Shown in pieces: positions 1 to 64,000 of a stretch of DNA of 64,000 bases. Under the pieces are notes generated by a model, which was not told the origin of the DNA, searched no databases, and saw only the letters and a list, made by a program, of their open reading frames with translations. Source of the stretch: Lachnospiraceae bacterium (GTDB lineage: Bacteria > Bacillota > Clostridia > Lachnospirales > Lachnospiraceae); assembly GCA_017936785.1 (NCBI GenBank), contig JAGBEV010000010.1, positions 1-64,000 on the forward strand. Direction: 5' to 3'. Every line of letters starts with the position of its first letter. The first letter of the stretch is position 1. Both the position numbers and the translations under genes were made by a program.

Positions 1-31
1 AGTTATTTCAAACAGAATAGTGCTGGTTGTT

Positions 32-73
32 AAAAAGTCTTTATCTGTTAATTGTAGATGAAAGGCTTTTTTT
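32..73 (+). terminator. Probable intrinsic terminator of an upstream gene
   Basis: An imperfect stem (AAAAGTCTTTATCT against AGATGAAAGGCTTTT, with one G-T pair and one bulge) is followed by a run of T. It probably ends a gene lying left of the window. The rest of 74-246 is an AT-rich leader for the first lipoprotein gene, with a TATAAT at 117-122 but no convincing -35 box. Confidence 0.5.
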
Positions 74-246
74 CTGTAGAATAGAAAAATTATGCAATTA
101 TTATGCAAGTATAAGTTATAATAAAGCCACAAATTGTAACTAGTAGTAAAAGTTATTACAATAAGTAAGGAATTTTACTAATGTAGCATTAAGAAACGGT
201 AAAAGTATATATTTAATCAGCGTTTAGTGAGAGGGGCGAGGGTCAA

Positions 247-1626
247 ATGAAAAGGAAATTGAATTGTTGGTTGATTATTTTGTGTATAATGCTTCTTATT
301 GGATGTGCCAAAGTAGAAATATATCCTAAGAATGTAGAAATAGAGATAGGGAGTGTGGCATCTGAAAATATATTAGATTATGTTTGTATTGAAAGTGATA
401 GGTCAGATCGTATAAGAAATAAGGCAGAATTAGATATATCAAATATTGATGTAATGAATGTGGGAGAATATGTAGCAAAAATCACATATGGAAGGGAAGA
501 GGTTATTGTTCCGGTCAGTGTGGTAGATACAACAGCACCGATTATTAACGTAAAGGAGAATGAGTTTCAAGAAGGGGATCAGGTAATAGCGGAAGATTTG
601 GCAGAAGCCATTGATGATTCAAATGTTACACTTAGCCTGTTAAGTAATCCGGGAGGCGTCCAGCTGGATTTTACAACTTTACAGTATGGAGAAAGTGTGA
701 CCTTAAAGGCTGAGGACCAATTTGGGAATGAAACTGTTAAAGAAATTGTTTTAAATATACGTCCGAAAGAAAATTCATCATTTCCGGAGGAAAGGAGTTA
801 TGAAAGACTTGAAGATTTTCCTTATGGAGAGCTGCAGTACGTGGATGAAAAAATATATGCAGAGATAAAAAGTGCATATGAAAATATGGAATGGTACAGC
901 GATTTTAGTAATGGGAAAATAGAGCAAAATCAGTTTTATAAGGAAAAGTATAAAGAATTACTGGATGGAAAAGTAACATTTTTAAAAACAGATCGGTATA
1001 CTTATTCAGAAGTAAGTCAACGGTTATATTTATCTGAATTTTTAAGAGTTGAGGAAGATTATGCACCAGAAGATTTGTTTAATGGTGGGAATGATCAATA
1101 TGGGCTATGTTTTTTTGATATGGATTTAGATAATGAGCCGGAATTGTGTATTGCGGAGAAGGTTGGTGCGGGTATTCGTAGCTATTATATTTTCAAATAT
1201 AGGAAAGATATAGATGAAATTGTTTTGTGGAAAACATTAAATGGCGCTAATATTCAAATTATGGGAAGCGGAATAATAGGAATGGCTTGGGAAGATCAAC
1301 ATTTCGTATTCAGTCGATTAAATGAAAGCGGAGAAGAAGCAGTTTTAATCTATTTTATAAGGGATTTTTTTCATGAATCCGGAAAAGTGGAATATATGGT
1401 TTCGCTTCCAAAATATAAAGAAACGGATCAGCAAATAGAAGTTACTGATGAAATGCAGAAACAGGGCTATTATGATAAAAGTCAGGATTTAGTATTTTTC
1501 TGTGTATCGGAGGAGCAATATCAGGAACTTATTCGGGATTTTTTGATTTCGTATGAAAGTGCAAAAGATAATATAGAAAACGTGACTTATACTTATAGGG
1601 AATTGTTTGAAAAAAGGGATACTTAG
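247..1626 (+). CDS. Lipoprotein with Ig-like domain, family of unknown function
   Basis: The 459-residue product starts with a lipoprotein signal peptide (MKRKLN, hydrophobic core, lipobox LLIGC with Cys20), so it should be anchored to the outer face of the membrane. Residues about 25-165 look like bacterial Ig-like repeats; the VDTTAPIINV motif near residue 95 is typical of DUF5011/HYR-like modules. The C-terminal half (about 190-459) is a separate domain containing FFDMDLDNEPELCI, an acidic loop resembling FG-GAP or EF-hand turns. That domain is homologous to the broken gene immediately downstream (compare EKIYAEIKSAYENMEWY with AAYEELKEVLGQVEWY). The start is the ATG at 247 after a G-rich ribosome site (GAGGGGCGAGGG). 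Function is not recognised; surface binding or a polymorphic lipoprotein are both possible. Confidence 0.8.
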   Translation: MKRKLNCWLIILCIMLLIGCAKVEIYPKNVEIEIGSVASENILDYVCIESDRSDRIRNKAELDISNIDVMNVGEYVAKITYGREEVIVPVSVVDTTAPIINVKENEFQEGDQVIAEDLAEAIDDSNVTLSLLSNPGGVQLDFTTLQYGESVTLKAEDQFGNETVKEIVLNIRPKENSSFPEERSYERLEDFPYGELQYVDEKIYAEIKSAYENMEWYSDFSNGKIEQNQFYKEKYKELLDGKVTFLKTDRYTYSEVSQRLYLSEFLRVEEDYAPEDLFNGGNDQYGLCFFDMDLDNEPELCIAEKVGAGIRSYYIFKYRKDIDEIVLWKTLNGANIQIMGSGIIGMAWEDQHFVFSRLNESGEEAVLIYFIRDFFHESGKVEYMVSLPKYKETDQQIEVTDEMQKQGYYDKSQDLVFFCVSEEQYQELIRDFLISYESAKDNIENVTYTYRELFEKRDT

Positions 1627-1627
1627 A

Positions 1628-2529
1628 ATGAAAAGAAAGATAAGAATATTAATATATGTCATTGTTGTAACAAATTTAATAATCTTTTTTTCTGATTTCA
1701 ATTTATCGAATAATTAGGTTAGAGGCAAATATAGAAAAAGGAATACCGGAAGTTCAAAGGAATACAGAGCTTTCAGCGGATATAATAGGTTCAATTTCGG
1801 AGAATGAAACAGCAAAGAGGGAAGACTTAGATATAAATGATACAACTGCAAGAGAATATAGTGATTTTTTTCTTTACGCGATGCAGATTTAGAATATATA
1901 GATGATGCCGCATATGAAGAATTAAAGGAGGTTCTTGGACAAGTAGAATGGTATCCGAAATTTGAAACGGGAAAAGAAGAGGAGTTGGAACTCCATTTGC
2001 AGAAATATAAGGAATTGTTGCTAATGGAAAGGGAATATGCAAATCCTTCAAATGGAGAAAAGGCAACACTGGATTATTTGATCGCACGCCAAATTAACGA
2101 ACCCGACGGCAGTTATTTTTATTATGATATGGAGGCTAATCATTATTACATTTATGATTTTGACGGAGATGGTGAACAAGAACTTTGCGTAGAAGTGGTG
2201 GCACCGGTAAGTATCTCTGGTACGAAACAGGGAGTTTTAGTCAGCTGGGAGGAACAAGGACGGTATTTAGCGGAGACGGAAGAACGGAATATATGGATGT
2301 TTTGAATAAATACGGAGAAGCGGAAAGTACTTATATGAATTATTGTGGCTTTAAATATATTATTGCTATTCCTTGTAAAAATGATAAAGGAGAAATAATA
2401 GTATCGGATGTGCTATACGAAAATTCGTATCAAATAACAAATGGGGATGGAAGAGCATGGGCAGAGAAGGAAATTAAAAAATATCAATATACGTATGATG
2501 AAATTGTGAAAGTAGCTCAAGATAACTAA
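1628..2529 (+). pseudogene. Frameshifted lipoprotein paralogue of the preceding gene
   Basis: An ATG two bases after the previous stop opens a hydrophobic N-terminus (MKRKIRILIYVIVV), but this frame stops near 1717. Coherent homology to the C-terminal domain of the 247-1626 product resumes in other frames. One piece reads DDAAYEELKEVLGQVEWYPK through YYIYDFDGDGEQELCVEV, and after another shift near 2200-2300 a third piece runs to the stop at 2529 (ending YDEIVKVAQDN). The DFDGDGEQELCVE loop aligns with DMDLDNEPELCIAE of the neighbour. At least three frame changes are needed, so this is a decayed tandem duplicate rather than one sequencing error. Confidence 0.75.
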
Positions 2530-2616
2530 ACTATGTTCCTATTAAAGTGTAAAAATGCCGTTGAATATGAAGATATAAAAAGAATTATTAATTTAAAGTA
2601 TAGGGTGTGAAATTGT

Positions 2617-4344
2617 ATGAAAAAAGTTGTAAAAAAATTGGTCTTGTTATATTTAATATTGGTGTGTTTTGGTATCGGCTTTGTGAGCTGTGGAAAAAGT
2701 GAAGAAGAAATAATAAAAGATGAACAAGATACTCCGCTAAAAGAAACAGATAGCGAGGAGGCGGATTATAGTATGTTTCTGAAAAAGATTTGGATTACAG
2801 AGTTGGATTTGCCTTATAACTCTTCAGACCCCGTATTATGTGCATTCTATATTACAGATATAAAAGACGGGAATATAAAAGGGAAAATAAAGACTATTGA
2901 GTCAATAGAAAAGGAGTATTACTATCAGGGGCTAACGGAAGAAATGATAAGTTTTCCATTTAATGGGGATTTTTCGGGAACGGTACAGGGAGATATGGCA
3001 ACCTGTGAGTTTAAGGATCATAGAGGATATTCGGGAAATATATCACTAATATTTCAGAAAGCGGATGAAATTTTAGTGATAATAGATACAGACAGACTTC
3101 AAGATCCGTTGCAGGAATCAGGTGATTATAGTGAGACTAATTTGTTCACGCCTTGGACATTAGAATCGATAAATGGATTAGTACAGGATAGTTTAAAAAG
3201 TGAGACAGTAAAGTTAGATGATTTTGGAAAAGTACAGATTGTAAGAGGAAATATTGAACAGGCGGAGAAAATGTATCCTTGCGTATATTTAACAGATGAA
3301 GAGGGAAATATTTTATATTCATTTGAAATGGGGTATGCGATTGGAATGGAGGTCTCAAATCTATCTATAGAGGATTTGAATGGAGATGGATATGCAGATA
3401 TTAGTATTGAGTTAGAGGAGAAAATATCTGGTTCGGCAAACACATTACAATGGGATTTTTACAGACAAAGTGAGGGTGTTTTTGAGAAGGAAGGAATAGA
3501 AGATGATGGTCTAAACGCAGAACAAGAATTGGATTATAATAAATATAAAGAGAAAATATGGTGTCTGGAATATGATTTTGAGATTGAAGGAAATGTTTTT
3601 AAACGTTATCAGTTTTCTTTCTATTTTTCTCAATTTTGTAACGGAAAAGTATATGGCAGATGCAGATTGGGTGATTTAGTAAGAAAGGATTGGTATGATG
3701 AAGCATCCAGAGTCTCTTATCAATATGGAAATACAAGTGTGGATGGATATTTTTTCGGAGAGTTTGTAAATGGAGTGCTGGTGTGCAGGTTTTGGGATCA
3801 GAGCGGAAATGAAGGATGGCTGAAAGTTCAAAATTGGGAAGAAAACAGCCTTGAAGTTGAACTGGAGTGGACGAGGAAAAACCCTCATGATGGGATAGAA
3901 TTTTCGGGTAAAGACGGGACATATTCATTTCGAACCTGGAATTTGGAAAAAATGTATGATAAAAAGGAAGAAAACGGAATGGAAATAGTTGATAAGTCTT
4001 TTTATAGTGTAGATATGCAGTATTGGGGAAACGTTCAGTTGGTAACTGTATCAGCAAGACATGTGGAAAACAATTACTATTGTGCGTACGCATATTTGAC
4101 GACATCAGATGGAGATATTTTGTATGAATTTGACTTAGGCGGGGCATGTGAATCGGATAATTCAGTTATGGTAACAAATGTTGAAATTGAAGATTATAAT
4201 GAAGATGATCTGGAGGATATCATAATTACAGTAATCCCATCGTATGAGAAAACAGACAGTGAAGGACAGAATATTCAAACCAGTGAAAAGGTGTATTTTT
4301 ACCAACAGGAAAATGGAAGATTTTCGCGGGTAATTTGTAAATAA
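2617..4344 (+). CDS. Large lipoprotein with internally duplicated domain, unknown function
   Basis: The 575-residue product has a lipoprotein signal (MKKVVKKLVLLYL, lipobox GFVSC). The mature part is two homologous halves. Half 1 (about 52-300) begins FLKKIWITELDL and half 2 (about 308-575) begins YKEKIWCLEYDF. Each contains a block of the type FGKVQIV / WGNVQLV, then YLTDEEGNILYSF / YLTTSDGDILYEF, and ends in an acidic Ca-loop-like motif (IEDLNGDGYADISIE and IEDYNEDDLEDIIIT). The same half-unit recurs in the broken gene at 4556-5465. The start ATG lacks a strong ribosome site nearby (only a weak AGGGTG). I do not recognise a named family; a secreted beta-rich binding domain is the most I can infer. 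Confidence 0.8.
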   Translation: MKKVVKKLVLLYLILVCFGIGFVSCGKSEEEIIKDEQDTPLKETDSEEADYSMFLKKIWITELDLPYNSSDPVLCAFYITDIKDGNIKGKIKTIESIEKEYYYQGLTEEMISFPFNGDFSGTVQGDMATCEFKDHRGYSGNISLIFQKADEILVIIDTDRLQDPLQESGDYSETNLFTPWTLESINGLVQDSLKSETVKLDDFGKVQIVRGNIEQAEKMYPCVYLTDEEGNILYSFEMGYAIGMEVSNLSIEDLNGDGYADISIELEEKISGSANTLQWDFYRQSEGVFEKEGIEDDGLNAEQELDYNKYKEKIWCLEYDFEIEGNVFKRYQFSFYFSQFCNGKVYGRCRLGDLVRKDWYDEASRVSYQYGNTSVDGYFFGEFVNGVLVCRFWDQSGNEGWLKVQNWEENSLEVELEWTRKNPHDGIEFSGKDGTYSFRTWNLEKMYDKKEENGMEIVDKSFYSVDMQYWGNVQLVTVSARHVENNYYCAYAYLTTSDGDILYEFDLGGACESDNSVMVTNVEIEDYNEDDLEDIIITVIPSYEKTDSEGQNIQTSEKVYFYQQENGRFSRVICK

Positions 4345-4374
4345 GAATCTTAATTATAATTGGGGAAATTAGAT

Positions 4375-4470
4375 TTGAAAAAGATTTTAAAAATATTCAT
4401 ATTGCTTTATATATGTAGTTTTTTATCTGGATGCAGTAATCAAGAGGATTATTATTCTGTGTCAGTATGA
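4375..4470 (+). pseudogene. Lipoprotein signal-peptide stub
   Basis: A TTG codon opens a 31-residue frame, KKILKIFILLYICSFLSGC then SNQEDYY, with a clear lipobox (FLSGC) but a stop 11 residues after the Cys. It lies between two members of the lipoprotein array and looks like the 5' remnant of another copy. A tiny expressed lipoprotein cannot be excluded. The 4471-4555 stretch holds nothing recognisable. Confidence 0.45.
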
Positions 4471-4555
4471 TAATATAAAAGTATTTGTAGGAGGATTGAT
4501 TGTGATTATTAAATTAAAGAGACGAATGATTTAGAAAAGTAGAGGAAAAAATGAA

Positions 4556-5465
4556 ATGAAGAGTAAAACAAAGCGGGTAATATTGATATGTTTATGTATT
4601 ATAACATTCTTGTTAACAGGCTGTGGGGAAAAAGACACAAGTACCAATTATGACTGTCTGCATAAGATATGGATGCCTGAGAATTGGAAAAGAACGGAAA
4701 CAGAGAATGAAATAACGGCATTGGGTAACGATTTACCACAGCTTTTTATAGAGAAAGATACCTTTGATTATGATGACTATCTGCATAAAATATGGATACC
4801 GGAGAATTGGGAGGAAAGCGATGTTGGAGTTTCACATGATAATGCAATTTCATTCTATTATTACGGGTGTAGAAAATGGCGTAATTGAAGGAAAAATAGA
4901 ATTAACAGGGATTGCTAAGCCGGAAGAGAATTTGAGAAGCTTTTCGGGAACGATTCAAAATGGTAGTGGGGAATGTTATTTTGAAGATGAAAGCGGTACG
5001 AAAGGGAAATTTAGTCTAATATTAAAAAATAAAGATGAGATAGAAGTGGAATTTGAATATATTTATGTTCATGCAGGCGAGACAGACAGATCAAGGGGAA
5101 AAGAGATACTTAAGCCGTATAATCTTTCGCTTCAAAATAATATAACAATTGTTACAGAGCAGGAAGTTATTTTAGATTCATGGGGAAATGTCCGGTTGGC
5201 AGGAGGGAGATTCGATACAGGAAGAAAGTTTTATGGGATATTATATCTGACGAATGAGGAAGGAGATGTATTTTATCAGTTTCATGCGCCGTTACGTACC
5301 GGAGCATGGGTTGTAGAAACTTATACAGAGGATATTAATGGGGACGGACTGACAGATGTGATGCTAATAGAAAAATTTGAGGCAGATGATATAGAAGAAG
5401 CGGAGTGGATTTTCATACAAAGAGAAGACGGACAGTTTGAGAGAGGAGAGCTGATAAAAGAATAA
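4556..5465 (+). pseudogene. Lipoprotein gene broken by a single-base frameshift
   Basis: The first frame (4556-4888) encodes a lipoprotein signal (MKSKTKRVILICLC, lipobox LLTGC) and two tandem copies of a short motif, LHKIWMPENW and LHKIWIPENW. Homology to the half-unit of the 2617-4344 protein then continues in the next frame from about 4860 to 5465: TGVENGVIEGKIE aligns with TDIKDGNIKGKIK, and YTEDINGDGLTDVMLIE with the acidic loop. Removing one T near 4859 restores a reading SFYITGVENG that matches the paralogue AFYITDIKDG, so the lesion is one inserted base. The repaired product would be about 300 residues. A sequencing error is possible, but the neighbouring copies are also decayed. Confidence 0.75.
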
Positions 5466-6027
5466 AAAGATTGATATGCCGGATTTTGAACAGAAACAGG
5501 TGCAGTAGCGTTCTGATACGGCATCCTTCTGCCAGAGGGCAGACATCATCCTGCCGTCACCTACAGCCTTTAAGTCATGGCTTCATGGGAAGCCTCTTTG
5601 CTTTGATCGGAAAATATTTTTGCCGATCCTTCCGTTACAGACCAGAACCATAAATCAGTGGTACCGGTTAATAAGTTACCGTTGCCGGGAGAAACACCGG
5701 TTCAGACTCCAAAAAGGGGTATTTCAGGGGAGGACCAAGTCCGCGGCAAAAGTGAATATTGCAGGGAAACCTTTAGAGTGATATAACAGTGCGTGCGCAT
5801 ATCCGGATATGGGACTTACACGAGCAGCAGGATATATAAGCTTAGCCATTAAATTTTATAGTGATGAAAAGACAGGTGGATCTCTTGATATTAAGGATGC
5901 AAATAATTGAAGAGAATAAATAACCTATTTTTAATACCTTTTTTAGAAACCTTTTAGGATTCGTCCACACTTCTGTCAAAACTTTCTAATAATATATAGT
6001 TATTAAGAAAAAGGAGTGAGGTATTAG
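5466..6027 (+). other. Degenerate non-coding stretch with gene fragments
   Basis: No intact gene is visible in these 560 bases. Composition from about 5480 to 5900 is more GC-rich than the lipoprotein array, and short protein-like pieces occur in different frames, for example a frame reading AYPDMGLTRAAGYIS then LAIKFYSDEKTGGSL around 5798-5908. I could not assign the fragments to a family. The last 100 bases are AT-rich and carry the ribosome site AAGGAG (6011-6016) of the alarmone synthetase gene. Confidence 0.4.
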
Positions 6028-6666
6028 GTGGAGGTTGAGCAGGAAAAGGAGGCTGGAACAGCCTTAATGGCATTACATATTCCTGATGCTGATTATGACA
6101 TGCTTGTCATTCCTTATAGGGATGCAACGGAAAATCTGTTAGTGAGACTGAATACACTAAACAGGGATTATCGACTGAAATATAAGAATTATCCGATCCA
6201 TCACATACAGAACCGGATCAAGCATAAAAAAAGTATTGAAAAGAAGCTGCTAAAAAAGAATTTGCCGGTTTCTGCCGAAGAAGCCAGAGAAAATTTAACG
6301 GATATTGCAGGGGTAAGGATTATCTGTTACTTTGAAGAGGATATTTATTCTGTAGTGTCATTGATCAAAAAGCAGTCTGATATTTTGGTGCTGATCGAAA
6401 AAGATTATATTCAAAATCCCAAGTTAAACGGCTATATGAGCTATCACTTGATCATCGGAATGCCTGTTTATCATACAGACGGCATGGAGTATTATCCGGT
6501 GGAAATACAGTTAAGGACTATGGCAATGGATTTATGGGCGAGCATGGAGCATCGGATTTGCTATAAGGAAGAAGGAATTGCGCCGGATAAAAAAGAAAGA
6601 TTCCGCAATATTTCTTCAGAGCTCAGGGAGATGGAAAATGAGATCAAAATGATGATTTCAGGATAA
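6028..6666 (+). CDS. Small alarmone synthetase, RelA/SpoT domain only
   Basis: The 212-residue protein is the length of the stand-alone (p)ppGpp synthetases of Firmicutes (RelQ/YjbM type, about 210 residues). These transfer pyrophosphate from ATP to GTP or GDP and lack the HD hydrolase and regulatory domains of long Rel proteins. Visible landmarks are the basic segment HIQNRIKHKKSIEKKL, the block ENLTDIAGVRIICYFEEDIY, the NGYMSYHLI segment corresponding to the family NGYRSxH motif (Met replaces the usual Arg), and YYPVEIQLRTMAMDLWASMEH with the conserved E-Q-R and W-x-x-x-E-H positions. Start is GTG 6028, 11 bases after AAGGAG. It stands alone and is followed by a strong terminator. Confidence 0.87.
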   Translation: MEVEQEKEAGTALMALHIPDADYDMLVIPYRDATENLLVRLNTLNRDYRLKYKNYPIHHIQNRIKHKKSIEKKLLKKNLPVSAEEARENLTDIAGVRIICYFEEDIYSVVSLIKKQSDILVLIEKDYIQNPKLNGYMSYHLIIGMPVYHTDGMEYYPVEIQLRTMAMDLWASMEHRICYKEEGIAPDKKERFRNISSELREMENEIKMMISG

Positions 6667-6694
6667 ACTTAATATGAAAACAAAAACAAGGAGA

Positions 6695-6729
6695 GCGGGA
6701 AGATAAAATTTGTATCTTCCTGCTTTTTT
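6695..6729 (+). terminator. Intrinsic terminator after alarmone synthetase
   Basis: Eleven-base stem GCGGGAAGATA / TATCTTCCTGC (one G-T pair), 7-base loop, then six T. It isolates the alarmone synthetase transcript. Confidence 0.85.
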
Positions 6730-7476
6730 CTTTTGGATTTTATAATTTTATGCCCTTTTTGAATATCGTTTTGAATTTCTTTATTTTACTCTTTTTTGTT
6801 ACTTTTCTTTATATATTTTTTTCTCTCCTTGTTTTTCATATTCTACTGGAGCATTTTCTTAACTTTCCGCTTTTTTAGGCAATTATTCCATTTATAACTT
6901 TTATCAATATGTATATATTAGGTATTGCACTTTTGATCACAGATTTTAAAATAAAAGATTATCTGTTATTAAATAATATCAGAATAAAATTGTTTACATA
7001 ATAGTGGGTTACATAAATTTAAATAGCAGACAATATATAAAAGAGAAAAACATTTTAAATACAAGATATAGTGTTGTTGGGTCAAAAAATAAAAGTATTA
7101 TGTAAACAAAATAGCAACAAAGCAGAAATTAGAAACACAATTATGACAGATAAATTTTAAATTTCAGCAAAGATAAAATAACAGAAATCATAAAACCATT
7201 TTTTATAAAGAATCAGAGAAGAAATTGGAATTTAAAAACCCAAAAGTCCATTTCAAAAAATAAAGTGTGCAATCTATATTTTGATAAAATATCACAATGC
7301 AAACACAACATATAGTATACATAAGAACAAGTATTTTGTGAGATTATCGGTAAACCTGAAAGAAAATCCTTTAAAATGAAATTTTATAACACCACAACAA
7401 TATATAGGCGATAAAATGCTGTAAACCACTATATATAAAGATAACAAATGATATGAAATAAAAATCCCCCTTCTTA
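6730..7476. other. Long AT-rich intergenic region
   Basis: About 750 bases between the terminator and the purL promoter, very AT-rich, with no protein-like reading frame on either strand and no recognisable riboswitch, PurR-type box or RNA gene. The only clear structure is a widely spaced inverted repeat at 6990-7003 and 7096-7109, listed separately. Confidence 0.5.
6990..7109. repeat. Inverted repeat TTGTTTACATAATA, 92-bp spacer
   Basis: TTGTTTACATAATA at 6990-7003 is repeated as its exact reverse complement TATTATGTAAACAA at 7096-7109. Perfect 14-base matches are unlikely by chance even in AT-rich DNA. The arms could be paired operators for looping or the ends of a small element. A similar half-site, TTGTTTAC/GTAAACAA, forms a tight palindrome at 45281-45308. 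Confidence 0.55.
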
Positions 7477-7504
7477 TTGAAAAAAGGGCTGAATTTTGTA
7501 TAAT
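7477..7504 (+). promoter_or_regulatory. Sigma-A promoter of purL
   Basis: TTGAAA (7477-7482), a 16-base spacer and TATAAT (7499-7504), about 80 bases before the purL start. The untranslated leader includes a small hairpin, GCAAG...CTTGC, near 7516-7534. No purine riboswitch core is visible. Confidence 0.7.
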
Positions 7505-7586
7505 AAAGGTAGTGTGCAAGCCTGCGGGACTTGCCTGATGAAATGGTTAAAAAAGCATGAAGAAAACAGACAATGGAGGAAGCACC

Positions 7587-10500
7587 ATGGCAAATGTAAA
7601 ACGTATTTACGTGGAAAAGAAAGAAGCCTTTGCAGTGAAAGCAAAAGAGCTGCAGGAGGAACTGACAAGCTATCTGGGAATCGGAGGGCTTACAGGTGTG
7701 AGAGTGTTCATCAGATATGATGTGGAAAATTTATCCGATGAAATTTTTGAGAAAGCCTGCAAGACGATTTTCTCAGAGCCGCCTGTGGATATTCTTTACA
7801 GAGAGTCCTTTGACATACAGCCGGGGGAAAGAACTTTCAGCGTGGAATACCTGCCGGGACAGTTTGACCAGAGAGCAGATTCGGCAATGCAGTGTGTGAA
7901 GTTTTTAAAAGAGGATGAGGAACCGATCATCAAGACCGCTGTTACTTATCTGTTATCAGGAGATATTTCCGATGAAGAATTTGAAGAAATCAAAGGATAT
8001 TGTATTAACCCGGTAGATTCCAGGGAAACAGATCTGGTTAAACCGGAAACTCTGGTTACCGAGTTTGAAGAGCCTGCGGATGTAAAGATCTTTGACGGCT
8101 TTGCTGCAATGGATGAGCAGGAATTAAAAACTTTATATGATTCTTTATCCCTTGCCATGACATTTAAGGACTTCCTTCATATTCATAATTATTATAAAAA
8201 TGATGAGCACAGAGATCCTTCCATGACAGAAATCCGTGTTCTGGATACTTACTGGTCTGATCACTGCCGTCATACTACATTTTCTACAGAATTAAAAAAT
8301 GTGGAGATCGAAGACGGATATTACAAGGCGCCCATTGAGAAAACCTATAAGGAGTATCTGGAAACAAGAGAAGAAATCTTTAAAGGAAGAGACGATAAGT
8401 TTGTCTGCCTGATGGATCTTGCCCTGATGGCAATGAGAAAGCTGAAAAAGGAAGGCAAACTGCAGGATCTGGAGGAGTCCGATGAAATCAATGCCTGCTC
8501 TATCGTGGTTCCTGTGGAAATCGATGGAAAGACGGAAGAGTGGCTGGTATTTTTCAAAAACGAAACCCACAACCATCCTACAGAGATCGAGCCTTTCGGT
8601 GGTGCGGCAACCTGTCTGGGCGGAGCAATCCGTGATCCCTTGTCAGGACGCGGTTATGTATATCAGGCAATGCGTATTACCGGCGCTGCAGATCCTACGG
8701 TTCCCGTAAAGGATACTTTAAAAGGAAAATTATCCCAGAAGAAGCTGGTAAGAGGTGCTGCAAGCGGTTATTCCTCCTATGGTAACCAGATCGGTCTTGC
8801 AACCGGATATGTAAAAGAGCTGTATCATCCCGATTATGTAGCAAAGAGAATGGAAATCGGCGCTGTAATGGGCGCTGCTCCCAGAAGAAATGTTATTCGT
8901 GAAAATTCCGATCCGGGCGATATTATCATTCTTTTAGGCGGAAGGACAGGACGTGATGGCTGCGGCGGCGCAACGGGCTCTTCTAAAGTTCATACGGAAA
9001 GCTCCATTGAGACATGCGGTGCTGAGGTTCAGAAGGGTAATGCGCCTACAGAACGCAAGATTCAGAGATTGTTCAGAAGAGAGGAAGTCAGCAAATTAAT
9101 AAAGAAATGTAACGATTTCGGTGCAGGCGGTGTTTCAGTGGCTATCGGTGAGCTGGCAGACGGTCTGGTAGTGGATCTGGATAAGGTGCCAAAAAAATAT
9201 GCCGGTCTGGACGGAACGGAACTGGCGATCTCCGAGTCCCAGGAGCGTATGGCAGTTGTGGTAGACCCCAAGGATGTAAAGGAATTCCTGGGATATGCTG
9301 CAGAGGAAAACCTGGAGGCTGTGGAAGTGGCAGTTGTTACGGAAAGCCCCAGACTGGTACTGAAATGGAGAGGCAAGGAAATCGTCAATATTGCCAGAGC
9401 ATTCTTAGATACCAACGGAGCACATCAGGAAACGGATGTAGCTGTGGATGTACCGAAAAAAGAAGATAACTATTTTGACAAGCTTGCCATTCCCGGAATC
9501 AGAGTGGCGGTTATTGAGAGAATGGACGCAAGGACAGCTTTCTTAAAGACTTTAAACGATTTAAATGTGTGCAGCCAGAAAGGGCTTGTGGAAATGTTTG
9601 ATGCTTCCATTGGAGCAGCAAGTGTATACATGCCTTATGGCGGCAAATATCAGCTGACAGAAACCCAGACCATGGTTGCAAAGCTGCCTTTATTAAAGGG
9701 TAAGACTGAGACGGTCACTATGATGAGTTATGGTTTTGATCCTTATTTATCAAGCTGGAGCCCTTATCACGGTGCGGTATATGCAGTGCTGGAATCTTTG
9801 AGCAAAATCGTTGCAGCAGGCGGAGATTACAGAAAAGTACGCTTTACCTTCCAGGAGTATTTCCGCAGAATGACAGAGGACAAGCATCGCTGGAGCCAGC
9901 CTTTTGCAGCACTGCTGGGCGCTTATGATGCACAGATCGGCTTTGGACTTCCCAGCATTGGCGGTAAAGACAGTATGTCCGGTACTTTCAATGATATTGA
10001 CGTGCCTCCGACACTCGTGTCATTTGCTGTAGATGTGGCAAAATATTCAGAAGTGATTACTCCGGAATTAAAGAAAGCCGGCAATAAGCTGGTAGCGTTC
10101 CAGATTGAAAAGGATGAATATGATCTGCCTGTATATGATAAGGTTTGTGCATTATATGATGAGATTGCAAAGATGATCCGGAATAAGACCATTATTTCCG
10201 CTTATACCCTGGATTCCAAAGGTTATACCGCAGCGGCGGCTAAGATGGCATTTGGTAATAAATTAGGGGTTGCCTTTGATGAAAACCTTTCTACAAGGGA
10301 TTTATTTGCAAACCAGCTTGGAAATATTCTGGCTGAAATACCTGCGGATAAACTGGAGGAAGTCAATGTTCCTTATGTAATGGTAGGTGAAGTGACAGAA
10401 AGCGGCTTTACATTCAGTCAGGGACAGAGCGTAAGTGAGGAGGAAGCCCTTGAGGCATGGACTTCCAAATTGGAAAAGGTATTCCCGACCAAAGCAGTAA

Positions 10501-11369
10501 AGGGAACGGAACCTGTGGAATCCAAAGTTTATGACACCAGTGACATATATGTCTGCAAGCATAAAGTGGCAAGACCTACGGTATTTATTCCGTTATTCCC
10601 CGGAACAAACTGCGAGTACGACAGCACCAAGGCTTTTGAAAGGGCAGGAGCTGACGTGGTGACAAAGGTATTCAGGAATATTACGGCAGAAGATATCCGT
10701 GCATCTGTAGATGAATTTGAAAAAGCCATCAGTCAGGCACAGATCATAATGTTCCCCGGCGGTTTCTCCGCAGGTGATGAACCGGACGGAAGTGCCAAGT
10801 TCTTTGCTACGGCCTTCCAGAATGAAAAGATCAAAGAGGCTGTTATGAAGCTGTTAAATGAAAGAGACGGTCTTGCATTGGGAGTCTGCAACGGTTTCCA
10901 GGCATTGATCAAGCTGGGACTGGTGCCCTATGGTGAGATCGTGGGACAGAAAGAGGATTCTCCTACACTGACCTTTAACACCATTAACCGCCATATTTCC
11001 AAGATGGTATATACCAAGGTTGTTACCAACAAATCTCCATGGCTTATGGGAACGGAATTGGGCAAAACCTATGTAAACCCGGCTTCCCACGGAGAGGGAC
11101 GTTTTGTAGCGCCCAAGGAATGGATCGACAGGCTTTTTGCCAACGGTCAGGTGGCTACTCAGTATGCGGACTTTGAAGGCAATGTTTCCATGGATGAGGA
11201 ATGGAATGTAAACGGTTCCTACTGTGCGATCGAAGGTATCACCTCCCCTGACGGAAGATGTCTGGGCAAGATGGCACATTCCGAGCGTCGTGATACGGCA
11301 GTGGCAATGAATATCTATGGCGAGCAGGATATGAAGATCTTTGAATCCGGCGTTCAGTATTTTAAATAA
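7587..11369 (+). CDS. purL: Phosphoribosylformylglycinamidine synthase, single chain
   Basis: Fourth step of de novo purine synthesis: FGAR, ATP and glutamine give FGAM. The 1260-residue chain combines an N-terminal PurS-like region (about 1-150), two AIR-synthase-type halves, and a C-terminal class-I glutaminase domain (about 1010-1255). Visible motifs are YWSDHCRHTTF, KNETHNHPTEIEPFGGAATC, GGKDSMSG, and the glutaminase nucleophile in LGVCNGFQ (Cys1101) with SHGEGRF (His1168, Glu1170). This matches the clade-II long PurL of Clostridia rather than the split PurS/L/Q system of Bacillus. I chose ATG 7587 because GGAGGA lies 6 bases upstream; the in-frame ATG at 7557 has no ribosome site. It is monocistronic, with its own promoter and terminator. 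Confidence 0.95.
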   Translation: MANVKRIYVEKKEAFAVKAKELQEELTSYLGIGGLTGVRVFIRYDVENLSDEIFEKACKTIFSEPPVDILYRESFDIQPGERTFSVEYLPGQFDQRADSAMQCVKFLKEDEEPIIKTAVTYLLSGDISDEEFEEIKGYCINPVDSRETDLVKPETLVTEFEEPADVKIFDGFAAMDEQELKTLYDSLSLAMTFKDFLHIHNYYKNDEHRDPSMTEIRVLDTYWSDHCRHTTFSTELKNVEIEDGYYKAPIEKTYKEYLETREEIFKGRDDKFVCLMDLALMAMRKLKKEGKLQDLEESDEINACSIVVPVEIDGKTEEWLVFFKNETHNHPTEIEPFGGAATCLGGAIRDPLSGRGYVYQAMRITGAADPTVPVKDTLKGKLSQKKLVRGAASGYSSYGNQIGLATGYVKELYHPDYVAKRMEIGAVMGAAPRRNVIRENSDPGDIIILLGGRTGRDGCGGATGSSKVHTESSIETCGAEVQKGNAPTERKIQRLFRREEVSKLIKKCNDFGAGGVSVAIGELADGLVVDLDKVPKKYAGLDGTELAISESQERMAVVVDPKDVKEFLGYAAEENLEAVEVAVVTESPRLVLKWRGKEIVNIARAFLDTNGAHQETDVAVDVPKKEDNYFDKLAIPGIRVAVIERMDARTAFLKTLNDLNVCSQKGLVEMFDASIGAASVYMPYGGKYQLTETQTMVAKLPLLKGKTETVTMMSYGFDPYLSSWSPYHGAVYAVLESLSKIVAAGGDYRKVRFTFQEYFRRMTEDKHRWSQPFAALLGAYDAQIGFGLPSIGGKDSMSGTFNDIDVPPTLVSFAVDVAKYSEVITPELKKAGNKLVAFQIEKDEYDLPVYDKVCALYDEIAKMIRNKTIISAYTLDSKGYTAAAAKMAFGNKLGVAFDENLSTRDLFANQLGNILAEIPADKLEEVNVPYVMVGEVTESGFTFSQGQSVSEEEALEAWTSKLEKVFPTKAVKGTEPVESKVYDTSDIYVCKHKVARPTVFIPLFPGTNCEYDSTKAFERAGADVVTKVFRNITAEDIRASVDEFEKAISQAQIIMFPGGFSAGDEPDGSAKFFATAFQNEKIKEAVMKLLNERDGLALGVCNGFQALIKLGLVPYGEIVGQKEDSPTLTFNTINRHISKMVYTKVVTNKSPWLMGTELGKTYVNPASHGEGRFVAPKEWIDRLFANGQVATQYADFEGNVSMDEEWNVNGSYCAIEGITSPDGRCLGKMAHSERRDTAVAMNIYGEQDMKIFESGVQYFK

Positions 11370-11390
11370 AGAAATCTCGAAAGAATAAAA

Positions 11391-11428
11391 AGGGGACCTT
11401 TGTCTGTAAGGGATAAAGGTCCTTCTTA
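11391..11428 (+). terminator. Terminator after purL
   Basis: Stem GGACCTTT / AAAGGTCC around a 13-base loop, followed by a short mixed T tract (TTCTT). It is plausible but has a weak U-run. Confidence 0.55.
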
Positions 11429-11545
11429 TAAAACCGGCATAAGAGGAAATAAGAAAAAGCACAAGAGGAAAATACGGAACAACATAAGGAAAAAAGAAAA
11501 GAATAAGAAAAGAATAAGAAAAGTATATGAGAAAGGCGAGGGCGG

Positions 11546-12781
11546 ATGCAAAACAAAAAATACTTAATCATTATCGCTGTTTTGGCGGCGTTGCTGATGG
11601 GAGCCATAGGAGTCATTGTGGGAATGACCATGCAGCAGAAAATGAATACCACATCAACAGATACCGGACAGGTGGAAAGTGAAACAGGTGATGAAGCTGC
11701 TGATGGCGTATGGGTGGATGAAACAGATGTCATACCACCTGAATCCAATGAACAGAAAGCAGGACAAGATCAGACTGTAACAGATGGTAGCATAGGAAAC
11801 ACCCAAAATGACACAAATGTCAATAATCAGAATTCAAATACGGAGGGTACAGCAATGAATGGAAAAACACCGGTTGAGGCTTATGGAGCGCTGCAGGTAA
11901 AGGGAAACAGATTAACGGACGAGAATGGAAATCAGGTACAGCTTAAGGGAATCAGCACCCATGGACTTTCCTGGTATCCCCAATATGTAAATGAAGATTT
12001 CTTCAGACAGATGCGTGACGAATGGAATGTGGAGGTTGTAAGGCTTGCCATGTACACTGCGGAATACAACGGATATTGTGTGGGAGATGAAGGCAATAAG
12101 CAGAATTTAAAAAATGTCATCAGCGAAGGTGTGAATCATGCCACAAACCTTGGAATGTATGTGATCATTGACTGGCATATTTTAAGTGATAGCAATCCTC
12201 TCCAGAATAAGGAGGAAGCAAAGAAATTTTTTGCAGAGATGGCAGAACGCTATCAGGGATATGACAATGTGATCTATGAAATCTGTAATGAGCCTAACAG
12301 CGGAGCCGGCTGGAGCGATATCAAGACTTATGCAAATGAAGTGATTCCCGTCATCAGGGAAAATGACAAGGACGCCATTATTCTGGTGGGAACGCCTAAC
12401 TGGTCACAGTTTGTCAATGAAGCAGCAGCAGACCCTATTACAGGCTATGACAATTTGATGTATGTCCTTCATTTTTATGCAGATACCCATAGGGATGATC
12501 TGAGAAATACCCTTCAGAACGCATATAATCAGGGACTGCCTATTTTTGTCAGTGAATTTGGCATCTGTGATGCTTCCGGCAACGGTGCCATTAATGTGGA
12601 GGAAGCCAATAAGTGGATCGATCTCATGGACCAGAACGGCATCAGCTATTGTATCTGGAATTTGTCCAATAAAGATGAATCTTCCGCATTCTTTAAGGTG
12701 GATTGTAATAAATCAAGTGGATTTACCAGTGAAGATCTGTCAGAGGAGGCTCTCTGGTATCTGGATGTGTTGAAAGACTGA
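11546..12781 (+). CDS. Membrane-anchored GH5 endoglucanase-like hydrolase
   Basis: The 411-residue protein has an N-terminal membrane segment (YLIIIAVLAALLMGAIGVIV, about 6-26) without a clear cleavage site. A low-complexity linker rich in Thr, Asp, Asn and Gln follows (about 35-110), then a GH5 catalytic domain (about 115-408). GH5 enzymes cleave beta-1,4-glucans and related glycans by a retaining mechanism. Diagnostic motifs are LKGISTHGLSWYP, VVIDWH-type (YVIIDWHIL), YEICNEPN with the acid/base Glu249, and PIFVSEFGICDASG with the nucleophile Glu337. The closest subfamily by eye is GH5_2. It probably acts on the cell surface on soluble oligosaccharides. The ribosome site GGCGAGGGCGG precedes ATG 11546. 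The gene is flanked by terminators. Confidence 0.9.
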   Translation: MQNKKYLIIIAVLAALLMGAIGVIVGMTMQQKMNTTSTDTGQVESETGDEAADGVWVDETDVIPPESNEQKAGQDQTVTDGSIGNTQNDTNVNNQNSNTEGTAMNGKTPVEAYGALQVKGNRLTDENGNQVQLKGISTHGLSWYPQYVNEDFFRQMRDEWNVEVVRLAMYTAEYNGYCVGDEGNKQNLKNVISEGVNHATNLGMYVIIDWHILSDSNPLQNKEEAKKFFAEMAERYQGYDNVIYEICNEPNSGAGWSDIKTYANEVIPVIRENDKDAIILVGTPNWSQFVNEAAADPITGYDNLMYVLHFYADTHRDDLRNTLQNAYNQGLPIFVSEFGICDASGNGAINVEEANKWIDLMDQNGISYCIWNLSNKDESSAFFKVDCNKSSGFTSEDLSEEALWYLDVLKD

Positions 12782-12810
12782 AATTTGGTGTAATATCAGT
12801 TCAATAAAAG

Positions 12811-12876
12811 AAAAAATGGCTGCTGTATCCGGCGGATCTGATCATAAAACGCCGGAGTTACAGCAGTCTTTTTGTT
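12811..12876. terminator. Bidirectional terminator between convergent genes
   Basis: A long stem (GGCTGCTGTA..CCGGCG against CGCCGG..TTACAGCAG) is flanked by A6 on the left and T5 on the right. It can therefore end both the GH5 transcript and the minus-strand ABC transcript. Confidence 0.85.
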
Positions 12877-12878
12877 AT

Positions 12879-13145
12879 TTATTCTGTAGTACCATTTTCT
12901 GATAAGGAGGAATTGATCATTTCCATTAAAGCATCCATGTCAATTTCATCTTCGGAAGAGTTCTCCACAGCCTGGTTGGTCAACTGGGGAATGTAATAGA
13001 TTCCTGCGCCCAGGGCTGCAATTATGACAACAGCACAAACCGGTCCTAAAACTTTCCACAGCTTTTTATGCCTTTTTTCCTTTTCAATCCTTGCTTTTCT
13101 GTTCTTTTTTTCTTCTTTGTATTTGTCTACTTTTTCCTGACTCAT
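12879..13145 (-). CDS. Small single-pass membrane protein of unknown function
   Basis: The 88-residue protein has a highly charged N-terminus (about 1-28, Lys/Glu/Arg-rich, probably helical), one transmembrane helix (about 29-50, VLGPVCAVVIIAALGAGIYYI), and an acidic tail with EDEIDMDALMEMINSSL. It follows the ABC ATPase gene by 39 bases on the same strand and is presumably co-transcribed. It sits where an FtsX-type permease gene would be expected, yet it is far too small to be one. No family is recognised. Confidence 0.7.
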   Translation of the reverse strand: MSQEKVDKYKEEKKNRKARIEKEKRHKKLWKVLGPVCAVVIIAALGAGIYYIPQLTNQAVENSSEDEIDMDALMEMINSSLSENGTTE

Positions 13146-13184
13146 GTTTGATGATTCCTTTCTATCATTAAATATCTGATAAGA

Positions 13185-13886
13185 TTACCATTCGATCTCT
13201 TCAATGGGAGTGGGCTGGCTGTTGACTGTAATGTCCGTTACCCTGCCGCTTTTAAAACGGATAACCTTATCTGCCATAGGAGCCAGAGCAGAATTGTGGG
13301 TAATGATCATAACCGTCATATTCTCCCTGCGGCAGGTATCCTGCAAAAGCTGCAATATCTGTTTTCCGGTGGTATAATCCAAAGCGCCTGTGGGCTCATC
13401 GCAAAGCAGCAGCTTGGGATTTTTGGCAATTGCCCGGGCGATTGCCACACGCTGTTGCTCGCCGCCGGATAATTGGGCAGGAAAATTGGACATGCGGTCT
13501 TTTAATCCTACCTTTTCCAAAACAGAAGCGGCATCTAAAGAGTCCTTACAGATCTGGGAAGCAAGCTCTACATTTTCCAAGGCAGTCAGGTTTGGCACCA
13601 GATTGTAAAACTGAAAAACAAATCCGATATCCTCCCTGCGGTATCTGGTCAGCGCCTTTTTGTTGCAGGCAGTCAGGTCCGTACCGTCTACATAGACATT
13701 TCCGCCGGATGCAGTATCCATGCCGCCCAATATGTTAAGCGCCGTAGTCTTGCCGGCACCGGAAGAACCCAGTATAACTGCCAGTTCCCCTTTTTCAATT
13801 TCAAAATTCACATCCTCAAGTGCCTGAATGGTGACTTCGCCCATTTTATAATCCTTGCGGACGTGGGAAAAAGAAATAAAAGACAT
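13185..13886 (-). CDS. ABC transporter ATPase, MacB/LolD family, orphan
   Basis: This 233-residue nucleotide-binding subunit carries Walker [10 protein letters not shown] (about 38-46), the Q-loop in FVFQFYNL, the signature LSGGEQQR, Walker [13 protein letters not shown] and the switch His in IITHN. The protein ends ...IEEIEW, and two other ATPases here (20115, 31552) end similarly in acidic residues and Trp. Partners in this family are FtsX-like permeases for antimicrobial peptide resistance or lipoprotein handling. Unlike those two copies, no permease follows; only an 88-residue membrane protein does. ATG 13886 is preceded by AAAGGAG. It may work with a permease elsewhere, or the permease was lost. 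Confidence 0.88.
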
Positions 13887-14064
13887 TTCAAAGACTCCTT
13901 TCCCTGTCTGTACTATAACAGTTTAGTAGATTTGTCTTTAAAATGCAAATGAATATTCTGTGTCCATGGAAAATTTAGAATTTCTTTATGGTGCATTTAC
14001 AAAAAAAAGAAAAACAAATAGAATGATGGTAGATATAACAGAAAAAACTGAGGTGTTGTGAAGA

Positions 14065-14727
14065 GTGGAAGGAAAGCTGAAGAAGTCAGATTGTCTGGAA
14101 TTTGAAGTTCCTTTTTCGCAGACTGAATATGAGCATGCCTTAATCCGCTGGCATTTCCCGGAAGCGGATCTTTTGAAGTGTTTAAAAATATGGGAGCAAA
14201 TTGGGAGTGCCTGCAAGGTAAAGTCATGGTATGGATTTGAACAGGAAGAAGAGATTCTGGTAGTCATGACCTTGGGAAAACAATTTGATAAACTGATGGA
14301 CCGGTATGAAACAGAGGGGGAGTTATTGAAAGCCTATGCCCTGGAATGCCTTGCCATGGAGATTTTAAGGAAGGCATATGGGCTGTTTGAAGATGTGTTG
14401 TATGACCATATGGGGAAGTATCCCTGTGAATTCCGCTTCTTAGATGAGGAACAAATGAAAAAAATACCGGAAATTTTATCCCGGTTGGATATAGACGAAG
14501 TACAATGTAATGAGTCATTTGCTCTGATACCACAAAAAACGGTTGTTTTTTTAACTGAACTGTCAGAAGAGAGAAACGCTGATTGTACAAGGATCTGTGA
14601 GAACTGTGGGCAGAAGAATTGCCCCAACCGGAAAGAGAAGAAGGCACAGGAAGAAAAAGCTGTATTAAATTATGGATATCAGAGAATACTGGGGAACAGA
14701 GGGAATAATTTATGGAAAAAGGACTGA
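14065..14727 (+). CDS. Corrinoid-linked protein resembling the MetH reactivation region
   Basis: The 220-residue protein has no transmembrane segment. Its C-terminal part reads FALIPQKTVVFLTELSE and then CTRICENCGQKNCPNR, a Cys-x3-Cys-x2-Cys-x4-Cys cluster. I recognise this as the tail of clostridial stand-alone proteins related to the vitamin B12-dependent methionine synthase activation domain, which supports reductive activation of cob(II)alamin. The Cys cluster could bind a metal or Fe-S centre (inference). It overlaps the next gene, a corrinoid adenosyltransferase, by 16 bases, which strengthens the B12 link. Start is GTG 14065 after a weak GAGGTG. The N-terminal half (EFEVPFSQTEYEHALIRW) is not recognisable to me. 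Confidence 0.6.
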   Translation: MEGKLKKSDCLEFEVPFSQTEYEHALIRWHFPEADLLKCLKIWEQIGSACKVKSWYGFEQEEEILVVMTLGKQFDKLMDRYETEGELLKAYALECLAMEILRKAYGLFEDVLYDHMGKYPCEFRFLDEEQMKKIPEILSRLDIDEVQCNESFALIPQKTVVFLTELSEERNADCTRICENCGQKNCPNRKEKKAQEEKAVLNYGYQRILGNRGNNLWKKD

Positions 14728-15242
14728 TTCATTTATATCATGGTGATGGCAAGGGAAAGACTACTGCGGCTGTAGGCTTGTGCATACGGGCAGCCGGGAA
14801 TAAGAAACGAGTGTTATTTGTGCAGTTTATGAAAGATAACTCATCGGGGGAGATTACCGTTTTAGAGAAAATACCCGGTATCAAAATCATGCACGGCAAT
14901 ATACCTAAGGGGTTTTACAGCAAAATGGCTGATGAGGAAAAGAAAATATTTGCTTTGGAGCAGGAAAAGCTGTTAGAACAGGTCGTTGAGGAAATAGGCA
15001 GTATGAAGGATGGCGGTCTGGTAGTTCTGGATGAGATTACTTATGCCTATAGCTGGAAACTGATCTTAAGGGAAAAGCTGGAAGATCTGCTGGTCAATAA
15101 ACCGGAGGGAATTGAACTGGTCATGACAGGACGGAATCCGGAGCGATTGCTGGTGAAGTCGGCAGACTATGTAACGGAAATGAAGTGTGAAAAGCATCCT
15201 TTTGAAAAAGGCATAAGAGCAAGGCGGGGAATTGAATTTTAA
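14712..15242 (+). CDS. cobO: Cob(I)yrinic acid a,c-diamide adenosyltransferase, CobO/BtuR type
   Basis: ATP:corrinoid adenosyltransferase, which attaches the 5'-deoxyadenosyl group to cob(I)alamin or a precursor during synthesis or salvage. The 176-residue length fits the CobA/CobO/BtuR family. Motifs are the P-loop HGDGKGKTTAAVG (about 9-21), FVQFMK, VVLDEITYAYSW with the Walker-B-like Asp-Glu, and the family signature ELVMTGRNPERLL. The start overlaps the upstream MetH-activation-like gene, so translation is probably coupled. No other cobalamin genes are in the window, which favours a role in corrinoid salvage or in servicing a local corrinoid protein. Confidence 0.9.
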   Translation: MEKGLIHLYHGDGKGKTTAAVGLCIRAAGNKKRVLFVQFMKDNSSGEITVLEKIPGIKIMHGNIPKGFYSKMADEEKKIFALEQEKLLEQVVEEIGSMKDGGLVVLDEITYAYSWKLILREKLEDLLVNKPEGIELVMTGRNPERLLVKSADYVTEMKCEKHPFEKGIRARRGIEF

Positions 15243-15372
15243 AATATAAAAAGAGCTGATGAGATCATGAATTGTCAAGAAACCGCTAAATATGAGGATT
15301 TGCAAAGATAACAAACGGTTGCAAGATTTTGCCCAAATTGATTTTTGGCTATTTTTGATAAAACAGGAAACA

Positions 15373-15406
15373 AAAAAGCATGTGATATTTATTTCACATG
15401 CTTTTT
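15373..15406. terminator. Terminator overlapping the 3' end of the DtxR-like gene
   Basis: Perfect stem AAAAAGCATGTGA / TCACATGCTTTTT with an 8-base loop. The right arm encodes the last residues of the minus-strand regulator and its stop codon lies in the loop. T-runs on both strands make it usable in both directions, so it also ends the cobO transcript. Confidence 0.85.
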
Positions 15407-15748
15407 GATTGCTTCAAAGCTTTCTTTGCTGATGACATGTTCTATTTTGCAGGCATCTCTTACAGCAATATCGGCAGGTACGCCCAGCCTTTCCAGCCAG
15501 GCGGAAAGCAGTTCGTGTCTTTCATAGATCATTTCAGCGATTTCCCTGCCGGAATCGGTCAGATAGATAAAGCCGGAATCATTTACGGTAATGTGCTGCT
15601 TTTCGCGCAGATTCTTCATAGCAATGCTTACGCTGGATTTTTTGAAACCCAGCTCCGTTGCAATGTCTACAGAACGGACAACGGGAAGCTTTTTGCTTAA
15701 TATCAATATGGTTTCCAGATAATTTTCAGCGGATTCGTTGTTTGCCAT
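15389..15748 (-). CDS. Short DtxR/MntR-family metal-dependent repressor
   Basis: This 119-residue metalloregulator has an N-terminal winged helix (about 5-60, recognition segment VDIATELGFKKSSVSIAMKNL) and a dimerisation/metal-binding helix region (about 65-115). It lacks the SH3-like third domain of DtxR/IdeR, so it is MntR-sized or smaller. The ligand block DACKIEHVIS has Cys100, Glu103 and His104, with His78 upstream. Cys at this place is the DtxR/IdeR pattern, whereas Bacillus MntR has Glu, so I infer iron sensing. It lies divergent from the feo operon, and DtxR-like operator half-sites recur at 15974, 16575, 25608 and 40155. Confidence 0.85.
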   Translation of the reverse strand: MANNESAENYLETILILSKKLPVVRSVDIATELGFKKSSVSIAMKNLREKQHITVNDSGFIYLTDSGREIAEMIYERHELLSAWLERLGVPADIAVRDACKIEHVISKESFEAIKKHVK

Positions 15749-15966
15749 ATGCTTGTATCCCCTTTATTCCTTATTATATATGTTTTTTGTTGTACCGGTT
15801 CATGGAAATGACTGACCGGATATAAATCTGATAGTAAAAACGAATTGATATCAGTATATCACATTATAGGAATGTTTTCAAAGTCGGGAATGCAAAGGAT
15901 ACGGAAGGCTGTCAGGCAGAGAACTGTTTTTTGAAAAAGATTTTGAAAAAAATTTCCATATGCTTA
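15749..15966. other. Intergenic region between DtxR-like gene and feo promoter
   Basis: No gene is seen. The minus-strand ribosome site of the regulator (AAGGGG) lies just right of its start codon. The rest is AT-rich with no further recognisable element before the feo promoter. Confidence 0.4.
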
Positions 15967-15995
15967 TTGACAACTAATGAATGTTAGAATATACT
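15967..15995 (+). promoter_or_regulatory. Promoter of the feo operon
   Basis: TTGACA (15967-15972), a 17-base spacer and TATACT (15990-15995). This near-consensus sigma-A promoter is overlapped along most of its length by the iron-type operator. Confidence 0.8.
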
Positions 15996-15997
15996 AA
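15974..15997. promoter_or_regulatory. DtxR-type operator with 10-bp periodic half-sites
   Basis: CTAA-N6-TTAG-N6-CTAA covers the spacer and -10 box of the feo promoter. The spacing is that of overlapping half-sites in the DtxR/IdeR consensus. The same three-half-site arrangement recurs at 40155-40178. A further perfect palindrome, TGAAAATCATTTTCA (16013-16027), lies in the leader and resembles a Fur-type site. Confidence 0.65.
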
Positions 15998-16065
15998 CCA
16001 CGAAGAAGGAAATGAAAATCATTTTCAACAATAAGATTATTTCCAATAAGGAAGAGAGGATGATC

Positions 16066-16281
16066 ATGATGCCGTTATCTATGGTAAAAGAAGGAGAACC
16101 TAATGTGATCCAGAAGGTCGGAGGCAAGGATGAAACACGCAGGTTTCTGGAAAATCTCGGTTTTGTTGCAGGCGGAACTGTAACTGTCGTTTCCCAGACC
16201 GGCGGCAACATTATTGTCAATATCAAGGATTCGAGAATAGCCATTGGAAAGGATATGGCTAATAAGATCATGGTTTCATAA
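16066..16281 (+). CDS. feoA: FeoA-family protein (first copy)
   Basis: This is a small SH3-like cytosolic partner of the FeoB ferrous iron transporter. The 71-residue form starts MMPLSMVKEGE and contains the family pattern VGGKDETRRFLENLGFVAGGTVTVV followed by NIIVNIKDSRIAIGKDMANKI. I chose ATG 16066 because GAGAGG lies 6 bases upstream; ATG 16060 is an alternative only three codons earlier. The longer frame opening at 16012 would begin inside the promoter leader palindrome and is unlikely. It heads a feoA-feoA-feoB operon under the iron-type operator. Confidence 0.88.
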   Translation: MMPLSMVKEGEPNVIQKVGGKDETRRFLENLGFVAGGTVTVVSQTGGNIIVNIKDSRIAIGKDMANKIMVS

Positions 16282-16337
16282 AAATATTTATGATAGAAAC
16301 ATTTTTTAAGAACATATTTATGAGGAAGGAGTATTTT

Positions 16338-16559
16338 ATGAAAACGCTTAGAGAAGTTGCCTGTGGGCAGACGGTCACAGTGAAAAAGCTGACTGGCGAA
16401 GGTCCGGTCAAAAGACGCATCATGGATATGGGAATCACAAAAGGAGTAGATATTTTTGTAAGAAAAGTAGCGCCCTTGGGAGATCCTGTTGAAGTTACGG
16501 TGAGAGGATATGAATTATCCCTTCGCAAAGCTGATGCGGAAATGATAGAGGTGGAATAA
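16338..16559 (+). CDS. feoA: FeoA-family protein (second copy)
   Basis: A second FeoA-like SH3 protein, 73 residues: MKTLREVACGQTVTVKKL, then GEGPVKRRIMDMGITKGVDIFVRK and the block VEVTVRGYELSLRKADAEMI. It differs clearly from the first copy. The first has a Gly-rich NLGFVAGG turn, while this one has the classical R-R-x-M-D-M-G-I-T-K-G motif. Start ATG 16338 has AGGAAGGAG 6 bases upstream; the frame opening at 16290 lacks one. Two FeoA paralogues ahead of one FeoB are common in Lachnospiraceae and suggest a hetero-oligomeric FeoB partner. Confidence 0.9.
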   Translation: MKTLREVACGQTVTVKKLTGEGPVKRRIMDMGITKGVDIFVRKVAPLGDPVEVTVRGYELSLRKADAEMIEVE

Positions 16560-16574
16560 AAATTTACATGATGG

Positions 16575-16588
16575 TTAGTCTAAACTAA
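16575..16588. promoter_or_regulatory. DtxR-type operator upstream of feoB
   Basis: TTAG-N6-CTAA within GGTTAGTCTAAACTAAT matches the DtxR consensus at about 15 of 19 positions by eye. A possible feoB promoter follows at 16599 (TTGAGA, 17-base spacer, TGTAAA). The site would allow iron control of feoB independent of the upstream promoter. Confidence 0.6.
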
Positions 16589-16662
16589 TTAAAAGCAGTT
16601 GAGACAAATATGAAATGTGTATGTAAACAAAATGTTTTTCAATAAAGAAAAGGAGTATTGAA

Positions 16663-18858
16663 ATGTCAATTAAAATTGCATTAGCAGGTAATCCAAACTG
16701 CGGTAAAACAACATTGTTTAATGCTCTGACGGGTTCCAATCAGTTTGTTGGTAACTGGCCGGGTGTTACGGTAGAAAAAAAAGAAGGTAAGTTAAAGGGA
16801 CATAAAGATGTGAGCATCATGGACTTACCGGGCATTTATTCACTTTCTCCCTATACATTGGAAGAAGTTGTGGCAAGAAATTATCTGATCAATGAAAGAC
16901 CTGATGCGATCATCAATATCGTAGACGGAACAAACATTGAAAGAAACCTTTATTTATCCACTCAGATCATGGAACTGGGCATTCCGGTTATTATGGCAGT
17001 CAACATGATCGATATTCTGGAAAAGACAGGCGACACCATACATATTGATAAATTAAGCAGGAAATTGGGCTGTGAGGTTGTTGAAATTTCAGCGTTAAAG
17101 GGAACAGGAATCCAGAAAGCGGCTGAAAAAGCTGTGGGATTGGCACAGAAGAAGGCTGCTGCAGCTCCTGTTCATGAGTTTGCTCCTGCTGTTGAGGCAT
17201 CCATCAAAGCAGTAGAAGATATGCTGGGAAATGAAGTTGCAGAAGAACAGAAGAGATTTTTTGCGATCAAACTGCTTGAGAAGGATGATAAGATTGCAGA
17301 ACAGATGAAGCAGGCTCCTGATGTATCACAGCAGATCAAACAGTTGGAGGATTCCTTTGATGATGATACGGAAAGTATCATTACCAATGAAAGATATGTA
17401 TATATTACCTCTATTATGGGAGAATGTGTGACCAAAAAGGAAACAGGTGAAAAAATGACCGTTTCCGATAAAATTGATAAGATCGTAACAAACAGATGGC
17501 TGGCGCTGCCGATCTTTGCTGTTGTTATGTGGCTGGTATATTATGTTTCCGTTACGACCGTAGGAACATGGGCGACCGACTGGGCAAATGACGGCGTATT
17601 TGGAGACGGCTGGCATTTATTCGGTATTGAGTCCGTTTATATACCGGGTGTTCCTGTATTAGTTGAAAATCTCTTAAATGCTGTCGGATGTGCAGACTGG
17701 TTATCAGGATTGATCCTTGACGGTATTGTTGCCGGTGTGGGCGCAGTTCTTGGTTTCGTGCCTCAGATGCTTGTATTGTTCATTTTCCTTGCATTTTTAG
17801 AGTCCTGCGGTTATATGGCTCGTGTAGCTTTTATCATGGACAGAATTTTCCGCAAATTTGGTCTTTCCGGAAAATCCTTTATTCCCATGTTGATCGGTAC
17901 GGGCTGCGGTGTTCCCGGCGTTATGGCTTCCAGGACCATTGAAAATGACAGAGACCGCAAGATGACGATTATGACAACGACATTTATCCCTTGTGGAGCA
18001 AAGCTCCCTATTATTGCCCTGATCGCAGGCGCATTATTCGATGGCGCTTCCTGGGTTGCACCAAGTGCCTACTTTGTAGGAATCGCAGCAATTATCTGTT
18101 CCGGCATCATTTTAAAGAAAACAAAAATGTTTGCAGGAGATCCCGCTCCTTTCGTTATGGAGCTGCCGGCATACCATCTGCCTACAGTAAGCAATGTGCT
18201 GAGAAGCATGTGGGAAAGAGGCTGGTCCTTCATTAAGAAGGCAGGTACCATTATCCTGTTATCCACTATCGTACTTTGGTTCTTAATGAGCTTTGGATGG
18301 GTTGACGGTTCTTTCGGCATGCTGGAAGCAGAAGAACTCAACAATAGTATCCTTGCATCTGCAGGCAGCGTGATCGCACCTCTCTTTGCACCTTTAGGAT
18401 GGGGCGACTGGAAGATGGCTGTTGCAGCAGTAACCGGATTGATCGCAAAAGAAAACGTTGTAGGTACTTTCGGTGTACTCTTCGGATTTGCTGAAGTTGC
18501 AGAAGACGGAGCAGAGATCTGGGGACAGCTGGCAGGCAGCATGACACAGGTTGCGGCATACTCCTTCTTAGTATTCAACCTTCTTTGCGCACCTTGTTTT
18601 GCGGCTATGGGTGCCATCAAGAGAGAGATGAACAACGCAAAATGGTTCTGGTTTGCAATCGGATATCAGTGTGGTCTTGCATATCTGGTTTCCCTGTGTG
18701 TATATCAGATCGGTACTTTGATCACAACGGGTACATTCGGTGTTGGAACCGTAGTTGCATTCCTGATCGTGATCGGATTCATCTATATGCTTATGAGACC
18801 TTATAAAGAAAGCAAAACTTTAAATGTAAATATGAAGAAATTAGCTGGCGCAAGATAA
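16663..18858 (+). CDS. feoB: Ferrous iron transport protein B
   Basis: This 731-residue membrane protein takes up Fe2+ under anaerobic conditions. The N-terminal G-protein domain carries G1 GNPNCGKTT (9-17), G3 DLPG (54-57) and G4 NMID (114-117). A helical GDI-like insert spans about 170-260. The membrane part (about 285-720) contains the two Gate motifs, recognisable as GFVPQMLVLFIFLAFLESCGY and GFAEVAEDG..GSMTQVAAYSFLVFNLLCAPC. A conserved Cys lies in IPMLIGTGCGVPG. The ribosome site AAGGAG precedes ATG 16663. It is the last gene before a strong terminator. Confidence 0.97.
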   Translation: MSIKIALAGNPNCGKTTLFNALTGSNQFVGNWPGVTVEKKEGKLKGHKDVSIMDLPGIYSLSPYTLEEVVARNYLINERPDAIINIVDGTNIERNLYLSTQIMELGIPVIMAVNMIDILEKTGDTIHIDKLSRKLGCEVVEISALKGTGIQKAAEKAVGLAQKKAAAAPVHEFAPAVEASIKAVEDMLGNEVAEEQKRFFAIKLLEKDDKIAEQMKQAPDVSQQIKQLEDSFDDDTESIITNERYVYITSIMGECVTKKETGEKMTVSDKIDKIVTNRWLALPIFAVVMWLVYYVSVTTVGTWATDWANDGVFGDGWHLFGIESVYIPGVPVLVENLLNAVGCADWLSGLILDGIVAGVGAVLGFVPQMLVLFIFLAFLESCGYMARVAFIMDRIFRKFGLSGKSFIPMLIGTGCGVPGVMASRTIENDRDRKMTIMTTTFIPCGAKLPIIALIAGALFDGASWVAPSAYFVGIAAIICSGIILKKTKMFAGDPAPFVMELPAYHLPTVSNVLRSMWERGWSFIKKAGTIILLSTIVLWFLMSFGWVDGSFGMLEAEELNNSILASAGSVIAPLFAPLGWGDWKMAVAAVTGLIAKENVVGTFGVLFGFAEVAEDGAEIWGQLAGSMTQVAAYSFLVFNLLCAPCFAAMGAIKREMNNAKWFWFAIGYQCGLAYLVSLCVYQIGTLITTGTFGVGTVVAFLIVIGFIYMLMRPYKESKTLNVNMKKLAGAR

Positions 18859-18876
18859 GCAGTCCGGCATGAAAGC

Positions 18877-18916
18877 GGGGATCTGCATGAAATAAGTGCA
18901 GGTCCCCTTATTTTTT
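18877..18916 (+). terminator. Terminator after feoB
   Basis: Stem GGGGATCTGC / GCAGGTCCCC with one mismatch, 11-base loop, followed by TTATTTTTT. Confidence 0.85.
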
Positions 18917-18999
18917 ACCTGATAGGAAATTTTAGATTGTAAATTGTGGAAAAATGATAGATTGTTCGGGAAAAGAGGAATGAAGAAGGAGGAGAAGCG

Positions 19000-19470
19000 G
19001 TGATACAGAATCTTGAAAAAAGAAATGTTCATGACTCCAGAAATTATCATCGGACGCAGATGCAGAAGGATATGATTATCCGGCAATTAAAAGACAGAGG
19101 ATGCAGGGTAACGAAGCAGCGGTTGATGCTTTTGGATATTATATTGGAAGAAGAGTGCTCCTGTTGTAAGGAGATTTATTATAAAGCCATCAGGCAGGAT
19201 GAAAAAATAGGTACAGCTACAGTTTACCGGATGATCAATACCTTGGAAGAGATCGGAGCTATCAGCAGAAAAAATATGTATAAGGTGGCATGCGGCAGCG
19301 GATGTGAAGCAGAAAATGTATGTATTGTGGAATTTGATGACGGTACAGTCATAGAGTTGTCGGCAAAAAAGTGGAACCAGATCGTCCGCAGCGGTCTGAA
19401 GGAATGTGGATATATGCAGGGAAGGGAGCTTTTAAGCGTAAAAGCCAGACCCTGTGAATGTTCGGGGTGA
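19000..19470 (+). CDS. Atypical Cys-rich Fur-family regulator
   Basis: The 156-residue protein has a Fur-type winged helix (about 22-92): RVTKQRLMLLDIILEEECSCC, then GTATVYRMINTLEEIGAISR, the conserved Fur recognition segment. The usual His-rich HHxHH hinge motif is missing. Instead there are Cys53/55/56, Cys98/102 (VACGSGC), Cys108, Cys136 and Cys152/154 (RPCECSG), nine Cys in all. This points to thiolate metal coordination, perhaps structural zinc, or redox sensing (inference). Start is GTG 19000 after AAGGAGGAG. It lies between feoB and the FeoB-associated protein, so it probably senses metal for this locus. Confidence 0.85.
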   Translation: MIQNLEKRNVHDSRNYHRTQMQKDMIIRQLKDRGCRVTKQRLMLLDIILEEECSCCKEIYYKAIRQDEKIGTATVYRMINTLEEIGAISRKNMYKVACGSGCEAENVCIVEFDDGTVIELSAKKWNQIVRSGLKECGYMQGRELLSVKARPCECSG

Positions 19471-19496
19471 CAAATGATACAGAAAGAAGGAATGAA

Positions 19497-19631
19497 ATGG
19501 AAAAAGATACAATTCTATCATTCTTATTTGGAATTGCAGCACTGTTTGCAACAGGAGTTTTTGTGTTCCTTCTAAGTGTGATTAAGCGAAAAATATTGGA
19601 ATATATAAAAAAGCAGATCCCAAATAATTGA
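19497..19631 (+). CDS. Small membrane peptide in the feo locus
   Basis: The 44-residue frame MEKDTILSFLFGIAALF...LSVIKRKILEYIKKQIPNN has one transmembrane helix (about 7-30) and a basic amphipathic tail. AGAAAGAAGGAA precedes the ATG, and the frame fills the gap between the Fur-like gene and the FeoB-associated gene. It is too short for a function call; a small membrane accessory of iron transport is a guess from position only. Confidence 0.55.
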   Translation: MEKDTILSFLFGIAALFATGVFVFLLSVIKRKILEYIKKQIPNN

Positions 19632-19665
19632 TGTTTAAATGATATTTTATGAAAGGGATGAAAAA

Positions 19666-20037
19666 ATGGGAACAGTCATTATCGGATTGATTTTAATAAT
19701 TATTGCAGGCTTTTCTCTGAGAGGCTCTTTTAAACATATGAAAGGTGAAGGCGGCTGCTGTGGCGGCGGTTCACAGCCTAAGGTAAAAAAGCAGAAATTA
19801 AAAGAAATCAGAGAGACAAAGGTCTTTAAAATAGAAGGAATGAGCTGCGATAATTGCAGGAAGCGGATTGAAAATGAATTGAATTCCATAGAACAGGTAA
19901 ATGCAAAAGTAAGCTTGAAAAATAAAGAAGCAGTCATAAGGCTGGGAACGGATATAGAAGATGAAATATTGATACAGTGCATTGAAAAACTGGGATATAA
20001 AGTAAAGAGGGATTCAGACAATGGGTCAGTCTTATAA
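19666..20037 (+). CDS. FeoB-associated Cys-rich membrane protein fused to HMA domain
   Basis: The 123-residue product has an N-terminal membrane helix (MGTVIIGLILIIIAGFSL, 1-18), then HMKGEGGCCGGGS with paired Cys. This is the signature of the FeoB-associated Cys-rich membrane protein family (normally about 50-60 residues). A heavy-metal-associated domain follows (about 52-115) with the metal site GMSCDNC (Cys61, Cys64). A fusion of this small family to an HMA domain suggests cytosolic metal handling at the membrane. Start ATG 19666 has GAAAGGGATG upstream; the frame opening at 19639 has no ribosome site. Confidence 0.8.
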   Translation: MGTVIIGLILIIIAGFSLRGSFKHMKGEGGCCGGGSQPKVKKQKLKEIRETKVFKIEGMSCDNCRKRIENELNSIEQVNAKVSLKNKEAVIRLGTDIEDEILIQCIEKLGYKVKRDSDNGSVL

Positions 20038-20114
20038 AATGGGTAGCAGCAACCGTAGGTTTCGTTATTGCTTCGGCTATAAACGCTGCTATTATGGCAA
20101 GGAGGAGAGATAAA

Positions 20115-20813
20115 GTGTTTTTGGAAATTAGTGATCTGAGAAAAAGTTTTGGAAGCGGAGACAATAAAACAGAAGTGCTGCGGGGGATTAATTTTTCTGC
20201 AGATAAAGGAGAAATATGCGTTTTGTTAGGACCTTCCGGTTCAGGAAAGTCCACTTTATTAAATATCATCGGAGGCATTGACTGTGCGGATGGCGGTTAT
20301 GTTTCCATCGGAGGAGAGAAAACTGCGGATATGAAAGAAAAGGTACTGACAGCATATCGCAGAAAGCATTTGGGCTATGTATTTCAGATGTACAATCTGA
20401 TTCCCAATTTAAATGTGAAGGAAAATATAGAGGTGGGCGCATATTTAAGCGACCATCCGCTGGATATTGATGAATTACTTCATACATTGGGGCTGTATGA
20501 ACACAGGAATAAGCTGCCCAACCAACTGTCAGGAGGACAGCAGCAGAGAACGGCTATCGGTCGTGCCATTGTGAAAAATCCCGACATCCTTCTTTGCGAT
20601 GAGCCTACGGGAGCCCTGGATTACAATACTTCCAAGGAAATTTTAAAGCTCATTGAGGACGTGAATGGGAAATACGGCAATACTGTCATCATGGTCACAC
20701 ATAACGATGCCATTAAAAATATGGCAGACCGGGTAATCAAACTGAGGGACGGGCAGATCCGCAAGGATTACCGGAATGAAGAAAAAATCCCGGCAAGCGA
20801 ACTGGATTGGTAA
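20115..20813 (+). CDS. ABC transporter ATPase, MacB/LolD family (metal-locus copy)
   Basis: This 232-residue ATPase has Walker [10 protein letters not shown] (39-47), the Q-loop segment [14 protein letters not shown], the signature LSGGQQQR, Walker [14 protein letters not shown] and MVTHND. The C-terminus is ASELDW. The start is GTG 20115 ([12 protein letters not shown] follows), 8 bases after AAGGAGGAG. The in-frame ATG 20094 would add MARRRDK, which more likely belongs to a relic hydrophobic segment encoded just upstream. It overlaps nothing but is followed 14 bases later by its permease, with which it forms one exporter. Confidence 0.9.
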
Positions 20814-20827
20814 AGGCGGTGGGTAAA

Positions 20828-23134
20828 ATGAGAAATCCTTTAAATAAAAGATTACCCCGTGAGCTTTTAGGAGAAATCAGCAAGTATCTGGTCGTTTTTC
20901 TGTTTATGACTGCGACCATCGGATTTGTATCGGGATTTCTGGTTGCGGGAGACAGCATGATCATAGCCTATGATGAAAGCTTTGATAAATACAATATCGA
21001 AGACGGGCATTTTGAATTACAGGAAGAAGCAGACCGGGAATTGCTGGAGGAATTGGAGGGCATTACCCTTGAAATCCGGGATGAAGAGGATGTAGCCAGG
21101 AAAAATGGGGTTACCATTTATCCCCAGTTTTATCTGGAGGAAGAAACAGACACTGATCTGGATGGGGATACGGATTCCACCCTGCGCATTTTTGAAAAAC
21201 GTACAGATGTTAATAAAGTCTGTCTGATGGAAGGACGGCTTCCCAAGGAAGATGATGAGATTGCCATAGACAGGATGTATGCGGATAATAATGAAATCCA
21301 GGTGGGAGATGAACTGGATGCAGGAGAAAGAAGGCTTACAGTAACAGGTCTGGTGGCTTTGTCCGATTATAGCGCACTGTTTTCCGACAACGGTGATATG
21401 ATGTTTGACTCCATTAAATTCGGTGTGGGAATTATGACAAAGGGTGGATTTGGCGACTTTAAAGAGACGCATCTGCACTATGAATATACATGGAAGTACG
21501 ACAGGGAACCGGCAGATGAAATAGAAGAAAAAGAATTTTCAGATGAATTTATGAAGGAGCTTGCCGCAAGGGCGCTGCCAAAGGAGTATATTCCACGCTA
21601 CAACAATCAGGCAATCCAGTTTACAGGCGAGGACATGGGTGGCGACAGGTCTATGATGCTGGCGCTTCTTTATATCCTGATCGGAATTCTGGCATTTGTG
21701 TTTGCCGTTACCATAAACCATACCATTGCAAAGGAAGCGGCGGTGATCGGTACTTTGCGTGCTTCCGGTTACACAAAGGGGGAAATGCTGCGCCATTACC
21801 TTGCCATGCCATTGCTGATCACCCTGTTAGCGGCTGGTGCAGGAAATATATTAGGATATACGGTATTTAAGAATATTGTTGTGGATATGTATTATGGCAG
21901 TTACAGCCTGCCTGCTTATGAGACCATATGGAATGCGGAGGCATTTGTGCTGACAACCGCAGTACCCATGCTCATTATGCTTGCAGCAAATATATTGATC
22001 CTGGCATACCGTTTATCCCTTTCGCCTTTGCAGTTTATACGCAGGGATCTGAAAAGAAAGAAGAATCAGAAGGCTATGCGGCTGCCGGAATTTAAGTTCT
22101 TCCATCGGTTCCGTCTGCGCATTGTTTTTCAGAACCGTTCTGCTTATATTACGCTGTTTGTGGGAATTGCATTTGCATATATCCTGTTGTTATTTGGAAT
22201 GATGATGAAACCCTTGTTTTCCAAATTTGAAAAGGATATTACGGAGAATATGATAGCGGATTATCAATATATCCTGAAATATCCGGTAGAAGCGGAAAAT
22301 GAGCAGGCGGAAGAGTTTGCTGTAACTTCTCTGAAATATTTAAGAGAAAATGGAGAAGGAGAAGGTATCAATGTTTACGGCATCGCAGAAGACAGCAGCT
22401 ATATTGATGCAAAAATGCCAAAAGAGGGAGTTCTTATTTCAGACGGCTTTGCAGAAAAGTATGGGCTGGAAACGGGAGATATGCTGACCCTTAGGGAATC
22501 CTTCGGAAGTGAGGAATACACCTTCAGGATCGAAGGAATTTATGACTATCCTGCAGCTTTGACAGTCTTTATGTCCCGGAACGAGTTTTGTCATGTGTTT
22601 GATAAAGAGGAAGGATACTTTAACGGATATTTTTCTGATGAGGAGCTTGAAGAAATCGATGAAGCATATGTGGCTTCCTGCTTTACAGAAGAGGATTTTA
22701 CCAAGGTATCAAGGCAGTTGAACGTTTCCATGGGATCTATGTTTGAAATGCTCAATATCTTTGCGATTATTTTGTTTGTATTGCTGATCTATCTTTTGAC
22801 AAAGCTGATCCTGGAAAAAAATACCCATGCGATCTCCATGGTAAAGATCCTGGGATATAAAAATGAAGAGATCGCAAGACTCTATCTGTTAGTCACTACC
22901 TGGGTAGTCATCCTGTCCATTTTGCTCAGCATGGTAATCGCCACAAAGTTTATAGAAGAGATCTATGTTGCGGTCATGAGTGATTTTACAGGGTGGTTTA
23001 CTTTGTATATTGAGCCAAAGCTTTATGGGGAAATGTTTATCATGGGAATGGCAGCCTATCTGTTGGTAGCGCTTCTGCAGTTTAGAAAAATACAGAAGAT
23101 CCCCATGGATGAGGCGCTAAAGAATATGGAGTGA
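20828..23134 (+). CDS. FtsX-like ABC permease
   Basis: The 768-residue protein has the two-FtsX-domain layout of Firmicutes MacB-type permeases. There is an N-terminal helix (about 20-42) and a large extracytoplasmic domain (about 45-275). Three helices follow (about 280-400, with FAVTINHTIAKEAAVIGTLRASGYTKGEML), then a second helix (about 445-465), a second outer domain and three C-terminal helices, ending IPMDEALKNME. The motif A-x-x-G-T-L-R-A-S-G-Y is the FtsX coupling region. ATG 20828 follows GGCGGTGGG; the alternative TTG 20807 overlaps the ATPase end. Substrate is unknown; export of peptide or lipid-linked cargo is typical. Confidence 0.88.
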   Translation: MRNPLNKRLPRELLGEISKYLVVFLFMTATIGFVSGFLVAGDSMIIAYDESFDKYNIEDGHFELQEEADRELLEELEGITLEIRDEEDVARKNGVTIYPQFYLEEETDTDLDGDTDSTLRIFEKRTDVNKVCLMEGRLPKEDDEIAIDRMYADNNEIQVGDELDAGERRLTVTGLVALSDYSALFSDNGDMMFDSIKFGVGIMTKGGFGDFKETHLHYEYTWKYDREPADEIEEKEFSDEFMKELAARALPKEYIPRYNNQAIQFTGEDMGGDRSMMLALLYILIGILAFVFAVTINHTIAKEAAVIGTLRASGYTKGEMLRHYLAMPLLITLLAAGAGNILGYTVFKNIVVDMYYGSYSLPAYETIWNAEAFVLTTAVPMLIMLAANILILAYRLSLSPLQFIRRDLKRKKNQKAMRLPEFKFFHRFRLRIVFQNRSAYITLFVGIAFAYILLLFGMMMKPLFSKFEKDITENMIADYQYILKYPVEAENEQAEEFAVTSLKYLRENGEGEGINVYGIAEDSSYIDAKMPKEGVLISDGFAEKYGLETGDMLTLRESFGSEEYTFRIEGIYDYPAALTVFMSRNEFCHVFDKEEGYFNGYFSDEELEEIDEAYVASCFTEEDFTKVSRQLNVSMGSMFEMLNIFAIILFVLLIYLLTKLILEKNTHAISMVKILGYKNEEIARLYLLVTTWVVILSILLSMVIATKFIEEIYVAVMSDFTGWFTLYIEPKLYGEMFIMGMAAYLLVALLQFRKIQKIPMDEALKNME

Positions 23135-23266
23135 TGTCAAAGCAAAAGCGCTTATCAGGATTGGGGATTTTATCTGAGGAGTATTCCAAGAAGCTTGTTA
23201 GCAGGAACCGTTGTGGCAGTGGTTATCGGTGGTTTGGTAAAATTATTATTTTAATGGAGAATAAAA

Positions 23267-24049
23267 ATGGATTTAAAATTGGGAGATGTACAGGAGACAG
23301 CTTTGATCCCTTTGGCAGTCAGAGCCATGGAAACGGAAAACCGGGCAAGGATACAGGATGAAAAAGCTGTGGAGATTATCAATGCCTTGGGAATTGATGC
23401 AGCACAATATGATAAGTTTTTCAGCCATGAAGGGGTTGTGGCCAGAACGATTCTACTTGACAGGAGTGTCAGAAGTGCCATAAAGAAATATCCTGATGCA
23501 GTGTGTATCAATTTAGGGTGCGGTTTGGATAACCGGTTTTCCAGAGTGGATAACGGAAAAGTCATCTGGTATGATATTGATCTGCCGGATTCCATTATGG
23601 TAAGAAAAAAGGTTTATGAGGAAAGAGAAAGAGTCCATATGGTTGCCGGTTCTGTGTTAGAAGAGCAATGGACGGCGGATATTCCTAAAGATAAAAAAGT
23701 GATCATCATAGCGGAAGGGCTTTTGATGTACTTTTCCAAAGAGCAGGTAACAGAACTGTTGAGGATCATAACAACTGCCTTTGGGGAAGGTGTGTTCATA
23801 GCGGAACTGATGCATCCCATGATGGCAGCAAACAGTAAGCATCATGATACAATAAAAGATACCAATGCTGTTTTTGGCTGGGGAACCAGATCCGGTCATG
23901 AATTGGAAGAAATCTGTCCAAAACTAAAGTTAAAGCAGGAAGAGAGCCTGAATGTGATCATGAAGAAATATTCCATCAGAGGCAGGCTGTTTAATCTGCT
24001 GCCGGGCATTCGGAACATGAATGACCGGATTGCGGTCTTTACCTTTTGA
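23267..24049 (+). CDS. LCMT/TcmP-type class I SAM-dependent methyltransferase
   Basis: The 260-residue protein fits the leucine carboxyl methyltransferase (PPM1/TcmP) family. Visible marks are SAM motif I CINLGCGLDNRFSRV (about 84-98), WYDIDLPD where the acidic residue binds the SAM ribose, a later VIIIAEGLLMYFSKEQV segment (the family EGxLxYL motif), and a C-terminal NDRIAVFTF strand. In bacteria these act mostly on small secondary-metabolite acids. It is co-directional with the ABC/FtsX pair and may be in its operon. The 130 bases before it contain only broken hydrophobic fragments. Confidence 0.87.
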   Translation: MDLKLGDVQETALIPLAVRAMETENRARIQDEKAVEIINALGIDAAQYDKFFSHEGVVARTILLDRSVRSAIKKYPDAVCINLGCGLDNRFSRVDNGKVIWYDIDLPDSIMVRKKVYEERERVHMVAGSVLEEQWTADIPKDKKVIIIAEGLLMYFSKEQVTELLRIITTAFGEGVFIAELMHPMMAANSKHHDTIKDTNAVFGWGTRSGHELEEICPKLKLKQEESLNVIMKKYSIRGRLFNLLPGIRNMNDRIAVFTF

Positions 24050-24114
24050 CAATATGTTTTATAATGATAACGTAGGTCTTACAAGAAAACTTATGAGGAA
24101 AGAGTGCGGTTATC

Positions 24115-25488
24115 ATGCAGCAGAAAGAAAATACAAAAAAATATGAAATGGATATGTGCAGCGGTTCGATCTTAAAGAAGATGCTTGTTTTTACCCTGCC
24201 CCTGATGTGTTCCAGCATATTACAGCTTTTGTTTAACGCAGCAGATATTATTGTGGTGGGACGTTTTGCGGGGGACAATTCTCTGGCGGCGGTTGGCTCT
24301 AATACTTCTTTGATCAGTCTGCTGACTAATTTTTTTCTGGGACTGTCCGTAGGCGGAAATGTATTGGCGGCTCATTATTATGGGGCAAAAAAGGAACAGG
24401 ATTTAAGGGAAACCGTCCATACAGCAATGCTTTTAAGTCTGTTCAGCGGAATTATCCTGACTCTGGTGGGATGTTTTGGAGCAAGACAGATATTGATCTG
24501 GATGCAGACACCGGAAGAAGTGCTGCCTTTGGCAGTGGTTTATCTTCGGATCTACTTCTTGGGGATGACCGCTACCATGATCTATAATTTTGGAAGCGCG
24601 ATCCTGAGGGCAGTGGGAGATACCAAGCGGCCGTTGTATTATTTGTCCTTTGCGGGAATTATTAACGTGGGATTAAATCTGCTGTTCGTTATCGTATTTA
24701 AAATGGATGTGGCAGGTGTTGCAACAGCAACTGTTATTTCACAATGTATTTCCGCTTTTCTGGTGGCATTGTGTATGATGAAAGAGCAAAGTGCCATTCG
24801 TCTGGAAGTGAAAAAACTTCATATCCATAAGGATAAGTTTTTAAAGATCATCCAGGTAGGGCTTCCTGCAGGATTTCAGGGAATTGTATTTTCCATTTCC
24901 AATGTGATCATCCAGTCATCCATCAATTCCTTTGGAGCGGTCACAGTCGCAGGCAATTCTGCAGCAGCCAATATTGAAGGCTTTGTTTATGTGGCAATGA
25001 ATGCTTTCCATCAGGCGGCAATCTCCTTTACCAGCCAGAATGCAGGTGCTGCAAAGTATGAAAGAATTAACAGGATCCTTTATACTGCGGAATTATGTGT
25101 TATCATTGTGGGTGTGGTTTTAGGAAATGCGGCAATATTATGGGGATATCCCCTTCTTGGCATGTATACCCAAAGCCCGGCGGTGGCAGAGGCGGGAATG
25201 ATCAGGTTAAAGATTGTTTCCAGGACCTATGCCCTGTGCGGCATGATGGATGTCATGGTAGGTTCCCTGCGTGGTCTTGGATACTCGGTAATGCCTATGA
25301 TCGTGTCCCTGATCGGAGCATGCGGACTGCGGCTTTTGTGGATTTTTACATTTTTTAGAATGGAGCAGTTTCATACAGTTTCTTCCCTTTATATGACTTA
25401 TCCCGTAAGCTGGTTAATAACATTTGCAACCCATGTGATCTGCTTTGTGATCGTGAGGAGGAAGCTGGAAGATAGAAAGAAAGTATGA
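24115..25488 (+). CDS. MATE family multidrug/cation antiporter
   Basis: This 457-residue, 12-helix efflux protein of the NorM/DinF-like MATE superfamily exports organic cations in exchange for Na+ or H+. Characteristic features are MLVFTLPLMCSSILQLLFNAADIIVVGRFAGDNSLAAVG at the start of the first bundle and NFGSAILRAVGDTKRPLYYL in the loop after helix 4. The equivalent second-bundle segment is FQGIVFSISNVIIQSSINSFGAVTVAG. ATG 24115 is preceded by GAGGAAAGAG. A strong terminator follows. It probably acts as general drug or metabolite efflux. Confidence 0.93.
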   Translation: MQQKENTKKYEMDMCSGSILKKMLVFTLPLMCSSILQLLFNAADIIVVGRFAGDNSLAAVGSNTSLISLLTNFFLGLSVGGNVLAAHYYGAKKEQDLRETVHTAMLLSLFSGIILTLVGCFGARQILIWMQTPEEVLPLAVVYLRIYFLGMTATMIYNFGSAILRAVGDTKRPLYYLSFAGIINVGLNLLFVIVFKMDVAGVATATVISQCISAFLVALCMMKEQSAIRLEVKKLHIHKDKFLKIIQVGLPAGFQGIVFSISNVIIQSSINSFGAVTVAGNSAAANIEGFVYVAMNAFHQAAISFTSQNAGAAKYERINRILYTAELCVIIVGVVLGNAAILWGYPLLGMYTQSPAVAEAGMIRLKIVSRTYALCGMMDVMVGSLRGLGYSVMPMIVSLIGACGLRLLWIFTFFRMEQFHTVSSLYMTYPVSWLITFATHVICFVIVRRKLEDRKKV

Positions 25489-25530
25489 GCAGGCATCAGA
25501 TAAGTTATAATGTAAAGGTAAAAAACAGGA

Positions 25531-25574
25531 GCGTTGGTTGTTGATAAAATGTATCAATAACCAATGCTTTTTTG
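25531..25574 (+). terminator. Terminator after MATE gene
   Basis: Long stem GCGTTGGTTGTTGAT / ATCAATAACCAATGC (one mismatch) with a 7-base loop and T6. Confidence 0.9.
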
Positions 25575-25588
25575 TAATTGAATAATGA

Positions 25589-25621
25589 TATAATAAGTTT
25601 GATTGAACTAACGGATGTTAG
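25589..25621 (+). promoter_or_regulatory. Extended -10 promoter with DtxR-type operator
   Basis: TGATATAAT (extended -10, TATAAT at 25589-25594) is followed by TTTG-N6-CTAA-N6-TTAG (25598-25621). Fifteen bases, TTTGATTGAACTAAC, are identical to the operator before the ABC exporter at 40145. The downstream gene is a remnant, so the regulatory site has outlived its gene. Confidence 0.55.
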
Positions 25622-25669
25622 ATAGATAATGCTTTGAACAGTAGATCAGAGGTCTTAAAGGAAAAGAAA

Positions 25670-25916
25670 ATGAAAGTATACGAATTTGGAGATAAAAATA
25701 AGCCAGTCATTTTGCTGCTGCCGGGAACCTGCTGCTATTGGAAGGGAAATTTCGGACTTTTGATAGCAGGGAGAAAAATACATATGGATCATGGAATCAT
25801 TGGAAGTATATTTTGAAACGCCGGATATTATAGAAATGGATCTGCTTCATGAAGAGCTGTTAGCGGTAAAGCCTGTGGAATGGACCGGGCTGGTGGAAAA
25901 AGTGTGTGAAGTCTGA
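25670..25916 (+). pseudogene. Alpha/beta hydrolase remnant with internal deletions
   Basis: Starts MKVYEFGDKNKPVILLLPGTCCYWKGNFG, the beginning of a hydrolase family I recognise from Lachnospiraceae (roughly 230-260 residues). It then jumps to IHMDHGIIGS from the middle of that family and ends, in another frame, with YFETPDIIEMDLLHEELLAVKP and a stop at 25914-25916. The nucleophile elbow is missing. Two internal deletions and one frame change explain it. AAAGGAAAAG before ATG 25670 is intact, and an iron-type operator precedes it. Confidence 0.7.
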
Positions 25917-26034
25917 GAGATTTGAGAAAATGGAGAGAAATGTCAATCCCTTTGGATGATTGCAGTTGTGGAGAGGATGAAAAGAGATATCGGCTTTCCT
26001 TTATAAAGTTAGAACAGGAGTGTATAGGAACAGA

Positions 26035-26949
26035 ATGAAATATGAGGATTTTACGGTAAAAGAATATGGTTTTGCAGGTCATCTTGCTGAACCGGATGAA
26101 GGAGCAGATCATGCGGTCATTGTCATTATGGGAGGCGAAAAAAGTCTGCTTCCGGGGATAAAAATAGCAGAACGCTTTGCTGAATACGGATTTCTGGGGC
26201 TTTCGGTCTCTCTTTTTGGAACGGACGGGCTGCCTCAGGGAGTAGACCGGATTCCGTTAGATATGTTTGAACCTGCCATAACCTATTTGCGCGAAAAGAA
26301 GAAAGTGGCATCCATCAGCACTTATGGCATGTCCATGGGTTCTGTTTTTGCAGCGTTGATCGCACAGTATCTGAGAGGGATTGACAACGTGATCATGGTA
26401 TCGCCTACCCATGTGCCTTTTGAAGGAACCCTTGCTGACAAAAAACATATGACAGGAAAATCCATGGCAACATGGCATGGGCAGGAGATCCCCTATGTGA
26501 AACCTGATTTTTCCATGGGTGGTATGAACAAATACATATATGTTCCTGAGGCTGGAAGAAAGGTCATGAGGATGTGGAAGGCATATTTTGATGCTTACCA
26601 AAATAAGGAACTGGAAAAAAAGGCGGAATTGCAGCTTGATAAAACGGGAGCGAAAATTTTGATGATCGCAGGAACCGGTGACGAGGCATGGCCTTCTGAC
26701 TATTCTGTACAATATCTTAAAAATTATCTGGACAAAGCGGGTTATGAGAAGCAGTATAAAGCGGTCATATATCCAAATGTCAGTCATTTGACCGGAATGA
26801 TGCCAAGTAAGGAGAAAAATAAAATGTTGTACCGGATGATTCCTTTTATCGGTTTTATGTATAAAAGTTTTGGAAAATACAGACAGGAATGTATGGAAGC
26901 GTTTGAGAAAGCTGAGAAGGAAATCATTGATTTTTTGAAAGAGAAATAG
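26035..26949 (+). CDS. Alpha/beta hydrolase, BAAT/dienelactone hydrolase-like
   Basis: This 304-residue serine hydrolase has strand HAVIVIMGGE, nucleophile elbow TYGMSMGSV (Ser in G-M-S-M-G), the acid segment MIAGTGDEAWPSD and the late His in YPNVSHLTG. It resembles the C-terminal domain of acyl-CoA thioesterases/BAAT proteins, so an acyl-thioester or ester substrate is likely, but the exact substrate cannot be read. Start ATG 26035 has AGGAA just upstream; GTG 26020 is an alternative. It is followed by an AraC-type regulator beginning 70 bases later, which may control it. Confidence 0.82.
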   Translation: MKYEDFTVKEYGFAGHLAEPDEGADHAVIVIMGGEKSLLPGIKIAERFAEYGFLGLSVSLFGTDGLPQGVDRIPLDMFEPAITYLREKKKVASISTYGMSMGSVFAALIAQYLRGIDNVIMVSPTHVPFEGTLADKKHMTGKSMATWHGQEIPYVKPDFSMGGMNKYIYVPEAGRKVMRMWKAYFDAYQNKELEKKAELQLDKTGAKILMIAGTGDEAWPSDYSVQYLKNYLDKAGYEKQYKAVIYPNVSHLTGMMPSKEKNKMLYRMIPFIGFMYKSFGKYRQECMEAFEKAEKEIIDFLKEK

Positions 26950-27019
26950 CTTGCGATTGAGTTATGTAAACTGGGAAAAGCTTTATAGGGCGATTATAGG
27001 GCAGTCAGGAGAATCTTTA

Positions 27020-27757
27020 ATGAAAGCTTTAACAAGACAACTTTATCAATATGACCATTTGCTGGTTTTTTCAGCATATAAAACACCGGATATGCATAGT
27101 CATTTGGCTTCGCATATTCTTCTGGCGACGGAAGGTAGACTGCACTGTAGAATCAATGAACATGAAGTTTTGTGTTATGGAATCTGCATTGCGTCGGATG
27201 TTTCTCACACGGCGTATGCAGAAGGCGGAAGTATGCTGATGTTTTTGTTTGATGAAACAAGCGATCATGCCAAAGGACTGGAAGAAAACTTTCTTAAGGG
27301 AAATGATTTTGCGGTCATGGAAGAAAATTTAGTAGAAAAAATGAGGCAGATCTGGCATGAAGATCAAAGTGATCTTCGGGCTGTAGATGAAAAAATATTA
27401 AACCTTTGTGGTGTGGAAAAGGAAAGGGAAAAGGGGTATGACAAACGTGTCATAAAAATTCTCCATATAGTCCACGAAATGGAAATCATTGATTCTGATG
27501 TGATGGAACAGATTTGTGACAGTGTTTTTCTATCAAAGAGCAGAGTGTCCCATCTATTTAAGGAAAATGTGGGAATTCCTTTAAACCGTTATCTGGTGTT
27601 GGAGAAAATGCGGAAGGCTTATGAGTATTTCAGTCAGAGCGGCAATATAACAGAAGCGGCATTAAGGGCAGGGTTTGACAGTTCTTCCCATTATGCTGCA
27701 ACATGTAAGCGGATGTTTGGTATTTCTTTTTCGGATTATGCAAGGAGTACAAAATAG
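27020..27757 (+). CDS. AraC-family transcriptional regulator
   Basis: The 245-residue regulator has an N-terminal cupin-like sensing part (about 1-120, with MHSHLASHILLATEGRL) and two C-terminal helix-turn-helices (about 150-242). The HTH part includes ICDSVFLSKSRVSHLFKENVGIPLNRYLV and then ITEAALRAGFDSSSHYAATCKRMFGISF, the canonical AraC signature. Start ATG 27020 has CAGGAG 8 bases upstream; the longer TTG frame (26951) overlaps nothing useful and lacks a ribosome site. It lies between two alpha/beta hydrolases and is a reasonable regulator of one or both. Confidence 0.88.
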   Translation: MKALTRQLYQYDHLLVFSAYKTPDMHSHLASHILLATEGRLHCRINEHEVLCYGICIASDVSHTAYAEGGSMLMFLFDETSDHAKGLEENFLKGNDFAVMEENLVEKMRQIWHEDQSDLRAVDEKILNLCGVEKEREKGYDKRVIKILHIVHEMEIIDSDVMEQICDSVFLSKSRVSHLFKENVGIPLNRYLVLEKMRKAYEYFSQSGNITEAALRAGFDSSSHYAATCKRMFGISFSDYARSTK

Positions 27758-27779
27758 CATCCATTTGAAAGTTTTCGCT

Positions 27780-28149
27780 CTTTTCTGATGTTATGATTTT
27801 TTTGAAAAAATAAATATTGGTCAAGGCGAAGGCAGGAGCATATAGGCAGAATGAGGAATTACTTTTGGTTTTCCAAGGCTGAGTGATAAAATGGTTTTTT
27901 CTAACAGAATGAGAAAGGTTTTGGAAAGTGTTCGGGTCGCCGTCAATGCGGCATCCGTGCCGCGTGACGGCTGAACAGCCCATCCGGGGCTGTTCTCCCT
28001 GGGTTTTCGAGTCATTCTGTAAGAAAAATCTCATTTTACCACAGAAGCCTTGGAAAACCAAAAGCAATTCCTCATTCTGCCCATATGCTCCTGCCTGCCT
28101 TCAAATTTACCGATTTGCCATTTTTTTAAAGAAATCAAACATCAGAAAG
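27780..28149. repeat. Very long imperfect palindrome filling the intergenic region
   Basis: The two halves of this 370-bp stretch are reverse complements with scattered mismatches. GGCAGGAGCATAT (27831) pairs with ATATGCTCCTGCC (28083). The adjoining TTTTGGTTTTCCAAGGCT pairs with AGCCTTGGAAAACCAAAA. The outer CTTTTCTGATGTT (27780) pairs with AACATCAGAAAG (28138-28149). The apex carries two further perfect hairpins: GCCGTCA/TGACGGC (27939-27971, enclosing CGGCA/TGCCG) and GAACAGCCC/GGGCTGTTC (27973-27995). The right arm contains the ribosome site of the next gene. It may be a MITE-like element or a structured RNA leader; no transposase or target duplication is seen. Confidence 0.8.
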
Positions 28150-28159
28150 GAACATATCT

Positions 28160-29359
28160 ATGAAAAAATTTGATCAGAATACCCCTATACAATTTAAAAC
28201 CGGTGTACATACTTTAAACAGCGAGGCGAATTTTAATTTTCAGTTAAACCGTGTGATCAACTGGGATGGCGGGAGGCTTGAGGATGTGGAGAAGGTTTCG
28301 CAAGCGATCAGGAATAGTGATGACTGGAAAAAGACTTTGATCGCTTTGGGAGATCATGCCATGGCGGAAGAACGGATAGAAAATGCAATAGGTTATTACC
28401 GTATGAGCGAGTTCTTTATGTATGATGGAGATCCGGATAAAAAGAAATACTATAAGCTTGCTACGGAATTATTTTATGAATATTATGAAAGTTTTTTTGA
28501 GGAAGATGCTGTTACAGGGAAGCCTGTAGTGGAGCAGTTTCAGGTGCCTTATGAAAATGTGATGCTGCCGGTCATGCATGTGATTCCGGAAGGGGAAAGC
28601 AAAGGCATTTTATTGCTGCATGGAGGAAATGATTCTTATTTTGAAGAGTTCTTTTTCCCGATACTTTATTTAAGGCAGAAGGGTTATGAGGTTTATTTAT
28701 TTGAAGGACCGGGACAGGGAGGAGTCATCCGCATTCAAAATATGCATTTTACCCATGAATGGGAAAAGCCTGTTAAGAGTGTGTTGGATTATTTTAAACT
28801 GGAGGATGTGACCATTATCGGCGTCTCACTGGGTGGTTATCTGGCACCCAGGGCAGCAGCCTTTGATAAGAGAATTAAGCGGGTTGTGGCATGGTCTGTG
28901 TTCCCTTGTTTTCTGGATGTTATTATCGGAGATCAAACTCCGGCAGTACAAAAATTGTTCAACCTGTTGATGAAGCTTCATGCAAAGGCGGTTATCAATA
29001 TGATCTTTAACAGTGAAGCTAAGAAGATGCCTGTCATAGACTGGGGGTTAAAGCATGGCATGTATGCTTATGAGGCAGACAGTGCCTATGGTTATGCCCA
29101 GAAGCTGAAATTATACGATCTGGAACCTGTGGCGGATAAGATTGATCAGGATATGCTCATTTTGGGAGCAAATAAGGATCATTTTATCAATTATAAAATG
29201 GTGGGCAAGGAGATCAATATGCTGAATAATGTAAGATCTTTAACCTTCCGGCTGTTTACAGATAAAGAGCATGCGCAGGATCATTGTAATTGCGGAAATA
29301 CAAAGCTGGCACTGGATAGCATCTGCCATTGGATTGAGGGTTTGAAGATGAACGGATAA
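28160..29359 (+). CDS. Alpha/beta hydrolase with helical N-terminal domain
   Basis: The 399-residue protein has an N-terminal helical region (about 1-130, including AEERIENAIGYYRMSEFFMY). This region is typical of the FrsA / 2,6-dihydroxypseudooxynicotine hydrolase-like group. The hydrolase core follows: GILLLHGGNDSYFEEFF (oxyanion region), nucleophile elbow IIGVSLGGYLAPR, an acid region around LILGANKDHFI, and the late His in KEHAQDHCNCGN. The substrate is unknown. AAAGGA (28146-28151) precedes ATG 28160 and lies in the right edge of the long palindrome, so folding of that element could affect initiation. Confidence 0.83.
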   Translation: MKKFDQNTPIQFKTGVHTLNSEANFNFQLNRVINWDGGRLEDVEKVSQAIRNSDDWKKTLIALGDHAMAEERIENAIGYYRMSEFFMYDGDPDKKKYYKLATELFYEYYESFFEEDAVTGKPVVEQFQVPYENVMLPVMHVIPEGESKGILLLHGGNDSYFEEFFFPILYLRQKGYEVYLFEGPGQGGVIRIQNMHFTHEWEKPVKSVLDYFKLEDVTIIGVSLGGYLAPRAAAFDKRIKRVVAWSVFPCFLDVIIGDQTPAVQKLFNLLMKLHAKAVINMIFNSEAKKMPVIDWGLKHGMYAYEADSAYGYAQKLKLYDLEPVADKIDQDMLILGANKDHFINYKMVGKEINMLNNVRSLTFRLFTDKEHAQDHCNCGNTKLALDSICHWIEGLKMNG

Positions 29360-29422
29360 GTTTACAATGATGTGTTCAAGGATAATGAATCGAAAAAACG
29401 TTAAAAAATAATTTTAAATATA

Positions 29423-29451
29423 TTGACATGTTTATTGCTTTTTTCTATAAT
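29423..29451 (+). promoter_or_regulatory. Consensus sigma-A promoter upstream of Rpn-like gene
   Basis: TTGACA (29423-29428), 17-base spacer, TATAAT (29446-29451). This is one of the strongest promoters in the window, about 180 bases ahead of the start codon. Confidence 0.85.
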
Positions 29452-29456
29452 ATATA

Positions 29457-29514
29457 CCAAGGAAAGAACCATAAGTTTTTTCCTTGGTGTGAAAATCTCA
29501 GTCCCGATCGGGAC
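29457..29514 (+). promoter_or_regulatory. Leader hairpin and perfect palindrome before Rpn-like gene
   Basis: CCAAGGAAA / TTTCCTTGG (29457-29487) forms a hairpin at the expected transcript start. The perfect 14-base palindrome GTCCCGATCGGGAC (29501-29514) follows. A protein-binding operator or RNA structure that limits expression is possible. Confidence 0.5.
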
Positions 29515-29632
29515 CATAGACCGGCATATCCGGTTCCGGCGTATCAGCCAAATTTCACAAAATGATAATTGAATAGTGGCTGAAAAACAATTTTGTCCTG
29601 CAAGGTTGTTTGATATAGCCGGAAAGGAGTAT

Positions 29633-30532
29633 ATGGGAAAAATAGATGTATGCGGCAAGACTTTCTTTGAAAATAAAGAGCGGTTTGCGGAGCTGGTCAA
29701 TGTACATATATATGGCGGGAAAAAGCTGGTCAGACCGGAGGAACTTCGGCAGTTGAAAGGAAAATATCCCTCTGTTTCCAGTCCGTCAGGAGAAAAAGAA
29801 CGTGATATTCTTATGGAACACAGGAAGTCCCAGGTATATTATGGCTTGGAGCTGGAAGAAGTTGTGGATTATAGTATGCCGGAACGCATGATGAATTATG
29901 ATACGGGAGAATATGAACGGCAAATCCGGGAAATTGTATTTGAACATAATGAAAAGAAAGCTTATAAAAACTATGAAGAAAAGAAAAGCAGGTTAAAAGC
30001 AAAGGATAAACTGAACCGTGTCAAAAACATGGTTCTGTATCTGGGAGAAGGCAGGTGGGATGGACCCACAAAATTGTCTGATCTGTTTGCTGATACCAGG
30101 CTGCCTGTTGATTCTGAGGATTATGAGATCCAAGTAATAGAATCGGACTTTGTAGATCCGAAAGACTATCAGACCGATCTGAATGAATTTTTTCAAGCAT
30201 TACAATGCCGCAATGATAAAGTGCGGTTGAAGGGACTTTTTCGGACCGAAGCGTTTCAAAATCTGACTTTTGAAACACAGAGAGCGATCTTAGTCAGTTT
30301 AAAGCTGGAAAAAGTAGTGATAAAAATGCAGGAGGAGGAAATGACCATGTGCAGAGCATTTGAGGAATTGATGAATGACCAGTGGGAAGGCGGAAAAGAA
30401 GAAGGAGAGAATTTGTTAGCCAATCTTTTGAGCCGCCTGTTTTCGGATAATCGGGACGAGGATGCCAGACTGGCAGTAAATGATGAAACTATGAGAAAAC
30501 AATTTTATTTAGAATATGGAATGACTCATTAG
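29633..30532 (+). CDS. Rpn-family recombination-promoting nuclease-like protein
   Basis: The 299-residue product matches the Lachnospiraceae branch of the Rpn / PD-(D/E)XK putative-transposase family. It has an early LVNVHIYGGKKLVRPEEL, then SGEKERDI, the core GLELEEVVDYSMPERMMNYD, and YERQIREI followed by a strand block ending in YLGEGRWDGPTKLSDLF. In the family the core usually reads G-I-E-N-Q, where Glu and Gln are the nuclease E-x-Q; here it reads G-L-E-L-E, so the Gln is replaced and activity may be altered. A C-terminal charged region (about 230-280) has MCRAFEELM. Start ATG 29633 with AAAGGAG; upstream in-frame codons lack one. Confidence 0.75.
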   Translation: MGKIDVCGKTFFENKERFAELVNVHIYGGKKLVRPEELRQLKGKYPSVSSPSGEKERDILMEHRKSQVYYGLELEEVVDYSMPERMMNYDTGEYERQIREIVFEHNEKKAYKNYEEKKSRLKAKDKLNRVKNMVLYLGEGRWDGPTKLSDLFADTRLPVDSEDYEIQVIESDFVDPKDYQTDLNEFFQALQCRNDKVRLKGLFRTEAFQNLTFETQRAILVSLKLEKVVIKMQEEEMTMCRAFEELMNDQWEGGKEEGENLLANLLSRLFSDNRDEDARLAVNDETMRKQFYLEYGMTH

Positions 30533-30561
30533 GTTGACATAATATTAAAATTGTAAACCAT

Positions 30562-31185
30562 TTATGATGGCGGAAGATATTCCGGCTTGAAAACATATCT
30601 GCACAGCATATCTGTTAATTCATCTATGACTTTTTCTTTGTCATAATCGTTGGGATAAAATTGAACCTGATGGATTACGGCTTCTAGAGCATTCTGAATG
30701 AGCAGACCGGCGATCTCAAAGTCGGTGATCCGCAATAACTCCCGGTTTTCCATCATCAGGCGGAAAATTTTTTCTGTGGCATGGGAACGGGATTTCTCTT
30801 CCAATTCATGAAAATGATCGTATTGCTGGGAAAGACAGGTCACTTCTTTTTGGAATGCGGGCATGTATGCGTGCCCTGCCATGACAATTCTGATATAATT
30901 GCGGACCAAATCTACGGGATTGGTTACTTTCGTAAGATCCATTTCGGGAATCTGATTTAAGACATCATCATATAAATCCATGACCAGATCTTCATAAAGA
31001 GCGGTCTTATCCGCATAATAGGAATAAAAGGTCCCGATGGAAACGCCGGCTTTTCTGGCGATCTCATTGGAGCTTGTTTTGTGATAACCCTTTTCTGAAA
31101 TCAGGGCAATGGCGGCAGTTTTAATCTGGTTTTTCTTTTCGATACTTCGCTGCTGCTTTGGTATGCGGACTTCTTTTTCGCTCAT
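30562..31185 (-). CDS. TetR-family repressor, divergent from ABC/FtsX pair
   Basis: This 207-residue regulator has an N-terminal TetR helix-turn-helix (about 18-64: KTAAIALISEKGYHKTSSNEIARKAGVSIGTFYSYYADKTAL), followed by an all-helical ligand domain. The start follows a minus-strand AGGAACG. It is transcribed away from the ABC transporter at 31552. The intergenic region contains two copies of one inverted-repeat operator (31407-31424 and 31474-31495), so it most likely represses both itself and the transporter until an inducer binds. Confidence 0.9.
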   Translation of the reverse strand: MSEKEVRIPKQQRSIEKKNQIKTAAIALISEKGYHKTSSNEIARKAGVSIGTFYSYYADKTALYEDLVMDLYDDVLNQIPEMDLTKVTNPVDLVRNYIRIVMAGHAYMPAFQKEVTCLSQQYDHFHELEEKSRSHATEKIFRLMMENRELLRITDFEIAGLLIQNALEAVIHQVQFYPNDYDKEKVIDELTDMLCRYVFKPEYLPPS

Positions 31186-31406
31186 TTCCCCGTTCCTTTC
31201 TATAGATCATCATTTCCTGCCTGCGGTCAGACAAGCGATGCTTGTTCCCGCTTGCTAATGCTCATTATATCACAAAGCAGCAAATCAAGTGAATATTTAT
31301 GTTCATTTGACGGCTGTTGCTAATCATATCTGCTCTGTGAATGCGTAGATCATGATTGTAATTGGAAGCTGCATGAAATAAAGATGAAAAATCTTTATTG
31401 AGAAAA

Positions 31407-31424
31407 TGTGAGCATTAACTCACA
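31407..31424. promoter_or_regulatory. TetR operator, copy 1
   Basis: Perfect inverted repeat TGTGAG-CATTAA-CTCACA. It shares the core TGAGCAnnAACTCA with copy 2, and lies on the repressor side of the intergenic region. Confidence 0.65.
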
Positions 31425-31441
31425 AAAATTCCTTTTTTCTA

Positions 31442-31470
31442 TTGACGGCAATTTAACAATATGATAATTT
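31442..31470 (+). promoter_or_regulatory. Promoter of the TetR-controlled ABC/FtsX operon
   Basis: TTGACG (31442-31447), 17-base spacer, TAATTT (31465-31470). The two operators lie on either side. The remaining intergenic sequence 31186-31406 holds no gene. Confidence 0.55.
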
Positions 31471-31473
31471 CAA

Positions 31474-31495
31474 AATATGAGCAAAAACTCATATT
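31474..31495. promoter_or_regulatory. TetR operator, copy 2
   Basis: Perfect inverted repeat AATATGAG-CAAAAA-CTCATATT at the expected transcription start of the transporter operon. It has the same core and the same 6-base centre as copy 1. Confidence 0.65.
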
Positions 31496-31551
31496 AAATA
31501 AAAGAGCAGGTTAAAATGTGGCTAAAGGATATAGGAAAGTGAGGAGGAAGT

Positions 31552-32253
31552 ATGAGTTTCATCAGTTTTACAAATGTAACAAGAGAATATAAATCAGGAG
31601 AAGGTGTGATCAAGGCGCTGGATTCGGTCAGTCTGGAAATCGAACAGGGGCAGTTTACAGTGGTTTTAGGACCGTCCGGCTCCGGAAAATCTACGCTGCT
31701 CAATCTTTTGGGCGGTATGGATCATTGCAGCAGCGGAGAAATTCAGGTGGGAAAAAGAAAAATATCCGATCTGAACAATAAAAAGCTGACAGTGTACAGA
31801 CGGCATGATATTGGCTTTGTATTTCAGTTTTATAATCTGATTCCCAATCTGACAGCATATGAAAATGTGGATATTTCCGCAAAACTGAGCAAAACTCCTA
31901 TCACAGCAGAAGAAGCGCTGGAAGCGGTGGGATTATCCCACAGGGCGGATAATCTGCCGTCGCAGATGTCCGGCGGAGAATTGCAGAGGGTTTCTATTGC
32001 AAGGGCATTATGCAAAAATCCCAAGCTGCTGCTTTGTGATGAGCCGACGGCGGCTCTGGACAGCCAGACCGGCAAAAAGGTACTGGTACTTTTACAATCA
32101 ATGGCGCAGAAATACGGAAATGCAGTTGTGTTAGTAACCCATAACGGCGCCATTGCACCTACGGCAGACCGTCTGATCCGCTTAAAGGACGGAAAAATCG
32201 CGGAGATCGTAAATAATGAGCATCCGTTGTCCATGGAGGAGGTTGAGTGGTAA
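31552..32253 (+). CDS. ABC transporter ATPase, MacB/LolD family (TetR-controlled)
   Basis: This 233-residue ATPase is closely similar to the 13185-13886 orphan. Both begin MSFISF and share FVFQFYNL and [12 protein letters not shown]. Walker A is GPSGSGKST (about 38-46), the signature MSGGELQR (Met and Leu variants of LSGGQQQR), and Walker [13 protein letters not shown]. The switch region is VTHNG. It ends MEEVEW. Its TAA stop overlaps the ATG of the permease (TAATG), implying translational coupling. AAGTGAGGAGG precedes ATG 31552. Transporters of this kind with a TetR gene usually respond to a toxic small molecule or peptide. Confidence 0.92.
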   Translation: MSFISFTNVTREYKSGEGVIKALDSVSLEIEQGQFTVVLGPSGSGKSTLLNLLGGMDHCSSGEIQVGKRKISDLNNKKLTVYRRHDIGFVFQFYNLIPNLTAYENVDISAKLSKTPITAEEALEAVGLSHRADNLPSQMSGGELQRVSIARALCKNPKLLLCDEPTAALDSQTGKKVLVLLQSMAQKYGNAVVLVTHNGAIAPTADRLIRLKDGKIAEIVNNEHPLSMEEVEW

Positions 32254-34574
32254 TGAAATATTTATTTATAAAATTCTTTCGGGATATAAAAGGATTGTGG
32301 TCACAGTTTTTTTCGGTTTTTGCCATGGCGGTCATCTCGCTGATGATCTTTGCAGGAATGAGTTCAGTGTGGACGGGAATGGAAGTCTCATCAGAACAAT
32401 ATTTTTCGGAGACTGATCTGGCAGATCTGTGGGTATATGCGGGAAATATTTCAGAAGAAAAAATGGATGAGCTGAGGGCCCTCTCTTATGTAGAAAAAGG
32501 GGAAGAATCCACGACCTTTGTTGTACAGGGAAGTGAATATGAGGGCATTTCTCCGGACATCCGTCTGGCAACCTTTGATGAAGAAACAAAAGATGTCATG
32601 AATCCCCTGATCAGACAGGGCGAACCCCTATATGAAGAAACGGAAGGAATCTGGCTGGATGAGGATTATGCAAAAGCCCATGAAGTTTCTGTGGGAGATG
32701 AGATCAGCCTTTATCTGGCAGATCGGGAATATCCGGTAACTGTAAAAGGAACTGTTCTGGATGCGGAATACATATATTTTGTCACATCAGGTTCAGAAAG
32801 CGTTCCGGATCATGAACGGCATGGATATGGATACATAAGCGAACAATATGCCCAAAAGCTTCTTGGAGGCATAGTGCCCAACCAGATCAGGATCTGTGCA
32901 TCAGCAGAAGGACTTCCGGATATGGAAGTTATCAGGGAAGACATGGAGCAGATTTTCGGAGCTGACTTTTACTATGCGGCAGAAAGAGAAGATATGCTCA
33001 CTATATGGCAGGTTGTTCAGGAACAGGAGCAGATACAAAAGATGGCAATCTTGTTTTCTGCAGTATTTATATTGCTGTCCCTTCTGACCATGTACACCAC
33101 CATGAGCAGGCTGGTAAACAATCAGATCGTGCAGATTGGAACCATGAAAGCTCTGGGATTTTCCAACGGACAGATTTATTTCCATTATGCGCTTTACGGA
33201 CTGTCCGTATCTTTGCTGGGCGGAATTCTCGGCAGCATATTGGGAATGCGCTTTATATCCGGTCTTGTTCTGAATATCAAAAAATCCACACTGACCATGC
33301 CTGAATGGAGAATCGAACTGGCACCGGAAGTAATCTTACTTTTATTCATCATGGTGGCGATCTGTACTCTGGCGGCGCTGATAACAGCAGGAAAGGTCAT
33401 CAAAGCGGCTCCGGCGCAATCTATCAGAGGCAATGTAGAACAAAAAACAGTTAAAGGAAAGAAGATGAAACGTTCCAGGCTGTCCTATGAATGGGTATGG
33501 GTGATCCGTTCCCTTAAAATGCATCCCGCCCGTTTCCTCATGGGAATCATAGCTGTCATGGGTAGCCTGATCTTAATGGTAGCAGGAGTAGGAATGAAGG
33601 AATCATTAAATTCTTCCTATGAAGATGTATTTGCCAGAGAATATTCCTATCAGTACACAACACAGCTGAAAAGCGCGCCCTTTGAAACCATAAAAGAAGA
33701 ATTTGCAAATACAAATGTTCAGTACGGTACCACTTTAACTGCCGACTTTGAAAAGGATAGCATCCAAAAAAGCGGCGTTGTCACCATACTATCAGAAGGA
33801 GATTACATCCACCTTTATAATGGACTCTCCAAAGAAAAAGAAGAACTGGACCTCCCTGCCCAGGGAGCATTTATGAATCAGAAAATGGCAAGGCAGCTGG
33901 ACATCCAAAAAGGCGACACTGTTACATTCCAGCTTTCCGATTCATCAGAAAGAAAGGAAATAGAAGTGGTGCAGATCATAGACGCAAAACTCCCTCAGGG
34001 AATATTTATATCCGCCGAAGTATGGGAGCGTACATATGACGAAGAATTCCTGCCCGATAGCGTATACCTGGGAGATGACACCGCATATGACATGGCACAG
34101 GAAAGCTCTCTGGTGACCGGCATCACCCCCATAGAGAACCAGAAAGCCAATTTAAACACCATGTTAGACAGCATCAACTCCATCGTCTACATACTGATCC
34201 TGGCTGCTTTCGTCCTAAGCGCTGTGATCCTCTACAACTTAGGAACCCTTAATTTCATAGAACGTTACAGAGAATACGCCACAATGAAAGTCTTAGGCTT
34301 TTACGAAAAAGAAATACGCCACATGACCTTAAAGGACTGCCTGACAACCCTCCTTCCCGGAATCATCCTTGGCATCCCCGCAAGCCTGATATTCCTATCC
34401 GTTTACGTAGAAGTAGTTTCCATGGAAAATATGGAATGGACCCCGTATATCGCTCCCTTCCATTTTCTCCTGATCCTATGCATCATTGCCGCCTTCTCCA
34501 TAGCCCTAAGCCTTCTGGTCTGCTCAAAAACAAAACACATAGACATGGTAGAAGCCCTAAAATCCATAGACTAA
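32253..34574 (+). CDS. FtsX-like ABC permease (TetR-controlled)
   Basis: The 773-residue permease starts MKYLFIKFFRDIKGLWSQFF at the ATG overlapping the ATPase stop. An N-terminal helix (about 17-38) precedes an outer domain (about 40-250). A triple-helix FtsX block follows with LVNNQIVQIGTMKALGFSNGQI. A linker rich in basic residues near 400 leads to a second half with a helix (about 427-447), an outer domain, and a final FtsX block containing FIERYREYATMKVLGFYEKEI, ending HIDMVEALKSID. Both G-T-M-K-A-L-G-F and A-T-M-K-V-L-G-F coupling motifs are intact. It pairs with the 31552 ATPase. Confidence 0.9.
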   Translation: MKYLFIKFFRDIKGLWSQFFSVFAMAVISLMIFAGMSSVWTGMEVSSEQYFSETDLADLWVYAGNISEEKMDELRALSYVEKGEESTTFVVQGSEYEGISPDIRLATFDEETKDVMNPLIRQGEPLYEETEGIWLDEDYAKAHEVSVGDEISLYLADREYPVTVKGTVLDAEYIYFVTSGSESVPDHERHGYGYISEQYAQKLLGGIVPNQIRICASAEGLPDMEVIREDMEQIFGADFYYAAEREDMLTIWQVVQEQEQIQKMAILFSAVFILLSLLTMYTTMSRLVNNQIVQIGTMKALGFSNGQIYFHYALYGLSVSLLGGILGSILGMRFISGLVLNIKKSTLTMPEWRIELAPEVILLLFIMVAICTLAALITAGKVIKAAPAQSIRGNVEQKTVKGKKMKRSRLSYEWVWVIRSLKMHPARFLMGIIAVMGSLILMVAGVGMKESLNSSYEDVFAREYSYQYTTQLKSAPFETIKEEFANTNVQYGTTLTADFEKDSIQKSGVVTILSEGDYIHLYNGLSKEKEELDLPAQGAFMNQKMARQLDIQKGDTVTFQLSDSSERKEIEVVQIIDAKLPQGIFISAEVWERTYDEEFLPDSVYLGDDTAYDMAQESSLVTGITPIENQKANLNTMLDSINSIVYILILAAFVLSAVILYNLGTLNFIERYREYATMKVLGFYEKEIRHMTLKDCLTTLLPGIILGIPASLIFLSVYVEVVSMENMEWTPYIAPFHFLLILCIIAAFSIALSLLVCSKTKHIDMVEALKSID

Positions 34575-34606
34575 AGATAAAGGGTATCAGCTTTCAATGT
34601 AAAACG

Positions 34607-34852
34607 TTCCTAAGGCGGTAAGGGCATATGCCTATACAGGAAATGATCGCCATCAGGAATTGGGGCAGCAGGTAAAGCAATCTTGCTTTGCTTATGGCAA
34701 TGCACTGTGCGCCGTTAATAAAAAAGGCAATGGGCAAACAGACTTCCCCCATGAAATCGGCTAAGGCTTTTGCTTTAGATGCCCTTCGTCATGGAGGCAG
34801 AGTCGTGGAAATCTGTTTGAAGAGTTTTATTTGGAATATACAAAATAGCCAA
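34607..34852 (+). pseudogene. Frameshifted gene fragment, unidentified
   Basis: Protein-like pieces in alternating frames can be joined: RAYAYTGNDRHQELGQQ, then SCFAYGNALCAVNKKGNGQ, then AFALDALRHGGRVVEICL, and finally EEFYLEYTK with a stop. I do not recognise the parent family. The surrounding 34575-34944 contains no other gene; the AT-rich last 90 bases form the leader of the chemoreceptor gene (ribosome site AGGGGTGG). Confidence 0.35.
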
Positions 34853-34944
34853 AAGAGTGGCAAACAATCAAATAATATGATACAATTTAACCAGAAATGT
34901 ATAAATATACATAATATAAGTAAGTATACAAGGGGTGGCTGTTT

Positions 34945-36486
34945 ATGAACAAGTCGATTATTGAAGAGTACATAGGAAAGGTATATGTATTTGTCATGTT
35001 GGTTGTGACCGGCTCCTGTCTGTGTGCGGGAATCACATTGTCTGCGTTAAAGCTGCTGGGTTTTTACCCTGCTGTATCATGGATTGCTCTGGGAATATTT
35101 ATAGGGTCCTGTATCATATATTTTTGTATTGGTTTGTGGTTTATCAAATATTCTTTTAGAATCGAAAATGGAAAGAAAGTTTTGATACCCAATATGATAA
35201 AAAGGGGAAAAACTTTTTTTCTGCTCTTATTATTTATTCAGTTTAATTATATTTCCTATATGATTCCATCCAGGGATTTCTGGGGATTTTCCTTCTATTT
35301 TCTGATTTTGATGGCTTTCTTTTTTGATTTTAAAATGGTTATAAAGGCAATTGCGATTATTCTGACCTCATTGGTCGTTTCTTCTGTTGTGAAAAGTAAT
35401 GTACTATTGCCTGTACAGGATGAGATTTTTGGCGCAGAGTTAACGCTTAGAATTGTATGCGTGGTGCTGTCGTCAGCGGCTATCGGACTGATCACTTTTT
35501 TTGCACAGCATTTTCTGATCAATGCCAAAAAGGAAGAATTAGAAGCAAATAATGAAAGAGTGCAAAATGTTCTGAATAAGGTTACAATTCTGGCAGAAAA
35601 ATTGGGAAATGCAAGCGATGTTTTATCGGATATTGCTCAAAATGAAAGTGTTTCAACAGAGGAGATTGCGGCAACCAGTGAGAATTTGCTGACAAGTAAT
35701 GATTCCATGCTGGGACAGGCTGTTTCCAGCAAAGAGAACCTGCAGGAGCTTGGCAACTGTAATTTAGAAATGAATCAGAAAATGGGTGTTGTGGACAATA
35801 TATCACAAAAATTACTGGAGGAAACAACAAATAATGAAGAGCGTTTAAATCAGCTGATGGAAATCAGTGAACAGGTTATGCAGTCAACCCAGAGCACAAA
35901 GCAGGTTGCGGAAAAACTGTTAAGCGGTGTAGGCGAGATCGGTATTACCTTAAATGTGATCAATGAAATTTCATCTTCTACCAATTTACTTGCGTTAAAC
36001 GCTTCCATAGAAGCGGCAAGAGCGGGAGAAGCCGGAAGGGGATTTGCAGTTGTGGCAGGTGAAGTGGGAAATCTTGCCAAGAACACATCAACTTCCTTAA
36101 AGGATGTACAGGAGGTAATACAGCGAATTCAGAATGATGTGGAGGAAATGTCCGCATTTGTTAATGATAATACTGAAAAACTGATCTATCAGAATCAGGC
36201 ATTGACACAGACCTTCGAAGGAATTCGTGAAATGATCATTATTTTGAAGGAGTCTTTAAGCGCCATAAACGAAATTCATGGTATCTATGATAAGCAGGGA
36301 AATGTAATAGAGCAGACCAGGGATATTAACGGAGAAATTTCAAAGGCAATCGAAAATGAGAATCAGGATTTCCGCAATATTGCAGCCATGATCGATGCCA
36401 ATGCTCAGGAAATTTCCAATATGACAGTGCAGGTGGAAACAATTAAGACTATGGTAGAAGAACTGGAAATGCTGCTGGCAGATTAA
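34945..36486 (+). CDS. Methyl-accepting chemotaxis protein with membrane-embedded sensor
   Basis: This 513-residue chemoreceptor has about six hydrophobic helices in residues 10-190 with only short loops, so there is no large extracellular ligand domain. A coiled-coil signalling domain (about 205-510) follows. The highly conserved hairpin tip is visible as [19 protein letters not shown] then [21 protein letters not shown] (about 335-375). No HAMP domain is obvious. It would signal to CheA/CheW; no other chemotaxis gene is in the window. A sensor of membrane state or an accessory partner is possible. Confidence 0.88.
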
Positions 36487-36511
36487 TAGAGGATATTTTT
36501 GGATACCTATA

Positions 36512-36562
36512 AAAAGGGCTGTGGCATTTATAAAATTATAAGTGTCACAGCCCTTCATTTTA
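36512..36562. terminator. Bidirectional terminator between chemoreceptor and ABC exporter
   Basis: Stem AAGGGCTGTG / CACAGCCCTT (36514-36555) with an AT-rich inner extension; A-run on the left and mixed T-run on the right. It serves both convergent transcripts. Confidence 0.75.
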
Positions 36563-36593
36563 GCAACTCTATTTAATATTTGTGTCAGTCAGC

Positions 36594-38330
36594 TTAAGTT
36601 TCCAATACCCAATTCTGGCTGTCCGTCTGCAATCTGCTCATACGGGCGAAAATGCCGTCCTTTTGCAGCAATTCTTCCGGGGTGCCCATTTCAGCAACGT
36701 TCCCATCCGACAATACGACGATCTTATCTGCCCCGGCAACGGTTCGCATGCGGTGGGCAATGACCAGTACCGTTTTATCCTTGATCAGGCGGGAGAGAGC
36801 GGACTGGATCAGCGTTTCATTTTCCACATCCAAAGAGGCGGTAGCTTCGTCTAACAGGATAATAGGTGCATCTTTTAAAAAGGCTCTTGCGATAGAAATA
36901 CGCTGGCGTTCGCCGCCGGAAAGCTCGCAGCCGTTTTCGCCGATGCGGCTGTTCCATTTTTCAGGCAGCTTTTCGGCAAACTCGTCACAGTTAGCCAGTT
37001 TAGCCGCAGCAAGCACTTCTTCATCGGTAGCATCTTTCTTTCCGATACGGATATTTTCCATGATCGTATTATCAAATAGCGTTACATCCTGGAAAACGAT
37101 GGAGTAAAGGGATAAAAGGGTTTCCGGATTGATCTTGCTGACATCCATTCCGCCTACGGTGATCCTGCCTTTCGTAATATCCCAGAATCTTGCGGCAAGT
37201 CTTGACACAGTTGTTTTGCCACCGCCGGAAGGCCCCACAAGAGCAGTTACCTCGCCCTGCTTTGCTGTAAAGGAAACATCCTGCAGCACAGTTTCGCCGC
37301 TGTTATAGGCAAAGCCCACATGGTCAAATACTATATCGCAGCCTTTATTTGAAAGGCTGTCAACACCCTCCTGTATCGGATGGTCAAGTATTTCATTCAT
37401 CCGCGCTATATTTGTGCGGGTGGAGATGATCGATGCAAGATTTTCCAAGGAGCTCTGTAACGGGTCATAAAATCTGGAGACAACCAGCAGGAACAAAAAG
37501 AAAGTCATAATATCCACTTTGCCGCTTGTGAGCAGGAAAGAGCCTACAAGAGCAACGGTGGCAATTCCCAGTTTTAAGATCAGCCCGGCAGAAACAACAA
37601 ATACAGCTGTTCCCAGTTCTGAAATAATGGCACGTTTCTCCACTGCATCGATCTTGGTATATAGACCTGACAGGTAATTGTCCTCCGCATTGTTTGCCTT
37701 TAAATCCCTTACAGTTTCAATGCATTCCTGGATACCGTCGGCACATGCCATTTTAGCTGCCATCTGGCGGTTTTGCAGACTTTCCTGCACTTTGGAAGAA
37801 AGCAGTACAATGGCAAAGGAAATCGGTGCCACCCACAAAGCAGCAAGGGCAAGCCGCCAGTCAAAGAAGAAAAGGGAGATGGCGATCAATATGGTAGATG
37901 CGATGGAGCCAAACAATCCCGGAATGAAATGGGAAAAGCTTTGTTCCAAAAAGTTACAATCTGCCATAATGGTGCTGGTCAGGTCTGCAAGGTCTTTTTT
38001 ACCAAAGAAGGAAAGGGGAAGCTTGCGAAGCTGTTCTGCAAGGGTGATCCTGCGAACCCCGCTTTCTGTATAGGTTGCAAGGTAGGTGGCATTATATTGA
38101 AACCAGGTAGTGATCATGATAAACAGGATGCAGATGATGCAGCCTGCAATGTAAACAGGGATTTTGCCTTTCGGGATTCCGCCGCCTAAAAGATCGCCTA
38201 CGATCCAGTAAAGAAGTCCTACGGGGATCATAAAGGAAATGTTCTGAAAAAGGCAGGCAATACAGCCTTTGATCAGATCTTTAGCACCTTTTTCGGAAAG
38301 GGCGCAAGCTCTTTGTATTTTTTTGATCAT
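36594..38330 (-). CDS. ABC exporter-type permease/ATPase, subunit B
   Basis: The 578-residue half-transporter has a six-helix membrane domain (about 20-310) fused to an ATPase (about 340-570) carrying Walker A GPSGGGKTT, the signature LSGGERQRI, Walker B IILLDEATASLD and switch His in IAHRM. Start ATG 38330 follows GGAGG; the longer frame to 38387 overlaps the upstream subunit. It starts 5 bases after the stop of the partner gene, so the two form a heterodimer. With the TetR gene and an iron-type operator upstream, a role in iron or siderophore-related traffic (YbtPQ/IrtAB-like architecture) is an inference; multidrug export is the alternative. Confidence 0.9.
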   Translation of the reverse strand: MIKKIQRACALSEKGAKDLIKGCIACLFQNISFMIPVGLLYWIVGDLLGGGIPKGKIPVYIAGCIICILFIMITTWFQYNATYLATYTESGVRRITLAEQLRKLPLSFFGKKDLADLTSTIMADCNFLEQSFSHFIPGLFGSIASTILIAISLFFFDWRLALAALWVAPISFAIVLLSSKVQESLQNRQMAAKMACADGIQECIETVRDLKANNAEDNYLSGLYTKIDAVEKRAIISELGTAVFVVSAGLILKLGIATVALVGSFLLTSGKVDIMTFFLFLLVVSRFYDPLQSSLENLASIISTRTNIARMNEILDHPIQEGVDSLSNKGCDIVFDHVGFAYNSGETVLQDVSFTAKQGEVTALVGPSGGGKTTVSRLAARFWDITKGRITVGGMDVSKINPETLLSLYSIVFQDVTLFDNTIMENIRIGKKDATDEEVLAAAKLANCDEFAEKLPEKWNSRIGENGCELSGGERQRISIARAFLKDAPIILLDEATASLDVENETLIQSALSRLIKDKTVLVIAHRMRTVAGADKIVVLSDGNVAEMGTPEELLQKDGIFARMSRLQTDSQNWVLET

Positions 38331-38335
38331 GATAT

Positions 38336-40105
38336 TTAAGCCTCCTTTGCTACTTTCCACTGTACGGAAAGGCGATAATCGTTCCACATCTTAGAAAAGA
38401 TGCCGTCTTGGTTGATCAGTTCCTGACAGGTGCCGCTTTCACATATTGAGCCGTCCTTTAATACATAGATCCGGTCGGCGTTTGCTACGGTAGAAAGCCT
38501 GTGTGCGATCATAATAACGGTCCTGTCCTTTGCCAGAGCAGAAAACGCCTGCTGTACCCGGCTTTCATTATCGGGATCGGCAAATGCCGTTGCTTCATCC
38601 AGTATAATAATGGGTGCATTTTTCAACATGACACGGGCAATGGCAATACGCTGCTGTTCTCCGCCGGAAAGATAAATGCCCTTTGTTCCGATGACCGTAT
38701 CCACTCCGTCAGGAAGCTTTTCGATAATGTCCATACATTGAGCTGCTTCTAAGGCATGCATGATCTCAGCACGGCTTGCGTTGGGTTTTCCTATCCTGAC
38801 ATTTTCCAAAACGGATGCTTTGATCAGATGGCTGTTCTGGAATACAAAGGATATGGTATTCATCAATTCTTTTTTGGAAATTTCCTTTATATTGACACCG
38901 CCGATGGATACGCTTCCCGTATCGGGATCGAAGAACCGGGAAATCAGATTGGCAAGGGTTGTTTTGCCGCCGCCGGAAGGTCCCACAAAAGCAGTTGTCT
39001 GTCCCTGCTTAATGGTAAGAGAAATATTTTCCAGCGCATTTTTCTGACCATCATAGCTGTAAGAAACATTTTTAAGAACCAGGTCATAGCCTTTGGGTGA
39101 AACAGGATGATCTGCTTCGGGCAGAGGTTCCAGGTTCAAAACGCTGTCGATCCTTTGCAAAGCATCGTCCACGATCATAGCATTTTCACTTTGGAACATG
39201 ATTTTTGTCAAAGTGATGGAAATGACCGGAGTGATGATAATATAAAAGATCAGGTTCAGCAAAAATTCATTTGTGACACCGTTTCTTGTAAATAAAAGCG
39301 TTGCAGCAATGAGAAAAGCGAATACGCCGTTGATGGCAGCAGTATAGAACAGCATGGGAAGGCGCAGGTCGTTGGTATAAGCGATTGCCCACTTGCTGTA
39401 ATAATCAATGGTGCCTTTAAAACGCTTGAAAGAAAACACCGTCTGTCCGAAGGTCTTTACGACCGGAATGCCACGGATATATTCCACCGCTTCATTGGAC
39501 ATGTCATCTAATGCATTCTGATATTCCTTCATTTTCTGCTGCATTTGGGGTCCGCACATGCTCATCATGATCAAAAAGCCCAATACTACAGGAATCAGGC
39601 TTAATAAGCCCAGACGCCAGTCAAATGTCAGAAGAAGAACCAAAAGACCTATTGGGGTGGCAATAGCCCCTGCTTTATCGGGAAGCTGATGCGCCAGATA
39701 GGTTTCCGTTGCAGCGCTGGATTCATTGACGATCTTGCGCAGCTTGCCGCTGCCGAAGTCCTCTACAAAACCAAGGGGCAGTTTAACAATATGACGCATT
39801 GCATCCTTGCGGATATTTGCTGCTATACGGAATGCTGCCATATGAGAGCACATCAGTCCGGCTACATAGACCAGAACAGCCAATATTGCGGATACTACCG
39901 CCATCCAGCCGTTATGTGTCATGTATTGGGCTTTGTCAAAATCCGGTGCGATCTCTAACACCTCTTTGATGATCTGGAAGATATACCAGAACGGAACGAG
40001 TGCCATCAATGCGCTGACGGCAGATAATATCCATGATGCATAGGTAAGATATTTGTGTCCTCCGGCATATCCCAGAAGTCTTGATAAATTTGATTGCTTT
40101 TTCAA
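38336..40105 (-). CDS. ABC exporter-type permease/ATPase, subunit A
   Basis: The 589-residue half-transporter has a membrane domain in about 15-320, including LPLGFVEDFGSGKLRKIVNES, a coupling segment typical of the heterodimeric exporters. The ATPase domain (about 345-580) has Walker A GPSGGGKTT, the signature LSGGEQQRI and Walker B IIILDEATAFADPDN. Ala-Phe-Ala replaces the usual ATASLD, suggesting some asymmetry between the two sites. Start is TTG 40105, 7 bases after AAAGGAGG; the nearby ATG is out of frame. The promoter region carries a three-half-site iron-type operator about 40 bases upstream. Confidence 0.9.
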   Translation of the reverse strand: MKKQSNLSRLLGYAGGHKYLTYASWILSAVSALMALVPFWYIFQIIKEVLEIAPDFDKAQYMTHNGWMAVVSAILAVLVYVAGLMCSHMAAFRIAANIRKDAMRHIVKLPLGFVEDFGSGKLRKIVNESSAATETYLAHQLPDKAGAIATPIGLLVLLLTFDWRLGLLSLIPVVLGFLIMMSMCGPQMQQKMKEYQNALDDMSNEAVEYIRGIPVVKTFGQTVFSFKRFKGTIDYYSKWAIAYTNDLRLPMLFYTAAINGVFAFLIAATLLFTRNGVTNEFLLNLIFYIIITPVISITLTKIMFQSENAMIVDDALQRIDSVLNLEPLPEADHPVSPKGYDLVLKNVSYSYDGQKNALENISLTIKQGQTTAFVGPSGGGKTTLANLISRFFDPDTGSVSIGGVNIKEISKKELMNTISFVFQNSHLIKASVLENVRIGKPNASRAEIMHALEAAQCMDIIEKLPDGVDTVIGTKGIYLSGGEQQRIAIARVMLKNAPIIILDEATAFADPDNESRVQQAFSALAKDRTVIMIAHRLSTVANADRIYVLKDGSICESGTCQELINQDGIFSKMWNDYRLSVQWKVAKEA

Positions 40106-40144
40106 GCATATCCCTCCTTTAAGAAAAATGTGAAAGAAAGTAAA

Positions 40145-40178
40145 TTTGATTGAACTAACATAAATTAGGAATAACTAA
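40145..40178. promoter_or_regulatory. DtxR-type operator before the ABC exporter genes
   Basis: TTTG-N6-CTAA-N6-TTAG-N6-CTAA: half-sites every 10 bp, the same architecture as at the feo promoter. It shares 15 identical bases with the site at 25598. It lies between the TetR gene and subunit A on the minus strand. Confidence 0.65.
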
Positions 40179-40235
40179 TCTATGGGCAAAATATTCCTCA
40201 AAATCATTCGCAAGCCCGAAAGGGCGGATCAAAGT

Positions 40236-40853
40236 TTAATCCAGACCCATAATACATTTCCAGCCTGCGGTGTAAAAGGCGCGCAGCTCCTTGTTAAATT
40301 CAACTGCCTGTTCTTTTGGCATATCATGAATGACCATTTCAAAAAAGGAACTGAACATACCGCTGACAAGCATATGCTCCAGCCGGGCATCCATATTTTT
40401 TACCGGATGTCCCAATCCCGCTAAGACTTTTATGAAATCATGGGTTGCGTTTACCTCGATCTCTACCATTTCGTGAATAAGATTTTCATATTTTGTCCCT
40501 TCGGCACAGCAAAGCAAAAGCTTAAAGGCATCCAGGTTTTCGTAAACATAATCCACCATCCAGTCCATGCAGTTGCCGGATATTTCTCCCATGTTCTGCT
40601 GCTGTTCAATGGGAGGCAGCTTGGTAAAGTCTGTCTGTGCTTTTTTGTAAACATCCATAAAACAGGTATATTGTTCACCTGCCAGGGCATCAAACAATTC
40701 TTCTTTACTGCCAAAATATCCATAGAAAGCTCCGGTAGTGACACCGGCTTCTTTGACAATATTGCGAAGGGAAGCTGATTGAAAGCCCTTTGCCAGAAAT
40801 TCCTTTTTTCCGGCATTTAAGATTTTTTCCAAGGTATTGTGTTCGTTCATCAT
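40236..40853 (-). CDS. TetR-family regulator upstream of ABC exporter
   Basis: The 205-residue regulator has an N-terminal HTH (about 10-55: ILNAGKKEFLAKGFQSASLRNIVKEAGVTTGAFYGYFGSKEELFDAL) and a helical ligand domain. It is in the same orientation as the two ABC subunits and about 130 bases upstream of them. Its own promoter region has tandem operator-like repeats (40871-40894), so it is likely autoregulated. Together with the iron-type site this suggests dual control of the exporter. Confidence 0.9.
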   Translation of the reverse strand: MMNEHNTLEKILNAGKKEFLAKGFQSASLRNIVKEAGVTTGAFYGYFGSKEELFDALAGEQYTCFMDVYKKAQTDFTKLPPIEQQQNMGEISGNCMDWMVDYVYENLDAFKLLLCCAEGTKYENLIHEMVEIEVNATHDFIKVLAGLGHPVKNMDARLEHMLVSGMFSSFFEMVIHDMPKEQAVEFNKELRAFYTAGWKCIMGLD

Positions 40854-40870
40854 TATTTACAATCCTTTTG

Positions 40871-40894
40871 TAACAGTGTTATATAACGGTGTTA
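40871..40894. promoter_or_regulatory. Tandem palindromic operator of the TetR gene
   Basis: TAACAGTGTTA (40871-40881) and TAACGGTGTTA (40884-40894) are two near-identical palindromes 13 bp apart, just upstream of the minus-strand tetR start. This is typical of TetR autoregulation. Confidence 0.55.
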
Positions 40895-41042
40895 TCATAT
40901 TGCGTTTTATGAAAGGAGTCAATAGGGAAATGGTCAAATGAGAAATTGTATCAAATATCCCTGCACGATCAGAGACTTTTATAAAAAAATGTGATATTAT
41001 AAATAAGAATTTTTATTGTGCTGTTTGGTTAGAGGGGAAATA

Positions 41043-42983
41043 ATGCAAATGCAAAAGATTTTTAGAAAAAATATCGGAATTATTATGACGGCAGCCATAA
41101 TGACCATATTGGTTATTAATTTTATTACAACTGCCTATTCTTTGCAGAAACAACAGTTGGAAACCTTTAATATGAAAATAGATCAGGTTATCCACACCAT
41201 GGAGAATAATCAGATAGAACTGGTTTCCATCAAAGCCAATCTGGATGAGGATTATCTTACAAGAGCTAAAGCGGCAGCCTATGTCATAGAGAAAAACCCG
41301 GAAATATTGGGAAATGTGCAGGAGTTGAAAAATCTTGCTGCGCTTTTGGATGTTGATGAGGTTCATGTTATTGATGGAGAGGGGATTATCACTGATTCCT
41401 CAGTGCCCCAGTATATCGGACTGGATTTCCATGATGGAGAGCAAACCAGGGGATTTCTGCCTATTTTGGAAAGCGCGGATGAAAATGCTTATATCATTCA
41501 AGAGGCTCAGCCCAATGCTGCGGAAGGCAAGATCATGAAGTATGTAGGTGTGGCGAGGTTGGGAGAGCCGGGGATCGTGCAGGTAGGTCTTGAGCCGGTG
41601 CGCCAGATGGAGGCACAGATGAGAAATACCTATAATTATATTTTTGCCAGATTTCCCACAGAGGAGGGGGAAGAGTATTTTGCTATAGACTGTAATGAGG
41701 ATGAGGTAATTGGTTATTCGGGTGGCATGTATAAAAACTTTGGAGAATGTTACCGGCTGGAAAATCTTTCAGACTGTAGTGAAGGTGCATTTAAGTCCAT
41801 GGAAGATGGCAGTGTAAATTATGTGGTGACCAGACAGTATGGAGATGTGTTAATCGGAGTAGCCATTCCCAGAAGTGTGCTTTTCCAAAGCCTTTGGACT
41901 AATATGTTCATGACCGGCTTATATCTGATGATCATTGCCCTTGTAGTCATCAGTTTGTTAAATTATCTGGTTAAAAGAAAAGTGGTGCAGGGGATTCACA
42001 ATGTGCTGGATGATCTGTCGGAGATCACAAACGGGAACCTGGATACGACCGTTTCCGTTGGAGGCAACCGGGAATTTGAGCAGTTAAGCGAAGGCATCAA
42101 TGCCATGGTAAAAAGTATTGTAAATACCACAGACCGGATATCTAAGATTATTGAGATGAGCGGTGTATCGCTGGCAACATTTGAACATCAATCCGGAATG
42201 CAGCGGGTTTTTGTCACATCCGGACTTGCAGAACTTTTGAATTTGTCTGAAAAAGAGGGGGCAAAATTATATAAAGATGCTGCTCTTTTTTATAACAGAA
42301 TAGAAGAAATTATGAAATCTCCCATAGAAGGGGAAAGGGATGTGTATAAAATGGGAGAGGACAGATATGTACGCATTCATCTGTCCAAAGATGATGACAG
42401 CTATCTGGGCGTTGTCACTGATGTATCGGCGGAAATTTTTGATAAACAGTGGATGCAATATGAAAATAACCATGATCAGTTGACAGGGCTGTGCAGATAC
42501 CAGTATTTTAAACAGCAGGCAGCGGAAAGATTGGAAAAGATGCCGGAGGGAGAAATTGCTGTATCTGTCATGTTAGATATGGATGATTTCAAGAGCATCA
42601 ATGATACTTTCGGACATGATATGGGAGATAAATATCTGAAGGCATTTGCAGGATTGCTTGAGGAGTTACCTAAGGAGCATTGCATCTCGGCAAGACGTTC
42701 AGGGGATGAATTCTGTATGTTTCTTTTCGGCTATAAAGAACGGGAAGAAGCGATTTCTCTGTTACATTCATTTTGGGAAAAGCTGCAGCAGAACCCTGTG
42801 GAAATGTCTAAAGGGCAGCAGCGGGTTATCGGCATATCCGGTGGATTTGCAATAGCGGAAGATGTAAGGGAAGATATAACAGAGCTGCTTCATCATGCAG
42901 ATGAGGCTTTGTATCAGGCAAAGGAAACCAATAAAGGTAGTTTTGCAGAATATTACGAACAGGAAATTAAAATTTATGACTGA
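41043..42983 (+). CDS. Membrane sensor diguanylate cyclase, HAMP-PAS-GGDEF
   Basis: This 646-residue signalling enzyme would make cyclic di-GMP from two GTP. Order: membrane helix (about 9-31), an extracellular Cache-like domain (about 35-280, with MDVDEVHVIDGEGIITDSS-type sequence), a second helix (about 285-308), HAMP (about 310-365), a PAS-like region (about 375-470), and a GGDEF domain (about 478-640). The active-site motif is R-S-G-D-E-F (Ser553-Phe557), a variant of GGDEF that is often still active. DMDDFKSINDTFGHDMGD is the conserved metal/GTP region. ATG 41043 follows GAGGGG. The 3' end is 10 bases from mnmA. Confidence 0.9.
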   Translation: MQMQKIFRKNIGIIMTAAIMTILVINFITTAYSLQKQQLETFNMKIDQVIHTMENNQIELVSIKANLDEDYLTRAKAAAYVIEKNPEILGNVQELKNLAALLDVDEVHVIDGEGIITDSSVPQYIGLDFHDGEQTRGFLPILESADENAYIIQEAQPNAAEGKIMKYVGVARLGEPGIVQVGLEPVRQMEAQMRNTYNYIFARFPTEEGEEYFAIDCNEDEVIGYSGGMYKNFGECYRLENLSDCSEGAFKSMEDGSVNYVVTRQYGDVLIGVAIPRSVLFQSLWTNMFMTGLYLMIIALVVISLLNYLVKRKVVQGIHNVLDDLSEITNGNLDTTVSVGGNREFEQLSEGINAMVKSIVNTTDRISKIIEMSGVSLATFEHQSGMQRVFVTSGLAELLNLSEKEGAKLYKDAALFYNRIEEIMKSPIEGERDVYKMGEDRYVRIHLSKDDDSYLGVVTDVSAEIFDKQWMQYENNHDQLTGLCRYQYFKQQAAERLEKMPEGEIAVSVMLDMDDFKSINDTFGHDMGDKYLKAFAGLLEELPKEHCISARRSGDEFCMFLFGYKEREEAISLLHSFWEKLQQNPVEMSKGQQRVIGISGGFAIAEDVREDITELLHHADEALYQAKETNKGSFAEYYEQEIKIYD

Positions 42984-42993
42984 AGGAACGGAC

Positions 42994-44073
42994 ATGAACA
43001 AAAAGAAAAAGGCGATCATTGCCATGAGCGGCGGAGTGGACTCCAGTGTAGCGGCATATCTGATGACAAAGGCAGGGTATGAGTGTATGGGAGCCACTAT
43101 GAAATTATATGATAATGAAGACATTGGCATAGAGAAAGAAAAGACCTGCTGTTCCCTAAGCGACGTAGAGGATGCGGGAAATGTGGCGAGGTCCTTTGGC
43201 ATGCCTTTTTATGTATTTAATTTTACCGATGATTTTGAAAAAGAAGTCATTGAACGGTTTGTGAATACTTATATGGAAGGCGGTACGCCAAACCCTTGTA
43301 TTGAATGCAACCGCTATTTGAAGTTCCAAAAGCTGATGCAGCGTATGTATGAGCTTTCCTTTGACTATGTGGTAACAGGGCATTATGCCAGAATAGAATA
43401 TGATCAGGAAAAAGACCGCTATCTGCTGAAAAAGGGCGTGGATGAATCCAAAGACCAAAGCTATGTGCTTTACAATCTGACCCAGGAGCAGCTGGCACAT
43501 ACGCTGTTTCCTTTAGGTGAATATCATAAGACAGAGATCAGGGAGATCGCAGAAGAAATGGGCTTTGTAAATGCAAAGAAGCCTGACAGCCAGGACATCT
43601 GCTTTGTGCCGGACGGAGATTATGCACGCTTTATTGAAACCTACTGCAATAAGACATTCCCTGAAGGGGATTTTGTAACCGAGGATGGAACAGTACTGGG
43701 AACTCATAAGGGTATTATCAGATATACCATCGGTCAGAGAAAAGGGTTGGGGCTGGCACTTCCGGAGCCTTTGTATGTATGTGAAAAAAGAATGGATACC
43801 AATACGGTAGTGCTGGGTAAAAATGAAAGATTGTTTCATGATACGCTGGAAGCATCGGATTTAAACTGGATCGCTTTTGAAGATATCAAGGAGCCTGTGC
43901 GCTGTAAGGCAAAAATCCGTTATAAGCAGAAAGAAGCTGATGCAGTGATTGAAAAGACTGCTGATGATAAGGTTAAAGTGATCTTTGATGAGCCCCAAAG
44001 AGGAATCACCTGCGGGCAGGCGGTTGTATTTTATGATGGGGATGTAGTGCTCGGCGGCGGGAAGATACTATAA
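42994..44073 (+). CDS. mnmA: tRNA-specific 2-thiouridylase MnmA
   Basis: MnmA adds sulfur to C2 of the wobble uridine in Lys, Glu and Gln tRNAs, using ATP and persulfide sulfur. The 359-residue protein shows the PP-loop SGGVDSS (12-18) and catalytic Cys102 in NPCIECNRYLKF. The second Cys203 lies in SQDICFVPDGDYARFI, followed by the IRYTIGQRKGLGLA region. I chose ATG 42994, since the GAAGGAAC ribosome site overlaps the previous stop codon. Length and motifs are standard. An IscS-like sulfur donor is not in the window. Confidence 0.95.
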   Translation: MNKKKKAIIAMSGGVDSSVAAYLMTKAGYECMGATMKLYDNEDIGIEKEKTCCSLSDVEDAGNVARSFGMPFYVFNFTDDFEKEVIERFVNTYMEGGTPNPCIECNRYLKFQKLMQRMYELSFDYVVTGHYARIEYDQEKDRYLLKKGVDESKDQSYVLYNLTQEQLAHTLFPLGEYHKTEIREIAEEMGFVNAKKPDSQDICFVPDGDYARFIETYCNKTFPEGDFVTEDGTVLGTHKGIIRYTIGQRKGLGLALPEPLYVCEKRMDTNTVVLGKNERLFHDTLEASDLNWIAFEDIKEPVRCKAKIRYKQKEADAVIEKTADDKVKVIFDEPQRGITCGQAVVFYDGDVVLGGGKIL

Positions 44074-44088
44074 AGGGAATTACGAAAA

Positions 44089-45246
44089 ATGAAAGGCAAA
44101 AATGTGAAAGGGAACATGAGCGGTAAGGTAATTAAAATAAATACAGAACGTATCAAACAGGAATTTACAGAATTGACAGCTATTGATTCCGTCAGCTTCC
44201 GGGAACGGGAGATGGCGGATTGTTTAATTGAAAAATTAAAGGAGCTTGGCTTTTCGGTGGAAGAGGATAAGGCGGGAGAGGTTTATGGAGGCAATGCGGG
44301 AAATGTATACGGTTTTTTAAAGGGAACGCTGCCCGGAGAACCAATCTTGCTGGCGGCGCACATGGATACAGTGCAGCCGGGAGCCGGAAAAAAGGCTGTT
44401 TTTCATGATGACGGAAAGATTACTTCCCGGGGAGATACTGTATTAGGCGCAGATGATGTGGCAGGTATTGTGGAAATACTGGAGGGAATCAGAAGTATAA
44501 AAGAGGCTGGAATTGCCCATGGGGATATTGAAGTGCTTTTTCCCATAGGGGAAGAGCTATATGATAAAGGAACCAAGGCATTTGACTTTAGCCGGATCAA
44601 AGCAAAAGAGGCATATGTTCTGGATTTAAGCGGAGCAATCGGCAAAGCAGCATTAAGGGCGCCTTCGATTATCTCCTTCAGCATAACGATTAAGGGCAGG
44701 GCAGCACATGCGGGATTTGAGCCGGAAAAAGGCATTCATGCCATAGCTTTGATGAGCCGTGGGATTGCTGACATAAAACAGGGACATCTGGATGAAGAAA
44801 CCACGCTGAACATAGGGACGATCTCGGGCGGAACCATGTCCAATATCGTGCCGGAGACCTGCATATGTCAGGGAGAAGTGCGCAGTTTTTCTCATGAAAA
44901 GGCATTGCAAAGCATGGAAGACGTAAAGAAGACCTTAACTGAAACGTTGGAGGGGACCGGCGCTGAATTCACGCTGGAAACGACAATCAATATAGAGGCA
45001 TATAGGATTGAAGAAAATGAATCGGTTGTACAAAGGTTTGTAAAAGCATGCAGGGAACTGGATCTACCCTTTGAGCTTATGGATACTTTTGGAGGAAGCG
45101 ATAATAATGTATTCGTAAAAAAAGGCATCCGCGGCATTGTTTTATCCTGCGGCATGTATCAGGTCCATTCCGTAAAAGAATATACGCTGGTATCCGACCT
45201 GGAGCGGGGAGCGGAGCTGGTGGGCAGATTGGTTTCCATGAAATAA
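44089..45246 (+). CDS. M20-family metallopeptidase (PepT-like)
   Basis: The 385-residue zinc peptidase is of the M20/M25/M40 family, probably a tri- or dipeptidase or aminoacylase. Metal ligands can be placed: His91 and Asp93 in AAHMDTVQPG, Asp122 (bridging) in GADDVAG, the catalytic Glu155 and Glu156 in IGEELYDKG. A dimerisation domain (about 200-310) begins with SFSITIKGRAAHAGFEPEKG. The gene follows mnmA by 15 bases, so the two are probably co-transcribed. ATG 44116 is an alternative start nine codons in. Confidence 0.88.
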   Translation: MKGKNVKGNMSGKVIKINTERIKQEFTELTAIDSVSFREREMADCLIEKLKELGFSVEEDKAGEVYGGNAGNVYGFLKGTLPGEPILLAAHMDTVQPGAGKKAVFHDDGKITSRGDTVLGADDVAGIVEILEGIRSIKEAGIAHGDIEVLFPIGEELYDKGTKAFDFSRIKAKEAYVLDLSGAIGKAALRAPSIISFSITIKGRAAHAGFEPEKGIHAIALMSRGIADIKQGHLDEETTLNIGTISGGTMSNIVPETCICQGEVRSFSHEKALQSMEDVKKTLTETLEGTGAEFTLETTINIEAYRIEENESVVQRFVKACRELDLPFELMDTFGGSDNNVFVKKGIRGIVLSCGMYQVHSVKEYTLVSDLERGAELVGRLVSMK

Positions 45247-45252
45247 AAGATA

Positions 45253-45281
45253 TTGACAGATGGAAAATATTGGGGTATATT
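45253..45281 (+). promoter_or_regulatory. Consensus promoter before C39-like gene
   Basis: TTGACA (45253-45258), 17-base spacer, TATATT (45276-45281). The start site would fall inside the adjacent inverted repeat. Confidence 0.8.
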
Positions 45282-45308
45282 TGTTTACAATTAAATCATA
45301 GTAAACAA
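45281..45308. promoter_or_regulatory. Operator-like palindrome TTGTTTAC-N12-GTAAACAA
   Basis: A perfect 8-base inverted repeat overlaps the last base of the -10 box and the predicted start site, a classic repressor position. The half-site also occurs in the inverted repeat at 6990-7109. Confidence 0.6.
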
Positions 45309-45346
45309 GTGGGAAATATAGGAAAATGGATAAGGGGGACAGAACT

Positions 45347-45967
45347 ATGAAAAATCCACTGCATTATCAATTATCTGAATATGACTGCGGACCGACTGCA
45401 ATGCTGAATGGAATGAGTTACCTCTTTTCCAGGGAGGAGATTCCGCCGGAGGTTATCCGCAATATCATGCTCTATTGCCTGGACTGTTACAGCGCAGAAG
45501 GAGTACCGGGTAAAAGCGGAACTTCTACGGCGGCAATGATGTTTTTGAGTAACTGGCTGAATGGTTTTGGCAGGATCGGACAGCTGTCTGTAAGCAGCCG
45601 GTATCTCTCAGGAAGAAATGTATATGTGGGAAAAGGCGGTGAGATCAACGATGCCCTCTGCCATGGAGGTGCAGTTGTAGTAAGGCTGTTTTATGATGAA
45701 CCCCACTATGTGCTTTTAACAGGAGAAGAGGAAGGAAAAATCAGGATGTTTGACCCTTATTACCGGGATGAGCCTTTTGGACAGGAAGATATTATATTGG
45801 ATATGTTACATCCTTTTTCCTATAACAGAATTGTGCCGGAATATTATTTTAACAGGGAAACAGAGGATATTTATGCGTTAGGTCCCATAGAAGGAAGGGA
45901 AGCAGTACTTTTGTTTAATGAAGAGACCAGACTGACGGAAGACAAGACGATTGAATATTTTATTTAA
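45347..45967 (+). CDS. C39-like cysteine peptidase family protein
   Basis: The 206-residue protein begins MKNPLHYQLSEYDCGPTAMLNG, the C39-like motif with catalytic Cys14. The histidine segment is EPHYVLLTGEEEG, followed by IRMFDPYYRDEPFG with the Asp, completing a Cys-His-Asp arrangement. It has no signal peptide and no ABC domain, so it is a stand-alone cytosolic C39-like protein whose substrate is unknown. Start ATG 45347 follows AAGGGGG; the frame opening at 45326 lacks a site. It has its own consensus promoter with an overlapping operator, and is followed by an SGNH hydrolase. Confidence 0.78.
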   Translation: MKNPLHYQLSEYDCGPTAMLNGMSYLFSREEIPPEVIRNIMLYCLDCYSAEGVPGKSGTSTAAMMFLSNWLNGFGRIGQLSVSSRYLSGRNVYVGKGGEINDALCHGGAVVVRLFYDEPHYVLLTGEEEGKIRMFDPYYRDEPFGQEDIILDMLHPFSYNRIVPEYYFNRETEDIYALGPIEGREAVLLFNEETRLTEDKTIEYFI

Positions 45968-46020
45968 TATTCCTGAAGCCCGAAGTCAGAGGCTGGCAGG
46001 AGCAGGGAGGAAAATAAAGA

Positions 46021-46643
46021 TGGAGCAGATTTTGTGCTTTGGAGATTCTAATACATATGGACTGATACCGGGAACCGGTCAAAGGTATGACTGGAATATC
46101 AGATGGACCGGAATTTTAAATGATGAAATCAGCAGAAAAGGATTTCGGGTGGTGGAGGAAGGATTGTGTGGGAGAACCACCGTTTTTGAGGACCCATTCA
46201 GAAAAGGCAGGAAGGGAACGGATATATTGCCGGTTTTACTGGAAACCCATGGACCGGTCCATACCGTTGTACTGATGTTGGGAACCAATGACTGTAAGCG
46301 TATTTATGATGCATCGCCTCAGATCATCGGTAAGGGAATCGAGATTTTGATCGGGCAGATACAGGAAAAATCCCCGGAAAGCAAAATTGTGCTGGTTTCT
46401 CCTATTTTCCTGGGAGAGAAGGTGTGGGAAGAGGGCTTTGATCCCGAATTTGATGCCGGATCTGTGGCGGTTTCAAAAGAGCTTGGAGAGGTTTATAACA
46501 AAATAGCAAAAGAAAAAGGAACCTATTTTTTAGCCGCATCCAGCTATGCAAAGCCCAGTGCGGCTGACAGGGAGCACCTGGATGAGGAAGGTCATAGAAG
46601 TCTGGCAGATGGTCTTATAAATCTGTTTGAAGAAATATTGTAA
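46021..46643 (+). CDS. SGNH/GDSL-type esterase
   Basis: The 207-residue cytosolic hydrolase has block I ILCFGDSNTYG (Ser10 nucleophile), block II-like EEGLCGRTTVFEDPF (Gly), block III VVLMLGTNDCK (Asn) and block V HLDEEGH with the Asp-His pair. It resembles the arylesterase/acyl-CoA thioesterase TAP-like group. I chose ATG 46021 after GGGAGG; the longer frame overlaps the previous gene. Probably co-transcribed with the C39-like gene, and followed by a terminator. Confidence 0.88.
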
Positions 46644-46660
46644 AAGGGAAGAACCAATAC

Positions 46661-46706
46661 AATACAGCCAGTTATAGCAAATAACTATAGCGGGCTGTAT
46701 TTTTTA
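46661..46706 (+). terminator. Terminator after SGNH esterase gene
   Basis: Stem AATACAGCC...CTATAG region closing on GGCTGTATT, followed by T5. Well-formed. Confidence 0.85.
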
Positions 46707-46729
46707 TGTATTAGCGCAATTCCTAGTAA

Positions 46730-46746
46730 GTTGATATACTATCAAC
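46730..46746. promoter_or_regulatory. Operator-like palindrome upstream of metN
   Basis: GTTGATA-TAC-TATCAAC is perfect over 7+7 bases and contains TATACT, a possible -10 box, so a bound protein would block initiation. No SAM-I riboswitch or T-box is visible in the 80-base gap, so this may be the methionine-control site. Confidence 0.5.
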
Positions 46747-46798
46747 CAGTGAAGAAAAGCGACAAAAAATTCGGATCACAGACAGGATGGTGAGGGAC

Positions 46799-47845
46799 TT
46801 GATCAGATTTGAACATGTAGGCAAGCAATTTGTCAGTAAAGGAAAAAATGTAGAAGCTGTTAAAGATGTGAGCCTGGAAATAGAAAAAGGGGAAATATTT
46901 GGTATTATCGGTTTTTCGGGAGCGGGAAAATCCACTTTGGTACGATGTATCAATCTGTTGGAAAGACCTACAGAAGGAAAAGTATTTATCGGAGGAGAAG
47001 AAATAACAGCTTTTTCTCCTGCCAGACTGAGACAGCAGCGGAAAAAAGTCGGTATGATCTTTCAACAGTTTAATCTGTTTTCCGCCAGAAATGTATATCA
47101 GAACGTGGAGTATCCCCTGTATAAAAGCGGTCTGACCAAACGGGAGAAAAAGGAAAAGGTGCAAAAGCTGCTGAAGCTGGTGGGTCTGGAGGATAAAAAG
47201 GATGCCTACCCTTCCCAATTAAGCGGAGGACAGAAGCAGAGGGTGGCAATCGCCAGGGCATTGGCAAATGACCCGGAAATCCTTCTCAGCGATGAATCCA
47301 CAAGCGCCCTGGACCCCAAAACTACCAAATCCATTTTGGAATTGTTGAAAAAGCTGAATACAGAGCTTGGGATCACCATTGTAGTCATTACCCATGAGAT
47401 GCAGGTCATTAAGGAAATCTGTGACAGGGTAGCGGTCATGAAGGATGGAGAAGTGGTGGAATACGGAGATGTATTTGATATATTTGCAAATCCCGGAGAG
47501 CAGATCACCAGGGAATTTGTAGAAAGTACCTCCAACCTTTCCAAAATTTATGAACTGCTGGAGGAAGGCAGCAGTGTTACCAGATTACAGAAGGGAGAGA
47601 CGATCCTGCGGTTCCGATATCTGGAAAGAAATGTTTCGGAAGCTTTGGTTTCCCAGTTATCCAGAAAATTCAATCTGGATATCAATATTATTTTTGGAAA
47701 TATTGAATTGATCGGAGATAATCCCATTGGCGGGCTGGTCAGTATTGTGCAGGGAAAATCCGAGGATATAGACAGAGCAATGGCGTATCTGAGAGACAAA
47801 AATGTAGGAGTGGAGGTGATTTTAGATGGCAGAACTGCTTCATAG
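46799..47845 (+). CDS. metN: Methionine ABC transporter ATPase MetN
   Basis: Energises uptake of D/L-methionine with MetI and MetQ. The 348-residue protein has Walker [10 protein letters not shown], the Q-loop [16 protein letters not shown], signature LSGGQKQR, Walker [16 protein letters not shown] (Ser replaces the usual Cys/Ala) and VITHEM. A C-terminal NIL domain (about 265-345, [16 protein letters not shown] then [18 protein letters not shown]) is diagnostic for MetN and binds methionine to inhibit transport. TTG 46799 has GGTGAGG upstream; ATG 46787 is a possible alternative. The 3' end overlaps metI by 20 bases. Confidence 0.93.
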
Positions 47846-48509
47846 CATCATACCCAATGTAATGGATAAACTGCCCATGTTTTATGAAAGTATTTGGGAA
47901 ACCATTGTTATGGTGGGATGGTCAGGTATCATATCCTTTGTTCTGGGGCTTGTGCTGGGTGTGATCATTACCGTCACAAAACCGGGAAATATTATGGAAA
48001 ACAAAGCAGTATACCATGTGCTGGATAAGGTAGTAAACTTTTTCAGGTCCATACCGTTTATTATCCTTCTGGCAGGGCTGGTGCCTCTGACCAGGCTGAT
48101 CATGGGAACTGCCATCGGGGTAGAAGGCGCTATTGTTCCTCTGGTCTTTGGATGTGTCCCGTTTTTTTCAAGGCAGATTGAGTCGGCTCTTGCAGATGTG
48201 CCTCCGGGGCTGGTGGAAGCGGCGTTGTCCATGGGCTCCGGCAGGCTGGAGATCATTTTAAGAGTTTATCTCAAGGAAAGCATTGCAGGTATCGCCCGCG
48301 CCACAACCATTACGATCATCAGCCTGATCGGACTTACAGCCATGGCAGGTGCCATCGGTGCAGGAGGATTGGGAGATTTTGCCATCCGCTTCGGACATCA
48401 GAGAAACCAGCCGGATGTGACCTATACCACAGTGATCGTGCTGGTACTCATGGTAAGCGTTATACAGATATTAGGAAATTATGTGGCAAAAAAGAATACC
48501 CATGAATGA
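47826..48509 (+). CDS. metI: Methionine ABC transporter permease MetI
   Basis: The 227-residue permease has five predicted helices and the MetI pattern: [21 protein letters not shown] near the start, [20 protein letters not shown], and the coupling loop [22 protein letters not shown]. The last block [22 protein letters not shown] is highly typical. Overlap with metN implies translational coupling. An A-rich tandem repeat separates it from metQ. Confidence 0.95.
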
Positions 48510-48527
48510 TCATAGCAGAAAAAAGAA

Positions 48528-48590
48528 GAGATAAGCAAAAAAAGATAAAATAAGCAAAAAAAAGAAAAGATAAGCAAAAAAAAGAAAAAG
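48528..48590 (+). repeat. A-rich tandem repeat between metI and metQ
   Basis: Three near-identical units of about 21 bases built on ATAAGCAAAAAAAAGAAAAG, expanding the metI-metQ gap. Probably slippage-prone; no coding capacity. Confidence 0.7.
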
Positions 48591-48612
48591 TCAGAAAGAT
48601 GAGGAAGAAAAA

Positions 48613-49437
48613 ATGAAAAAATTCAGAAAGTCAGCAGCAATACTTATATTGGTTTTATTGATCGGAACATTGGCAGGATGCGGTAAAGCAGAATCCGGGG
48701 AGGAAGCAAAGGTTATTAAGGTGGGACTTACAGGAACCATTTATGAAGATATCTGGGCACCCATTGTAGAGGAATTTGCAGAAGAAGGCATTACCATTGA
48801 ACTGGTACAGTTCTCGGACTTTTCTCTGCCCAATCAGGCGCTGGATTCCGGGGATATTGATCTGAACGCATTCCAGCATCATGCTTATTTTAACAGCGAC
48901 GTGGAAAGCAACGGATATGATATCACACCCATCGGCGACACCTTTGTCATTGCAATGAATATTTATTCTGACAGGATTTCAGATGTCAGTGAATTAAAGG
49001 ATGGAGACAAAGTAGGAATCCCCAATGACGCATCCAACGGCGGAAGAGCCATCAAGCTTTTGGAATCAGCAGGACTTATTACTTTAAAGGAGTCAGCAGG
49101 AAGCAATCCGGAGATTTCCGATATTGAAAATTATAATGTGAAGATTGAACTTGTGGAAGCAAATGCAGCGGATCTGTGCACGCTTCTTCCCGACTTATCA
49201 GCAGCGGTGATCAACGGAAATTATGCTTTGGATTACGGCATCGATCCCCAGGAGGATGCAATCTTTTTTGAAAACGATTATGAGGATGACAGCTATTTCT
49301 GCCTGATCGCAGCAAGAAGCGATGAAGCGGATAATGAAATTTATCAAAGAATCGTGGAAGCATTCCAGTCTGAAACCACAAAAGAAATTTTTAAAGACGA
49401 GTTCAAAGGATTTTTTGTACCTGCATGGGAAGAATAA
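48613..49437 (+). CDS. metQ: Methionine-binding lipoprotein MetQ
   Basis: The 274-residue NlpA-family lipoprotein carries methionine to MetNI. It has a signal MKKFRKSAAILILVLLIG and lipobox LAGC (Cys23). The mature protein has the family landmarks VGLTGTIYEDIWAPIVEEFA, LNAFQHHAYFNS (substrate-pocket region), KVGIPNDASNGGRAIKLLESAG and an AAVINGNYALDYGID block. The final FFVPAW matches MetQ. The start follows GAGGAAG. The operon continues 30 bases later with a GlcD-like oxidase. Confidence 0.94.
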   Translation: MKKFRKSAAILILVLLIGTLAGCGKAESGEEAKVIKVGLTGTIYEDIWAPIVEEFAEEGITIELVQFSDFSLPNQALDSGDIDLNAFQHHAYFNSDVESNGYDITPIGDTFVIAMNIYSDRISDVSELKDGDKVGIPNDASNGGRAIKLLESAGLITLKESAGSNPEISDIENYNVKIELVEANAADLCTLLPDLSAAVINGNYALDYGIDPQEDAIFFENDYEDDSYFCLIAARSDEADNEIYQRIVEAFQSETTKEIFKDEFKGFFVPAWEE

Positions 49438-49466
49438 GCTGCCTGTGACAGAGAGGAGATATGGGA

Positions 49467-50843
49467 ATGAGTGAACTGACAAAACATTTGGAAAGCATCA
49501 TTAAGGATAAAGACAGAGTCATTACCGGAAGGATCGAAAGAAAATATTTATCCGACAATCTGGAAAGAAAGGTCGGAACGGCAGAAGCTTTGGTTTTTCC
49601 GGCATCCACTGAGGAAGTAAGCAAAATCATGAAATATGCTTATGAAAATGAAATACCCGTAACTCCCAGAGGCGCAGGAACTAATCTGGTAGGATCCACA
49701 GTACCTCAGGGAAATGGTATCGTTCTGGATTTTTCCGGAATGAACCGGGTGCTGGAAATCGATGAAGAGACTTTTACAGCTACAGTAGAGCCGGGAGTGA
49801 TCCTGGAAGATTTTCAAAGCCTGGTGGAAAGCAGGGGGTTGTTTTATCCTCCCGATCCCGGAGAAAAAAAAGCAAGCATCGGCGGCAATATCAGCACCAA
49901 TGCAGGGGGCATGAGAGCGGTAAAATACGGTGTGACCAGAGATTATGTCATGGGGCTTGAACTGGTACTTTCCGACGGAACTGTCATAACTGTAGGAGGG
50001 AAAAACAGAAAGGATACTTCGGGACTGGACCTGAAAGAAATCGTGATCGGTTCGGAAGGAACCCTGGCGCTTATTACCAAATGCGTTTTAAAGCTGATAC
50101 CAAAGCCGGAAGAAGCTTTGAGCGTGCTGGTAAGCTTTGACAGCCTGAAGGAAGGCATAGAATGTGTCAGAAAGGTAATCAAGGCAAATGTAAATCCTAC
50201 GGCCATTGAATTTATTGAAAAAAAGATCGTGCAGCTGGGAGAAGAATATCTGGGGCTTAAATTTCCGGAAAGGGATGCAGCGGCATTTCTGCTTCTGACA
50301 TTTGACGGAAACCGGGTTGAAATTGAAAATAATGTGGCACAGCTTGAAAAAACAGTTTTGGAAAACGGAGCCGGTAAGGTGTTAAGACTTGAGGATCAGA
50401 AAGAAGCGGAAAAGGTATGGAAAATCCGGGGTGTCCTTGTAAAAGCAGTGGAAGCGGTTTCTGAGCAGGAGCCCTTGGATATGGTGGTGCCCATTAACCG
50501 GATAGATACTTATGTAAACTTTGTCCATGAACTGGAAAAGGAAAGCGGACTGCGGATGATCAGCTTTGGCCATGCAGGTGACGGTAATGTTCATCTGTGT
50601 GTAGTCCGGGGTGGAAGAGATGACGAGACATGGGAGAGGGATTTGGACCACGCCTTGGAGATCCTCTACAAAAAAGCCTATGAGCTGGGAGGCGTGACCA
50701 GCGGAGAACACGGCATCGGCACCAGCAAAAGAAAATACTTTTTCAGGGAGACGGATTCTGCTAATATAGTATTGATGAATCAGATTAAAAAGGCATTTGA
50801 TACGAAGAAAATTCTGAATCCGGGGATTTCTTACGTGCAATAG
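49467..50843 (+). CDS. FAD-linked oxidase, GlcD / D-lactate dehydrogenase type
   Basis: The 458-residue flavoprotein has a VAO/PCMH FAD-binding domain (about 35-210, including TPRGAGTNLVGSTVPQGNG and NAGGMRAVKYGVTRDYV) and a FAD-oxidase C domain (about 215-455, with ISFGHAGDGNVHLCV and GVTSGEHGIGTSK). The family oxidises glycolate, D-lactate or other 2-hydroxyacids, often passing electrons to EtfAB. No Etf gene is adjacent here. ATG 49467 is 8 bases from AGGAG; ATG 49461 is too close. In an operon with metNIQ and an aminotransferase, it may process 2-hydroxy analogues of amino acids (inference). Confidence 0.9.
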   Translation: MSELTKHLESIIKDKDRVITGRIERKYLSDNLERKVGTAEALVFPASTEEVSKIMKYAYENEIPVTPRGAGTNLVGSTVPQGNGIVLDFSGMNRVLEIDEETFTATVEPGVILEDFQSLVESRGLFYPPDPGEKKASIGGNISTNAGGMRAVKYGVTRDYVMGLELVLSDGTVITVGGKNRKDTSGLDLKEIVIGSEGTLALITKCVLKLIPKPEEALSVLVSFDSLKEGIECVRKVIKANVNPTAIEFIEKKIVQLGEEYLGLKFPERDAAAFLLLTFDGNRVEIENNVAQLEKTVLENGAGKVLRLEDQKEAEKVWKIRGVLVKAVEAVSEQEPLDMVVPINRIDTYVNFVHELEKESGLRMISFGHAGDGNVHLCVVRGGRDDETWERDLDHALEILYKKAYELGGVTSGEHGIGTSKRKYFFRETDSANIVLMNQIKKAFDTKKILNPGISYVQ

Positions 50844-50856
50844 GTGAGGGTTTGAT

Positions 50857-52023
50857 ATGAAAAAATTAAGTGAAAGAACGGCAGGATTTACAGATTCGGT
50901 GATCAGGAGGATGACAAGGGTGTCAAATCAGTATGGGGCGGTTAATCTGTCCCAGGGCTTTCCGGACTTTGATCCGCCTAAGGAGATTACGGACAGGCTT
51001 TCAGAGGTGGCAGGGATCGGACCCCATCAATATGCTCTGACCTGGGGAGCACAGAACTTCAGGGAGGCGCTGGCAAAGAAACAGGAGCATTTTTATGGGA
51101 TGAAGGTTAATCCTGATGAGGAAATAGTTGTTACCTGCGGAAGTACGGAAGCAATGATGGCAGCAATGATGTCAGTATGTAATCCGGGGGATAAGGTTGT
51201 TATTTTTTCACCTTTTTATGAAAATTACGGAGCGGATACGATTCTTTCCGGAGCGGAGCCGGTCTATGTGCCTTTGAAGCCCCCGGCTTTTGATTTTGAT
51301 GGGGATGAGCTGGAAAGCGCCATCAAACAGGATGGTGTGAAGGCATTGATTCTTTGTAATCCATCCAACCCTTGTGGTAAGGTATTTACTTATGATGAGT
51401 TGAAAGTGATCGCAGAGCTTGCTATTAAATATGACATATATGTCATTACAGATGAGGTTTATGAGCATATTGTTTATAAACCCAATGTACATACCTGTAT
51501 TGCTGCATTGCCGGGCATGAGAGAGAGGACCATTATTTGTAATTCCCTGTCCAAGACTTATTCCATAACAGGCTGGAGACTGGGATTTGTCATGGCATCC
51601 CCGGAAATTACCGACAGAGTGAAAAAAGTACATGATTTTCTGACAGTAGGAGCGGCAGCGCCTTTGATGGAGGCTGCGGTTACGGGACTGCAGTTTGGAG
51701 ATTCCTATTATGAAGAACTTCAGGCTCATTATACCCATATGAATCACTTGTTTACAAAAGGTCTGGAAAATATAGGACTGAGCTTTACGCGTCCCCAGGG
51801 GGCATATTATGTACTGGTAGATATCAGTGAATTCGGATATGAAAGTGATCTGGCTTTCTGTGAGGATCTGGCAAGGAAGGTGGGTGTAGGAGCAGTTCCC
51901 GGCTCCAGTTTCTTTAAAGAGCCGGAAAACCGCTATATCCGTTTCCATTTTGCAAAGCAGGACGCTACCTTAAATGAGGCATTGGACCGGTTATCGGATA
52001 TCAGAGTTAAGATGAAGAAATGA
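50857..52023 (+). CDS. PLP-dependent aminotransferase, class I/II
   Basis: The 388-residue fold-type I enzyme is of the aspartate/methionine aminotransferase group. Visible features: LSQGFPDFDPP near the N-terminus, SNPCGKV (substrate/PLP Asn), ITDEVYEHIVY with the Asp contacting the PLP ring nitrogen, and Lys233 in SLSKTYSITGWRLGF forming the Schiff base. The C-terminal Arg is in NRYIRFHFAK. The opening motif resembles kynurenine/glutamine transaminase and methionine-2-oxobutanoate aminotransferases, in keeping with the neighbouring metNIQ genes. Only 13 bases separate it from the GlcD-like gene. Confidence 0.9.
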   Translation: MKKLSERTAGFTDSVIRRMTRVSNQYGAVNLSQGFPDFDPPKEITDRLSEVAGIGPHQYALTWGAQNFREALAKKQEHFYGMKVNPDEEIVVTCGSTEAMMAAMMSVCNPGDKVVIFSPFYENYGADTILSGAEPVYVPLKPPAFDFDGDELESAIKQDGVKALILCNPSNPCGKVFTYDELKVIAELAIKYDIYVITDEVYEHIVYKPNVHTCIAALPGMRERTIICNSLSKTYSITGWRLGFVMASPEITDRVKKVHDFLTVGAAAPLMEAAVTGLQFGDSYYEELQAHYTHMNHLFTKGLENIGLSFTRPQGAYYVLVDISEFGYESDLAFCEDLARKVGVGAVPGSSFFKEPENRYIRFHFAKQDATLNEALDRLSDIRVKMKK

Positions 52024-52053
52024 TTTCCTGACAATCATTCCCCTGCCTCCAAT

Positions 52054-52953
52054 CTAGTATTGTGATTCTGTGACAGCCTGTGCCGCCCGGACAAATGCAA
52101 GTACATCATCCGGGGCATTATGGCTGTACAGTAAGCCGTAGGGGATACTGTAATCCCAATTTACCGGAATGGAAATCAGACCGGGATGTACCTCCTGCCA
52201 GCATTCAATGGTAAGTAAGACTTTTCCGGTCTTTGCACACTCATTAAACACAGACAGGTCGTAAAACGGCTGGGTGTCTTCTATATGGATCTGGGGGTGA
52301 TTTTTTTCCAGATTGCTGCGGAGAAAATCATTTACTCCAGAGTCTCCCTTCTTTACCATCATAAGCGTTTCACCATACAAGTCTTCAATATCTATGATTT
52401 TTTTATCTGCAAGGCGGTGGGTTCTTGAGACGGCGATCATTTTTTTGTAACTGCCAAGGGGCAGAAAATTACAGCGGGAAAGCCATGCTCTGGAATCGCA
52501 TACGCCAATGAGAAAATCAAATTTTTCTCCAAGTTTTTCAATCTCGCCCAGTATACCCTCACAGTTGTCCTCAAAGGGAACAAGGTGCAGCTTATAGTCG
52601 GGAAAATCCTTGTTTACACGATACCATAGATCCATAAATGGTTTAGCCGGATTCAAGAGGGATGTGCCCACACAAAAAGTAGTGGACTCCGGGTATAAAG
52701 CGGCTTTTGCGCTGGCAATGGCTTTTTTTGAGTAGTCCATTATGAATTTTGCGTCCTGATAAATAATAGAACCTGCATTTGTCAGACGTATGCCTGCCGG
52801 AGTGCGTTCAACCAGCTTTAATTCCAGATGATCTTCCAGTGAATTTATCTGCTTCATGACGGCAGTGGGAGAAATATACAGATGTTCTGCTGCTTTTGTA
52901 AAACTGCCGCAGTCGCAGACTGTAATAAACGTATCCAGAATAGGGTTATACAT
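52054..52953 (-). CDS. LysR-family transcriptional regulator
   Basis: The 299-residue regulator has an N-terminal winged helix (about 1-62: ILDTFITVCDCGSFTKAAEHLYISPTAVMKQINSLEDHL) and a periplasmic-binding-like effector domain (about 90-290). Start ATG 52953 follows AGGAGG; the frame extending to 52998 would run through the operator palindrome. It is divergent from the flavodoxin-cupin-CMD-AKR operon and probably controls it from the palindrome at 52967-52987. Confidence 0.9.
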   Translation of the reverse strand: MYNPILDTFITVCDCGSFTKAAEHLYISPTAVMKQINSLEDHLELKLVERTPAGIRLTNAGSIIYQDAKFIMDYSKKAIASAKAALYPESTTFCVGTSLLNPAKPFMDLWYRVNKDFPDYKLHLVPFEDNCEGILGEIEKLGEKFDFLIGVCDSRAWLSRCNFLPLGSYKKMIAVSRTHRLADKKIIDIEDLYGETLMMVKKGDSGVNDFLRSNLEKNHPQIHIEDTQPFYDLSVFNECAKTGKVLLTIECWQEVHPGLISIPVNWDYSIPYGLLYSHNAPDDVLAFVRAAQAVTESQY

Positions 52954-52966
52954 TACGAAACCTCCT

Positions 52967-52987
52967 GTATAAACATTAAGTTTATAC
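52967..52987. promoter_or_regulatory. LysR-type operator palindrome
   Basis: GTATAAAC-ATTAA-GTTTATAC, perfect 8+8, containing a T-N11-A core. It lies between the divergent LysR gene and flavodoxin operon; the flavodoxin -10 (TACAAT near 53031) has no good -35, as expected for an activated promoter. Confidence 0.6.
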
Positions 52988-53079
52988 AATAATAACATTT
53001 TGGAAATTCCCGGTCAAGAAAAGTAATGCTACAATAATCATAGTCCAACAGTACAGGGCAGGAAAGGGGAGAAAATAAA

Positions 53080-53598
53080 GTGTCTAATAAGTTAATTGTC
53101 TTTTATTCAAGGGCAGATGAAAATTATGTAAATGGAGAAATCAAAAGGCTGGATACAGGAAATACAGAGATCGCTGCGGGCATTATCCAAAAGTTGACAG
53201 GTGCCGATCTGTTTAAGATTGAACAGGTGCATGCCTATGCAAAGGATTATAACCAATGTATCGCACAGGCACAGGCTGACCAGAAAAGGGAGGCACGTCC
53301 CGAGCTGAAAGAATATCCCAAAAGTCTGGACCGGTATGACACCATCTATCTGGGATTTCCGAATTACTGGAGCACGATGCCAATGGCGGTATTTACTTTC
53401 TTGGAGCATTTTGATTTTAGCGGCAAGATTATAAAACCTTTTTGCACACATGAGGGCAGCGGCATGGGCAGCAGTGAAAGTGATATCAAAAGATTATGTC
53501 CCCATGCTGATCTGAAAAAAGGACTTGCCATACGAGGCGGAAGTGTAGAGCGGGCAAAGGAGGAGATTGAAAAATGGATATCAGAGGAGAAGAAATGA
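53080..53598 (+). CDS. Flavodoxin-like protein
   Basis: The 172-residue FMN-binding protein has the phosphate-loop region at the N-terminus (LIVFYSRADENYVNG), the 50s-loop strand DTIYLGFPNYWSTMPM and later FCTHEGSGMGSSESDIKRLCP, typical of the flavodoxin_4 group in Firmicutes. Start is GTG 53080 after AAAGGGGAG. The stop overlaps the next ATG, so the cupin is translationally coupled. The operon layout (flavodoxin, cupin, carboxymuconolactone decarboxylase-like, aldo-keto reductase) is a recurrent LysR-controlled redox cluster. Confidence 0.9.
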   Translation: MSNKLIVFYSRADENYVNGEIKRLDTGNTEIAAGIIQKLTGADLFKIEQVHAYAKDYNQCIAQAQADQKREARPELKEYPKSLDRYDTIYLGFPNYWSTMPMAVFTFLEHFDFSGKIIKPFCTHEGSGMGSSESDIKRLCPHADLKKGLAIRGGSVERAKEEIEKWISEEKK

Positions 53599-54002
53599 AA
53601 CTGCAGGAAATGAGTGTATTTCCAACAGGAGAAGCAAACGATACATTTGCAAAATATTTTGTAGGACAAAGTTATCTGAATATGTTGTCAACAGAGCAAG
53701 TTAGCATCGGGAATGTGACTTTTGAACCAAGATGCCGTAATAACTGGCATATTCATCATGCAGATCAGGGCGGAGGACAGATGCTTCTGGTCACAGCCGG
53801 GGAAGGATGGTATCAGGAATGGGGACAAAAGCCCAGAAAGTTAAGACCGGGCGATATCGTTCATATCCCGGCAGAAGTAAAGCACTGGCATGGGGCAGCA
53901 GCCGATTCCTGGTTCCAGCATCTGGCAATCGAAGTGCCCGGCGAGAACTGTAAAACAGAATGGTGTGAGCCGGTTTCCGATGAAGAATATGATAAATTAT
54001 AA
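53595..54002 (+). CDS. Single-domain cupin protein
   Basis: The 135-residue cupin has metal-site motif 1 as NNWHIHHADQGGGQMLLVTAGEGW (His, His, then Gln/Glu) and motif 2 as GDIVHIPAEVKHWHGAAADSWF (His). It belongs to the CMD-associated cupin group often fused or adjacent to carboxymuconolactone decarboxylases. Its ATG overlaps the flavodoxin stop. The substrate is unknown. Confidence 0.87.
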   Translation: MKLQEMSVFPTGEANDTFAKYFVGQSYLNMLSTEQVSIGNVTFEPRCRNNWHIHHADQGGGQMLLVTAGEGWYQEWGQKPRKLRPGDIVHIPAEVKHWHGAAADSWFQHLAIEVPGENCKTEWCEPVSDEEYDKL

Positions 54003-54015
54003 AAGAGGTATGGTT

Positions 54016-54345
54016 ATGGAAAAGGTAACAGCAGGAAGAGATGAATTGGGAGAATTTGCTCCCAAATTTGCAGAATTAAATGATGATGTTCTTTTTGGGC
54101 AGGTCTGGGCAAGGGAAGATAAGCTGTCAGCAAGGGACAGAAGTATTGTTACAGTTACAGCTTTAATGGCAGGAGGCATTTTGGACAGCTCCCTGAAATT
54201 TCATATTCAGAATGCCAAAAATCATGGAGTGACAAAGGAAGAAATGGTTGAAATTCTTACCCATTGTGCATTTTATGCCGGCTGGCCGAAAGCATGGGCG
54301 GCATTTCGCATGGCAAAGGAAATCTGGAAGGAAGAGGCAAAATAA
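54016..54345 (+). CDS. Carboxymuconolactone decarboxylase-family protein
   Basis: The 109-residue AhpD/CMD-fold protein has the helical core RDRSIVTVTALMAGGILDSSLKFHIQNAKNHGVTKEEMVEI then LTHCAFYAGWPKAW. The single Cys in THCAFYAGWP is present, but the C-x-x-C pair of peroxidatic AhpD proteins is absent, so redox activity is doubtful. It lies 13 bases after the cupin gene; the start ATG 54016 follows AGAGGT. Confidence 0.9.
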   Translation: MEKVTAGRDELGEFAPKFAELNDDVLFGQVWAREDKLSARDRSIVTVTALMAGGILDSSLKFHIQNAKNHGVTKEEMVEILTHCAFYAGWPKAWAAFRMAKEIWKEEAK

Positions 54346-54387
54346 AAACGAAGTGTTGAAACCACAAAATAAAAGGAGGACTTTAAC

Positions 54388-55275
54388 ATGGAATATGTAA
54401 CATTATCAAATGGTGTTAAAATGCCGGTCTTAGGTTACGGTGTGTATCAGGTCACAAAAGAGGAATGTGAACGGTGCGTATTGGATGCACTGAAAGCAGG
54501 TTACCGTTCCATTGATACGGCGCAGTCTTATTTTAATGAAGAGGAAGTTGGTACTGCCATCAGGAAGTCAGGCGTGCCAAGAGAGGATATTTTTCTTACT
54601 TCAAAGGTATGGGTTGAGCATTATGGGTATGAAAACTGCAAAAAATCCGTAGAAGAGTCCATGAAAAAGCTGCAGACCGATTATCTGGATCTGATGCTGC
54701 TTCATCAGCCTTTTTCTGATTATTACGGCGCGTGGAGAGCACTGGAGGAGTTGTATGAGGAAGGAAAGATCCGTGCCATAGGGGTTTCAAATTTTTATCC
54801 TGACCGAATGGTGGATATTGCTTCCTTTGCCCGGATTTCACCTATGGTAAATCAGGTTGAGACACATCCCTATAATCAGCAGATCACAGCAAAACAATAT
54901 ATGGATAAGTACCATGTTCAAATTGAAGCATGGGCACCCTTCGGAGAAGGAAGAGGCGGCTTATTTGAAAATGATACCCTGAAAGAGATCGGTGAAAAAT
55001 ACGGAAAGACAACGGCACAGGTTATGCTCCGGTGGCATATTCAGCGCGGTGTTGTTGTGATCCCCAAGTCCACCCACTTTGAACGAATGGAGGAAAACTT
55101 TAACGTATTTGACTTTGAGCTCAGCGATGGCGATATGGAAAGGATCAAGGCTTTGGACAAAGAGGAAAGCTCCTTCTTTTCCCATTATGATCCGGCTATG
55201 GTCGAATGGTTTGTAAAAATGGTTGAAGAACGTAAAAGCCGGCATGACAGCAGTAAGGAGAAGAAAAGCTGGTAA
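54388..55275 (+). CDS. Aldo/keto reductase
   Basis: This 295-residue NADPH-dependent carbonyl reductase has the AKR catalytic tetrad Asp43, Tyr48, Lys73 and His106 (SIDTAQSYFNEE, LTSKVWVEHYG, LMLLHQPF). The late segment GVVVIPKSTHFERMEENFNVF binds the cofactor phosphate. It is of the AKR5/morphine-dehydrogenase-like group (2,5-diketogluconate reductase type). AAAGGAGGAC precedes ATG 54388. Last gene of the LysR-linked operon. Confidence 0.93.
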   Translation: MEYVTLSNGVKMPVLGYGVYQVTKEECERCVLDALKAGYRSIDTAQSYFNEEEVGTAIRKSGVPREDIFLTSKVWVEHYGYENCKKSVEESMKKLQTDYLDLMLLHQPFSDYYGAWRALEELYEEGKIRAIGVSNFYPDRMVDIASFARISPMVNQVETHPYNQQITAKQYMDKYHVQIEAWAPFGEGRGGLFENDTLKEIGEKYGKTTAQVMLRWHIQRGVVVIPKSTHFERMEENFNVFDFELSDGDMERIKALDKEESSFFSHYDPAMVEWFVKMVEERKSRHDSSKEKKSW

Positions 55276-55300
55276 TTGCTGTAAATAGAATATGTTAATA

Positions 55301-55342
55301 GAAAGGGAGTTGTTCATTGCTTAATGTGACAGCTCCTTTTTT
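55301..55342 (+). terminator. Terminator after aldo/keto reductase
   Basis: Stem AAGGGAGTTGT / ACAGCTCCTT with one mismatch, 10-12 base loop, then T6. Confidence 0.8.
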
Positions 55343-55411
55343 CATAAAATAGTTCCCTATCCATTTGCTTAATACAAAAGAATACCCTATAATAGTGGAT
55401 TGGAAAGTAAA

Positions 55412-55593
55412 ATCTCTCCGTCAATACCAGTAAAAATCCCAAAAAGGTCTACACTAAAGAGCAGGGTAATTCGTTAGTATGGAATGATGCCTATATGGGA
55501 GATGATAAGATTGTCTGGAGTACCGGATATAAAATTGGAAGAAGAAATTCAGCCGGGAGGCAAATAGAGATAAGTAAGATAAGGAGCATTAAC
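55412..55593 (+). other. Relic open frame fused in frame upstream of sstT
   Basis: A protein-like stretch ([17 protein letters not shown] then [20 protein letters not shown]) is open and in frame with the transporter start at 55594, but has no start codon with a ribosome site. It looks like the C-terminal end of a lost gene; I could not identify the family. The remainder of 55343-55411 is featureless. Confidence 0.35.
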
Positions 55594-56823
55594 ATGAAGA
55601 AGATTTTAAAAAAGTATACAGAAACAAATTTGATCATCCGGATCATAATCGGGCTTGTGATCGGCGCAGTCATTGGAATTGTATTACCTCAATGGAAGGT
55701 TGTGGGATTGTTTGGAGATGTATTTGTAGGTGCTCTGAAGGCTGTTGCACCGGTACTGGTTTTTGTATTAGTCATCAGCTCCCTTGCAAATGCGGGAGCC
55801 GGAATCGGAAAGAAGTTCAGAACAGTCATTATTTTATATATGCTCAGCACCTTTCTTGCTGCATTTATTGCCGTGATCGCCAGCAGGTTATTCCCTATTA
55901 CCCTGACACTTACCCAGGCGGCAGAAACCGGAAGCGCTGCACCCAGCGGAATTGGTGAAGTATTACAAACACTTGTATTGAATATGGTTTCCAATCCTGT
56001 TAAATCCATTTCAGAGGCAAATTATATCGGTGTCCTTACATGGGCTGTGGTATTCGGACTGGCGTTGAAGCAGATCGCAGACGGCAATACCAAAAGTGTT
56101 CTCAGCAACGTTTCCGATGCGGTTACGAAAGCTGTCCACTGGGTCATCAACCTTGCGCCTTTTGGCATTATGGGACTGGTGTTTAATTCCGTATCGGAAA
56201 ACGGAATCGGAATCTTTACTGATTACGGGCGTCTTTTACTGGTGCTTGTGGGCTGTATGCTTACAGTTGCGCTGGTTATTGATCCCCTGATCGTGGCAGT
56301 CTGCCTGAAAAGAAATCCCTATCCTTTAGTTTTCCGTTGTTTAAAGGAAAGCGGTCTGACGGCATTTTTTACCAGAAGCTCTGCAGCCAATATTCCCATC
56401 AATATGACATTATGCGAAAAGCTGGGACTTGACAGAGATGTATATTCTGTTTCCATTCCCCTGGGAGCTACCATAAATATGGATGGTGCGGCTATTACCA
56501 TAACGATCATGACACTTGCTGCAGCAAATACCATGGGAATTCATGTGGATATACCTACAGCGCTTATTTTAAGTATCATAGCCACACTGGGGGCATGTGG
56601 TTCCTCAGGGGTTGCCGGCGGTTCCCTTTTGCTGATCCCCATGGCATGTTCCCTGTTCAATATCAGCAACGATATTGCCATGCAGGTGGTGGGCATCGGA
56701 TTTATCATCGGCGTGGTGCAGGATTCCTTTGAGACGGCAATTAACTCAGCAGGAGATGTGATGTTTGCGGCTACTGCGGAATTTATGCAGTGGAAGAAAG
56801 AGGGCAGAGAAATCAGATTATGA
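55594..56823 (+). CDS. sstT: Serine/threonine:sodium symporter SstT
   Basis: The 409-residue member of the dicarboxylate/amino acid:cation symporter family has about eight helices plus two re-entrant loops. Landmarks are the N-terminal [17 protein letters not shown], the serine-rich hairpin [14 protein letters not shown], the sodium-binding motif [14 protein letters not shown] and the second hairpin [17 protein letters not shown]. These match SstT more than glutamate carriers. ATG 55594 has AAGGAG 7 bases upstream. Confidence 0.93.
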
Positions 56824-56976
56824 TATTAAAAAGAGAGTGGATTTATCGGAAGAAAGTTGGTTATGTAATAATCTGCATTAGGTGATTTCCGTAACAGATG
56901 CTGCAAATTCTGAAGTGCCGGATGAGGTGGAGGAATATTTAAACAGTTTAGCTGATGCGGAGCGATAAAAAGTTTA
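56824..56976 (+). other. Short gene remnant
   Basis: No complete gene is present. A short frame VISVTDAANSEVPDEVEE followed by YLNSLADAER and a stop (56883-56967) looks like a C-terminal remnant of unknown origin. The promoter of the second Rpn-like gene begins right after it. Confidence 0.3.
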
Positions 56977-57005
56977 TTGACACACGTCAAAACGAATGAT
57001 AAAAT
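56977..57005 (+). promoter_or_regulatory. Promoter of second Rpn-like gene
   Basis: TTGACA (56977-56982), 17-base spacer, TAAAAT (57000-57005). Confidence 0.8.
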
Positions 57006-57118
57006 GTGATCAAAGCATATATTTCTAACATTCTATTGCACGGTCACGTGTATCTTTATTCTGCCACAAGGCATCTTGAAATCAATGCTTTTAAAATCCA
57101 ATCTATTAAATTTAAAAG

Positions 57119-57158
57119 CAGGAGTTTCAGGAGCGGACAGCAGGAAGGGAGACTCCTG
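57119..57158 (+). promoter_or_regulatory. Leader hairpin before second Rpn-like gene
   Basis: CAGGAGT (57119-57125) and ACTCCTG (57152-57158) can pair. The 5' arm resembles the ribosome site itself, so refolding onto the site at 57162 could modulate translation. The remaining leader 57006-57118 is AT-rich with no gene. Confidence 0.4.
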
Positions 57159-57174
57159 TGTCAGGAGGAACCCA

Positions 57175-58059
57175 ATGAAAGAAACACAAGGAAAAGAAAC
57201 GAGAAAGAAGTATAAGGACACGGTTTTCCGGCTTTTGTATTCGGAACCGGAACGGGCATTGAGTCTGTACAATAGTATCAGCGGGACGGATTATAAGGAC
57301 CCGGCAATGATTCAATTTAACACATTGAAAAATGCCATTTATATGAATGTAAAGAATGATCTGTCATTTCTGGTAGCTAATCAGTTGAGCCTTTATGAAC
57401 AACAATCAACTACTGCACCAAATATGCCATTGAGGGATTTATTTTATATTGCAGATATTATGCAGAAGATGTTTTTGGACAGGACCATATATAGTAATAA
57501 AAAGATTGTCATACCGAATCCTAATTTTGTAGTATTCTATAATGGTCAGATGAAGCTTCCAGAAAAGATGGAATTGAAATTATCGGATAACTTTGCAGTG
57601 CTTACTGATGATCCGGCTTTGGAATTGAAGGTAACAATGTTGAATATCAATCCTGGGATGAATGAAGACCTGAAAGATAAATGTCCTTCATTAAAGGAAT
57701 ATATGGTATATGTGGAAACGGTAAGAACATATGCCGGGGATATGGAATTGAATGATGCTGTGGAGCGGGCAGTAGAAGAATGTATTGATCATAACATACT
57801 AAAAGACTTCCTGCTTGAACAAAGAGCGGAGGTGGTGAAGATGAGTATTTATGAATACGATGAAGAACGAGAGATGAAGCTCATCAGGGAAGATGAACGG
57901 GATTTGGGACGTGAAGAAGTGCTTTTGCTTAACAAATTTCTTCTTGAAGATAACCGCATCGAAGATTTAAGAAAGGCGACGGAGGACGCTGCATACCGCG
58001 AGGCATTGCGTGAGGAATACAATATTGAACAAAAGATCAATGGATTTGCTGAAATATGA
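57175..58059 (+). CDS. Rpn/PD-(D/E)XK-family nuclease-like protein, second copy
   Basis: The 294-residue protein is of the family annotated as Rpn recombination-promoting nuclease/putative transposase or DUF-type PD-(D/E)XK proteins. It has an N-terminal YKDTVFRLLYSEPERALSLYNSI block, then IYMNVKNDLSFLVANQLSLYEQQST where D..(E/Q)xQ-like positions fit the nuclease core. A strand VVFYNG follows, and a charged tail (about 225-290) ends in FAEI. AGGAGG precedes ATG 57175; longer in-frame starts lack a site. It is unlike the 29633 copy in its N-terminus, so they belong to different branches. Biological role is uncertain. Confidence 0.75.
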   Translation: MKETQGKETRKKYKDTVFRLLYSEPERALSLYNSISGTDYKDPAMIQFNTLKNAIYMNVKNDLSFLVANQLSLYEQQSTTAPNMPLRDLFYIADIMQKMFLDRTIYSNKKIVIPNPNFVVFYNGQMKLPEKMELKLSDNFAVLTDDPALELKVTMLNINPGMNEDLKDKCPSLKEYMVYVETVRTYAGDMELNDAVERAVEECIDHNILKDFLLEQRAEVVKMSIYEYDEEREMKLIREDERDLGREEVLLLNKFLLEDNRIEDLRKATEDAAYREALREEYNIEQKINGFAEI

Positions 58060-58067
58060 TCAGATAG

Positions 58068-58099
58068 AGAGTCAGGCTTTTGGGGTCTGGCTCTTCTTA
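58068..58099 (+). terminator. Weak terminator after second Rpn-like gene
   Basis: Stem AGAGTCAG / CTGGCTCT with one G-T pair and a short mixed U-tract (TCTT). Confidence 0.5.
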
Positions 58100-58188
58100 T
58101 ATGAAAAATTGAGACCGGAAGATGAAGATATTTTACAAGCCATTTAATTCTATAGGTGTTAAAATCATGTCTATAAGGAGGCAGATCG

Positions 58189-59034
58189 GTGAAAAAGGAA
58201 GTCAGAACCGCGGTATTTGATGAGGAATTGAAAATAGAGGCATTTCGATTTGAAGGAATCCTGCAGCCCTTTCCTAATCATTTTCATGAGTATTATGTTA
58301 TTGGGTTCGTGGAGGCCGGAGAACGCCGATTATACTGTAAAAATAAAGAATATGCCATTCACAATAACAGTATTGTCATTTTTAATCCCGGAGATAATCA
58401 CGGCTGTGTCCAGAGCGATCGGGGGTCCTTGGATTACAGAGGATTTCACATATCTAAGGAAACCATGATAAACCTTGCAGCAGAAGTGATGGGAAAGCGG
58501 GAACTTCCCGGATTTTCTTCTACTGTCATATATGATGGAGAATTGGGCTGCTGTCTGGAATCTCTTCATAAAATGGTGATGAAAGGTTTTGAAGGGTTTG
58601 AAAAGGAAGAAAATCTGATTTTGATGATTTCCCTTTTGATTCAGAAATACGGACAGCCTTTCGAAAACTGCATACCGGAATGCAGGGCGGAAATTGAGAA
58701 GGCATGTGCCTTTATGGAGGCACATTTTTCGGAACATATTTCGTTGGATCAGATATGTTGTTATGCGGGGGTGAGCAAATCTACTTTATTGCGTGCCTTT
58801 ACCAGGTCCAGGGGAGTAACACCATACCGTTATCTGGAAACGATCCGCATCAATGAAGCAAAGAAATTGCTGGAAAAGGGAGTGTTGCCCATAGAAGCTG
58901 CCATGGAAACAGGATTTTCAGATCAGAGCCACTTTACCAATTATTTTACCAGCTTTATCGGTCTGTCGCCGGGAGCATATAGAGAAATCTTTTCGGAAAA
59001 GAACAAAACAGGGGGAAATCAGCATGGAGAATAA
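58189..59034 (+). CDS. AraC-family regulator with cupin sensor
   Basis: The 281-residue protein has an N-terminal cupin-type sensor (about 15-120: FPNHFHEYYVIGFVEAG, then IVIFNPGDNHGC) and the C-terminal AraC double HTH (about 170-270: HISLDQICCYAGVSKSTLLRAF and then PIEAAMETGFSDQSHFTNYFTSFIGLSPGAYR). Start is GTG 58189 with AAGGAGG upstream. It overlaps the EamA transporter gene by 11 bases, so it probably controls its own operon with that transporter. Confidence 0.92.
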   Translation: MKKEVRTAVFDEELKIEAFRFEGILQPFPNHFHEYYVIGFVEAGERRLYCKNKEYAIHNNSIVIFNPGDNHGCVQSDRGSLDYRGFHISKETMINLAAEVMGKRELPGFSSTVIYDGELGCCLESLHKMVMKGFEGFEKEENLILMISLLIQKYGQPFENCIPECRAEIEKACAFMEAHFSEHISLDQICCYAGVSKSTLLRAFTRSRGVTPYRYLETIRINEAKKLLEKGVLPIEAAMETGFSDQSHFTNYFTSFIGLSPGAYREIFSEKNKTGGNQHGE

Positions 59035-59917
59035 TCGGATAAGAGGACATCTGGCGGCACTGCTTACCATTGGGATCTGGGGAACCACATTTATTTCTAC
59101 CAAGATATTGCTAAAGGATTTTTTGCCGGTGGAGATTTTATTTTTCCGTTTTATATTGGGATACATTGCGCTCTGGTGTGTATTTCCCCATAACCCCGGC
59201 TTAAACAGCAAGAAGCAGGAACTAACCTTTATGGCGGCAGGACTTTGCGGAATCTGCCTTTATTATTTACTGGAAAATGTTTCCCTTAATTTTACTTTGG
59301 CATCTAACGTAGGCGTTATTATCTCCATAGCCCCTTTCTTTACGGCAATACTGAGCCATATTTTTATAAAAAGTGATGAAAAGCCGGAAATCAGCTTTTT
59401 TGCAGGCTTCATTCTTGCAATGATCGGTATTGGGTTTATCAGCTTTGGCGGTTCATCCCTTACATTAAATTTGAAGGGCGATCTCTTAGCAATGGCGGCA
59501 GCCTTTGTCTGGGCGTGCTATAGCATACTGACAAGAAAAATCAGCACTTTTGCCATGCCAACTGTTTATACTACAAGACGTACATTTTTTTATGGAATTC
59601 TTTTTATGATTCCTGCGTTATTTCTGTTTGATTTCCATCCGGATTTAAAACGGCTTGCCAATCCGCTGTATGCTTTCAACATTATTTTTCTGGGGCTGGG
59701 AGCCTCCGCCCTGTGCTTTGTTACATGGAACTATGCCGTAAAGATATTAGGAGCTGTAAAAACCAGTGTCTACATCTATATGGTTCCGGTTATTACAGTG
59801 GTCACTTCCATTCTGGTCCTGCAGGAAAAGATAACGCTTTTCTCCATAATCGGCATGATCTTTACTGTAGCAGGATTGTTTCTCTCTGAAATGAAATATC
59901 ATGAAAAACAAGGTTGA
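59024..59917 (+). CDS. DMT-superfamily transporter, EamA domains
   Basis: The 297-residue protein has ten predicted helices in two EamA repeats. Repeat 1 (about 8-138) begins HLAALLTIGIWGTTFISTKIL and contains YYLLENVSLNFTLASNVGVI; repeat 2 (about 150-290) begins LAMAAAFVWACYSILTRKI. It resembles amino acid or metabolite exporters (RhtA/YdcZ-like). The start overlaps the AraC gene, giving a regulator-exporter pair. Substrate unknown. Confidence 0.92.
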   Translation: MENNRIRGHLAALLTIGIWGTTFISTKILLKDFLPVEILFFRFILGYIALWCVFPHNPGLNSKKQELTFMAAGLCGICLYYLLENVSLNFTLASNVGVIISIAPFFTAILSHIFIKSDEKPEISFFAGFILAMIGIGFISFGGSSLTLNLKGDLLAMAAAFVWACYSILTRKISTFAMPTVYTTRRTFFYGILFMIPALFLFDFHPDLKRLANPLYAFNIIFLGLGASALCFVTWNYAVKILGAVKTSVYIYMVPVITVVTSILVLQEKITLFSIIGMIFTVAGLFLSEMKYHEKQG

Positions 59918-60018
59918 AATTTAGAATGACTTAAATAAGACTGGAAAAATTTCTAAAAGCCAAACGGCTATAGATTTTGCCAATAACAGGCAACAGTAAG
60001 ATACAATATCCATACTTA

Positions 60019-60047
60019 TTGACAAAAAAATTTTCATAAGTTAAAAT
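60019..60047 (+). promoter_or_regulatory. Promoter of leader peptide / amino acid ABC operon
   Basis: TTGACA (60019-60024), 17-base spacer, TAAAAT (60042-60047). Transcription would begin near 60054, giving about 47 bases before the leader ORF and 345 before the first permease. The stretch 59918-60018 contains no gene. Confidence 0.82.
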
Positions 60048-60100
60048 CCTATTATTCCCATGTGAATTATATAAAATATAAACAGAAAGGAGCAGGAAGT

Positions 60101-60250
60101 ATGGCATATAAAATCGAAAAAAACAGAAATACAAGATGCCAAAGAGAAAATATGTGCATATATATGGATATGTGCACATGTATGGGCTGTTGCGGTTCAA
60201 ATTTCAAAATGCTTCCTGACTTACCGTCGTATGGAAATAGTTCGCCATAA
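60101..60250 (+). CDS. Cys/Met-rich leader peptide of the amino acid ABC operon
   Basis: The 49-codon frame with an excellent ribosome site (AAAGGAGCAGGAAGT then ATG) encodes a peptide with six Cys (13, 19, 25, 27, 30, 31) and six Met including the start (1, 18, 22, 24, 28, 37). The core CIYMDMCTCMGCC has nine sulfur residues in 13. It resembles no secreted peptide or bacteriocin precursor I know and has no modification or export gene nearby. Position, between a promoter and an intrinsic terminator upstream of an amino acid transporter, argues for a regulatory leader peptide. Starvation for Cys (or Met) tRNA would stall the ribosome just before the 8-base segment at 60211-60218. Confidence 0.75.
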   Translation: MAYKIEKNRNTRCQRENMCIYMDMCTCMGCCGSNFKMLPDLPSYGNSSP

Positions 60251-60328
60251 ATGCGATCAGAAAATTCCATTCTATATTACGATAGGAGAAAACCGGATGA
60301 AAATGATATTCGGTTAATGGCAGGAAGC
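60211..60328 (+). promoter_or_regulatory. Predicted antiterminator pairing
   Basis: GCTTCCTG inside the leader ORF (60211-60218) is identical to the 3' arm of the terminator (60336-60343). It can therefore pair with the terminator 5' arm CAGGAAGC (60321-60328) and prevent termination. The Cys-Cys codons are at 60188-60193; a ribosome stalled there would leave 60211-60218 free. The region between also has a small AACCG/CGGTT hairpin. Confidence 0.6.
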
Positions 60329-60350
60329 ATAAAAGGCTTCCTGTTTTCTT
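60321..60350 (+). terminator. Attenuator terminator before amino acid ABC operon
   Basis: Perfect stem CAGGAAGC / GCTTCCTG with a 7-base loop, followed by TTTTCTT, ending 50 bases before the first permease start. Confidence 0.8.
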
Positions 60351-60399
60351 GTGCATACAATTCCCTGAGGGATAAAGATAAAGAAAGGAAAGTGGAAAG

Positions 60400-61059
60400 T
60401 TGGATACGGAGTTTATCGTCAAATATATTCCTTTATATATAGAAGCAGCCAGACTGACCATCGGTCTGGGTATTGTTGGAATCTTCTTTTCTTTGCTGAT
60501 CGGATTATTTGCTTCGCTGATCCAATACTTCAAGGTTCCGGTTTTAAAAAGGATTGTGGGTATCTATATTGAATTATCACGGAATACTCCTTTGTTAGTC
60601 CAGTTGTTTTTTCTGTATTTCGGGCTGCCCAAGGTCGGTGTCCATTTCAGCTCCCATGCCTGTGCCATTATCGGGGTGAGCTTTTTAGGAGGCAGCTACA
60701 TGGCAGAAGCCTTTCGAAGCGGGTTGGAAGCCATTGACAGGATTCAGGAGGAATCGGCATTATCCATTGGATTAAAACATAGTCAGGTCATGAGATATGT
60801 GATATTTCCCCAGGCTTTGTCCATTTCGGTTCCGGCACTTTGCGCCAATGTGATCTTTCTGATCAAAGAGACTTCGGTGTTCAGCGTGGTGGCATTGGCG
60901 GATCTGATGTATGTGGCAAAGGATCTGATCGGTTTATATTACAAGACAGACGAAGCTTTACTCATGTTAGTCATTGCATATCTGATTTTGCTGCTGCCCA
61001 TATCCATAGGGGCGGCATGGCTGGAAAGGAGGCTTCGTTATGCAGGATTTGGGAATTAG
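60400..61059 (+). CDS. Polar amino acid ABC permease, first subunit
   Basis: The 219-residue HisM/GlnP-type permease has about five helices: LTIGLGIVGIFFSLLIGLFASL at the start, then YIELSRNTPLLVQLFFLYFGLP, the PAAT family signature. The coupling EAA loop is EESALSIGLKHSQVMRYVIFPQAL. Start is TTG 60400 after AAAGGAAAG. It overlaps the second permease gene by 20 bases. Family members import cystine, glutamine, histidine or arginine; the operon context favours cyst(e)ine or another sulfur amino acid. Confidence 0.9.
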   Translation: MDTEFIVKYIPLYIEAARLTIGLGIVGIFFSLLIGLFASLIQYFKVPVLKRIVGIYIELSRNTPLLVQLFFLYFGLPKVGVHFSSHACAIIGVSFLGGSYMAEAFRSGLEAIDRIQEESALSIGLKHSQVMRYVIFPQALSISVPALCANVIFLIKETSVFSVVALADLMYVAKDLIGLYYKTDEALLMLVIAYLILLLPISIGAAWLERRLRYAGFGN

Positions 61060-61717
61060 AGTCCTGTTTATGGGCAACAATTTCATCCGTCTCCTGGGAG
61101 GTCTGTGGATCACCATTAAGATTTCCCTGATGGCAGTTCTGCTTTCGGTCTTTCTGGGAACCCTTTTAGGTATGGTGATGACTCTCAAAAATCCTGTTAC
61201 CAGATGTATCACAAAGGTTTATCTGGAATTTATCAGGATCATGCCCCAGCTGGTATTATTGTTCCTTGTTTACTTTGGAATGACAAAGAGTTTTGGCATC
61301 AATCTTTCCGGAGAGGTTTCAGCAGTCATTGTATTTACGCTTTGGGGGACGGCGGAAATGGGAGATCTGGTCAGAGGCGCGCTTATATCCATTCCTAAGC
61401 ATCAATATGAATGCGGAGCGGCAATCGGTCTTAGGAAGATACAGGTATACAGATATATCATCATTCCCCAGACTCTGCGGAGACTGGTGCCTTTGGCAAT
61501 CAACCTGACCACCAGAATGATCAAGACTACTTCCTTAATTGTTCTGATCGGAGTGGTAGAGGTGTTAAAAGTGGCGCAGCAGATCATTGAGGCAAACCGG
61601 TATACAGTGCCTGATTCAGCCCTTTGGATTTATGGAACCATCTTTTTCCTTTACTTCATTGTATGCTGGCCAATTTCCCTGTTGGCGGGGCAGCTGGAGA
61701 AGAAGTGGAAGAATTAG
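61040..61717 (+). CDS. Polar amino acid ABC permease, second subunit
   Basis: The 225-residue paralogue of the preceding permease has GLWITIKISLMAVLLSVFLGTLLG and YLEFIRIMPQLVLLFLVYFGM (Ile-Met replaces Asn-Thr in the R-N-T-P motif). The coupling loop is ECGAAIGLRKIQVYRYIIIPQTL. AAAGGAGG (61026-61033) lies inside the end of the first permease gene. The two subunits should form a heterodimeric channel. A 83-base gap follows before the ATPase gene. Confidence 0.9.
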   Translation: MQDLGIRVLFMGNNFIRLLGGLWITIKISLMAVLLSVFLGTLLGMVMTLKNPVTRCITKVYLEFIRIMPQLVLLFLVYFGMTKSFGINLSGEVSAVIVFTLWGTAEMGDLVRGALISIPKHQYECGAAIGLRKIQVYRYIIIPQTLRRLVPLAINLTTRMIKTTSLIVLIGVVEVLKVAQQIIEANRYTVPDSALWIYGTIFFLYFIVCWPISLLAGQLEKKWKN

Positions 61718-61800
61718 GAAAAATAAAGGCGGATAAAAGTGATAGACGGAGTGTAAAAGAGTTGATATAGATTTAGAAATCATTTAGAAAACAGAGGTGC

Positions 61801-62583
61801 ATGGTTTTGAAAGAAAAGGAAAAGCTGCTGGAGGTCCGGCATTTATGTAAGGATTTTGGGAATGGTCCTATTTTAAAGGACATTTCACTGGATATCCATA
61901 AAGGCGAAGTGGTGGTCATCATCGGCCCTTCAGGCTGCGGCAAGAGTACCTTACTGCGATGTATGAACGGGCTGGAGCAGATCCAGTCCGGAGAAATCCT
62001 TTTAGATGGAGAAGTCATTACAGGAAATAAGACAAAGTGGAGCGAAGTCAGGCAGAAGATCGGCATGGTGTTCCAGAGCTATGATCTGTTTCCCCATATG
62101 ACAGTTATGGATAATATTTTGCTGGGACCTGTAAAAGTGCAGGGACGGGATAAAAAGGAAGCGGAAGCAGAGGCGGAAAAGCTTCTGGAACGTATCGGGC
62201 TTTTAGACAAAAAGAAAGCCTATCCCAGACAGCTTTCAGGAGGTCAGAAGCAGAGGGTGGCAATTGTTCGTGCCTTGATCATGAAGCCGGAGATCATGCT
62301 TTTTGATGAGGTAACGGCAGCATTGGACCCTGAAATGGTCAGAGAGGTACTGGATGTGATGCTGGAGCTTGCAAAGAGCGGTTCCACCATGATGATCGTC
62401 ACACATGAAATGCAGTTTGCCCGGGCAGTTGCCGACCGTATTGTATTTTTGGATGGCGGAGAGATACTGGAAACGGATACGCCGGATAAATTTTTTACTA
62501 AGCCGAAAACCGACAGAGCAAGACGGTTTTTGAATACATTTTCATTTCATATGGAAAAAGAAAGAGGAGGAAAAGCTATATGA
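61801..62583 (+). CDS. Polar amino acid ABC transporter ATPase
   Basis: The 260-residue GlnQ/TcyC-type ATPase has Walker A GPSGCGKST (about 41-49), the Q-loop VFQSYDLFPHMTV, the signature LSGGQKQR, Walker B IMLFDEVTAALDPE (Val replaces Pro in the usual DEPT/DEPL) and VTHEM. The C-terminus lacks any NIL domain, unlike MetN at 46799, so methionine feedback on the ATPase is not expected. The stop overlaps the ATG of the binding protein (ATGA). Confidence 0.92.
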   Translation: MVLKEKEKLLEVRHLCKDFGNGPILKDISLDIHKGEVVVIIGPSGCGKSTLLRCMNGLEQIQSGEILLDGEVITGNKTKWSEVRQKIGMVFQSYDLFPHMTVMDNILLGPVKVQGRDKKEAEAEAEKLLERIGLLDKKKAYPRQLSGGQKQRVAIVRALIMKPEIMLFDEVTAALDPEMVREVLDVMLELAKSGSTMMIVTHEMQFARAVADRIVFLDGGEILETDTPDKFFTKPKTDRARRFLNTFSFHMEKERGGKAI

Positions 62584-64000
62584 AAAAATTTTTAACATTA
62601 CTATTAACATTTGCACTTGCTTTGGGAGCTTTGACCGGATGCGGCAATAAGACCGAAGAAACTGCAGCAGAAAACGGACAGAGCAAAAGCGGAGAGGATA
62701 CAGATGCCGTTTACCGCACTCTGGATGAGATCAAAGAAAGCGGTACCATCAAAATCGGCGTTTTCAGTGACAAAAATCCTTTTGGTTATGTAGATGAAAA
62801 GGGAGACTATCAGGGCTATGACGTTTATTTTGCAGAACGCCTTGCAAAGGATCTGGGTGTGGATGTGGAATATGTTTCCACAGAAGCCGCAAGCCGTGTG
62901 GAATATCTGGAAAGCGGAAAGGTAGATATCATTCTTGCCAACTTTACCGTTACCGAAGAGCGTGCGGAATCTGTTGATTTTGCATTACCTTATATGAAAG
63001 TAGCTCTGGGCGTTGTATCTCCTGATGATGCGCTGATCACTTCACCTGAAGAATTAAGCGGTAAAACACTGATCGTCACAAAGGGAACAACAGCAGAAAC
63101 ATTCTTTACGGAAAACTATCCTGATGTGAATTTATTAAAATTTGATCAGTATACAGAAGCATATAACGCATTGTTAGACGGCAGGGGAGATGCCTTCTCC
63201 ACAGATAATACAGAGGTACTGGCATGGGCGATCCAGAACGAAGGCTTTACTGTAGGAATTGAATCCATCGGTAACCTGGATACCATTGCACCTGCTGTAT
63301 CCAAAGGAAATACAACTTTATTAAACTGGATCAATGAAGAAATCAAAGGATTGGCAGACGAACAGTTCTTCCATGAAGATTATAAAGCGACTCTTGAGCC
63401 TGTATATGGTTCCGAAGTTGATATTGACAGCCTTGTAGTGGAAGGCGGAGTTGTAGAGGGAAATGCGTCTGATGAAGATGCAGATAAAGAGGATGCTGCT
63501 CCCGTTGAAAGTAAAGGCACTATTACAGTAGCAGCTTCCGCTACACCTCATGCAGAAATCTTAGAGTATGCAAAACCGATCCTGGCAAAGCAGGGATGGG
63601 ATCTGGAAGTAACCGTATTTGATGATTATGTACAGCCCAATCTGGTAGTGGAAAGCGGAGAAATCGATGCAAACTACTTCCAGCACATTCCTTATCTTGA
63701 TGAATTCAATGAGGAACAGGGAACACATCTTGTAAATGTAGGCGGCATCCATTATGAACCTTTTGGCATCTATCCCGGCACAAAGAGCGCGCTGGATGAG
63801 CTGGAAGAGGGAGATGTGATCGCAGTACCCAACGATACCACGAACGAAGCAAGAGCATTACTTCTGCTGGAAGCTAACGGCATTATCAAATTAAAAGAAG
63901 GAGCAGGTCTTACTGCTACTGTAAAGGATATTGAAGAAAATGATAAAAACATTAAAATCCAGGAATTGGAAGCAGCACAGGTTTCCCGTGTGAAAGATGA
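62580..64000 (+). CDS. Fused SBP_bac_3 + MetQ/NlpA substrate-binding lipoprotein (3' end cut by window)
   Basis: At least 473 residues, still open at the window edge. Lipoprotein signal MKKFLTLLLTFALALG with lipobox ALTGC. Residues about 50-280 are a family-3 amino acid binding domain (IKIGVFSDKNPFGYVDEKG, VDIILANFTVTEERAESVDF, SGKTLIVTKGTTAETFF). After an acidic linker (about 285-305, ASDEDADKEDAA), a second binding domain of the MetQ/NlpA family begins. Its marks are ITVAASATPHAEILEYAKPIL, IDANYFQHIPYLDEFN, VGGIHYEPFGIYPGT and VIAVPNDTTNEARALLLLEANG. One continuous frame covers both. ATG 62580 overlaps the ATPase stop; AGAGGAGG is upstream. Two SBP folds on one lipoprotein feeding one PAAT permease is unusual. 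Confidence 0.9.
   Translation, partial: MKKFLTLLLTFALALGALTGCGNKTEETAAENGQSKSGEDTDAVYRTLDEIKESGTIKIGVFSDKNPFGYVDEKGDYQGYDVYFAERLAKDLGVDVEYVSTEAASRVEYLESGKVDIILANFTVTEERAESVDFALPYMKVALGVVSPDDALITSPEELSGKTLIVTKGTTAETFFTENYPDVNLLKFDQYTEAYNALLDGRGDAFSTDNTEVLAWAIQNEGFTVGIESIGNLDTIAPAVSKGNTTLLNWINEEIKGLADEQFFHEDYKATLEPVYGSEVDIDSLVVEGGVVEGNASDEDADKEDAAPVESKGTITVAASATPHAEILEYAKPILAKQGWDLEVTVFDDYVQPNLVVESGEIDANYFQHIPYLDEFNEEQGTHLVNVGGIHYEPFGIYPGTKSALDELEEGDVIAVPNDTTNEARALLLLEANGIIKLKEGAGLTATVKDIEENDKNIKIQELEAAQVSRVKD

Follow-up and report, generated by a model that had tools for sequence, protein, structure and literature searches.

The window analysed here is a stretch of 64,000 nt from a Lachnospiraceae genome (coded G000), and coordinates given without a locus label are positions in that stretch. 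Towards its end, the space between an EamA-type transporter gene and an operon for a polar amino acid ABC importer holds a promoter-like site, a short open reading frame (ORF) rich in Cys and Met codons, and an intrinsic terminator (Table 1). The consensus promoter and the strong ribosome site that the initial annotation had read in these letters are both borne out, and so is its 49-codon ORF with six Cys and six Met, provided that the start Met is counted. An intrinsic terminator does follow the ORF ahead of the first importer gene (60320-60350), its stem formed by 60320-60328 paired with 60336-60344.

Two details of the earlier description need adjusting. It had put nine sulfur residues into 13, where the densest 13-residue stretch has eight and nine are reached over 14 residues (M18-C31). 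The 8-mer shared by the ORF and the terminator 3' arm is as described (GCTTCCTG, 60211-60218 and 60336-60343), and the duplex made with the 5' arm extends over 10 bp rather than 8, joining 60209-60218 to 60321-60330. The last Cys-Cys codons end at 60193, which is 17 nt ahead of 60211, as claimed, and 15 nt upstream of the full 10-nt antiterminator strand. Elsewhere in the window a TwoAYGGAY RNA element lies on the minus strand at 27880-28045, and another is found at one of the related loci (L079:3773-3935).

Table 1. Features of the leader region and importer operon, with the predicted cysK leader of the same genome
Feature	Position	Strand	Remarks
Intergenic region	59918-60400		between EamA-type transporter gene and ABC importer operon
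Promoter-like site, TTGACA-17-TAAAAT	60019-60047	+	11 of 12 consensus positions match; such matches are no proof
Operator-like palindrome	60048-60064	+	left half CCTA, right half degenerate; by eye
Shine-Dalgarno sequence, AAAGGAG	60086-60092	+	8 nt upstream of ATG
Possible segment 1, CAGGAAG	60093-60099	+	complementary to 60212-60218
Leader ORF, 49 codons	60101-60250	+	6 Cys, 6 Met (start counted)
Cys/Met core, M18-C31	60152-60193	+	9 of 14 residues; final Cys-Cys at 60188-60193
Antiterminator strand, ATGCTTCCTG	60209-60218	+	within leader ORF
Local hairpin	60291-60315	+	between leader ORF and terminator; in minimum-energy folds
Terminator 5' arm	60320-60330	+	also antiterminator partner
Terminator 3' arm and U-rich tail	60336-60350	+	
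Permease, polar amino acid ABC importer	60400-61059	+	TTG start; PF00528, HEQRo_perm_3TM
Second permease (polar-amino-acid type)	61040-61717	+	PF00528
ATPase	61801-62583	+	PF00005; nearest NCBIfam GlnQ and TcyN, both below cut-off
Binding lipoprotein, SBP_bac_3 fused to MetQ/NlpA domain	62580-63998	+	PF00497, PF03180; continues past window end
cysK leader ORF	L281, 62-172 (G000:C34)	reverse complement	

Composition and folding of the window leader

Among 2369 ORFs of 25-80 aa in 283 kb of sequence (the window and 32 orthologous loci), five reach eight Cys plus Met in 13 residues, and all five sit just upstream of the operon of this importer type. The 8-mer GCTTCCTG is found five times on the plus strand of the window. 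The part of the ORF that follows the Cys codons forms a duplex of -22.4 kcal/mol with the terminator 5' arm, a value that 9 of 2000 dinucleotide shuffles attained. The fold of RNA 60205-60335, which the 10-bp antiterminator closes, has z = -4.18, and none of 200 shuffles did as well. With the 3' arm included, as in RNA 60190-60352, the fold does not stand out (z = -1.52, 14 of 200 shuffles). Since two terminator-like sites were seen in 2000 bases against 1.7 expected, the terminator by itself is not significant; its link to the leader ORF, unlike the terminator alone, is beyond chance.

When the growth of the transcript is included in the calculation and the strand is left free, the antiterminator has a probability of 1.00 before the 3' arm is made and shares the equilibrium with the terminator thereafter (0.50 each); with the strand unavailable, the terminator forms with a probability of 1.00. 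As for the default termination that a segment 1:2 pairing would give an attenuator that is not being translated, the window offers a possible segment 1, whose pairing dominates the ribosome-free RNA until the 5' arm is made, but its complete naked leader prefers the antiterminator (P 0.77).

Leaders at related importer operons and in a wider family

A search of 195 relatives with the binding protein gave matches in 66 (E ≤ 1e-60), of which nine span the whole fusion; 32 loci were fetched and 31 upstream regions examined, the window included, with L083 and L087 left out on account of contig ends. The conservation of Cys and Met codons that had been proposed as a check is found at part of these loci: a Cys-rich leader ORF lies upstream in six of the nine SBP3-MetQ fusion loci (the window, L063, L064, L065, L067 and L068), while L062, L066 and L069 have the fusion importer without a leader. 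L062 (genome G006) is the nearest relative with a fusion importer (87% protein identity) and has its promoter directly 5' of the operon. Two SBP3-only loci, L072 and L079, also have a Cys-rich leader ORF upstream; ORFs with at least four Cys in L071, L077, L082 and L092 were judged to be non-leaders, the L092 case being ambiguous. The leader peptide by itself was uninformative as a query, matching 73 of the 195 genomes at E ≤ 1 (G000 included) with a best foreign E of about 0.005 that we take as noise, and a search of the genome contig collection with it returned no relative.

Compensatory changes, the second check proposed, are present between the window and its congener. There, the leader peptide MTMRNVCCYNRMMRCCWNARMLPRLFVGQSL (L063) stands before the same operon and its strand GCTTCCCA pairs with TTGGGAAGC, as GCTTCCTG does with CAGGAAGC in the window, the last two pairs being changed on both sides. 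Cognate pairing beats all swaps in both (window, -22.4 against -18.0 for the best swap; L063, -25.6 against -22.7). At L072, with its Cys-rich leader and terminator, the check fails, the cognate pairing of the segments as placed being no better than swaps (-12.8 against a mean of -12.9).

The orthologous operon is preceded by a T-box in two genomes of one genus (L084 and L085). The Rfam alignment of L084 has UGC at the specifier, and L085 is identical there; the specifier position is our own reading of the alignment, in line with the consulted part of PMC2940859. A third locus from that genus, L088, gave no T-box match, and a permissive Rfam search of nine further orthologous loci returned nothing.

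Within the source genome itself, the main cysK gene (L281) has a Shine-Dalgarno-led ORF 86 nt upstream, MKRKLKTTSCMMQRCYCRTGCRKAVCFSMCCGAMQQ, with seven Cys and five Met in 36 aa. No T-run of four or more lies between this ORF and cysK, on a contig that ends 258 nt upstream of the gene; lacking the terminator part, any switch there would have to work otherwise. This locus is one of 11 upstream of sulfhydrylase and cysK genes in G000, G004 and G006 that were checked, none with an Rfam match. For the nine loci besides L281 and L274, cysK of G004 and G006 included, the upstream ORFs listed comprise none with at least three Cys. L274, the sulfhydrylase locus of G000, has a small ORF from 252 to 162 nt upstream that ends in DAMCRMR, with two Cys and TGCCGAATG as in the leaders described next; it is perhaps a decayed leader and is excluded from leader counts.

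Predicted leaders of a similar kind, with the core CCRML.SRA, precede sulfur genes in Lachnospiraceae and other Clostridia, many of them from gut or rumen. At E ≤ 0.3 a five-leader profile hit 115 of 299 family genomes, in many cases by chance; its top five hits are its own seeds, and the best new match has E 1.1e-10. From 30 returned loci, 24 (five seeds and 19 new) make up the first sample. L147, L148, L151, L152 and L153 were discarded by eye as non-leaders, and L129, a good leader before a sulfhydrylase-like gene, is absent from all counts. First-sample leaders share one layout: a Cys run within a short ORF is followed by CGAATG (or a variant of it) and by a strand resembling CTCCCGGGCA, and further downstream come the complementary arm and terminator, L144 being an exception with no clear T-run after the arm. 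In nearly all leaders the Cys run stands directly before the strand, a position partly built into the search pattern. The Arg that follows the run is nearly always encoded by CGA (the second-sample pattern requires this codon, which is frequent in the first sample as well), and many of the peptides end in Arg-Cys before the stop.

With the 24 leaders aligned, helix 1 is paired in 97.1% of cells and helix 2, which is less certain, in 64.8%; both together are 85.1% paired against 22-50% in slid controls. Double-sided changes occur at four of ten antiterminator pairs (AU for GC at three, UA for AU at one). Further pair types, one of five covariation measures, are not unusual (107 of 500 shuffles), and these controls ignore relatedness. 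The cognate duplexes average -27.3 against -24.2 for swaps, with 0 of 20,000 permutations as good; taken singly, only three leaders come first among the 24 arms, and L133 comes last. Before the 3' arm exists the antiterminator is favoured in all 24. Segment 1 is absent as a family trait in 20 leaders, and the idea that the Shine-Dalgarno region pairs with the strand throughout the family did not hold (mean -5.9 kcal/mol against -6.6 for shuffles in the 20 leaders scored, 22 having been taken and two being without a strand located by the script).

The second sample, which partly overlaps the first, consists of 81 pattern matches at 80 loci of a genome-contig scan that gave at least 120 stretches. 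Among the matches listed, 80 of the 81 fall within ORFs shorter than 80 codons. An arm with 10/10 complementarity, G-U allowed, follows within 303 nt downstream in 73, where shuffled downstream sequence gives a mean of 0.3 and at most 2; 64 of those 73 arms use Watson-Crick pairs alone. At 9/10 or better the count is 79 of the 81 matches listed, and because it includes a false positive, the Ruegeria locus L174, and has a chance level of 6.2, we rely on the 10/10 count. Sources among the matches listed are labelled Lachnospiraceae, Oscillospiraceae/Ruminococcaceae, Saccharofermentans and others, and are mostly metagenome-assembled genomes; L215 stops at a contig end. Both samples pooled give 101 leaders with 97 distinct cores. 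For an alignment (A4) of 40 of 76 reference leaders, chosen by eye, the structure that RNAalifold predicts is exactly the antiterminator, and two of its pairs are doubly changed. Two loci of this sample stand apart: L178 has two leader signatures 127 nt apart (1046-1072 and 1173-1199, minus strand) with unresolved letters between them, either a tandem attenuator or an assembly artefact, and L217, on a contig labelled Eggerthellaceae (an actinobacterial family), has a leader with the full signature that would reflect either transfer or a mis-binned contig.

The exact DNA pattern matches 17 of 299 family genomes and two of 398 phylum-wide genomes and misses divergent members like the window; with two mismatches allowed it is useless (236 of 299 genomes matched). 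The family signature TGYTGYCGAATG-N5-YTCCCRGRCA has no exact match in G000, nor has the family profile at E ≤ 0.3, and the window leader therefore gives no sequence sign of family descent. It would work like the CCRML family, and the likeness is one of working and not of demonstrated ancestry.

Downstream of the first-sample leaders lies an O-acetylhomoserine sulfhydrylase-like gene in 11 of 24 cases, ten of them being L134 or more than 80% identical to it and L145 standing at 42%, and an SBP3-like gene in nine (L130 distant). Among the matches listed in the second sample, the 77 downstream proteins comprise 41 sulfhydrylase-like (L178 counted twice), 26 SBP3/MetQ and two CysK proteins; by eye, the remaining eight are four permease-like, one peptidase-like and one DUF2292-like protein, one that is unclear and one that belongs to the false positive. 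Profile searches support CysK (L133), OAH/OAS sulfhydrylase (L134 and L146; L145 below cut-off) and DUF2292 (L132). After one Cys leader follows a gene for a sulfopropanediol-dehydratase-like glycyl radical enzyme (L131:1755-3077; partial and below the model cut-off), hinting at sulfonates as a sulfur source that may be under Cys control.

A palindrome, CCTA-N7-9-TAGG, occurs in 74 of 99 leader upstream regions from among L124-L150 and L154-L233, against a mean of 0.8 and at most 4 in mononucleotide shuffles; 41 have the form CCTATTGACATAGTAGG, around the -35 box. In the window's genus, CCTA-N9-TAGG lies downstream of the -10 box in L281 and L062, and the window retains the left half only. This suggests a repressor site at the same promoters, as a putative second layer of control; CymR control of cysteine genes has been proposed in Clostridium acetobutylicum, according to the portion of PMC3828012 that was available.

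Proposed mechanism, signal and alternatives

In our judgement the element is most probably an attenuator of transcription, ribosome-mediated and responsive to how far tRNA-Cys is charged. This reading, put forward in the initial annotation, is supported by comparison: the orthologue tests are mostly in its favour, and the same architecture precedes other sulfur genes. Attenuators are recognised by a leader ORF with pathway codons and a Shine-Dalgarno sequence and by an intrinsic terminator before the first gene, all of which the locus has, and by an antiterminator exclusive with the terminator, which it has by computation, L072 being the exception to the pairing. The parts, the rarity of the core, the exclusive pairings, the compensatory changes in congener and family, and the sulfur-gene context were all computed; we infer that the leader is translated, that ribosomes stall on it, where the transcript ends and that Cys is the signal.

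According to this model, a ribosome would translate the 49-codon leader and, when Cys-tRNA is scarce, would stall at the Cys codons ending at 60193 and leave 60209-60218 bare. The bare strand would pair with 60321-60330 once these are transcribed, the terminator would be blocked, and RNA polymerase would go on to transcribe the importer genes. With ample Cys-tRNA, the ribosome would cover 60209-60218 while 60320-60344 is made, so that the terminator could fold and transcription would end near 60350. Because the strand is bare again with a ribosome at the stop codon, and because the naked leader favours the antiterminator, termination would require the strand to be covered by a ribosome during synthesis of the terminator. 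Transcription is functionally uncoupled from translation in Bacillus subtilis and predicted to be so in Firmicutes (PMC10953045, in the part consulted), and Bacillota have been classed as runaway (PMC13323073, likewise in part); this uncoupling counts against an easy version of a ribosome-timed model and also makes the model testable.

Cysteine is the likeliest signal and better supported than methionine, because of the Cys+Met density test on ORFs, the UGC of the T-box, the cysK leaders and the codon geometry. The alternative that the same attenuator senses Met, or Cys and Met jointly, with stalling upstream of the strand when either tRNA is uncharged, strikes us as unlikely but deserves weighing: four Met codons are scattered among the Cys codons ahead of the strand, the importer has a MetQ domain, and the eight codons before CGA contain more Met in SBP3-MetQ leaders (1.73, n=15) than in sulfhydrylase leaders (1.11, n=47; Mann-Whitney p 0.007, in a test that ignores relatedness). 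The same importer leaders, however, are also richer in Cys (3.53 against 2.21, p 7e-7), the T-box that stands in for the leader reads UGC, and cysK genes have leaders too. Moreover, the next Met codon downstream of the Cys run in the window (60209-60211) belongs to the strand, so that a ribosome stalled there would hide it.

In another alternative, a different RNA sensor (a T-box or riboswitch) controls the region or the terminator simply ends a short transcript, with the ORF incidental. T-box or S-box control is common for sulfur genes in Firmicutes (PMC2940859, in the part consulted), two of the orthologous operons do carry a T-box, and terminator-like sites are no commoner here than in shuffles. 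Against this stand the Cys density and the pairing, which exceed chance, and the Rfam searches: in the leader region of the window no model is matched at the gathering score, T-box and S-box models included, the best match at E up to 1 scoring 14.1 bits against a gathering score of 174.8, and in 17 family loci the only match at the gathering score is one tRNA outside the leader. We regard this explanation as very improbable. Least probable of all is that the ORF encodes a small protein with a function of its own, as a metal binder or a modified peptide, and shares the importer transcript by chance: the ORF has its own promoter-like site and Shine-Dalgarno sequence, and Cys-rich peptides of other kinds are common, but the window peptide has no Pfam or NCBIfam match, five relatives have none above cut-off, and CRML.SRA, the conserved stretch of the peptides, is encoded just where the RNA pairs with the terminator arm, the peptides being variable elsewhere.

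Relation to known systems

Clostridial cysteine control is mainly described in terms of T-boxes and CymR-type repressors. In open-licence literature we found no Cys leader-peptide attenuator in Clostridia. Some clostridia are without a T-box before cysK, and other mechanisms may exist there (PMC2940859, as far as the available text goes); a Cys leader attenuator is a candidate for one of these. We propose tentatively, as a possibility that falls somewhat short of an expectation, that many Clostridia regulate sulfur assimilation through Cys leader attenuators, a counterpart of the Cys T-box in which a ribosome does the reading, and that the importer branch senses Met in addition to Cys. Such an element is recognisable from sequence, and no Rfam, Pfam or NCBIfam model matched it. 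It would unite O-acetylhomoserine sulfhydrylase, cystine/MetQ-type importers, cysK and a sulfonate-degrading enzyme in one predicted regulon, and it would help to predict importer substrates. Transcription-translation coupling in Bacillota also becomes directly testable at natural operons (PMC10953045 and PMC13323073, in the parts consulted). If the proposal is true, selective maintenance of these leaders would imply that the first ribosome keeps up with RNA polymerase at these operons, despite the runaway transcription predicted for the phylum.

Attenuation of the trp/his type is ribosome-mediated, with codons for the amino acid of the pathway in the leader. The window leader has in common with it a leader rich in pathway codons, an intrinsic terminator and an antiterminator that would form on stalling (PMC10953045, in the part consulted). 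It differs in its Cys codons, accompanied by Met, in its occurrence in Clostridia before an importer and, in the family, before other sulfur genes, and in a pairing strand that lies inside the ORF just after the Cys codons, with no segment 1 found family-wide. The Leu attenuator of the Staphylococcus aureus ilv-leu operon (PMC5794164) and the His leaders of Firmicutes (PMC2965389) are, in the excerpts available, also leader peptides with a terminator and antiterminator, and differ in amino acid and operons.

Cys leaders have been predicted before cys operons in Actinobacteria (PMC1262725), likewise short ORFs that carry Cys-codon runs and lie ahead of cysteine genes, and polycysteine attenuators, leaderless by title, are known from mycobacteria (Canestrari 2020, as cited in PMC9094748). 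As the consulted parts of these sources describe them, the predicted actinobacterial leaders are without conserved terminator hairpins, whereas the window has an intrinsic terminator and a conserved antiterminator; and unlike the leaderless mycobacterial element, the window ORF has a Shine-Dalgarno sequence and starts about 54 nt downstream of the -10 box. Another comparable system is the clostridial Cys T-box, which, according to the accessible part of PMC2940859, likewise responds to tRNA-Cys charging by premature termination at cysteine genes. No T-box model is matched in the leader region of the window, and the two would differ in how the tRNA is read: the T-box contacts it directly by RNA, whereas the window leader would do so through the translating ribosome.
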